33,718 nucleotides of DNA from a virus: positions 1 through 33,718 of the IMG/VR virus record IMGVR_UViG_3300021356_000080; one strand, given 5' to 3'. The notes under the pieces are model-generated. The model was not told the origin of the DNA. It saw only the letters and a program-made list of their open reading frames with translations, and ran no database searches. This document shows positions 1 to 33,718 of the stretch, piece by piece (the stretch's first letter is position 1; each line of letters opens with the position of its first letter). Position numbers and translations under genes: made by a program.

Positions 1-68
1 GGATAGGGTATATAAATGTGCATCGACTCTGAAACACACCATGTGATCACAAATTTACTATCACGATA

Positions 69-181
69 CATGCTTTAGCATGGCAACTGATTCCATAACA
101 GTTGTCGGCATAGTATAAGCTGTTGAAATGAAACAATTTCTCTTATGCATGGTGTATGTATGCATTACGTATGTCTACACC
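69..181. repeat. Run of four short inverted repeats
   Basis: Consecutive perfect inverted repeats: CATGC/GCATG around a TTTA loop (69-82), CAACTG/CAGTTG (84-89 and 99-104), GAAAT/ATTTC (125-129 and 136-140) and GGTGTA/TACACC (151-156 and 176-181). Packed side by side, they could form a structured RNA or a protein-binding region. None is followed by a T-run, so they do not look like ordinary intrinsic terminators. Short repeats of this size also arise by chance in AT-rich DNA; the clustering is the argument. Confidence 0.4.
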
Positions 182-300
182 AACGCATCATAGGTATGTA
201 TACAGGCTATGTGAGCATGTGACGTGGGTGCAGGCAGGGGCCACACGGGGGGTATACGTATATGTATATGGAGAAATACACAGATCAGGAAAAATGGAGT

Positions 301-377
301 GTTAACCACATTACATATATAGTGGTTTACACAGAACATGGTTCTACAAAAAGTAAGATTACAAGAATAATGTTCTT
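301..377. repeat. Three inverted repeats upstream of the leader promoter
   Basis: GTTAACCAC (301-309) pairs with GTGGTTTAC (322-330) at 8 of 9 positions. AGAAC-ATG-GTTCT (333-345) is a compact dyad, and AAGAA/TTCTT (363-367 and 373-377) is a third. They lie 20-90 nt upstream of a TTGACA (395-400). They could be operators or RNA hairpins; no specific regulator can be named. Confidence 0.35.
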
Positions 378-394
378 ATTTTAACTGTAGGGGG

Positions 395-422
395 TTGACA
401 CGCCTTACAAAATGTGTAAAAC
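395..422 (+). promoter_or_regulatory. Possible sigma70-type promoter
   Basis: A perfect -35 TTGACA (395-400) is followed after 16 nt by TAAAAC (417-422), a weak -10. It points toward the late gene block. The -10 is poor, so this is a candidate only; a perfect TATAAT lies further downstream at 484-489 without a matching -35. Confidence 0.3.
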
Positions 423-445
423 TATTAATATAAAAACTAAGATAA

Positions 446-532
446 CACTTAAAGTGTATCACTTAGATGTTAATATAGTTAGATATAATTATACTTAACT
501 AATAAATCACTTAAATGTAACACTTACAATGT
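446..532. promoter_or_regulatory. Four CACTTA..TGT elements flanking a TATAAT box
   Basis: Near-identical elements lie at 446-457 (CACTTAAAGTGT, part of a perfect dyad at 445-457), 460-470 (CACTTAGATGT), 508-518 (CACTTAAATGT) and 521-532 (CACTTACAATGT). They form two close pairs, 13-14 nt start to start, one upstream and one downstream of TATAAT (484-489). The -10 box has no recognisable -35. This is the layout expected of an activator- or repressor-controlled promoter, or of iteron-like binding sites. The binding protein is unknown. Confidence 0.5.
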
Positions 533-534
533 AC

Positions 535-546
535 CGCCTTTAGGCG
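535..546. promoter_or_regulatory. Small GC-rich hairpin before first gene
   Basis: CGCC-TTTA-GGCG forms a 4-bp stem with a tetraloop, followed by a T-rich stretch (TTTGTATTTTATT). It sits 34 nt upstream of the ATG at 581. It could be a weak attenuator or a 5' mRNA-stabilising hairpin. It is too short to call a terminator. Confidence 0.25.
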
Positions 547-580
547 AGGCATTTGTATTTTATTACGAAAGTTCTTGACA

Positions 581-796
581 ATGAGTAAAAAATCAGTAAA
601 ACTATATACTGACGATGTTCTTTCTGAGTTTTATAATCACGTACTCAATGGAACTATAGATAAATTGCATATCCCACATAGTGATGTATTCTATGTACGA
701 GAAGCTGTACAGAATTACTATGGTAGGTCATTTACTTTAGAACATGTAGAGTGGGCTATGCGTATGGAAGGATGGACAGACAGTGGCGATACCTGA
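581..796 (+). CDS. Hypothetical protein, 71 aa
   Basis: This is a small protein that I do not recognise as a named family. It starts MSKKSVKLYTDDVL and is predicted mostly helical, with an aromatic-rich second half (FYVREAVQNYYGRSF and a WAMRMEGW segment). It has no signal peptide or membrane segment. An in-frame TTG at 575 would add two residues, but ATG at 581 is the more likely start; the ribosome site is weak (GAAAG about 10 nt upstream). It is the first gene after the leader region and its end overlaps the next gene by 14 nt, so the two are probably translationally coupled. Confidence 0.7.
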   Translation: MSKKSVKLYTDDVLSEFYNHVLNGTIDKLHIPHSDVFYVREAVQNYYGRSFTLEHVEWAMRMEGWTDSGDT

Positions 797-1076
797 ACGA
801 GTCAAAACTAAAATGAAAAAAGAAGGGCTGAAAGGAGTTAATAAACCTAAACGTACTCCTAACCATCCTACTAAGTCTCACTGTGTTATGGCAAAGGAAG
901 GTGACACTTACAAGTTTATACGTTTTGGTCAGCAGGGCGTAAGTGGTGCAGGTAAAAATCCTACATCTAAAAAAGATAAAGCTCGTAAGAAAAGTTATTA
1001 TGCGAGACATAATGCACAGGACTCAAGCCCAAGTAAGTTAAGTGCTCGTTATTGGAGCCACAAAGTTAAATGGTGA
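783..1076 (+). CDS. Small basic protein, DUF6321-like
   Basis: A 97-aa, very Lys/Arg-rich protein starting at GTG with a good Shine-Dalgarno GGAAGGA (766-772), 10 nt upstream inside the preceding gene. The core reads TPNHPTKSHCVMAKEGD, then a KFIRFGQQGVSGAGKNP segment, and ends in SARYWSHKVKW. From memory this is the signature of a small conserved family of unknown function in phages and some algal viruses (DUF6321, name not verified). The charge suggests nucleic-acid binding, but no catalytic residues are apparent. A later ATG at 813 would remove ten residues, and the ribosome site favours the GTG. Confidence 0.75.
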   Translation: MAIPERVKTKMKKEGLKGVNKPKRTPNHPTKSHCVMAKEGDTYKFIRFGQQGVSGAGKNPTSKKDKARKKSYYARHNAQDSSPSKLSARYWSHKVKW

Positions 1077-1081
1077 TTTAA

Positions 1082-1891
1082 ATGGGATTATTATCAAAAG
1101 CAGCAAAGGCTAGTAAAGTTGCACGTAAGGCTCGTAGAGCAACACAAGATTTATTTGCAGATAAATTTAGTAGTCAACTAGACGAAGGTCAAGCACCTTC
1201 TCGTGGTACATTAGATGTAGAATCAGGTAGAGCAGGAAAAGTTACTAAAGGTAAACGTAGTATGCCCAATATGAAAGAAGCTCTTAGCATGGGTTCTCGT
1301 AAACGTTCTAAGGTTGTAGCTGAACTAGAAACTAAAAAAGAAAAAGGCACAATTACAAAAGAAGAAGATGCTTTGTTGACTCGGCTTAATCGGTTGTCTC
1401 GTGAAGCAGATGAAGCACGTACCAGTGCTGCAGCTAAGACTCGTCGTGAAAAGACAAGCAGAGATAAAGGTGTCACTCTTTCAGAAATGGGTGGTGGTCG
1501 TCGTACTGTTGGTAAGAAAGAAAAACTTAAAGCTAGTGACATGATGGTAGGTAACACAGAGAATGGCATTACTAAAGATGGGGAGATTATTGGCAACCCT
1601 ACAAATAATCAAATAGCAACCGTAGTACGTAATATGGATGCACGTGAAAAACTAAGTGCGGAAGCTAAACGTAACTTAGCTAAGTTAAAACGTCTATCAC
1701 AAAAGGAGAGACAAGATATGGCTTTAAATAAAATGGAACGTAAGATGTACGATACTGGACCAGATCGAAAAGCAAAAGGTGGTATGGCTCGTAAAAAATT
1801 TAACAAAGGTGGATACGCCAACTGTGGTGCATCTATGAAAGCTACACAAAAATCTACAATGGCGTGTGGCGGTATGGCTAAACATAAGTAG
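1082..1891 (+). CDS. Lys/Arg-rich phage protein with Gly-Gly-Met tail
   Basis: A 269-aa highly charged, probably helical protein with Lys, Arg and Glu spread along its length and no predicted membrane segment. The last 40 residues change character: KGGMARKKFNKGGYANCGAS, then a second Cys in MACGGMAKHK. Similar Lys-Gly-Gly tails recur in several genes of this window (1902, 2265, 4670, 11252), suggesting a shared tail motif. The function is unknown; a virion-internal or DNA-associated role is only a guess from charge and position among late genes. The stop overlaps the leader of the following small gene. Confidence 0.65.
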   Translation: MGLLSKAAKASKVARKARRATQDLFADKFSSQLDEGQAPSRGTLDVESGRAGKVTKGKRSMPNMKEALSMGSRKRSKVVAELETKKEKGTITKEEDALLTRLNRLSREADEARTSAAAKTRREKTSRDKGVTLSEMGGGRRTVGKKEKLKASDMMVGNTENGITKDGEIIGNPTNNQIATVVRNMDAREKLSAEAKRNLAKLKRLSQKERQDMALNKMERKMYDTGPDRKAKGGMARKKFNKGGYANCGASMKATQKSTMACGGMAKHK

Positions 1892-1901
1892 AGGAAGTAT
1901 C

Positions 1902-2072
1902 GTGGCATATGGAAAAAAGAAAATGGCTAAAGGTGGATCACTGAAAACTGCGCCTAAAGGAAATAAAGGTTTATCTAAATTACCTAAAGGTGTACGTAAT
2001 AAAATGGGGTACATGGCTAAAGGTGGATCAGCAACTAAGAAATGTCCTACGTGTGGCATGAAAATGGCATAA
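1902..2072 (+). CDS. Small KGG-motif protein with C-terminal CxxC
   Basis: A 56-aa basic protein. I place the start at GTG 1902 because a Shine-Dalgarno GAGGAAG (1891-1897) lies just upstream. The longer reading from GTG 1866 runs inside the previous gene and has no ribosome site. The protein has two MAKGGS motifs and ends in CPTCGMKMA, half of a zinc-ribbon-like knuckle. A single CxxC could form a metal site by dimerising or by pairing with the Cys-bearing tail of the preceding gene product; this is speculation. No known function. Confidence 0.55.
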   Translation: MAYGKKKMAKGGSLKTAPKGNKGLSKLPKGVRNKMGYMAKGGSATKKCPTCGMKMA

Positions 2073-2073
2073 G

Positions 2074-2265
2074 ATGTGGATCGGGATTATACTGGCTTGT
2101 TCAGGCCCATCTGCATTAGCCTGTGAAGTTATGGTTAAGTCCGAACCGTTTTATACAGAAGAACAATGTGTTAAAGAAGGAACACAGTTAACAAAAAGTA
2201 TTTTAGCAAAAGGTATATATGCAAAACTTGCTTGTACTGAAGTCAATATAGGAAAGGTTACGTAA
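2074..2265 (+). CDS. Small exported Cys-containing protein
   Basis: A 63-aa protein with a hydrophobic N-terminus (MWIGIILACSGPSALACEV) resembling a short signal peptide or membrane anchor. A compact domain follows with two more Cys (EEQCVKEG and KLACTEVN). Four Cys in 63 residues suggest a disulphide-stabilised periplasmic or membrane-anchored peptide, though the N-terminus lacks the positive residues typical of bacterial signal peptides. It is packed tightly: the ATG is one base after the previous stop, and its TAA overlaps the next ATG (TAATG). Function unknown. Confidence 0.55.
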   Translation: MWIGIILACSGPSALACEVMVKSEPFYTEEQCVKEGTQLTKSILAKGIYAKLACTEVNIGKVT

Positions 2266-3740
2266 TGGCTTTACAAGATGAATTTAATAAGGGGCGTAGA
2301 TCAGTACGTCGATCCAGACCAAGTAGAGGTCGTAGATTTGTAGACCCAAGAACGCAACCAAGAATGGGAAGACAACCTCCTATGCAAAGACGTGTGCCTC
2401 CTCCCAATATGGTAGGAGTAGCAAGACCCAGACCTGTTGTTAATATGAATAATACATTAACAGCTCCATCTGCAAGATATACTGCGTTACAAAATCAATT
2501 TCAAGAAAAATTAAGAAATGACTCTTTGTATCAAGATTACCAAATGCAGATGCAAAATCTTAATCAACAACGTACTCAACAGATAAATCAATTACTTGTT
2601 AATGCAGGTCTTCCTCCTATGGGGCAAGAAACATCAAGTGAACAGCTTTCAGCACAAAGACGAATTATGATGCAGTACAATCAGTCTCCTCAAGCTGCTC
2701 AAATAGGAGAGCAGATGATGACTATGGGAAATCAACTAAAAACGTATGTAGACTCAACGTATGCTTCTGATATTGCTGAATTAAGAGAGATGCAACCTAG
2801 ACTAGGCAGACCTACTCAAGGTGTTGGTGGGATTCAAGCAACTCCATTAGGTTTACCTATTGGTGTACCTGTAAGTACCTCTCTAGGTAACTCTATGTTT
2901 AACCAAGATGCTAACTATGTTATTAAAGGTGACAAACTTTATAAAGATGGAAAGTGGATTGGTAGTCTCGGTGGCGGCATGATGGGTGGCGGCAGAGCAG
3001 GCCAAAATCAGATTGTAATGGGTAATGATGCAGTGGTAGATGTACCTGATTGGGTATTTGAAACTGCAGAAAGACAAGAACCTGATCCAGTTGTTGCGAC
3101 TCCATCTAAACCTGCACCTCCAAGTTATATGGAGCAAATAAAACTTGCATTGGAAAGACAAAATAAATCAGGTAGTAATACTTTAGCCCCAAGACCTAAG
3201 CCTGCTGTAAATCCAGGAATGGACACCACGAAAAAACCTCCAAGGAAAAAACCAACAGGAACACCTAAAGCACCTGTTAAAACGAAACCTGTAGGAGGAA
3301 CAAAGCCCAGACCTAAACCTATTAAAAGAGGTCAGGAGTCTACTGGTCCTGCAGTAAAAGGTGTTATGTCTCCAAAACCTGTACGTAAACGCCCAACAAG
3401 GTCTAACATAGACCCAAAAGATATAAAAACATTAGACCCAAGGATTAAAACAACTACACCTAAAAAACCTACAGGAAGAACTCCTTCTACTAGAGGTCCA
3501 AACAATAGACAAAGACCTAGTGTACGTCAAGGTTTATCAACACCAAGAACAAAACCACCAAGTACAAATTCTAAACAATTTAACCCTATGAATGATAGAA
3601 ATAAAAAATCTAATACTAAACCAAGAATGCCAATGGGAATGTATAAAGGTGGCATGGGAGTTAAAAGTAACTTTGGATCAAATGATTTTAGAACAACTGG
3701 AACTACAATAAGTGTAGTGGATAATAGGAAGAAAAAATGA
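2265..3740 (+). CDS. Proline/arginine-rich low-complexity protein, 491 aa
   Basis: A long low-complexity protein. Residues 1-60 are Arg/Pro-rich (RRSVRRSRPSRGRRFV). Residues about 60-165 are Gln/Asn-rich and probably helical (YQMQMQNLNQQRTQQINQLL). A Gly-rich short segment lies near 235-245 (LGGGMMGGGRAGQ). From about 275 to 450 the chain is Pro/Lys/Arg/Thr-rich and presumably disordered. The tail carries MYKGGMGVKSNFG, a version of the KGG motif seen in neighbours. Start ATG 2265 has GGAAAGG upstream (2251-2257) and overlaps the previous stop by one base. No enzyme motif is visible. A disordered virion or assembly protein is possible. Confidence 0.65.
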   Translation: MALQDEFNKGRRSVRRSRPSRGRRFVDPRTQPRMGRQPPMQRRVPPPNMVGVARPRPVVNMNNTLTAPSARYTALQNQFQEKLRNDSLYQDYQMQMQNLNQQRTQQINQLLVNAGLPPMGQETSSEQLSAQRRIMMQYNQSPQAAQIGEQMMTMGNQLKTYVDSTYASDIAELREMQPRLGRPTQGVGGIQATPLGLPIGVPVSTSLGNSMFNQDANYVIKGDKLYKDGKWIGSLGGGMMGGGRAGQNQIVMGNDAVVDVPDWVFETAERQEPDPVVATPSKPAPPSYMEQIKLALERQNKSGSNTLAPRPKPAVNPGMDTTKKPPRKKPTGTPKAPVKTKPVGGTKPRPKPIKRGQESTGPAVKGVMSPKPVRKRPTRSNIDPKDIKTLDPRIKTTTPKKPTGRTPSTRGPNNRQRPSVRQGLSTPRTKPPSTNSKQFNPMNDRNKKSNTKPRMPMGMYKGGMGVKSNFGSNDFRTTGTTISVVDNRKKK

Positions 3741-4066
3741 CACCAGAACAAATGAATGAAATTACAAAACTAGGATATATGGTTTTGGATAAAGGCAATG
3801 CAGTAATGGATATGAATACCAAAGAAATGGTACTTACTACAGATGCCGAAGGTAATCGTATTACAGACGTGGCTGAGATTAAAGGTATTCTAGGAATTGA
3901 CAAACCAAAGACTAAGAAAAAGAAAGCCGCAGCCAAAGAAAAAACAGAACTTGTAATGGAACGTGCTCGTGATGAGAACGGACATTTTATTGCAGACAAC
4001 CCAGACACAGAAGTAAATGAAGCATGGGTAGTTAAGACAGTTAAAAAAGTTTTAAAGAAAAAATAA
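3737..4066 (+). CDS. Hypothetical protein, 109 aa
   Basis: Starts at an ATGA overlap with the previous gene. The N-terminal half is a compact mixed domain (MTPEQMNEITKLGYMVLDKG). A Lys-rich linker follows (KPKTKKKKAAAKEK), then an acidic segment with HFIADNPDTEVNEAW, and a basic end (VKTVKKVLKKK). No family is recognised. The tight coupling to the neighbours on both sides puts it in the same operon; its role is unknown. Confidence 0.6.
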   Translation: MTPEQMNEITKLGYMVLDKGNAVMDMNTKEMVLTTDAEGNRITDVAEIKGILGIDKPKTKKKKAAAKEKTELVMERARDENGHFIADNPDTEVNEAWVVKTVKKVLKKK

Positions 4067-4067
4067 A

Positions 4068-4430
4068 ATGGTAAGTACTACTTATATTACGTCTACAAAA
4101 AGTATAACCGTAACATCTACTTCTGCTGATGCAAGTGCAGATTTAATTTACGTTGTTCCAGATTACTATGATTCTACGGTAGACATGATTATAATTACAA
4201 ATGGTGGTACATCATCAGCTAAAATTACACTACAACTATTTCACAAAGACGATAACCAATATCACAATATTATTAAAAGTAAAAACATATCAGGGAATAC
4301 AGCATTAAATGTATTGGATGCATCAAGAATGCATTTACATGCAGGAGATAAAATTTTAGCATATAAAGATTCGGGTACATTTGATGTTACTCTATCTGCA
4401 AGACAACTGTACAATCCGTCCAGAGCATAA
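4068..4430 (+). CDS. Beta-rich protein, possible virion component
   Basis: A 120-aa Ser/Thr/Ile-rich protein with alternating hydrophobic pattern, predicted almost wholly beta: SADLIYVVPDYYDSTVDMII, followed by ITLQLFHKDDNQYHNIIKSK and a closing DVTLSARQLYNPSRA. This looks like a small beta-sandwich of the kind found in phage decoration, neck or fibre-head proteins, but I cannot assign a family. It is the last gene before a promoter-bearing gap, so it probably ends the first transcription segment. Confidence 0.6.
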   Translation: MVSTTYITSTKSITVTSTSADASADLIYVVPDYYDSTVDMIIITNGGTSSAKITLQLFHKDDNQYHNIIKSKNISGNTALNVLDASRMHLHAGDKILAYKDSGTFDVTLSARQLYNPSRA

Positions 4431-4435
4431 CGGGG

Positions 4436-4482
4436 TTGCAAAATTGTATGTAGTATGCTATAACTATATATGATATAACTAT
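4436..4482 (+). promoter_or_regulatory. Promoter for the DUF1127 gene
   Basis: TTGCAA (4436-4441), a 17-nt spacer, then TATAAC (4459-4464) gives a good sigma70-type promoter. The core TATAACTATATAT (from 4459) continues to 4481 and matches 14760-14782, upstream of the capsid gene, at 21 of 23 positions. Within it ATAACTAT occurs twice, at 4460 and 4475, 15 nt apart. The conservation between two distant gaps argues that this is a real phage promoter or regulated site rather than AT-rich noise. Confidence 0.65.
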
Positions 4483-4521
4483 CTCTGGTAATTAAGTTTA
4501 CCGTTAACAAAGGAGATAGAT

Positions 4522-4686
4522 ATGTTAAAAAAAATATTTAATAGACTAATTGAAGCTAGAATTGAATCTGCAAAACGAAGAATTGCCCGTGATCAATTGT
4601 ATAGCATGACTGACTCAGAACTAAGAGATATAGGCATAGGTCGGTACGATATAGAAAGAGTTTTACGATATGGCTACAAAGTCTAA
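4522..4686 (+). CDS. DUF1127 family small protein
   Basis: A 54-aa basic protein. The N-terminal helix is amphipathic and Arg/Lys-rich (MLKKIFNRLIEARIESAKRR). The C-terminal half is the diagnostic DUF1127 (PF06568) motif: LYSMTDSELRDIGIGRYDIE. Members in bacterial genomes are small, basic and stress- or growth-phase-linked; CcaF1 in Rhodobacter is reported to bind RNA and affect sRNA and mRNA maturation. A phage copy could therefore reprogram host RNA metabolism, which is inference. The start has a strong Shine-Dalgarno (AAAGGAG, ending at 4514) and its own promoter, while nearly every neighbour is read through. The end overlaps the next ATG by 17 nt. Confidence 0.85.
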   Translation: MLKKIFNRLIEARIESAKRRIARDQLYSMTDSELRDIGIGRYDIERVLRYGYKV

Positions 4687-4849
4687 AGTAAATGCGGCAG
4701 GAAATTATACTAAGCCTACTATGCGTAGGAATTTGTTTAACCGCATTAAGTCAGGAACCAAAGGGGGCAAGGCAGGTCAGTGGTCTGCACGTAAAGCCCA
4801 AATGCTTGCAAAACAATATAAAGCCAAAGGCGGTGGCTACAAAAATTAG
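4670..4849 (+). CDS. Small basic protein with QWSARKAQ motif
   Basis: A 59-aa Lys/Arg/Gly-rich protein, ATG 4670, overlapping the end of the DUF1127 gene. Its core is GTKGGKAGQWSARKAQMLAK and it ends KAKGGGYKN. I recall this WSARKAQ...YKxxGGGYK pattern in small conserved proteins of phages and large algal viruses, often near the kind of WxxxKWRTKSGKPS protein encoded at 5312 here. The function is unknown. High charge and small size suggest nucleic-acid association. Being below 60 residues it is easily missed, but the overlap with its neighbour, conserved motif and lack of frame breaks support it. Confidence 0.75.
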   Translation: MATKSKVNAAGNYTKPTMRRNLFNRIKSGTKGGKAGQWSARKAQMLAKQYKAKGGGYKN

Positions 4850-4857
4850 AGGCTAAC

Positions 4858-5319
4858 ATGGACCCAGTTACAATAATCAGTGGAGCCACTGTTGCCTTTA
4901 ATGCTTTGAAAAAAGGTTTTCAGGTAGGTAAAGATTTGCAGGATATGTCTGGACAACTAACTCAATGGGCAAGTGCCATGAGTGATTTGTCTTATGCCGA
5001 ACAAAAAAATAAAAATCCTCCTTGGTGGAAAGCTCTTAATGGAGATTCAGTAGAGGCTGAAGCTTTAGAAATATTTACGGCTAAAAAGAAAGCCGAAGCC
5101 ATGAGAAAAGAATTAAAGGATTGGATCAGTTTCAGCATGGGGCCATCTGCATGGGATGAACTAGTGGCTACTGAGGGACGTATACGTAAACAGAAAAAAG
5201 AACAAGAGTACCGTAAAGCTGAAATACAAGAAGCTATTATTACGTGGACGGTTACAGGTTTATTATTACTTTCAGGTATTGGTGCTCTTATATTTATAGC
5301 ATGGTTAGTAAATGGCTAA
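4858..5319 (+). CDS. C-terminally membrane-anchored protein, 153 aa
   Basis: The N-terminal 25 residues are mildly hydrophobic (MDPVTIISGATVAFNALKKG). The middle (about 50-126) is charged and helical with a Trp-rich turn (NPPWWKALNGD) and a Lys/Glu-rich stretch likely to form a coiled coil. Residues about 127-150 form a clear transmembrane helix (ITWTVTGLLLLSGIGALIFI). The topology is a cytoplasmic or periplasmic helical domain with a tail anchor. It stands at the front of the lysis block, so a holin, antiholin or membrane-adaptor role is possible, but no family signature proves it. It overlaps the next gene by 8 nt. Confidence 0.65.
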   Translation: MDPVTIISGATVAFNALKKGFQVGKDLQDMSGQLTQWASAMSDLSYAEQKNKNPPWWKALNGDSVEAEALEIFTAKKKAEAMRKELKDWISFSMGPSAWDELVATEGRIRKQKKEQEYRKAEIQEAIITWTVTGLLLLSGIGALIFIAWLVNG

Positions 5320-5569
5320 AGCAAAATCACAACAAAGTTTAGATAGATGGACACGACAGAAGTGGAGAACTAAAAGTGGCAAACCTTCTACACAAGGCTC
5401 GAAAGCTACGGGAGAACGTTACCTCCCTGAAGCTGCGATTAAAGCAATGTCTAGTTCGCAGTATGCAGCAAGTACGGCAAAGAAAAGAAAAGATACAGCA
5501 GCAGGTAAACAATTTTCTAAACAACCTAAAGGTGCTGCTAAAACGGCTAAACGTTTTCGGAGGGTCTAG
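5312..5569 (+). CDS. Small basic WxxQKWRTKSGKPS protein
   Basis: An 85-aa Lys/Arg/Ser-rich protein: SLDRWTRQKWRTKSGKPS, then GERYLPEAAIKAMSSSQYAA and a basic tail (KQFSKQPKGAAKTAKRFRRV). I recall related short W-x-x-x-K-W proteins in phages and algal giant viruses (possibly classed with DUF5872; not verified). There is no membrane segment or enzyme motif. The charge suggests DNA or RNA binding, for example a packaged basic protein. The start overlaps the preceding gene and its stop overlaps the next GTG, so it is part of a tightly coupled run. Confidence 0.7.
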   Translation: MAKAKSQQSLDRWTRQKWRTKSGKPSTQGSKATGERYLPEAAIKAMSSSQYAASTAKKRKDTAAGKQFSKQPKGAAKTAKRFRRV

Positions 5570-5898
5570 TGGTGGTTGACTTTGACATTGATGGTGATGG
5601 AGAAATCACCGAAGCTGAAGTAGCAATGAAAGAACGTATGCTTGAAATAGAGCTACGTGAAGAAAAAGCTGAGTCACAAAAGAAAATGGCGTGGGTGGCT
5701 ATGGCTATGATGATTATATTTACAGTATTTTTATTTACACCTATAATGTCAGACACAAGAGTTAATGCCCTTGCAGATTTGCTTGGGCTATTCTATATTG
5801 CACAAACAGGTATTGTAGCTGCGTATATGGGTGCTACAGCTTATATGGCAGGAAAGCCAATGGGAAATAAAGTTGCTATGAAAAAGGATATGAGATAA
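5569..5898 (+). CDS. EF-hand, two-TM membrane protein (holin candidate)
   Basis: A 109-aa protein. Residues 6-17, DIDGDGEITEAE, match a canonical 12-residue EF-hand calcium loop (D1, D3, D5, G6, I8, E12). A charged helix follows (about 18-40), then two transmembrane helices at about 40-60 (WVAMAMMIIFTVFLFTPIM) and 66-92, then a short basic tail. The start is GTG 5569 (or GTG 5572), next to a strong CGGAGGG (5558-5564). It directly precedes the endolysin and spanin-like genes. That context, the small size and the two helices make a holin plausible; the EF-hand suggests Ca2+ or Mg2+ sensing or simply a stable acidic loop. The holin role is inference. Confidence 0.7.
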   Translation: MVVDFDIDGDGEITEAEVAMKERMLEIELREEKAESQKKMAWVAMAMMIIFTVFLFTPIMSDTRVNALADLLGLFYIAQTGIVAAYMGATAYMAGKPMGNKVAMKKDMR

Positions 5899-6368
5899 TG
5901 GGATTTAGTTTAAGTAATCGTTCTTTAGATAAATTAGAAGGTGTACATCCTGATTTGGTGGGAGTTGTTAAAAGAGCCATAGAAGTAACAGATGTTGATT
6001 TTGGAGTAACATATGGGGTTAGGACTCTTCAAGAACAAGAAGAGCTATATAACTCTGGTCGATCACAGACTATGAAAAGTAAACACCTTATACAAGAAGA
6101 TGGATATTCACATGCTGTAGACCTTGTAGCTTATTTTGGTTCAGATGTTTCTTGGGAATTAAATGTCTATGATAACATTTGTGATGCTATGGCTATAGCT
6201 GCAGAAGAACTAGAAGTTCCAATTAAGTGGGGTGCAGCATGGTCTGAAGGAGACATTCGTTTTTATGAAGACACTGCAGAAGATGCAATGAATGCTTACA
6301 TAGACTTACGAAGATCACAAGGACGTAGACCGTTTTTAGATGGGCCACATTTTGAAATGATGGTCTAA
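5898..6368 (+). CDS. Endolysin, M15-type L,D-carboxy/endopeptidase
   Basis: A 156-aa protein, a typical length for phage M15 peptidases that cleave peptidoglycan stem peptides. The start overlaps the previous stop (TAATG). Motifs: a YGVRTLQEQEELYNSGRSQT segment (residues 39-58), typical of the family's first helix; SKH (61-63) and SHAVDLVAY (71-79), the SxH..AxD region; and DGPHFE (148-153). Likely zinc ligands are H63, D75 and H151, with H72 a possible alternative to H63. The stretch between S61 and the AVD is longer than in the standard SxHxxGxAxD motif. No signal peptide is seen, so a holin would be needed, consistent with the preceding membrane protein. Confidence 0.88.
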   Translation: MGFSLSNRSLDKLEGVHPDLVGVVKRAIEVTDVDFGVTYGVRTLQEQEELYNSGRSQTMKSKHLIQEDGYSHAVDLVAYFGSDVSWELNVYDNICDAMAIAAEELEVPIKWGAAWSEGDIRFYEDTAEDAMNAYIDLRRSQGRRPFLDGPHFEMMV

Positions 6369-6718
6369 TGCGTTGGTTACTTCTTTGTTTCTTTTTATCA
6401 GGATGTGGTTTAAGCACATTAGGATTTCTAGGGGGATCAGATGGTCCTACCGTAAACAGCAACGCACAGATAGGAAAAGAAAATAAACAAGCAGTCGTAA
6501 CATACGAAGAAGAAGAAAGTAACAATGCAGGAAGAGATATAATAACTGAAACAAAAGAAGTTGAGGCAGGACCAGTAGAAAAACTTTTAATACAAAACCA
6601 GAACATTCCTCCTTGGGTCATGTTATTATTAATACTAGGTTGGCTATTACCAACTCCAACTGAAATAGGTAGATCAATGGCTAATTTTGTACTTGCATTG
6701 TTTAATAGAAAGATGTAA
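6368..6718 (+). CDS. Lipoprotein with C-terminal TM, u-spanin candidate
   Basis: A 116-aa protein directly after the endolysin, overlapping its stop by one base. The N-terminus is a lipoprotein signal, MRWLLLCFFLSGCG, with lipobox LSGC placing the modified Cys at 13. An about 65-residue periplasmic stretch rich in Asn, Glu and Thr follows. A membrane segment lies at about 81-95 (PPWVMLLLILGWLLP), then a short tail. Outer-membrane lipid plus inner-membrane helix in one chain is the architecture of unimolecular spanins (phage T1 gp11), which fuse inner and outer membranes at the end of lysis. There is no Rz/Rz1 pair in the window, which supports this reading. The TM is short and the assignment rests on topology and position. 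Confidence 0.7.
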   Translation: MRWLLLCFFLSGCGLSTLGFLGGSDGPTVNSNAQIGKENKQAVVTYEEEESNNAGRDIITETKEVEAGPVEKLLIQNQNIPPWVMLLLILGWLLPTPTEIGRSMANFVLALFNRKM

Positions 6719-6719
6719 A

Positions 6720-7091
6720 ATGGCACGAACATTAACAGATAAACAACAAAAATTACTTGCAGTATTATTCGACGAAGCAGGTGGAGATATTGTAGCTGCA
6801 AAAAAACTTGCAGGATACTCAGACGCAACTTCATCTACGGAAGTTATTAACTCTTTAAAAGAAGAAATACTAGATGCTACATCTGCATACATGGCACGTA
6901 ATGCTCCTAAAGCTGCAATGGCTATGGTTGGTGCTTTGTATGATCCAACTGAATTAGGTATTCGTGATAAAATGTCAGCAGCAAAAGAGTTATTAGATCG
7001 TACTGGTCTAGTAAAAACAGAAAAGATGCAAGTAGAAGCAAAAGGTGGTGTAATGTTAATGCCACCTAAACAAATGGATGAAGATGACTAA
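6720..7091 (+). CDS. Terminase small subunit-like protein
   Basis: A 123-aa protein that starts at ATG 6720 (MARTLTDKQQKLLAVLFDEA), overlapping the spanin-like stop. The N-terminal half has helices typical of small terminase DNA-binding domains (GDIVAAKKLAGYSDATSSTE resembles the helix-turn-helix found in such proteins). It continues with an oligomerisation-like helical segment and ends with a flexible tail (EAKGGVMLMPPKQMDEDD). Small terminases recognise the viral packaging site and regulate the large subunit. Its place two genes before the large subunit supports the call. The next gene also carries an HTH-like region, so which of the two is the functional small subunit is uncertain. Confidence 0.7.
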   Translation: MARTLTDKQQKLLAVLFDEAGGDIVAAKKLAGYSDATSSTEVINSLKEEILDATSAYMARNAPKAAMAMVGALYDPTELGIRDKMSAAKELLDRTGLVKTEKMQVEAKGGVMLMPPKQMDEDD

Positions 7092-7509
7092 ACCTCTACA
7101 AAAGTGGAAGTTACCCCAACCGACAGATATAAAAGAAGATAATGAATGGCTACCTATTCCCCGAATATCTAGGACCGTTCCATTTGGATACGAAGTAGAC
7201 CCTGACGATCCCGATGCATTATTACCTATTGAGCATGAACTTAATATGCTTGAACAGGCTAAAAAATACTTAAAACAATATTCATATCGTGAAGTAGCTA
7301 ACTGGCTAACACGAAATACAGGTAGAGACATATCTCACGTAGGTTTACGTAAACGGTTGGAAAATGAAAAACGAAGAAAAAACAAAGCTGCAAGCCTACG
7401 CAGATGGGCAAAATATGCAGAAAAGGCAATCGCCAAGGCGAAAGAAATCGACAACAAAAGACTCGGTGCTAAAGCAACCGAAGAAGAGTGTTACGAAGCC
7501 CAAGCATGA
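7078..7509 (+). CDS. HTH protein preceding the large terminase
   Basis: A 143-aa protein. The N-terminal half is Pro/Asp-rich with WLPIPRISRTVPFGYEVDPD. Residues about 62-105 form a likely helix-turn-helix (YSYREVANWLTRNTGRDISH, then VGLRKRLENEKRRK) and the C-terminal 40 residues are a strongly basic helix. The start ATG 7078 overlaps the small terminase gene by 14 nt, with ATG 7084 an alternative. The end overlaps the large terminase reading frame by up to 146 nt. Homologous-looking proteins sit just upstream of the large terminase in marine podophages (recollection). It is a likely packaging-site recognition factor or partner of terminase. Confidence 0.65.
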   Translation: MKMTKPLQKWKLPQPTDIKEDNEWLPIPRISRTVPFGYEVDPDDPDALLPIEHELNMLEQAKKYLKQYSYREVANWLTRNTGRDISHVGLRKRLENEKRRKNKAASLRRWAKYAEKAIAKAKEIDNKRLGAKATEEECYEAQA

Positions 7510-8944
7510 ACCTGCAAAAATAGTTGATGAAATTCCTATTGAGGAACAGCATAACGTAATTTTTAAACCTAATGAAGGTCCACAGACAGAGTTTCTTGCG
7601 GCAGGTGAACGTGAAGTATTATATGGTGGCAGTGCAGGTGGTGGTAAATCTTATGCAATGTTAGCTGATCCTTTACGGTATATGGGACACCCTAACTTTT
7701 CGGGTTTATTATTACGGCACACAACAGAGGAACTTAGAGAGCTTATATTTAAATCTCAAGAAATGTATCCTCAGATATGGCCTGGAATTAAATGGTCAGA
7801 AAGAAAGATGCAGTGGACTGCGCCCTCTGGTGCGAGGCTCTGGATGTCATACCTAGACAAGGAAGATGACGTTCTCCGTTACCAAGGTCTAGCTTTTAGT
7901 TGGATAGGCTTTGACGAATTAACCCAATGGGCTACCCCATTTGCATGGAACTACATGCGTTCTCGTCTACGGTCCACTGCACCCGACTTGCCTATATTTA
8001 TGAGGGCAACTACAAACCCAGGAGGTAGGGGTCATAACTGGGTTAAGAAAATGTTTATTGACCCTGCTCCTGCAGGAAAGGCTTTTAATGCAACAGATAT
8101 TGAAACAGGCAATGAGCTTAAATATCCTGAAGGCCATGCCAAAGCAGGAAAGTCACTATTTAAACGTAGGTTTATACCTGCACGTCTTTCAGACAATCCT
8201 TACCTAGCTACTCAAGGTGACTATGAAGCAATGCTATTGTCATTGCCTGAACAACAACGTAGACAGTTACTAGAGGGTGATTGGGACATTAAAGAAGGTG
8301 CTGCATTTACAGAGTTTGATAGAAACGTGCATGTAGTTGAACCATATGATATACCTAGTAATTGGGTTAAGTTTAGGGCATGTGATTATGGTTATGGTTC
8401 TTACAGTGCTGTGCTTTGGTTTGCCGTTGCGCCTGATGAACAACTTATCGTATATAGAGAATTATACGTCAGTAAAGTTTTAGCTACTGATCTTGCAGAT
8501 ATGGTATTGCAATTAGAATCAGAAGATGGTAATATTAAATATGGGGTACTAGACAGTTCTTTATGGCATAAACGTGGAGATACTGGCCCTAGCTTGGCAG
8601 AACAAATGATAAGCAAAGGTTGTAGATGGAGGCCATCAGATCGTTCTAAAGGCTCTCGTGTAGCAGGTAAAAACGAAATACATAGACGTTTACAGTTAGA
8701 TGAATTTACAGAAGAACCCAGATTGGTGTTTTTCAATACTTGTGTAAACTCTGTAGCTCAAATACCTGCCATACCATTAGACAGAAAGAATCCAGAAGAT
8801 GTGGATACAAAGTCTGAAGATCATATATACGATGCATTAAGATATGGTATAATGTCTCGTCCTAGATTTAGTATATTTGATTATGACCCAAACTCTACAA
8901 GGTCTATGGGTATGAGGGTAGCAGATTCTACGTTTGGATATTAA
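7364..8944 (+). CDS. terL: Terminase large subunit
   Basis: A 526-aa packaging motor, about the usual length. The ATPase domain has Walker A GGSAGGGKS (residues 88-96), Walker B WIGFDELTQW with D184 and E185, and a coupling motif ATTNPGG (215-221). The RNase H-like nuclease domain has acidic positions in ACDYGYG, GVLDSSLW and the DHIYDALRYG end motif. It pumps DNA into the prohead through the portal and cuts concatemers. Start choice is uncertain: ATG 7364 gives a 146-nt overlap with the upstream gene, while ATG 7415 (MQKRQS) gives 95 nt. Neither has a strong ribosome site, so coupled reinitiation is likely. The first 50 residues are basic and disordered. Confidence 0.95.
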   Translation: MKNEEKTKLQAYADGQNMQKRQSPRRKKSTTKDSVLKQPKKSVTKPKHEPAKIVDEIPIEEQHNVIFKPNEGPQTEFLAAGEREVLYGGSAGGGKSYAMLADPLRYMGHPNFSGLLLRHTTEELRELIFKSQEMYPQIWPGIKWSERKMQWTAPSGARLWMSYLDKEDDVLRYQGLAFSWIGFDELTQWATPFAWNYMRSRLRSTAPDLPIFMRATTNPGGRGHNWVKKMFIDPAPAGKAFNATDIETGNELKYPEGHAKAGKSLFKRRFIPARLSDNPYLATQGDYEAMLLSLPEQQRRQLLEGDWDIKEGAAFTEFDRNVHVVEPYDIPSNWVKFRACDYGYGSYSAVLWFAVAPDEQLIVYRELYVSKVLATDLADMVLQLESEDGNIKYGVLDSSLWHKRGDTGPSLAEQMISKGCRWRPSDRSKGSRVAGKNEIHRRLQLDEFTEEPRLVFFNTCVNSVAQIPAIPLDRKNPEDVDTKSEDHIYDALRYGIMSRPRFSIFDYDPNSTRSMGMRVADSTFGY

Positions 8945-8954
8945 GGAAAAATAA

Positions 8955-11099
8955 ATGGCAGAAGACAATGAAGTATTTATAGAAGACGATGCTATAATCT
9001 TAGAGGACACAGATAGTCCTGAAACAGATTACGAATCTTCTAATATTATTCCATTTATTATGGAACGATATACTCGTGCAGAAACTTATCGTAGGCAAGA
9101 CGAAGAACGGTGGCTAAAAGCATATCGTAACTATCGTGGTCTATATGGACCAGATGTGCAATTTACAGAAGCAGAAAAGTCTCGTGTATTCATTAAAGTA
9201 ACTAAAACTAAAACACTAGCAGCCTATGGACAAATTGTTGACGTACTATTTGCTAACAATCGTTTTCCTATTACTATTGATCCTACGGAACTACCTGATG
9301 GTATTGTAGAAGACATTCACTTTGATGCTAACCCACAATTACCAGAAGCTATGAAAGAAAGTGATATGGATAAGTTAGTTAATCCATATGGCTATAAAGG
9401 TGACGGTAAAGAAATACCTAAAGGTGCAACTGCTAAAACATTAGCAGAAATGTTAAACCCAGAACTAAAAGAAAAATTAGATGGTATTAGTGGAATTAAA
9501 ATGGGGGCAGGCAAAACCCCTACAGCAGTAACGTTTAGTCCTGCAATGATTGCAGCTAAAAGAATGCAAAAGAAAATTCAAGATCAACTTGAAGAATCGT
9601 CTGCATCTAAACACTTACGCAGTACATCGTTTGAAATGGCACTGTTTGGTACAGGAGTTATGAAAGGACCATTTGCCGTTGATAAAGAATACCCAAATTG
9701 GGATGAAGATTCAGGAGATTATTCGCCTGAGTTTAAAACAATTCCGCAAGTCTCGCATGTATCTGTATGGAATTTTTATCCTGATCCAGATGCAAATAAT
9801 ATGGACGAAGCTCAATATGTAATTGAACGTCATAAAATGTCACGTTCACAATTACGTGCACTAAAGAAACGTCCTTACTTCCGTAGCTCTGTTATTGACG
9901 AGGCTATTTCATTTGGAGAAAATTATAGTAAAGAATATTGGGAAGATGATTTATCTGATTATGCATCAGAGCATGGCATAGAACGTTTTGAAGTATTAGA
10001 GTATTGGGGCATGGTAGATGTTGAAATGCTATTAGAGCAAGGTGTAGACATTCCCCGTGAATTACAAGATGTAGACGAGCTACAAGCAAATGTGTGGGTG
10101 TGCAATAACAAATTGCTTAGAATGGTGCTTAACCCATTTAAACCTGCAAAGATTCCTTACATGGCTGCACCCTACGAGTTAAATCCATATTCATTCTTTG
10201 GTGTAGGTATTGCTGAAAATATGGATGATACCCAAACCCTGATGAATGGCTTTATGCGTATGGCTGTAGATAATGCTGTATTGTCAGGCAACTTGCTGAT
10301 AGAGGTAGATGAAACTAACTTAGTCCCAGGACAAGACCTATCAGTATATCCAGGGAAAGTGTTCAGAAGACAAGGTGGTGCTCCAGGGCAAGCTATCTTT
10401 GGCACTAAGTTCCCTAACGTTGCAGGTGAGAACTTACAGTTGTTTGACAAGGCACGAGTACTTGCTGATGAATCTACAGGTTTTCCATCCTTTGCACATG
10501 GACAGACAGGTGTATCAGGCGTAGGTCGTACAGCTTCTGGTATTAGTATGTTAATGGGTGCTGCACAGGGCGGCATCAAGAATGTCATCAAGAACGTAGA
10601 CGATTACTTACTTCGTCCTTTAGGTGAAGGTCTGTTTCGTTTTAATATGCAGTTTGACTTTGATCCTGAGATTAAAGGTGATTTAGAAGTTAAAGCACGT
10701 GGAACAGAATCACTTATGGCTAATGAAGTACGTAGCCAACGACTAATGCAATTCTTGCAAGTTGCCTCTAACCCTGCACTTGCACCGTTTGCAAAATTCC
10801 AATATATTATTCGTGAGATTGCAAAATCTTTAGAACTTGATCCCGACAAAGTTACCAACGATATGAATGAGGCAGCTATTCAAGCTGAACTTATGAAGGG
10901 GATGCAACAGCAGCAACCTCAAGGAGCACCTGCAGGAGCAGATGCAATGGACACATCGGGAGCAGGTGGAGGAACCATAGGAACTGGACAAGCACCTACC
11001 CCACAAGAACAAGGATTTAGTGGAAATGAAGGACAAGGAGCACCTCAAGAAGTTGCGCCAACTGGTGGAGAACAGCCGCCAATGGCAGGAGTTCAGTAA
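8955..11099 (+). CDS. Portal protein
   Basis: A 714-aa protein immediately after the large terminase, with AAGGAAAAA upstream of ATG 8955. The size and sequence fit podovirus-type portals: an acidic N-terminus, then FIMERYTRAETYRRQDEERW, typical of the clip and wing entry. A WNFYPDPDANNMDEAQYVIE segment and an HGQTGVSGVGRTASGISMLM segment are also characteristic, and the end is Gln/Pro/Gly-rich and disordered. It forms the dodecameric ring at one capsid vertex through which DNA passes and to which the tail adaptor binds. The last 74 nt overlap the following gene in another frame. Confidence 0.9.
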   Translation: MAEDNEVFIEDDAIILEDTDSPETDYESSNIIPFIMERYTRAETYRRQDEERWLKAYRNYRGLYGPDVQFTEAEKSRVFIKVTKTKTLAAYGQIVDVLFANNRFPITIDPTELPDGIVEDIHFDANPQLPEAMKESDMDKLVNPYGYKGDGKEIPKGATAKTLAEMLNPELKEKLDGISGIKMGAGKTPTAVTFSPAMIAAKRMQKKIQDQLEESSASKHLRSTSFEMALFGTGVMKGPFAVDKEYPNWDEDSGDYSPEFKTIPQVSHVSVWNFYPDPDANNMDEAQYVIERHKMSRSQLRALKKRPYFRSSVIDEAISFGENYSKEYWEDDLSDYASEHGIERFEVLEYWGMVDVEMLLEQGVDIPRELQDVDELQANVWVCNNKLLRMVLNPFKPAKIPYMAAPYELNPYSFFGVGIAENMDDTQTLMNGFMRMAVDNAVLSGNLLIEVDETNLVPGQDLSVYPGKVFRRQGGAPGQAIFGTKFPNVAGENLQLFDKARVLADESTGFPSFAHGQTGVSGVGRTASGISMLMGAAQGGIKNVIKNVDDYLLRPLGEGLFRFNMQFDFDPEIKGDLEVKARGTESLMANEVRSQRLMQFLQVASNPALAPFAKFQYIIREIAKSLELDPDKVTNDMNEAAIQAELMKGMQQQQPQGAPAGADAMDTSGAGGGTIGTGQAPTPQEQGFSGNEGQGAPQEVAPTGGEQPPMAGVQ

Positions 11100-11241
11100 C
11101 TATTTAGACTATCTAATAGACAGTCAACATCGTATTATGGAACAAACAGATAATCTGCAGCAAGTGCATAGAGCACAAGGTGCAGTATATCAACTACGCA
11201 GACTTAAACTACTGCGAGATGAAGTACTAAAAACACAGTAA
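11026..11241 (+). CDS. Small helical protein overlapping the portal end
   Basis: A 71-aa protein from ATG 11026 (a GTG at 11020 would add two residues); AAGGA at 11011-11015 is the only nearby ribosome site. It is all-helical and charged: HLKKLRQLVENSRQWQEFSN, then a HRIMEQTDNLQQVHRAQGAV segment and a heptad-like end (LRRLKLLRDEVLKTQ). It probably forms a coiled coil. The 74-nt out-of-frame overlap with the disordered portal C-terminus is unusual but the portal tail tolerates it. I recall similar short ORFs after portal genes in marine phages; the function is unknown. Confidence 0.7.
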   Translation: MKDKEHLKKLRQLVENSRQWQEFSNYLDYLIDSQHRIMEQTDNLQQVHRAQGAVYQLRRLKLLRDEVLKTQ

Positions 11242-11251
11242 GGAAGTTAAT

Positions 11252-13804
11252 ATGTACGGTAAACAAATGGAACTCTTTGAAGATGGTGGTTTACGTGACC
11301 AAGGAGAAACACGTGATCCTATGTCAGGAAATAATGTACCTGTAGGTAGTACACAAAAAGAGGTACGTGATGATATTCCTGCCATGCTTAGTGAGGGTGA
11401 GTTTGTTTTACCTGCTGATGTAGTTCGTTATATTGGTCTAGATCGTTTAATGAAAATGCGGCAAGACGCAAAACAAGGTTTAGAGAATATGAATCGTATG
11501 GGGCAGTTTGGCAATTCTCACGAGGCAACTATTCCTGACAATCTTCCTTACAATCAGATTAGCCCTATGGCTCAACAACAGCCACGACAGATGCCACAAC
11601 AACAGATGGCGCAGGGGGGAGTACCTCAAGGCTATCATCGTATGCCTGACGGACGGATTATGGCTAACTCTGCACATATGAATACAGGTGGTATGGGTAC
11701 TGTAGGACAGCAGTTTCAATTGCTAGGACAGCAAACAGGTGGAAATCAACCTGAAATGATTTATGGTAAATCTAAAAGTAATCTTGGAGTAAGTCAAGGT
11801 GCTTCTTTTGTAGAGTATATTGATCCAGAAACTTTTGAACGGGTTAGTATACGTACTATAGATGGAGTTCCTCAAGAAGAAGTTCCAGAAGGATACATAC
11901 CACTTAAACAATTTTTAGATACCCTTGAACCAGAAGATCGTGCATACTTTGAAGAAAATGGAGAATTGCCTCCTGCAACAATGGAAGAGTATGCAGACGA
12001 ATTTGACCTTGACGTTGATGAAGAAGAAGAAGAAGAAATTATTCCTGAAGAAACTATTACATCTACAGGTGGCGGTGGGGACGATTCTAAACTACCTGAA
12101 AAAACAGAGTTTCAAAAAGCAGGTAGTTGGCAAATGGATACATCTGCTACAGATGGTAATGATCTACAGATGTGGATTGATGAAGCAGAGAAAGTTGTAA
12201 ACTTTGGTGGTATTACTACAGGTGTTGTATCAGCAGTAGGTGGCGGTCCTTTGGGTGCTCTTGTACATTTTGCTAATAAACACCAGAAAAAGACTATCCT
12301 AGAAATGATTGATAGTAAAATTGCACAAGCACAGAAAACTCCTATTTCAGGACAAGTTGCAGCTTTGCAAGAGTTAAAAGCTAAATTAGAAGGTACAACA
12401 GAAAAAACTGGAATAAGTGGTGTTATTGAAGGTATAATTAACACCGTAGGTGATGCACTAGGATTGACTGATGACGAAAAAGAAAAAGTAAAAAACGTTG
12501 CTGAAAAAGAAAACAACAATGATCCATCCTCAGAGGTTACTGAAGAAATGGATAAACCAGTAAAACCTACAATTAGTATTGACCCAGAAGAAGACACTAA
12601 TTTATTTCCAGTAAATGTACGTGATCCAGAAGAAGACACTAATTTATTTCCAGTAAATATACGTGATCCAGAAGAAGACACTCAATTATTTCCTGAAGAG
12701 TTTGGAGCACCAACAATACTAGAAGATAGTCAAGTTCCTACTTTAGGTGGTGCAGGAGTATTTTGGGGGGTTGGTGAGGAAATCCCTTCTGATATAGAAA
12801 TGAAATCTTTGTTAAGTGGAGATGAAACACAAAAAGAAATTATGGAGTTAGGATTTACAAGTCAGGAACAAGTACAAAATTTATTAGAACAAAATGCATT
12901 GTCAGCAGAACGTGCACAACGTATAATACGTGAAGTAACATTAAATGAAAAAACTAGAGAAATGGTAGAAAAAGCCGAAGAATTTTTAGTAGAACAGAAT
13001 GCAGCAACACCTGAAATTGAAAGACGTGTTGCAATAAGAAAACAATTAAAAGGCATATTAGAAAATCCAAATATTCCTAAAACGGCTATGAATATTGCTA
13101 CTGGAATTACACCAGAAGTAGCCAATCAAGTTTCTAATTACTTAGTAAATTTAGCACGTACAGATGTTGCAAAAACTTTAACTACAGGTCAAGGTGAACG
13201 TGCTTCTGTAGCTCAACAACGTGATGTTTATTATAAAGCACAAGAAGAGAAAGAACGTCTTGCAAGACTTGCAGCAGAAGCAGCAGCACGAGCTAAACGT
13301 GCACGTGATGCAGAAGCTAAACGTAGAGCAGAAGAAGAAGCTAAACGTCTTAATGACGAAGCAGCTAAGAAAGCAGCAGAAGAGGCTGAAGCATTAGGCG
13401 GTAAAAGTACAAAACAAGTTCTTTATGAATCACTTGATCCAAATGTACAAACTGAAGTAGCCGCAAGTGATGAACAAATTGTAATGTCCCAACCTGTAGT
13501 ATCTAATAATAATGATGATGATGATGGGTTTAGTTGGTCAGATTTTGCAGCTACTCACGGTTTTGATAGTAGTGATGATGACGATTCATCTTCTACAACA
13601 AGTACAGGCACTAGTTTTAGTTCTCCTTCTTCTACGAGTACAAGTACGAGTACTAGTGTAAAAGATACTATTGCCGCAGGACAAGAAGCAGGTAAAGGAT
13701 ATGTAGGAGGTTATGGATTTAGCAAAGGTGGTTTGGCAAAACCTGTATTTAAATCGGTACGAAAGCCAGACACAACACGTGGATTAGCAGCACGTAAAAA
13801 ATAA
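11252..13804 (+). CDS. 850-aa multidomain low-complexity head-region protein
   Basis: The N-terminus (about 1-75) carries a conserved-looking segment, DDIPAMLSEGEFVLPADVVR, seen in several marine phage late proteins (recollection). It is followed by Gln/Met/Pro-rich disorder (about 95-170) and an acidic stretch (DLDVDEEEEEEIIPEE). A hydrophobic patch follows (VVSAVGGGPLGALVHFANKH), then three tandem 14-residue repeats starting DPEEDT (residues 444-485). Next come a helical region, an Ala/Glu/Lys coiled coil (about 660-720), Asp- and Ser/Thr-runs (about 751-800), and a tail with GYGFSKGGLAKPVFKS. It lies between portal and scaffold, so an internal head or ejection protein, or an assembly factor, is likely. 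The start is preceded by AAGGAAG. Function unproven. Confidence 0.7.
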   Translation: MYGKQMELFEDGGLRDQGETRDPMSGNNVPVGSTQKEVRDDIPAMLSEGEFVLPADVVRYIGLDRLMKMRQDAKQGLENMNRMGQFGNSHEATIPDNLPYNQISPMAQQQPRQMPQQQMAQGGVPQGYHRMPDGRIMANSAHMNTGGMGTVGQQFQLLGQQTGGNQPEMIYGKSKSNLGVSQGASFVEYIDPETFERVSIRTIDGVPQEEVPEGYIPLKQFLDTLEPEDRAYFEENGELPPATMEEYADEFDLDVDEEEEEEIIPEETITSTGGGGDDSKLPEKTEFQKAGSWQMDTSATDGNDLQMWIDEAEKVVNFGGITTGVVSAVGGGPLGALVHFANKHQKKTILEMIDSKIAQAQKTPISGQVAALQELKAKLEGTTEKTGISGVIEGIINTVGDALGLTDDEKEKVKNVAEKENNNDPSSEVTEEMDKPVKPTISIDPEEDTNLFPVNVRDPEEDTNLFPVNIRDPEEDTQLFPEEFGAPTILEDSQVPTLGGAGVFWGVGEEIPSDIEMKSLLSGDETQKEIMELGFTSQEQVQNLLEQNALSAERAQRIIREVTLNEKTREMVEKAEEFLVEQNAATPEIERRVAIRKQLKGILENPNIPKTAMNIATGITPEVANQVSNYLVNLARTDVAKTLTTGQGERASVAQQRDVYYKAQEEKERLARLAAEAAARAKRARDAEAKRRAEEEAKRLNDEAAKKAAEEAEALGGKSTKQVLYESLDPNVQTEVAASDEQIVMSQPVVSNNNDDDDGFSWSDFAATHGFDSSDDDDSSSTTSTGTSFSSPSSTSTSTSTSVKDTIAAGQEAGKGYVGGYGFSKGGLAKPVFKSVRKPDTTRGLAARKK
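12581..12706 (+). repeat. Three tandem 42-bp repeats within the 850-aa gene
   Basis: Units at 12581-12622, 12623-12664 and 12665-12706 encode DPEEDTNLFPVNVR, DPEEDTNLFPVNIR and DPEEDTQLFPEEFG. The first two differ at only a few bases, so the duplication is recent. The third has diverged in its second half. Confidence 0.9.
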
Positions 13805-13873
13805 TCTGCTATATTTGTCTAGCTACCCATCCCCCATCCAACATGGCTACGGTGGCCCTAGAAAGGAAATACA

Positions 13874-14731
13874 ATGTCAACAACAGAAATGGTGGAAGAA
13901 AACACACCTAAAAAAAGTTTTATTAATCGTAAGTATACAAATGAAGAACGTTTGCAAAAAGAAGAGCAAGAATTAGAAGAGCTTATTGCAGAACAAAAAA
14001 ATGAAACAGAAAGTCCTCCAGTAGAAGAAGAACCTAAAAATGCAGAAGAACGTAGCTTTAAAAAACGTTATGGTGATCTACGTAGACACCAACAACAAAA
14101 AGAAAAAGAATTTGAAGATACTATCAAACAACTTAAATCTCAATTAGATCAAGCTACAAAACAAGAAATTAAGTTACCAAAGTCAGATGAAGATATTGAT
14201 GCATGGGCAAAGAAGTATCCTGATGTAGCAGCAATTGTTGAAACTATTGCAATTAAAAAAGCACAAGAGCAATCACAAGGTCTTGAAGATCGTGTACGTG
14301 AAATTGACGAAATGAAAGCTAATGCTGTTCGTGAACGTGCTGAAGCACAGTTAATGCAAATACACCCTGACTTTGATAGTATCCGTGACAGTGATGACTT
14401 TCACAATTGGGCTGAAGAACAACCTAAATGGGTACAAGATGCATTGTACGAAAATAATGAAGATGCTCGTTCAGCAGCCCGTGCAATTGATTTGTATAAA
14501 GCAGACCGTAATATTAAAACAAAAAGCTCATCGTCTAGTAAAGATGCAGCACGGTCTGTAAATTCACGTAATGAACGTAGTGCACCTCAATCTAATTATC
14601 AAGGAAATGCAATCCTTGAATCTGAGGTAGCTGCAATGTCTGCAGTAGAATACGAAAAACGATCTGAAGAGATTATGGAAGCTATTCGAGTAGGCAACTT
14701 TATTTATGATTTATCAGGTTCTGCCCGATAA
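13874..14731 (+). CDS. Capsid scaffolding protein
   Basis: A 285-aa acidic, helical, charge-rich protein immediately upstream of the major capsid gene, the classic scaffold position. The N-terminal third is Glu/Lys-rich and disordered. A coiled coil follows around 70-115 (RYGDLRRHQQQKEKEFEDTI). A helical middle contains LMQIHPDFDSIRDSDDFHNW, a segment common in podophage scaffolds (recollection), and the C-terminus is a basic/hydrophobic helix, the usual capsid-binding end. It templates prohead assembly and leaves or is degraded before DNA packaging. The start has AAAGGAAA just upstream; the 69-nt gap before it has no clear promoter. Confidence 0.85.
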   Translation: MSTTEMVEENTPKKSFINRKYTNEERLQKEEQELEELIAEQKNETESPPVEEEPKNAEERSFKKRYGDLRRHQQQKEKEFEDTIKQLKSQLDQATKQEIKLPKSDEDIDAWAKKYPDVAAIVETIAIKKAQEQSQGLEDRVREIDEMKANAVRERAEAQLMQIHPDFDSIRDSDDFHNWAEEQPKWVQDALYENNEDARSAARAIDLYKADRNIKTKSSSSSKDAARSVNSRNERSAPQSNYQGNAILESEVAAMSAVEYEKRSEEIMEAIRVGNFIYDLSGSAR

Positions 14732-14737
14732 ATTGTA

Positions 14738-14785
14738 TTGACAATATAGTTAACTGTGTTATAACTATATATAATGTAACTAATA
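14738..14785 (+). promoter_or_regulatory. Strong promoter for the major capsid gene
   Basis: A perfect TTGACA (14738-14743), a 16-nt spacer, TATAAC (14760-14765), and an overlapping second TATAAT (14770-14775). The block 14760-14782 matches 4459-4481 upstream of the DUF1127 gene at 21 of 23 positions. ATAGTTA (14746-14752) and TAACTAT (14762-14768) form a 7-bp inverted repeat around the spacer, a possible operator. A dedicated promoter before the most abundant virion protein makes biological sense. Confidence 0.75.
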
Positions 14786-14977
14786 CAGCCCCTTATGGAC
14801 TACCTGTAATGTTACACTAATCCGCAGACAACAGACCTTACGGACTTACCTAGTAATTCATGGCCCGTAAGTATAGCACAAAGGCCAAGTGTTATATTTT
14901 ACGCACCCTACGATGTCTAGCCTCCAATTAAGTATCTGTATGTTATGCATCTGTAATTGCTTTTAAGGAGAAATATA
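14786..14977 (+). promoter_or_regulatory. Long structured leader of the capsid mRNA
   Basis: About 190 noncoding bases separate the promoter from the capsid ATG. CTTACGG (14837-14843) and CCGTAAG (14865-14871) form a perfect 7-bp stem. The stretch around 14791 (CCTTATGGACTACCT) is nearly repeated around 14836 (CCTTACGGACTTACCT). The leader ends in an ideal Shine-Dalgarno AAGGAG (14965-14970). It may stabilise or tune capsid mRNA. No known riboswitch is recognised. Confidence 0.45.
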
Positions 14978-16075
14978 ATGGCATTCGCAAAAGCAGCAGG
15001 TCATGGTAATTTACCCAATGGTAATTTTTCACCAGTGATCTATTCCAAACAGGTGCAGCTTGCATTCCGCAAGGCATCTGTTGTTGAAGCAGTCACAAAC
15101 TCTGATTATTTTGGAGAGATTGCAAACATGGGTGATTCAGTTAAAATCATTAAAGAACCTGAAATCACCGTAAAAACATATGAACGTGGTACACAAATCA
15201 CACCACAAGATTTGGACGATGAAGACTTTTCATTGACTATTGACAAAGCTAACTATTTTGCTTTCAAAGTCGATGATATTGAGGAAGCTCATAGTCACGT
15301 CAATTTCCAAAGCCTTGCAAGTGATCGTGCTGCGTATCGTTTGGCTGACCAAATGGACCAAGAAGTTCTTGGCTATCTATCTGGTTTTAAACAGTCTGCA
15401 CTTCACTCGAATGCAGACGCAGTAAACACAACTGTAAATGGCTCAAAGGCTATTCCTACAGCTTCAAGTGGTGCTAACTTAGTTGGTGCTGAACTATTGG
15501 CTTCTATGTCACTAGACGCATCTGACTTTACTAACACTTCTGGTTCTGCAGGTACAGCTAACCAATCTATTGGTATTGAACCTCGTGCAGGTGGTGCTAC
15601 TGCTGCGAAATCTGCAACTGCAGGTAACGCATTCCCGTTGCAAATTCTTGCACGTATGTCTCGTTTGATGGACCAACAGAATGTTGATACACAAGGTCGT
15701 TGGATCGTTGTGGACCCAGTATTCATGGAAGTCTTGAAAGATGAAGACTCACGTCTATTGAATGCCGACTTCGGTGGTTCAGGACTACAGAACGGGTTGT
15801 CAGTAACTAACCTACATGGCTTCCGTGTTTACACATCGAATAACCTACCTTCACTAGGTACAGGTTCTTCAACTGTTGGTGGCTCAAATGCCTCTAACTT
15901 TGGTATCATTGTTGCAGGACATGATTCAGCCGTTGCAACTGCAGAGCAGATCAACAAAACTGAAACATACCGTGACCCTGATTCATTTGCAGATATTGTT
16001 CGTGGTATGCACCTATACGGTCGCAAGATTCTTCGTCCTGAAGCAATCGTTACTGCAGCATATAACTTAGCATAG
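14978..16075 (+). CDS. Major capsid protein
   Basis: A 365-aa protein beginning MAFAKAAGHGNLPNGNFSPV. The start is ATG 14978, seven bases after AAGGAG (14965-14970); an upstream in-frame TTG at 14957 is not used. Position directly after the scaffold, length, a strong own promoter and a codon pattern richer in C-ending codons than its neighbours all fit the most abundant virion protein. The sequence has the hallmark of marine podophage capsid proteins (HK97 fold inferred): VYSKQV-type N-arm, TYERGTQITPQDLDDEDFSL, and an ERQQVDQ-like dimer helix replaced here by YRLADQMDQEVLGYLSG. The C-terminus ends in LYGRKILRPEAIVTAAYNLA. Confidence 0.92.
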   Translation: MAFAKAAGHGNLPNGNFSPVIYSKQVQLAFRKASVVEAVTNSDYFGEIANMGDSVKIIKEPEITVKTYERGTQITPQDLDDEDFSLTIDKANYFAFKVDDIEEAHSHVNFQSLASDRAAYRLADQMDQEVLGYLSGFKQSALHSNADAVNTTVNGSKAIPTASSGANLVGAELLASMSLDASDFTNTSGSAGTANQSIGIEPRAGGATAAKSATAGNAFPLQILARMSRLMDQQNVDTQGRWIVVDPVFMEVLKDEDSRLLNADFGGSGLQNGLSVTNLHGFRVYTSNNLPSLGTGSSTVGGSNASNFGIIVAGHDSAVATAEQINKTETYRDPDSFADIVRGMHLYGRKILRPEAIVTAAYNLA

Positions 16076-16088
16076 GGAGAATTGGACA

Positions 16089-16499
16089 ATGGCTAAATCT
16101 ACCTCTTTGCTTTCAAAAGCAATCATGGTTGAAAAGGAAGTTGAACTTCCAACTACAACTGGTACAGTGACAGGTCCAACTGTTGGAGCAGGTACTCTTG
16201 TTCTAGCAGCAGGTGTTGAGTTGATTGATGCAATGGACTCGGCAGACTATGACGTTACAGTTACAGATGGCACAACTACATTTATGGCTGCTACAGCCGT
16301 AGACAGTGGTTCTGCAGGTGACTTTGCATTTGGTACTCAAACTCAGGGTATCGTTGCAGCAGAAGACACTATTGACGTAACTGGTACTGCAGGTGCTTCT
16401 CCTGCAGCAACAGTAACTGCTCGTGTATGGGCAATTGTTGTTGATGTAAATGAAGCAACACGTGGTGCGGCAGAAGTTGATCGTGACACACTAGCATAG
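16089..16499 (+). CDS. Putative capsid decoration/accessory protein
   Basis: A 136-aa Ala/Thr/Val/Gly-rich protein lying 13 nt after the capsid gene, with GGGAGA upstream. The sequence is beta-rich with few charged residues (VTGPTVGAGTLVLAAGVELI, then YDVTVTDGTTTFMAATAV). It shares the capsid gene's C-ending codon flavour, suggesting high expression. Between the capsid gene and a terminator-like hairpin, it likely belongs to the same transcript. A decoration or head-surface protein is the best inference; no family motif is recognised. Confidence 0.6.
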   Translation: MAKSTSLLSKAIMVEKEVELPTTTGTVTGPTVGAGTLVLAAGVELIDAMDSADYDVTVTDGTTTFMAATAVDSGSAGDFAFGTQTQGIVAAEDTIDVTGTAGASPAATVTARVWAIVVDVNEATRGAAEVDRDTLA

Positions 16500-16508
16500 A
16501 TAAAACTT

Positions 16509-16530
16509 AGGGGGGCTTAACGGCCCCTCT
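16509..16530 (+). terminator. GC-rich hairpin after capsid/decoration genes
   Basis: AGGGGGGC pairs with GCCCCTCT around a TTAACG loop: eight pairs including one G-T. It is by far the most stable stem seen in an AT-rich neighbourhood and lies right after the decoration gene. The downstream bases (ACTCTAATTAAA) lack a solid T-run, so it may be a partial terminator or an RNA-stabilising 3' structure that sets capsid mRNA apart from tail genes. Confidence 0.7.
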
Positions 16531-16552
16531 ACTCTAATTAAAGGTTTGATAC

Positions 16553-17281
16553 ATGGCTACTACATATATAACGTTAGTTAACAATACATTACGAAGATTA
16601 AATGAAGTTACCTTAGATGTTGCAGGTAATGGATTTGATACGGTTAGAAATGTTCAAGCTTTAGTAAAGGATGCTGTTAATAATAGTATTCGTCTTATTT
16701 TACAGGACGGTCAAGAGTGGCCTTTTTTAAAAACAACGTATACTCAAACTTTAGTTACAGGACAACGTACTTATGATTTTCCAACAAACATGGGTACAGT
16801 TGATTGGGATTCGTTTTTTCTAAAAAAGACTACAGGATTAGACAATACTCCTAGACCTTTACGTACTTTAACTTATAATGATTATATACATAATTATCGT
16901 ACACAAGATGATGAAGGCGATCAAACAAATGGCATAGGTAAACCTTTATACGTATATCAAACATACGAAGAAAAATTTGGGGTTACTCCGTTAACAGATA
17001 ATGTATATGATATAGAATATATTTATTTTACTTATCCAGATGAGCTTGTTAATTATGATGATACTTGTGCTATTCCTTCTCGTTTTGATCATGTTATTGT
17101 TGATGGTGCTATAATGTTTATTATGAGATTTAGGAGCAATGAACAAAGTGCTGCTATACACCAACAAAATTTTGAAGAAGGAATTAAATCTATGAGGCGA
17201 CTTTTGTTGGACGATAATCTTTATTTACGTTCAACTGTTTTACAACGTCCGTCAAATAGTACTTTTAATAGTGTGATTTAA
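16553..17281 (+). CDS. Tail adaptor (tail tubular A / gp4-like)
   Basis: A 242-aa protein. It starts with a helical MATTYITLVNNTLRRLNEVT, then ALVKDAVNNSIRLILQDGQE followed by WPFLKTTYTQTLVTGQRTYD and a FP turn. This helix pair plus WPF/beta pattern is typical of podovirus head-to-tail adaptors (T7 gp11/P22 gp4 type; recollection). It ends in a helix bundle (FEEGIKSMRRLLLDDNLYLR). It would bind the portal ring and carry the nozzle. The gene opens the tail block after the hairpin and its stop shares one base with the next ATG. Confidence 0.75.
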   Translation: MATTYITLVNNTLRRLNEVTLDVAGNGFDTVRNVQALVKDAVNNSIRLILQDGQEWPFLKTTYTQTLVTGQRTYDFPTNMGTVDWDSFFLKKTTGLDNTPRPLRTLTYNDYIHNYRTQDDEGDQTNGIGKPLYVYQTYEEKFGVTPLTDNVYDIEYIYFTYPDELVNYDDTCAIPSRFDHVIVDGAIMFIMRFRSNEQSAAIHQQNFEEGIKSMRRLLLDDNLYLRSTVLQRPSNSTFNSVI

Positions 17282-18825
17282 TGCCCGATAATTTAGGTTC
17301 CTTTAAAGTATTTTGTCAGGGTGGACTAAACACTAGTAGAGATGTGCTATCTCAAGGTGAAACAAGTCCTGGTTCTGCTATTAGTTTAATTAACTATGAA
17401 CCATCAGTTACTGGTGGTTATAGACGTATAAGTGGTTTTAGCAATGACTATGGTACAGTTGGAGGCACAGGAAATGTTTTAGGAGTCTGTGTTGCTAACG
17501 GTGTTAATGATGGTATTTTAGCATGTCGTGAGCCTACTAGTGGCAATAACTATTTACATTACTGGAATACTACCACAGAAGCTTGGGTTGCTGTAACTAC
17601 TTCTGGATCGCCTACAATGACAGGTGTAACTAAAGTTAGATTTAATAAATATAACTGGGGTACACCTAAAGTAATTATGACAGATGGTGTAAATCCTGCA
17701 TCTACATACGATGGAACTACTTATACACAAATAACTGACTCTAATGCTCCTACTGCTCCAAAATATGCAACAGCACATTCTGAACATATGTGGTTAGCAG
17801 GAGATTCTACATACCCTACTTATCTTTATTTTAGTGCTCCTAATGATGAAGAAGACTATGGTGACACTGCGGATTTAGGTTCTGGTTTTTTTAATATGGG
17901 GTTTGAGGTAGTAGCAATAAAACCTTTTAGAGACACACTATATGTATTTGGAACAAATAATATAAGTAAAATAGTAGGTTCAGATAGGTCAGATTTTGGT
18001 GTAGTAAAAATTACAGATAATCTAGGTTGTATGGCTACTGATAGTGTTATTGAAATTGGTGGAGACTTATTGTTTTTATCTCAAGACGGTTTACGTCCCA
18101 TTAGTGCAACAGACAGAATTGGTGATGTAAACTTAGAAACTGTGTCTAAAGATATTCAATCTATATTTACAGATATTGTTTTTGATACAGACCTTAATGG
18201 TTTAAATGCCGTTGTAGTTAGGCAGAAAAGCCAATTTAGATATATGTTTGGTGGTGTAGATACTCAAGGTATTATTGGTGGGTATCGTGAGACACCGAAT
18301 GGATTACAGTTTGAGTATGGTCAACTTTTAGGTATTACATCTACTTGTGCAGACAGTGGTTATATAGGACAGTATGAATATGTAATACACGGAAGCACAG
18401 ATGGAAAAGTTCACAGACAAGAACAAGGTAATGACTTTGATGGGGAAAATATATTTAGTTTATTTCAAACTCCATTCTATCACATGCAAGACCCAGAACA
18501 AAGAAAGATATTTTATAGTGTAGCTACATATTTACGTTCTGAGGGAGATAACTCAATAGTTATGTCAGTTGTGTATGACTATGAAGATTTTGCTACATTA
18601 AATCCTTCTGACTTTAATTTAGACACAGAAGGTGCTGCTGCCTACTACAATGAGGCAATATATAATAGTACAGCAATATATGATGGAAACCCATCACCCG
18701 TACAAAGAACAAATATTTCTGGATCAGGAAAATCAGCAGCAATAAGATATGTTACTAATAGTGCCGATGCATCACATAGTGTTCAAGGTCTAGTGATTAC
18801 TTTCGGAACAGGAGACAGGTTATAA
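17281..18825 (+). CDS. Tail nozzle / DNA stabilisation protein
   Basis: A 514-aa largely beta protein. The N-terminus (SFKVFCQGGLNTSRDVLSQG) and the early GGYRRISGFSNDYG segment match the start of podovirus tail-hub/nozzle proteins. Propeller-like repeats follow, such as YLYFSAPNDEEDYGDTADLG, then MGFEVVAIKPFRDTLYVFGT, then DLLFLSQDGLRPISATDRIG. These resemble P22 gp10/T7 gp12-type proteins, which close the tail and retain packaged DNA. Coupling to the adaptor gene (TAATG) supports the role. The exact homologue type is uncertain. Confidence 0.7.
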   Translation: MPDNLGSFKVFCQGGLNTSRDVLSQGETSPGSAISLINYEPSVTGGYRRISGFSNDYGTVGGTGNVLGVCVANGVNDGILACREPTSGNNYLHYWNTTTEAWVAVTTSGSPTMTGVTKVRFNKYNWGTPKVIMTDGVNPASTYDGTTYTQITDSNAPTAPKYATAHSEHMWLAGDSTYPTYLYFSAPNDEEDYGDTADLGSGFFNMGFEVVAIKPFRDTLYVFGTNNISKIVGSDRSDFGVVKITDNLGCMATDSVIEIGGDLLFLSQDGLRPISATDRIGDVNLETVSKDIQSIFTDIVFDTDLNGLNAVVVRQKSQFRYMFGGVDTQGIIGGYRETPNGLQFEYGQLLGITSTCADSGYIGQYEYVIHGSTDGKVHRQEQGNDFDGENIFSLFQTPFYHMQDPEQRKIFYSVATYLRSEGDNSIVMSVVYDYEDFATLNPSDFNLDTEGAAAYYNEAIYNSTAIYDGNPSPVQRTNISGSGKSAAIRYVTNSADASHSVQGLVITFGTGDRL

Positions 18826-18826
18826 A

Positions 18827-21800
18827 ATGGCAGGTTATACAAGACAAAGTGTAGGCACAATTATCGCCAATGCGGTAGTTAAAGCAGGGCCACTTAACGC
18901 AGAGTTTGATCAAATTTTAGCTGCATTTAATCAAGCTACAGGACATGCTCACGATGGAGCTACTGCAGAAGGTGCATACGTACCATTAATTTCTGACACA
19001 AGTGCTTTTAATAAAGTAGTTATTGATGAAGCCAATAACAGAATTAGTTTTTACAATGATGTGTCTAGTGCCGCAGTAGAACAACTTAGATTAGAAGACG
19101 GAGTACTTAAACCTGTAACAGATAACGACATAGACCTTGGTGCTTCAGGTCTTGAGTTTAAAGATTTATATGTAGATGGTGTAGGTTATATTGATACTGT
19201 TGAAATTCACGAGAATGCTACAATTACAGGTGATGTTAGTGTTGGTGGTAATTTAACTGTTGATGGTAATGTTACATTAGGTAGTGATGATACGGATACT
19301 ATTTCTGTTAATGCAGATTTTATTACTGATCTTATCCCTAACAATTCATCAAATCAAAATTTAGGTACTGCCGTTAAACAATGGAATAATTTGTATATTG
19401 AAGGGACAGCTAGTATTGACACTGGAACTTTTGGTACTTCTGATAATCTTACTATTACAAACACCGATATTAGCAGTGCTGCAAATGGTCTTGCAATAAC
19501 AGCAGTAGGCGCAACGGCAGACATTGAATTAGATGCAGGTCGTGAAATAATTATAAATGCTGACAACGGATCAATACAATTACAAGGTGGTAATACTGAT
19601 TTTGCTCAACTTGCTAAAACTAGTGGGGAACTTACTATTAGGAGTGGAGCTTCTAACACTACAGCAGTAGCATTTACAGGAGCTAATGCAGACTTTGCAG
19701 GTACGGTAGATGTTACAGGTAATACTACATTAGATGCAAACTTAACTGTTGATGGTAACACTGTTTTAAATGGCAACACTACTTTAGGTGATGCAGCTAC
19801 AGATACTGTTACTATAAATGCTGACGTTGCTTCTTCTATTATTCCTTCTGCTGATAATACTTATCATCTTGGTTCTTTAGGTTCTGAGTGGGCTGATTTA
19901 TATATTGATGGTACTGGATACATTGATACAGGTATATTTGGTGATAACGGATATATGACTCTTACAGATAATGAGATTGATGTATCTTCTGGTGGTCTTA
20001 CTATTGATGTGACAGGTGATCTTACACTAGACTCTACCACTACAATGAACATAAATACTAGTTCAAGTTTAAATATTGATGCTGCAGGTATGATAGACGT
20101 AAGTGCAGGTACTTACATTGATTTAGATACTGTTAACGGTTTATTTGTACTTAGAAAAAATGGTATTACTTATGCCCAACTACAGGAAAATAGTGGTAAT
20201 CTACAAATAGCATCGTTAGGAGTTCCTGCTGTAAACTTCAACAGTGCTAATGCTGATTTTTTAGGTACACTAGATGTTACAGGTGTAACTACACTAGACA
20301 GTAACCTATCTGTCGGTGGTAATGCTACGATTACTGGAAACCTTACAGTAAACGGTACAACTACTACAGTAAACAGTACTATTGTAACTATTGACGATCC
20401 TATCTTTACTATAGGTGGAGACACAGCCCCTGCATCAGATGACAATAAAGATCGTGGTATTGAATTTAATTGGCATGATGGTTCTACAGCAAAAGTAGGT
20501 TTCTTTGGTTTTGATGATTCCGAAGGTAAATTTACATTCATTCCTGATGCAACAAATACTTCTGAAGTGTTTAGTGGTACATCTGGGACTATTGTAGCTG
20601 ACCTTGAAGGTAATGTTACTGGAGACTTAGACGGTAATATAGTACCTACAAGTGGCTCGTCTGAAGCTGCTAGTATAGTTCCTGGTGTTGACAGCACCTA
20701 TACATTAGGTACTGATGCAAAACGTTGGCTAGATGTATTTGCAGATGAAATACATGCAGGTTCTAACATTCAGTTTGAAGGTGCTACTGAAGATGCCTTT
20801 GAAACAACTCTAACTGTTACAGACCCAACTGCTGACAGAACTGTAACTATTCCAGATGCAGATGGTACAGTTGCACTAGCTAACTCTACAGAGCACCCAA
20901 CCTTTACAAACGGTGCAGATATTGGAAATAACGAGTTTCTAACTTTTGGTGGCGAAACATCGGGTTCTTCTCTGGGCGGTAGTTATCCTGCAATTAGTGC
21001 TTTAAGTAATATTAGTGACAGAAGTAGTGATTCTTTGTTTTTCTACATTGATGGCTCTAACAGGGTAAACATCAATCAAAATGAACTATATCTTGCAACA
21101 GGTATGGATATTGTTTTTGAGGGTGATACCTCAGATGCAAATGAAACAAGACTTGTTGTAGAAGACCCTACTGCAGATAGAACAATTACTTTACCTGATC
21201 TTGATGGCACTGTACCTTTAATTGACAGCAGTGGTCACTTAATTGTTGAAAATGCTGATCCAGAGTTACACTTAATTTCTACTGATGCAAATGAAAGCAA
21301 GCTAGAAATTAGACAAACTTCAATTAATGATTTTTGGAATATATCTGTTGATAGAGGAAACTCTACAAATAGTTCTATTTTAACTTTTTCAGTAGACAGT
21401 GTTACAACTTCTTCTATGGACACAAGTGGTATAACAATATATAATGATCTAAATATAGAAGGTACTGATAGTTTAAATGATCCTGCAAGTTTAACTATAA
21501 CATCTGGTTTGTCAGACTCAACTTTAACAGTAACTTCAGGTACAGGCGAAGCTAAGTTAACAGTTTCATCTGCTGATCCTAAAATAGGTATTGGTACAAC
21601 TTCTCCTGCTGTTTCTTTAGATATTGCTACAACTGATGCAATTCAAGTTCCTGACGGTACAACAGCACAACGTCCTGCTTCACCTGCAAGTGGTATGTTC
21701 CGTTACAATACAGATGAAAATGGTTTTGAAGGTTATGCAAATGGTGTATGGCAACCTTTAACTGATAAGAAACAAACTGCAAATACTACCTCCACTACTC

Positions 21801-22072
21801 AAACTGCAATTGCAACTTACGCATATGCAAGTTATGTTGGTGGAGAATTTTTAATTACTGCAGACGATGGAACAGAACGTACTATTACTAAACTACTTGT
21901 AGTGCATGATGGTACAACTGCTGTTGCTACACAGTTTGGTGAAGTAAATACAGATGCTGCTCTTGCTACATTTGATGTAGACATTAGTGGTTCTGACTTT
22001 AGAATACTTGCAACTGCAGCAAGTGCTTCTTCTACAGATTATACAGTAATTGCAACTTTAACAGACGCATAA
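18827..22072 (+). CDS. Repeat-rich tail fibre protein, 1081 aa
   Basis: N-terminus (about 1-90): GYTRQSVGTIIANAVVKAGP with FNQATGHAHDG, a virion-anchoring domain common in marine phage fibres. The shaft is built from repeats with LGxxxxxWxDLYxDGxxYIDT cores at about 102, 178, 347 and 626. Beta-helix-like stretches are rich in TxDxNLTVDGN. A conserved block at about 507-600 includes TVNSTIVTIDDPIFTIGGDT and KVGFFGFDDSEGKFTFIPDA. Two copies of FEGxTxDAxET...DPTADRT (about 650 and 763) follow. Near 952-975, SGMFRYNTDENGFEGYANG is the usual motif before the tip, followed by a C-terminal domain of about 100 residues. It adsorbs to the host surface, presumably as a trimer. Confidence 0.88.
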   Translation: MAGYTRQSVGTIIANAVVKAGPLNAEFDQILAAFNQATGHAHDGATAEGAYVPLISDTSAFNKVVIDEANNRISFYNDVSSAAVEQLRLEDGVLKPVTDNDIDLGASGLEFKDLYVDGVGYIDTVEIHENATITGDVSVGGNLTVDGNVTLGSDDTDTISVNADFITDLIPNNSSNQNLGTAVKQWNNLYIEGTASIDTGTFGTSDNLTITNTDISSAANGLAITAVGATADIELDAGREIIINADNGSIQLQGGNTDFAQLAKTSGELTIRSGASNTTAVAFTGANADFAGTVDVTGNTTLDANLTVDGNTVLNGNTTLGDAATDTVTINADVASSIIPSADNTYHLGSLGSEWADLYIDGTGYIDTGIFGDNGYMTLTDNEIDVSSGGLTIDVTGDLTLDSTTTMNINTSSSLNIDAAGMIDVSAGTYIDLDTVNGLFVLRKNGITYAQLQENSGNLQIASLGVPAVNFNSANADFLGTLDVTGVTTLDSNLSVGGNATITGNLTVNGTTTTVNSTIVTIDDPIFTIGGDTAPASDDNKDRGIEFNWHDGSTAKVGFFGFDDSEGKFTFIPDATNTSEVFSGTSGTIVADLEGNVTGDLDGNIVPTSGSSEAASIVPGVDSTYTLGTDAKRWLDVFADEIHAGSNIQFEGATEDAFETTLTVTDPTADRTVTIPDADGTVALANSTEHPTFTNGADIGNNEFLTFGGETSGSSLGGSYPAISALSNISDRSSDSLFFYIDGSNRVNINQNELYLATGMDIVFEGDTSDANETRLVVEDPTADRTITLPDLDGTVPLIDSSGHLIVENADPELHLISTDANESKLEIRQTSINDFWNISVDRGNSTNSSILTFSVDSVTTSSMDTSGITIYNDLNIEGTDSLNDPASLTITSGLSDSTLTVTSGTGEAKLTVSSADPKIGIGTTSPAVSLDIATTDAIQVPDGTTAQRPASPASGMFRYNTDENGFEGYANGVWQPLTDKKQTANTTSTTQTAIATYAYASYVGGEFLITADDGTERTITKLLVVHDGTTAVATQFGEVNTDAALATFDVDISGSDFRILATAASASSTDYTVIATLTDA

Positions 22073-22080
22073 GGTGACTC

Positions 22081-23274
22081 GTGGCTAATAATAGAACATT
22101 TACAGCTAACAATGGTTTATCTAACGTAGACTCAATTTCTGAAATTGTTGGTGGTTTTGGGCCAAATGGAACTGATGTATTAAATCTTAGTGCAGTTCAA
22201 GATATTGGTCTTGTTTTAAATGAGTCTACAGGTAGTAACTTTTTTGCAGGTGCTATTCATTTAAACGATAATGGAACTAAATTATATGTACGTCAAGGAG
22301 CATTTGGTGACACGATAAGAAGATATGATTTATCTACTGCATATGATATATCTACATATTCGTTTGTAGAAAGTTTTGATCATTCGAGTATTTCTACTTC
22401 TAATTATGGGGCTACTACTAGCAGAGATGGTACAAAGTTTTATATTGTTGATACACCAACCCCTAAAAAAATAAGACAGGTAACTTTAAACACCCCATAT
22501 ACATTTAGTTCTGTCACAAATAATGGAGACTATTTTGATTTAAGTTCTTATACTCAAATTGGTACTGTTTACGATATAAGGTTTGATCCAGACGGAGATT
22601 TATTACATCTTATAGATAATAGTAACAGTAAAATGCATCAATTTTCGTTAGGTACTTCTTGGGATTTAACTGGTACAATGACCTATGACGGTTCTGCATC
22701 ATTAAATTCAAGCTCATACTACGGTTTTCATCTTAGTACAGATGGTACTAAATTATACACTATTAATTCTAGTAGAAATATAGAAGAGTATGATGTTTCT
22801 CCTGCATATGATTTATCAAGCTCTTCTAATGTTACTTATACAGGTCAAAGTCATAATACAATTAATATGGGTGGATTATCCCCAAGAGGAATAAATTTAA
22901 ATATGGACTATACTGGTGGTACAGGAGATACTATTTATGTAGGAAACTATACTACTAACGTACAAATTGCTGCAGCATCTATAGGTGAGGGAGAATACAA
23001 AACTTTTGATCTATCTTCTGGTTCAACTTTTATTGTAGAAAACTCACAAAACAATAGTTATAGATTTTCAAATCCACCTACATCTGGTCGTGGTGGTTTA
23101 TATACTATAATTATAAAAGGCTCTAGCTATTCTACTACACTAAGTGGTGTTCAATGGCCTTCTGGTACAGCACCAACATTTAGTACTGCAGGGGCATACG
23201 ACATTGTTTCTGTTACAACTTCAGATGGTGGTGCTACATACCAAGCTGTTCTTTCTATGGAGGAATGTAAGTAA
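22081..23274 (+). CDS. Beta-propeller protein 1, single propeller
   Basis: A 397-aa protein. The start is GTG 22081 after AAGGTGA (22071-22077). The N-terminus MANNRTFTANNGLSN is shared with the next two genes. From about 55 to 300 there are repeated blades with a DGTKLY strand and a closing YDLSTAYDIST strand. Then comes a terminal beta-module (about 308-397): FDLSSGSTF, FSNPPTSGRGG, QWPSGTAPTF and SDGGATYQAV. The blade repeat is recalled from marine phage structural proteins. It follows the fibre gene and is probably a virion-surface or receptor-binding protein; no enzyme motif is seen. Confidence 0.75.
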   Translation: MANNRTFTANNGLSNVDSISEIVGGFGPNGTDVLNLSAVQDIGLVLNESTGSNFFAGAIHLNDNGTKLYVRQGAFGDTIRRYDLSTAYDISTYSFVESFDHSSISTSNYGATTSRDGTKFYIVDTPTPKKIRQVTLNTPYTFSSVTNNGDYFDLSSYTQIGTVYDIRFDPDGDLLHLIDNSNSKMHQFSLGTSWDLTGTMTYDGSASLNSSSYYGFHLSTDGTKLYTINSSRNIEEYDVSPAYDLSSSSNVTYTGQSHNTINMGGLSPRGINLNMDYTGGTGDTIYVGNYTTNVQIAAASIGEGEYKTFDLSSGSTFIVENSQNNSYRFSNPPTSGRGGLYTIIIKGSSYSTTLSGVQWPSGTAPTFSTAGAYDIVSVTTSDGGATYQAVLSMEECK

Positions 23275-25331
23275 TGGCTAATAATGCACCATTTAAGCCT
23301 AATAGCAGTTTAGAAATAAACGGACCTATAGAGTTTTTTAAAGGAACAGTTACAGAAAGCAATACAACTTTTGATATAACTAAAGATTTTATTTTTAAAG
23401 CTCAAAAAAGTATTATGGAAGAAACAAATGCTTTTGATATAACTGGTGCAGGTAGTGCATTAGATATATTTTTTAAACCTGATGGTACTGCTTTTTTTAT
23501 TATTAGTTATGATGATATAAAAAAATGGGATTTAAGTACAGCTTGGGATATTTCTACTGCTACATACAATCACTCAGAAAGTATATCTGGTATTGGTACT
23601 AGTACTAATTATAGATGTTTAACTTTTAGTCCTGATGGATTAAGATTATTTATAATAGAAAATTCGGGAAGTTCAACTAAACAAATACACGAATTTACTC
23701 TATCTGTTGCTTGGGATTTGGGTTCTACAGTTACTGATACAGGAGATATATTAAGTGTCCCAAACACAAATGGCTCTGGCCTTACTTCAAAAAGTATAAA
23801 TTTTAATGATGATGGTAGTAAGTTATTTGTTTATCCTGATAGACTAGCACCTAATTCAGATAGAATATATTCTTTTAATCTTACAACAAACTACAGTCTT
23901 AGTACATCAGCAGGTGCCATTACTTCAAATATAGAAATAAATAATGCAACTAGTTACATTCTTCCTATAGCAGGAAATTTTCGTTTTAATAGTGATGGTA
24001 CAAAACTTTTCATTTCACACACTAGTAGTGCTAGTCAAGTTGCTCAAATAAAAAGTTTTGATTTAAGTACGCCATATGATATAGCAGGTGCAGGAATAGA
24101 ATCAGGAGCTTCTCCTGCTGTGCCTGATCAATCACTTATATATACCACTATAGGGTATCAAACCTTTCCGCATTCGTTCTTTTTTAAAGATGATGGTAAA
24201 AAAATATACTTTTTAAATTATGGAAGTGTTGCTGAATATGATATAGGTGGAAAACAAATTAACTTAGACTTATCTACTGGAAACTATTTTGAAGTAAATT
24301 TAGACGCAGATTCAGATTTAATTTTTGATAATGCTAGATATGTAGATTTATTTTCTGTAAAAGTAAATGGGGTTTCCACTGAAGGTCATGGTACAGTACC
24401 TGGTAATTTTAGTACATCTTCTAATCTAAACTCTCTTATAAGTTTTGGTACTCCTTGGGGTATGGATTTGGTAGATAATGGTACTAAACTGTATCTATAT
24501 GATTTTGCTGATGAACAAGTAAAATATATTTCACTTAGTACTCCTTATGATGTAAGTTCTGGTTCATTTAGTTATCAAAGTTTTACCAGTGTAACTGGAA
24601 GTGGTACTTCTAATTTTAGGTCTTTGACAGTAAGAGATAGTGGCACTAAAATGCATTTGACTACAGGAACAACTGTACACCAATGGACTTTAAACACTGC
24701 TTATAGTTTAGGCAGCACTACTTACAATGGCAGTATTACTCCAACTGGAGGCGATGCAGGTTGGAATATTTTTTGGAACAATGATGGTACAAGATTGTAT
24801 TCTTCTTCTTCAACTGGTACAATACTACAAATGGATTTAAGTACGGCTTATGATATTACTAGTACTGTAACAGATAATGGTACAAGCCCTACTATACCCA
24901 GTAAAATATTGTATGGTATGGATTTAGATGAAACAGGAACTTATTTTTACTATGTTGAAAGTAGCAACTCAAATCAAATAATTTATAGAGCTACTCTATC
25001 TACTCCTTATGACATTACTACTTTAGATTGGAATACTGAGGTTGAAATAGATTTAACTACATTAACAAATCCTTCTATGCCATCTTCAAGTAACAAAACT
25101 GCTGTTAGGATTGTAGATGAAGGAAGAAAAGTAGCTATGCTTGATAACAGCTATGATGTTGTTAGAGTTTTTACTCTACTACAAACTCCATATATTACAC
25201 TTTCCCCTAACGTAGATGTTTTAGGGACACAGACTTCTGTAATAAACGAATCATCTGCACGTTATACATTTAGTACAAAGAACAACGGCACTAAATTTAT
25301 TGGTGCACAAACAGGGACAGACTTTTCATAA
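23274..25331 (+). CDS. Beta-propeller protein 2, double propeller
   Basis: A 685-aa paralogue of its neighbours, starting MANNAPFKPNSSLEI at a TAATG overlap. Blades with DGTKLF and FDLSTPYDI closing strands span about 55-325. At about 330-370 comes the first part of the terminal beta-module (INLDLSTGNYFEVNLDADSD, then LIFDN). A second propeller follows from about 385 to 640, then a short C-terminus (YTFSTKNNGTKFIGAQTG) that resembles the module's last strand. The order suggests a propeller inserted within the module. It is the most AT-rich of the group by eye. It is likely a surface-exposed adhesin. Confidence 0.75.
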   Translation: MANNAPFKPNSSLEINGPIEFFKGTVTESNTTFDITKDFIFKAQKSIMEETNAFDITGAGSALDIFFKPDGTAFFIISYDDIKKWDLSTAWDISTATYNHSESISGIGTSTNYRCLTFSPDGLRLFIIENSGSSTKQIHEFTLSVAWDLGSTVTDTGDILSVPNTNGSGLTSKSINFNDDGSKLFVYPDRLAPNSDRIYSFNLTTNYSLSTSAGAITSNIEINNATSYILPIAGNFRFNSDGTKLFISHTSSASQVAQIKSFDLSTPYDIAGAGIESGASPAVPDQSLIYTTIGYQTFPHSFFFKDDGKKIYFLNYGSVAEYDIGGKQINLDLSTGNYFEVNLDADSDLIFDNARYVDLFSVKVNGVSTEGHGTVPGNFSTSSNLNSLISFGTPWGMDLVDNGTKLYLYDFADEQVKYISLSTPYDVSSGSFSYQSFTSVTGSGTSNFRSLTVRDSGTKMHLTTGTTVHQWTLNTAYSLGSTTYNGSITPTGGDAGWNIFWNNDGTRLYSSSSTGTILQMDLSTAYDITSTVTDNGTSPTIPSKILYGMDLDETGTYFYYVESSNSNQIIYRATLSTPYDITTLDWNTEVEIDLTTLTNPSMPSSSNKTAVRIVDEGRKVAMLDNSYDVVRVFTLLQTPYITLSPNVDVLGTQTSVINESSARYTFSTKNNGTKFIGAQTGTDFS

Positions 25332-27490
25332 TGGCAAATAACCAAGCATTTAAATTAAACTCTGGATTGGCTGTAACTTCTGTCTTTGAGATTGCCACAC
25401 CAGTTACAGAAGAATCTTATGTTTTTAATGGCCCTTGGCCTACCCTTACAGATACTACGTCATTTACTATACCTTCTGCATATGTAGGTGCAAGTGGTAA
25501 CAAAGGTTTATTTTTTAAACCTGATGGGCTACAGATGTATTTTATATCTAATGATTTATTTGGTGGTGAAGCATTTATTTATCAGTTTACTTTGTCTACG
25601 GCTTGGGATGTTACAACTGCTTCCTATACAGCAGTATCAGGAGATAACATAGATAGTGGAAACTATCTAGGAGAAACAGAGGGATTAAAGTTTAGTCCTG
25701 ATGGAACTAAAGCATATGTCTTTTCGTACATATCTCAGTTAATGGTCCAGTACCCTCTTACTACGCCTTGGGACATTTCTACACTGTCTAACTCTACTAG
25801 AGTAGAAATTAATTGGCCTACAGTTGTAGGTGCAGGATTTAATGTGCAAGGCGGTAAATTTAATGATGGTGGTAAACGACTAATACTTTCTCATACCAGT
25901 GTACCGACAAGCTCTCCAGACTTCTATGAAATAACTTTAAGTGAGCCATACAATATAGCTACAGCAGCTTACTATAGTATAACTTATGACTATGCAGGTG
26001 CAAATAATAATGCAGGTCCGTGGACCGATTTTGCTTTTAATAGTACAGGAACTATTGCAGTAGGTGTAAATAGTACAAAAACATCTGATTTTAGTTTTCT
26101 TAGAACTGATCCTAATTCACCTTGGGATTTAAGTACACTAACACAGAATCCACCTTCAGGTGGTAGTTGGTCCCCAAGATTTAACATAACAGGTATAGCT
26201 AATCCTGAAGGAATATTTATACATCCAGATAATACAAAAGTGTTTGTAATAGATGGTACTTCAGATAAAATACATGAGTTAGCAACTAACACAAGTACAA
26301 GTACTTGGGACACAGACTTTAGAAATTATAAGTTAGACCTATCCCAAGGTAATTATTTTACAAAACTTCTTACTAATAATACTCGTCTAGAGTTTGATAA
26401 CCCTCCACCTGACGGACAGATTGGAAGTTTTATTATGGAAATTACTGGCAATAGTGAGGGTTATGATTTAAGCAATTTTACTTTTGAAGAAACTTTTCCA
26501 CGATTGCTGCAACTAAATAATCCTACTAGTTTAAGAGATATTTATGTTAGCCCTGACGGACACTATCTTTATTATATGGATTCGGGTTTAAATCGAATAA
26601 ATTCTAGGTATCTAGAAACTGCTTTTGATTTTGGTTCGTATAATAGTAGATTTGATAAAGCTAAAAGTTTAACTACAGAAGATAGTTCAATGAGAGCTTT
26701 TACTTTTAAACCTGATGGCACTCAATTTTTTATTGCAGGGATAGCTAATGACAGTGTTTATGTATATGATTTAAGTACTCCTTGGGATTTAAACACTGCA
26801 GTGTATGATAGTAGTAAAACTTTTTCGTATAATCCAACCCTTAATGGCGATATAACATCACTAAAGTTTAAGTATGATGGTACTAAAATGTACTTGCTTG
26901 ATGTAACTGGATTTTCAAACGACAAACTTGTAGAGTTTGATCTTAGTACTGCTTGGAATCCTTCTACTGCATCAGCTAGTGGAAATACATTTAATTTAGA
27001 TAGCCCTACGCAGGTATCTAGATATTTACAAAATGGTACGTTTTCACCAGATGGCAGTGAATATTTTGTAATGGAAGGCTACCCCAATAATACTTCACCA
27101 AGTAACTTACACACAATTCATAAATTTACTTTGAGTACTCCTTGGGATGTATCTACAATGTCTTGGGATTCAGAAGTTGGTGGAGGGTCAGGAGGTTTAG
27201 GTTTTTATATTTCTGGCTTAGACGAACCTCACAATTTTATCATTAAACCAGACGGTAAAAAAATCTTTGTTTTTGGTTTTGTGTCAACTGATTCTACTAG
27301 TAATCATTCTTTTACTATAGAGCCATCTTCTACCCCAGACGATTTTTATATATCGTGGCCTGACAATATTAGATGGAACAAAGGTCTTGTACCTGAAACA
27401 CCTGCTACAGGTGAAACAGATCAGTATGCGTTTATTACTACAGATGGTGGTAAAACATATTATGGAAAAGTGCTTGGAGATAACATATGA
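25331..27490 (+). CDS. Beta-propeller protein 3, double propeller
   Basis: A 719-aa paralogue starting MANNQAFKLNSGLAV, again at a TAATG overlap. The first propeller (about 55-320) has FSPDGTKAYVFSY and LSTAWDVTT strands. The split module's first half lies at about 327-378 (YKLDLSQGNYFTKLLTNNTR and FDNPPPDGQIG). The second propeller is at about 390-665 (FKPDGTQFF, YDLSTPWDLNT). The module's second half is at about 668-719: SWPDNIRWNKGLVPETPATG and FITTDGGKTYYGK. This C-terminus is a recurring marine phage fibre end. It overlaps the next gene by ATGA. Confidence 0.75.
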   Translation: MANNQAFKLNSGLAVTSVFEIATPVTEESYVFNGPWPTLTDTTSFTIPSAYVGASGNKGLFFKPDGLQMYFISNDLFGGEAFIYQFTLSTAWDVTTASYTAVSGDNIDSGNYLGETEGLKFSPDGTKAYVFSYISQLMVQYPLTTPWDISTLSNSTRVEINWPTVVGAGFNVQGGKFNDGGKRLILSHTSVPTSSPDFYEITLSEPYNIATAAYYSITYDYAGANNNAGPWTDFAFNSTGTIAVGVNSTKTSDFSFLRTDPNSPWDLSTLTQNPPSGGSWSPRFNITGIANPEGIFIHPDNTKVFVIDGTSDKIHELATNTSTSTWDTDFRNYKLDLSQGNYFTKLLTNNTRLEFDNPPPDGQIGSFIMEITGNSEGYDLSNFTFEETFPRLLQLNNPTSLRDIYVSPDGHYLYYMDSGLNRINSRYLETAFDFGSYNSRFDKAKSLTTEDSSMRAFTFKPDGTQFFIAGIANDSVYVYDLSTPWDLNTAVYDSSKTFSYNPTLNGDITSLKFKYDGTKMYLLDVTGFSNDKLVEFDLSTAWNPSTASASGNTFNLDSPTQVSRYLQNGTFSPDGSEYFVMEGYPNNTSPSNLHTIHKFTLSTPWDVSTMSWDSEVGGGSGGLGFYISGLDEPHNFIIKPDGKKIFVFGFVSTDSTSNHSFTIEPSSTPDDFYISWPDNIRWNKGLVPETPATGETDQYAFITTDGGKTYYGKVLGDNI

Positions 27491-28152
27491 GTACTTCAGG
27501 ATTAATAGCTGCAGCAGCAGCATATAGCAATTACGGACCTTATAGCACTACAATTTCTTTTCATAGTCACACTGTTGACTCTGGTAATATGGACATTACT
27601 GTACCTAGTACTATTGAAGAAGGTGATTTAGCTATAGCATACTCAACAACTGCTACTGGCCCTTCTCCTACTCTTTACTCTGGGTTTACTCAAATAGCCA
27701 GTTTAAATTCTGTTTTTGAAGATATGTTTCAGTATAAGGTTCTTAATGGTACAGAGGGAAATACAACTCTTACCAGAACTGGTGATAGCTATGATGCTGC
27801 AAGTATGATTGTTTTTCGATCAAGTAAGGGTGCAAACACAGTTTGGAGTTTAGACCAAAATAACACAAGTATTGTGCAAACTACTAGTACTCCTTCTACA
27901 GTAAACTTAACCCTTCCTACAGTAGCTCCCACTATCATATTTGCAAACTATTCTGCTTACAATACAGCACCTGCAATTAATGGAACGTTTTGGGATAACG
28001 ACTTCTTAAACAGTGGTGAAAACAATAACAGAATACGTTTCTATTATGAAATACAAAATACAGAAGCTGATCTAGCTGCTAGAAGTATAATAGCATCGGG
28101 TGATTACGGAAGTTATAACAGGTTATCTCATGCAGTATTCAGTGCCGCATAG
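27487..28152 (+). CDS. Beta-rich virion surface protein, 221 aa
   Basis: Starts at an ATGA overlap with the third propeller gene. The N-terminal MSTSGLIAAAAAYSNYG is Ala/Gly/Ser-rich. The rest is predicted beta sandwich with Thr/Ser/Asn-rich strands (DITVPSTIEEGDLAIAYSTT, ASMIVFRSSKGANTVW, YYEIQNTEADLAARSIIASG). I recall similar short proteins among fibre genes in marine phages. The position after three adhesin-like genes suggests a tail-tip or adhesin component. No named domain can be assigned. Confidence 0.6.
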   Translation: MSTSGLIAAAAAYSNYGPYSTTISFHSHTVDSGNMDITVPSTIEEGDLAIAYSTTATGPSPTLYSGFTQIASLNSVFEDMFQYKVLNGTEGNTTLTRTGDSYDAASMIVFRSSKGANTVWSLDQNNTSIVQTTSTPSTVNLTLPTVAPTIIFANYSAYNTAPAINGTFWDNDFLNSGENNNRIRFYYEIQNTEADLAARSIIASGDYGSYNRLSHAVFSAA

Positions 28153-28169
28153 ACATAAAGGAAAATAAA

Positions 28170-28622
28170 ATGTACGTTAACACAATTAAAAATATATACC
28201 CTTATACAGAAAATAATTTTAGAGAAGACAATAAAAGAACTTCTTTTCCTAAAGTTATTACTAATACTTTGTATGCTAAATATGGTGTATTTCCAGTTAC
28301 TGATGGAACTCAACCAGAGTTTGATAAGACAACTCAAAAGGTTGTGGCAGACGATATGCCAACACAAAATGATTCGGGTGATTGGGTACTAGGTTATTCT
28401 GTTGTAGACATGACTCAAGAAGAAATAGATGATCATAATTTATTTATTGCAGAAGCTAATAGAAATAAACGTACTCAGTTATTATTAGATACAGATTATC
28501 TTGCATTATCTGATAACACATTAACAGATGCTATGTCTTTATACAGACAGAAACTAAGAGATATTACAACTAAGGCAAATTGGCCTCATCTTTCTGATGA
28601 TGATTGGCCTATTAAGCCTTGA
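28170..28622 (+). CDS. Tail fibre assembly chaperone-like protein
   Basis: A 150-aa protein, ATG 28170 with AAAGGAAAA upstream. The N-terminal half resembles the Tfa-like pattern (NTLYAKYGVFPVTDGTQPEF, then WVLGYSVVDMTQEEI). The C-terminal half reads RTQLLLDTDYLALSDNTLTD, then YRQKLRDITTKANWPHLSDD and ends DWPIKP, a motif typical of phage fibre-assembly/tail chaperone proteins. These proteins help fibres trimerise or cap their tips. The location immediately downstream of the fibre/adhesin genes strengthens the call. Whether it serves the fibre or the propeller proteins cannot be told. Confidence 0.78.
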   Translation: MYVNTIKNIYPYTENNFREDNKRTSFPKVITNTLYAKYGVFPVTDGTQPEFDKTTQKVVADDMPTQNDSGDWVLGYSVVDMTQEEIDDHNLFIAEANRNKRTQLLLDTDYLALSDNTLTDAMSLYRQKLRDITTKANWPHLSDDDWPIKP

Positions 28623-28647
28623 TATTTTTATATTTATGAGTTAAACT

Positions 28648-28902
28648 ATGAGCCAAGTAAATTTAACAGCAGAAGAATTAGAAGCACTACTAGATCGTGC
28701 AGCACGTAAAGGTGCAAAAGAAGCTCTTCGTTCTATAGGTTTATTAGATGATGATGCTTATAAAGACATTACTGAAATGAGAAACTTAATAGAAGCTTGG
28801 CGAGATACTCGTAAATCAATATGGTCAACATTTGTAAAACTATCTACCGTTGGTATCCTGACCTTCATAGCAGGGGCGGTATGGATGACAATGGGAAAAT
28901 AA
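28648..28902 (+). CDS. DUF6127-like single-TM protein
   Basis: An 84-aa protein. A helical, charged N-terminal region (LTAEELEALLDRAARKGAKE, then DITEMRNLIEAWRDTRKSIW) is followed by one transmembrane helix at about 63-82 (VKLSTVGILTFIAGAVWMTM). This arrangement and the LIEAWRDTRKS segment match phage proteins I recall as DUF6127, often near tail or lysis genes; the name is not verified. The single helix and small size leave open a holin/antiholin or membrane-anchor role. It is well separated from the main lysis genes at 5569-6718. Confidence 0.65.
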   Translation: MSQVNLTAEELEALLDRAARKGAKEALRSIGLLDDDAYKDITEMRNLIEAWRDTRKSIWSTFVKLSTVGILTFIAGAVWMTMGK

Positions 28903-28914
28903 GGAACTAATACT

Positions 28915-31900
28915 ATGGCAATGGAACAAGGCGGTCAAAACATTACAGTACTTGGTGGTGGTGTAATTAAAATTGGAAAAGGGCATACTGTAATGGCAGG
29001 CTCTACTGAAGAAGCTATTAAAGCTGCTATAAATGCTTATGGTAAACGTATTGGTACAATTACATATCAAGATGGAACATCCCAAGTTGTCAACGAATAT
29101 AAAGAAAATCCTAGAAAAGATGTAGACCCTTCCTTACTCAAAGAAGTACCCAAAGTTAAAAAGGTAAAAAAAGCTGATGGTACTACAGCTTATGCTGCCA
29201 TATATGAAGATGGTACAATTAGCTATAGTGATGATGGCGCAATGGGTGCTTATAGAGAAGCATCACGTGCTAAATTGTATAACGATTTAGTAACAGATGC
29301 ACGTACCCGTGAAGACTTTAATACAGACGAACAATATAATACTTTTTTAACTGTTAGAGCATCACGTATTGGACAAGGTACGTATACAAGAATAAACAAT
29401 GCTGACGGTACTTCCACACTAAAAGCACCTAATGGTGCAACTATTGCATCAGGCACTACTGCAGACATGAAGAAACTGCAGCAAAGAAAAAGTAGTACTT
29501 ATTCTACTACTCTACGATATGCAACACAAGCTGCAAAACCCATATCTACTAATGAAAAACGTTATATAATGCAAACTCAAAATCTTTCTACAGATGAAGA
29601 GTTTAATACATTCGTAAGAAATTCATACCAACAACGTATAAACAGATTAAATGCCATACACCAAGAGTGGGATGAAGCAGCAGCAGATCAAGGGCTACTA
29701 GAAGTAAAAGATTATTACACTGAAGTTCCACCTGTGTATGACGATTCTTGGACACCTACAATTATAAACTCTACAGAAAGCTATGGTGAATGGTATTCTG
29801 CAAACATTACTCAACCTGAAAGTGGTTTATCCGCAGGTTCAGAAGGTTCATCTACAATTACAGGTGACGAAACTGGACTTGAAGAAACTGGGTTAGATGA
29901 TACAGGGTTAGATGATACAGGGTTAGATAATACAGGTACTGGTGGAGATATGTCAGGCGTTACTGGTCTTGGCGGTACTATGACAGGAGGTACAGGTGGC
30001 GTTGGGCCTATCACTAGTGGAGATGGTATTATCGGTGGTACTACAGGTGAAGGTACTGGAACATCTATTACTGGTGCAGATCAAGACACTGGATTACCTA
30101 CATTAGACGATCTTGGTGGAGGAATGACAGGTGGCACTAGTGGCACTGATGGTCTTGGTGGAGGAATGACAGGTGGAGTAACAACCCCTAGCATTGACTA
30201 TACCCAACTACAAGACTATAACCCTGCTTCAGGCACGTTTACCTATACAGGTACTCCAGTAGATCAGCAAGCTTCTGGTACGTTTACTATGGGTCAATCT
30301 CCAATGGCAGGTATTAATCCTCCTGCAGCAAATGATTCAATGGCAGGTATTAATCCTCCTATGGATGTACGTACTTATCGTAATGCAGGTGGATTAACTG
30401 CAAACATTACATTTATAAACGGTCAACCACAAACACCTATCCCTCAAGGTTTCTATCCTATATCTCAACAACAACAAACAGGTACATCAACTGGTGTTGA
30501 CATGTCAAGCACACAAGTGCAAATGGCACGTGGTGGTATCATATATGCTAATGAAGGTGTAGATGTTAGTGACGGTACAGGAAATACAGACCTAAACAGT
30601 GATGGGACTGCAGGGGGTAGCATGGATGGAACTGGAAGTTTTGTACTTGAAGACAAAGCTAGTCCTACTCAATTAGGTCAACAGTATGTTCCTATCCAAC
30701 CTTCAGTTGCTAAAGATGATCCAACTACAACGGAAACTAATGAAGCTGCAACAATCACTGACATAATGGAGTATCAAGCTACTACCCCAGGATTACCTAC
30801 AGGTGGAGCATACATTCCTGCAGGAATTACTGAAACAACTGGTCAGTTTACAGAAGAAACTACAGGTCAGTTAGATGGGGATATTGCAGCTACTACAAGT
30901 CAAGCAACAACTACTATGTCTACTTTACCAGACCAATCAGATGCAAATCTAATGACTGCTGCACAAGTTGGTCCTGCTGTTAATACTGCTATAGATGCTA
31001 CTACTGCAGCACAAATGGACCCTGATGATCCACGATCTAAGATAACAGCAGCACAAGCAACAGAAACTTCAGTGTCTGATTTAGAAGCTGCTGAAGGCAA
31101 TCATATTAGATTAGACAACCCAACCACTCGTGAAATCATGGATGGGGAACTTATCTCTGGTTCAGCAGATGCAGAAAAAGCAGCTAAGTTTACTGAAGCA
31201 ATTCAACATGCAGAAGCTTCACCTTCTAAACAGGCTACAGTTCAAGGTCAACTAGAAGGATTAATGGAGCAGTTTGAAGGTGGTGAAACACCTGCATGGG
31301 CTGCAGGAGCAATGCGTACTGCAATGCAAACACTTGCTAAACGAGGTATAGGTTCTTCGTCAATGGCAGGTCAAGCTGTTATTCAAGCTGCTATGGAAGC
31401 ATCCTTACCTATAGCACAAGCAGATGCAGCCACTGTAGCACAGTTTGAATTTAAAAATCTTTCCAATAAACAAGAACGTGCAATGCTTGCAGCACAACAA
31501 CGTGCTCAGTTTATGCAACAAGAGTTTGACCAAGACTTTCAATCACGAGTATTTAACGCAACTAAAATTTCTGAGGCTGCTAATTTAAACTTTACTGCCG
31601 AACAACAGATTGCTCTTGAAAACTCTCGTGCAGCTAACACAATGGAATTGCAAAATCTAAGCAATGAACAAGCACTTGTTATGGCAGAAGCTGCTGCATT
31701 ATCTCAACTTGATATGGCAAATTTAAATAATCTACAACAAGCTGCTGTACAAAATGCTCAGAACTTCTTGTCTATAGAAATGCAAAACTTGTCTAATAAA
31801 CAGCAGACAGAACTGTTTAAAAAAGAGAAAGCAATTCAGGCACTGTTTACTGATCAGGCTGCTACAAATGCAGCAGAACAATTTAATGCAACTTCAAAAA

Positions 31901-32436
31901 ATCAAGTTGATCAGTTTTTTGCTTCATTAACAGCAGACGTATCTAAGTTTAATGCCAACCAAGCTAATGCCCAAGCACAGTTTAATGCAGGCGAATTAAA
32001 TGCTATGGAAAAATTTGAAGAAGAAGTAAACAATCAACGAGATCAGTTTAATGCAAATAACCAATTAGTTATTGCACAGTCTAATGCTCAGTGGCGTAGA
32101 GAAATTGCTACAGCAGATACGGCAGCAGTTAACCGTGCAAACGAAATCAATGCTGCAGCCGTACTAGGCATGAACCAAATGGCATACAACAACCTATGGC
32201 AATACTACAATGACAGTATGTCGTGGGCATGGACATCCGCAGAGAACCAACAAGAACGTGCAACAAACCTAGCCATCGAACAGTTACGTGCTAAGACCAC
32301 ACTAGATAAACAAAACATTGCATTGGATTATTCATCCTCGGCAAACTTTGGTGCAATGATCGGTAAGATTATGACGACAGACTTGAGTGGTTCTTTCTTG
32401 GAAGGTGCATTTGATGCACTAACAGATTTATTATAA
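28915..32436 (+). CDS. Giant helical/low-complexity virion protein, 1173 aa
   Basis: Three parts are visible. Residues 1-300 are mixed alpha/beta (for example GTITYQDGTSQVVNEYKENP). Residues about 317-640 are Gly/Thr/Asp-rich and disordered, including DDTGL 5-mers, two DGLGGGMTGG-like blocks and two MAGINPP. Residues about 760-1173 are helical; within them 836-1088 consist of 23 exact 11-residue repeats, often with Asn at position 2 (QNLSNEQALVM, FNANQANAQAQ). A conserved-looking end follows. Length, composition and late position suggest an internal virion/DNA-ejection protein or long tail component; this is inference. The start ATG 28915 follows AAGGAAC. Confidence 0.7.
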   Translation: MAMEQGGQNITVLGGGVIKIGKGHTVMAGSTEEAIKAAINAYGKRIGTITYQDGTSQVVNEYKENPRKDVDPSLLKEVPKVKKVKKADGTTAYAAIYEDGTISYSDDGAMGAYREASRAKLYNDLVTDARTREDFNTDEQYNTFLTVRASRIGQGTYTRINNADGTSTLKAPNGATIASGTTADMKKLQQRKSSTYSTTLRYATQAAKPISTNEKRYIMQTQNLSTDEEFNTFVRNSYQQRINRLNAIHQEWDEAAADQGLLEVKDYYTEVPPVYDDSWTPTIINSTESYGEWYSANITQPESGLSAGSEGSSTITGDETGLEETGLDDTGLDDTGLDNTGTGGDMSGVTGLGGTMTGGTGGVGPITSGDGIIGGTTGEGTGTSITGADQDTGLPTLDDLGGGMTGGTSGTDGLGGGMTGGVTTPSIDYTQLQDYNPASGTFTYTGTPVDQQASGTFTMGQSPMAGINPPAANDSMAGINPPMDVRTYRNAGGLTANITFINGQPQTPIPQGFYPISQQQQTGTSTGVDMSSTQVQMARGGIIYANEGVDVSDGTGNTDLNSDGTAGGSMDGTGSFVLEDKASPTQLGQQYVPIQPSVAKDDPTTTETNEAATITDIMEYQATTPGLPTGGAYIPAGITETTGQFTEETTGQLDGDIAATTSQATTTMSTLPDQSDANLMTAAQVGPAVNTAIDATTAAQMDPDDPRSKITAAQATETSVSDLEAAEGNHIRLDNPTTREIMDGELISGSADAEKAAKFTEAIQHAEASPSKQATVQGQLEGLMEQFEGGETPAWAAGAMRTAMQTLAKRGIGSSSMAGQAVIQAAMEASLPIAQADAATVAQFEFKNLSNKQERAMLAAQQRAQFMQQEFDQDFQSRVFNATKISEAANLNFTAEQQIALENSRAANTMELQNLSNEQALVMAEAAALSQLDMANLNNLQQAAVQNAQNFLSIEMQNLSNKQQTELFKKEKAIQALFTDQAATNAAEQFNATSKNQVDQFFASLTADVSKFNANQANAQAQFNAGELNAMEKFEEEVNNQRDQFNANNQLVIAQSNAQWRREIATADTAAVNRANEINAAAVLGMNQMAYNNLWQYYNDSMSWAWTSAENQQERATNLAIEQLRAKTTLDKQNIALDYSSSANFGAMIGKIMTTDLSGSFLEGAFDALTDLL
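29866..29940 (+). repeat. Five tandem 15-bp repeats
   Basis: Consecutive in-frame units encode DETGL, EETGL, DDTGL, DDTGL and DNTGT. The third and fourth are identical at the DNA level. They lie in the disordered Gly/Thr-rich middle of the 1173-aa gene and are likely prone to copy-number change. Confidence 0.85.
31420..32178 (+). repeat. 23 tandem 33-bp-phase (11-residue) protein repeats
   Basis: Residues 836-1088 of the 1173-aa protein divide without gaps into 23 units of 11. Position 2 is Asn in more than half of them, with Ala or Asp also common. Position 1 is often Phe, Gln or Leu. In the first half position 11 is usually Met, Leu, Val or Phe. Alternate units resemble each other, giving a weaker 22-residue period (QNLSN recurs). 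This is a hendecad pattern expected for a long helical coiled coil. DNA identity between units is low, so the repeats are old. Confidence 0.8.
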
Positions 32437-32446
32437 GGAGGATAAC

Positions 32447-32644
32447 ATGTATAACCAAGCATATAAAGCATATAAAGGTCTTCCTAAGATTGAAGATAAA
32501 CCAAAGGCAAAAAAGAATACAGGTTTATTAGGTAGAATGAGTGCTCCTAAAGAAGAGCAGTCAACACCAGATGAACCTAAGATGAAGGTTGCTAAAATGG
32601 TTGATGCTATTAGAAAACAACGAGAGGCTCTGAAGAATGGCTGA
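32447..32644 (+). CDS. Small basic protein, 65 aa
   Basis: ATG 32447 is preceded by a very strong Shine-Dalgarno (AAGGAGG, 32436-32442), one of the best in the window. The protein is Lys-rich (MYNQAYKAYKGLPKIEDKPK, then GLLGRMSAPKEEQS) and ends in a helix (KMVDAIRKQREALKNG). No family is recognised. It overlaps the next gene by 8 nt and appears to be expressed with it. The role is unknown; with its strong ribosome site it may be a fairly abundant virion or assembly component. Confidence 0.65.
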   Translation: MYNQAYKAYKGLPKIEDKPKAKKNTGLLGRMSAPKEEQSTPDEPKMKVAKMVDAIRKQREALKNG

Positions 32645-33176
32645 TTTTAAAGACGAACCATCATTTGATATGCCAATTCCAGGCCAGTCATTGACTACTA
32701 AATTAGGTAACTTTCCTTGGCAACAACCTCCACAGTTTAGTACTGTAGAAGATGCCAGTGATTGGTATATACAAAGGCTTACAGATGAGGCGTTTATAGA
32801 AGATATTATTGACAACATGGAACTTGGCATTCCTCTCACTGATATTGCTAATGCTTTACAGATCAACGGAGTTATGCAGGGCATTCATACAATTGATGTA
32901 GGTATGTTAGTCATTCCTGTGATCATGGAAGTACTGGCATACATGGGTGACATGTACGATGTTGACTATGACATGGGAACTGAACTGGCTAAAGATGAAC
33001 GTCCTTCAGGTAGTGCAGTACAACTAGCACTAAGAAAAGTTAAAAAGAAAATGGAAAAGATGGACTTGGAAAAAGCCCGTATGGAAGAAGAAGCAGAAGA
33101 GCCTGAAGAAGAACTTGAAGAGATGCCAGAAGAAGGTGAACCTGTAATGATTGGACTTATGGCAAGGAGAGTATAA
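32637..33176 (+). CDS. Conserved phage protein with acidic tail, 179 aa
   Basis: The N-terminal part reads DEPSFDMPIPGQSLTTKLGN, then FPWQQPPQFSTVEDASDWYI. A helical core has LGIPLTDIANALQINGVMQG. A VGMLVIPVIMEVLAYMGDMY stretch is hydrophobic but contains charges nearby, so it may be a buried or membrane-associated helix. The C-terminus is a Glu-rich helix (ARMEEEAEEPEEELEEMPEE). I recall the DEPSFDMPIPGQS/PWQ signature from marine phage genomes next to large virion proteins. No function is known. It overlaps genes on both sides. Confidence 0.68.
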   Translation: MADFKDEPSFDMPIPGQSLTTKLGNFPWQQPPQFSTVEDASDWYIQRLTDEAFIEDIIDNMELGIPLTDIANALQINGVMQGIHTIDVGMLVIPVIMEVLAYMGDMYDVDYDMGTELAKDERPSGSAVQLALRKVKKKMEKMDLEKARMEEEAEEPEEELEEMPEEGEPVMIGLMARRV

Positions 33177-33718
33177 TGGCTTTTAATTTTGGTGCATTTG
33201 TTGGTGGGTTATCTCAAGGTGTCGTGAAAGGCATTGAGGATGAAGAACAACGTCAACACGAATTTGACAAGATAGCTAAGACTGAAGCCATGCGACAGGC
33301 TTCAGAGATACGTGGTAAACGTAGAGCTAAACAGGAAGCCACTGAAGCTGCCATAGGTGCACTAAAGTTTCTTGGCTACAATGACCAAGCTGCTGCAGCT
33401 ATTGCACGTCAAGGTGAAGTAGCAGTTGAAATGGCAGTTGATGCAGGTCAAAAAGCCATGCAAAAGGGTAAAGACATTAACACAATGATTAGTCTGCCTA
33501 ATGTTGGTGATGATGTAGAGGCAAGTTCAGACCAACTAAATGAAGCAATCGAAGGTCCGAAGAAACCTCGTATTGGCCTCTTTGATGCGGAAGCATATCG
33601 AGGTTTGTATACTGAACCTGATGACATTGCAAACTCTTACGGTGAACGTCTTGCACAGATCACACAGAAGCAAGCATCTATGGACAGAGAGAGTGATGAA
33701 TATGCCACACTAGAAAGT
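33176..33718 (+). CDS. Partial CDS, helical virion-type protein (C-terminus missing)
   Basis: ATG 33176 overlaps the previous stop (TAATG) and the frame stays open for 181 codons to the window end, so the gene continues outside. It starts MAFNFGAFVGGLSQGVVKGI with a small Gly/hydrophobic segment. A long charged helix follows (EDEEQRQHEFDKIAKTEAMR, then KRRAKQEATEAAIGALKFLG) and then Ala/Gln-rich helix (NDQAAAAIARQGEVAVEMAV). The pattern resembles the start of large internal virion or tape-like proteins of marine phages. Because the rest is missing the role is unresolved, but the context of large virion proteins favours an ejection or internal core protein. Confidence 0.7.
   Translation, partial: MAFNFGAFVGGLSQGVVKGIEDEEQRQHEFDKIAKTEAMRQASEIRGKRRAKQEATEAAIGALKFLGYNDQAAAAIARQGEVAVEMAVDAGQKAMQKGKDINTMISLPNVGDDVEASSDQLNEAIEGPKKPRIGLFDAEAYRGLYTEPDDIANSYGERLAQITQKQASMDRESDEYATLES

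Follow-up and report, generated by a model that had tools for sequence, protein, structure and literature searches.

Three adjacent genes in a 33,718-nucleotide viral sequence (the window; IMG/VR record IMGVR_UViG_3300021356_000080, from an uncultured virus) raise the question of how one tail-fibre-like module can be closed in the first gene and parted by an entire second β-propeller in the next two. With large terminase (TerL) identities of 90% to Roseobacter phage CRP-1 and 81% to Puniceispirillum phage HMO-2011, the window belongs among the HMO-2011-like marine phages; its hosts are probably marine Gram-negative bacteria.

The three genes (g1, g2 and g3) lie between a long fibre-like gene and a gene for a tail-fibre-assembly-like protein (Table 1). 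In its N-terminal part, the fibre-like protein resembles CRP-1 gp43, which is annotated as a ‘putative tail fiber’. An open reading frame that overlaps the end of g3 is 83% identical in a sister phage (contig IMGVR_UViG_3300031841_000749) and has no match in Pfam or PHROG. At the locus syntenic with g1–g3, CRP-1 carries between gp43 and its assembly-like gene gp40 both gp42, in which the module is present intact (E=2e-7), and gp41 (L136 11141-13066), with two DUF7483 domains. HMO-2011 has a row of small putative fibre proteins at the corresponding stretch. Because these contents differ, we regard the locus as variable among related phages. Elsewhere in the window, the top PHROG match (5107) of the product of 17281-18825 is labelled amidase, a label that is probably misleading, as the location of the gene and its remaining hits point to a structural protein of the virion or tail. 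A 156-amino-acid (aa) open reading frame at 5898-6368 looks by eye like an M15-type peptidase endolysin.

Table 1. Features of the g1–g3 locus in window coordinates, with residue ranges of the encoded proteins
Feature	Coordinates	Strand	Identity in sister phage (aa)	Remarks
Long fibre-like protein, 1081 aa, directly upstream of g1	18827..22072	+		N-terminal ~150 aa 52% identical to CRP-1 gp43
g1, 397 aa: one five-bladed propeller, intact terminal module, slot empty	22081..23274	+		GTG start
g1 propeller, aa ~51-304	22231..22992	+		AF2; blade HMM
g1 intact terminal module, aa 305-397	22993..23271	+		Adjoining half-HMM matches; AF2 strands
g2, 685 aa: propeller 1, module N half, inserted propeller, degenerate C half	23274..25331	+		
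g2 first propeller, aa ~46-331	23409..24266	+	44%	Replaced relative to sister phage
g2 module N half, aa ~332-375	24267..24398	+	91%	
g2 inserted propeller, aa ~376-640	24399..25193	+	80%	Blade HMM
g2 degenerate module C half, aa ~641-685	25194..25328	+	86%	Alignment with g3 and sister phage
g3, 719 aa: propeller 1, module N half, inserted propeller, module C half	25331..27490	+		
g3 first propeller, aa ~46-334	25466..26332	+	91%	
g3 module N half, aa 335-374	26333..26452	+	93%	Half-HMM
g3 inserted five-bladed propeller, aa ~381-663	26471..27319	+	34%	Replaced relative to sister phage
g3 module C half, aa 673-719	27347..27487	+	89%	Half-HMM
221-aa open reading frame, 3′ of g3	27487-28152			4-base overlap with the end of g3
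Tail-fibre-assembly-like protein, 150 aa, end of cluster	28170..28622	+		phrog_4998, 8716, 4912; 33% identical to CRP-1 gp40

The three genes are tandem paralogues, as the earlier note had read them: their products begin MANNRTF, MANNAPF and MANNQAF, and pairwise alignments give E-values from 5e-21 to 1e-49. The terminal module (approximately 96 aa) is a common phage tail-fibre module, with matches to phrog_7760, 19200, 3904 and 9017 and the consensus ...DLSTGNVFSLTLTENTTFTFSNPPASGTAYGFTLELTQGGAYTVTWPSSVKWAGGTAPTL...DVFVFVTSDGGTTWYG. The motifs xLxTGNxF, NPPxxG, YTITWPxxxxW and DGGTTYYG near the C terminus characterize it; by HMM, it is contiguous in g1 and split in g3. Intact members of these PHROG families that we examined carry no insert, in contrast to g2 and g3, although by sequence the frame of all three proteins belongs to the same module.

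To locate the split we used HMMs of the two module halves, trained on intact modules of propeller-free proteins only and divided at position 45/46. In g1, the halves match side by side (N half, aa 305-347, E=1e-16; C half, aa 348-397, E=3e-17), and AF2 predicts a small β-fold there (pLDDT 64-81) after a single five-bladed propeller (pLDDT mostly 60-93 up to aa ~260 and 50-58 in the last blade), which bears out the reading of an intact module behind one propeller. On this model, the slot position falls in a hairpin loop (aa 347-352). In g3, the same HMMs match 298 aa apart (aa 335-374, E=2.5e-8; aa 673-719, E=3e-16) and the AF2 strands form two propellers (aa 39-336 and 383-663); the g1 module thus aligns with both g3 pieces, not with one only. 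In g2, the N half is matched at aa 329-353 (E=6e-4), and the C-half HMM finds no complete C half (E=11); this half is recognizable only through alignment to g3 and to the sister phage. Its high identity in the sister despite degeneracy by HMM shows that it is maintained, and its degeneracy means that the module of g2 may be incomplete. The split that the earlier note described in both genes is therefore clear in g3 and, in g2, evident for the N half with a degenerate counterpart.

The propellers have five four-stranded blades and close as a ring, according to the AF2 models of g1 and g3 and to a blade HMM, which gives five matches in g1, about five per propeller in g3 and ten in g2, the last of these a fragment only. 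Profile searches of PDB sequences with the module or with the split proteins gave no credible match. In fold searches, g3 propeller 1 aligned best, of the PDB entries listed, with the receptor-binding protein (RBP) gp45 of Staphylococcus phage phi11 (5efv; Z 16.5, rmsd 3.9, 244 residues aligned). Matches to LRP6, megalin and WD40 proteins were rejected as kin, as they reflect generic propeller similarity.

Propellers are also common enzyme folds, and the inserted ones could serve as spacers in the structure or as depolymerase- or lactonase-like enzymes instead of binding a receptor. A GH43 glycoside hydrolase is among the PDB neighbours and the propellers have weak Lactonase/SGL matches in Pfam, but for g3 these scores lie under the curated cut-offs, and the exchange pattern described below fits host recognition better, as does the tail-fibre context. 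We consider a spacer or enzyme role unlikely; an enzyme acting on host glycans would, moreover, still be a host-specificity domain.

To place the split module of the window in a wider sample, we collected 214 proteins with both module halves from scans of viral contigs, a set in which proportions depend on how the loci were gathered and do not amount to a census. The junction between the halves is closed (0-6 aa) in 144 of the 214 and filled in the other 70, always at the same point, across 44 loci that include the window; no junction among the 214 measures between 6 and 257 aa. The fillings fall into three classes. The first is one five-bladed propeller of 257-298 aa (approximately five blades by the blade HMM). 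The second is about 522 aa long with approximately ten blades (L067, L069, L070 and L112), probably two five-bladed propellers in tandem. The third is DUF7483 (313-330 aa), which Pfam identified in nine of nine tested proteins and in a tenth (L064), and which is unrelated to the propeller filling. The insertion that the earlier note called unusual is not unique to these genes: the slot recurs and also takes two propellers or DUF7483. In L112, an empty (1611-1982) and a double-filled (1979-3904) copy of the module gene adjoin in one phage.

Related arrangements occur in other phages. In the cultured Lentibacter phage ICBM2, CDS 51 (L043 3276-4487) includes a propeller of this family, flanked by weak half-module matches (E=1e-5 and 0.0025); its product looks like a filled-slot protein, and the gene that follows encodes a tail assembly chaperone. 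Limnohabitans phage DC31 was considered as a further filled slot and rejected, as its module is intact and a propeller-like gene lies separately downstream. CRP-1 and DC31 have the parts in trans, an intact module gene being followed by a DUF7483 gene in the former and a propeller-like gene in the latter. A search of the literature library gave no paper on DUF7483; its presence in the slot, together with the two-DUF7483 protein of CRP-1 at the syntenic locus, suggests a role in recognition for this uncharacterized domain.

Low model confidence leaves room for another reading of the split, in which a short linker behind propeller 1 and a short tail at the C terminus each fold on their own and resemble a single module in appearance only. 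The structure prediction proposed by the earlier note, run on g3 with a 17-row alignment, gave pLDDT of only ~32-54 for both module pieces, and a single reconstituted fold is therefore something that we infer rather than see in the model. Against separate elements, HMMs trained on unrelated, uninterrupted modules recognize the two pieces in the expected order, the pieces are directly joined in empty alleles of the same gene, and the halves diverge together across approximately 265 intervening residues: in 55 filled proteins, Mantel r is 0.82 between the N and C halves, compared with 0.15 between N half and insert and 0.32 between C half and insert, at similar median identities (N half, 0.42; insert, 0.44). 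Although co-inheritance alone is no proof, it suggests that the N and C halves fold together, and we consider independent elements highly improbable. The reading that we prefer is that of one module interrupted at a fixed point.

Pairs of closely related alleles, with and without an insert, allow the interruption to be followed in DNA. An empty allele with a closed module (L148:2640-3791) and an allele with a propeller in the slot (L156:1725-3647) share 99% of nucleotides in the first propeller and 95% in the C half of the module. The filled allele in turn has a first propeller that is 100% identical in nucleotides to that of a third (L153:1689-3671), and the slot propellers of these two share only 39% aa identity. 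A second gene family includes an empty member of 118 aa (L061:6801-7157), propeller-filled members (L063, L065, L076 and L111) and a DUF7483-filled member (L064). Between its empty and filled alleles, DNA identity ends at ...gaggttactggt, the end of the N half, and restarts at acaatcacatggcct, the start of the C half. Inserts have passed from one gene family to another, too: those of L157:1731 and L142:3647 are 89% identical in nucleotides, within frames that share 34% (N half) and 57% (C half) aa identity.

The same kind of replacement separates the window from its sister phage. Over g1–g4, nucleotide identity is approximately 70-95%, except in two blocks where it falls to about 50%. One block (about 23383-24230) is the first propeller of g2, and the other (about 26480-27300) is the inserted propeller of g3. 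Along g3, identity is about 90%, including the first propeller, drops to about 50% (aa ~382-657) and returns to 83-86%; protein identities follow the same course (Table 1). The low identity of a replaced insert could, taken alone, reflect rapid sequence change, a reading that the propellers beside it speak against: g2 and g3 each keep one propeller and have one replaced, which is not expected of a uniformly fast-evolving domain. Metagenomic contigs can be mis-assembled in hypervariable loci, yet the pattern recurs in 44 loci.

The earlier note had also proposed a history of duplication, and here the data point elsewhere. Among the five window propellers, pairwise identity is 22-32%, with pairs within a protein no closer than pairs between proteins. 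A propeller tree with weak support (60 of 110 inner branches left open), which was hence used for near-identical pairs only and not for deep history, shows no recent duplication; what the data show is exchange. That the slot is real but its inserts are internal duplicates of propeller 1, diverging rapidly under diversifying selection without exchange, is highly improbable. Membership of all propellers in a single family and the tandem paralogy of the window genes agree with it, but it would not account for sharp DNA boundaries, an unrelated DUF7483 filling within one gene family, identical first propellers that accompany dissimilar inserts or none, near-identical inserts in unrelated frames, or the distances among the window propellers. 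The domain-in-domain insertion itself, by contrast, stands on the fixed split point in 70 proteins, the empty and filled alleles, the replacement relative to the sister phage and the co-divergence of the halves.

We therefore consider it very probable that g1–g3 are receptor-binding-type tail-tip proteins in which a permissive loop of the module holds whole recognition domains that are exchanged between phages and genes. The loop, at position ~45 of the module, has the strand ...FxLEVTG before it and the strand YTITWPxS after it, and a complete recognition domain could enter there with the frame left intact; a five-bladed propeller occupies the slot in g2 and g3, and in g1 it is empty. A propeller suits insertion into a hairpin loop, since its two ends meet where the ring closes. 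Exchange of slot content between phages and genes would most likely proceed by recombination within the conserved halves of the module or next to them, as the mosaic of conserved and replaced segments suggests, and would enable the phage to change its recognition target while the structural frame is kept. The inserts are putative binders of host-surface glycans or proteins. We infer receptor binding from the gene context, including the fibre-assembly-like gene downstream, from the module families, which are annotated as tail fibre, and from the phi11 RBP fold match; the receptor-binding setting suggested by the earlier note thus gains support from the neighbouring genes and this fold, with binding itself putative.

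Related phages have the slot empty or filled with other domains, which gives it the look of a natural socket for the exchange of recognition domains. Whether the module is a general plug-in socket across marine phages, with a loop that takes and exchanges whole recognition domains of unrelated folds, DUF7483 included, halves that act as homology arms and tandem sockets that are refilled from other phages and from genes of the same genome, is in our estimate an even bet. Receptor-binding proteins vary too much to be recognized, which is why the host-deciding parts of uncultured marine phages are for the most part unknown. Here the frame is conserved and the slot fixed, so that the variable domain is marked directly, and the two together provide a sequence handle for finding host-recognition domains. 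Sharing of the slot suggests equivalent roles for DUF7483 and the propeller family of the window, and the natural empty and filled alleles make domain exchange testable.

Several known systems resemble parts of this arrangement. CRP-1, the nearest isolate by TerL, likewise has an intact-module fibre protein followed by a second binding-type protein (gp42 and gp41), but there the second is a separate gene of two DUF7483 domains and not a propeller inside the module. The RBP of phi11, a host-recognition protein, shares the five-bladed propeller fold with g3 propeller 1 at a sequence identity of 8%. It is described as having a putative GlcNAc site, the proposed ligand being the GlcNAc of wall teichoic acid, and its propeller follows a helical stem and precedes tower domains; in the parts of that account consulted, it is not described as inserted in another module (PMC4901313). 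The closest known parallel, by analogy, is the ‘evolved Dit’ (Dit being the distal tail protein) of lactococcal phages (PMC10688798). The proteins of g1–g3 are not members of that family, as frame, inserts and probable hosts differ: its frame is Dit and its insert a BppA-type CBM, compared with a tail-fibre C-terminal module and propellers or DUF7483 here. In lactococcal skunaviruses, Dit carries one or two inserted carbohydrate-binding domains that vary between phages, and phages with classical Dit regained infectivity on hosts bearing exopolysaccharide once they were given the inserted version (PMC10688798). Like evolved Dit, g2 and g3 have an insert in a conserved tail protein, the N- and C-terminal parts of which align with an insert-free version, as the empty and filled alleles reveal; and in both systems one or two domains can be inserted, and the inserts differ between phages.
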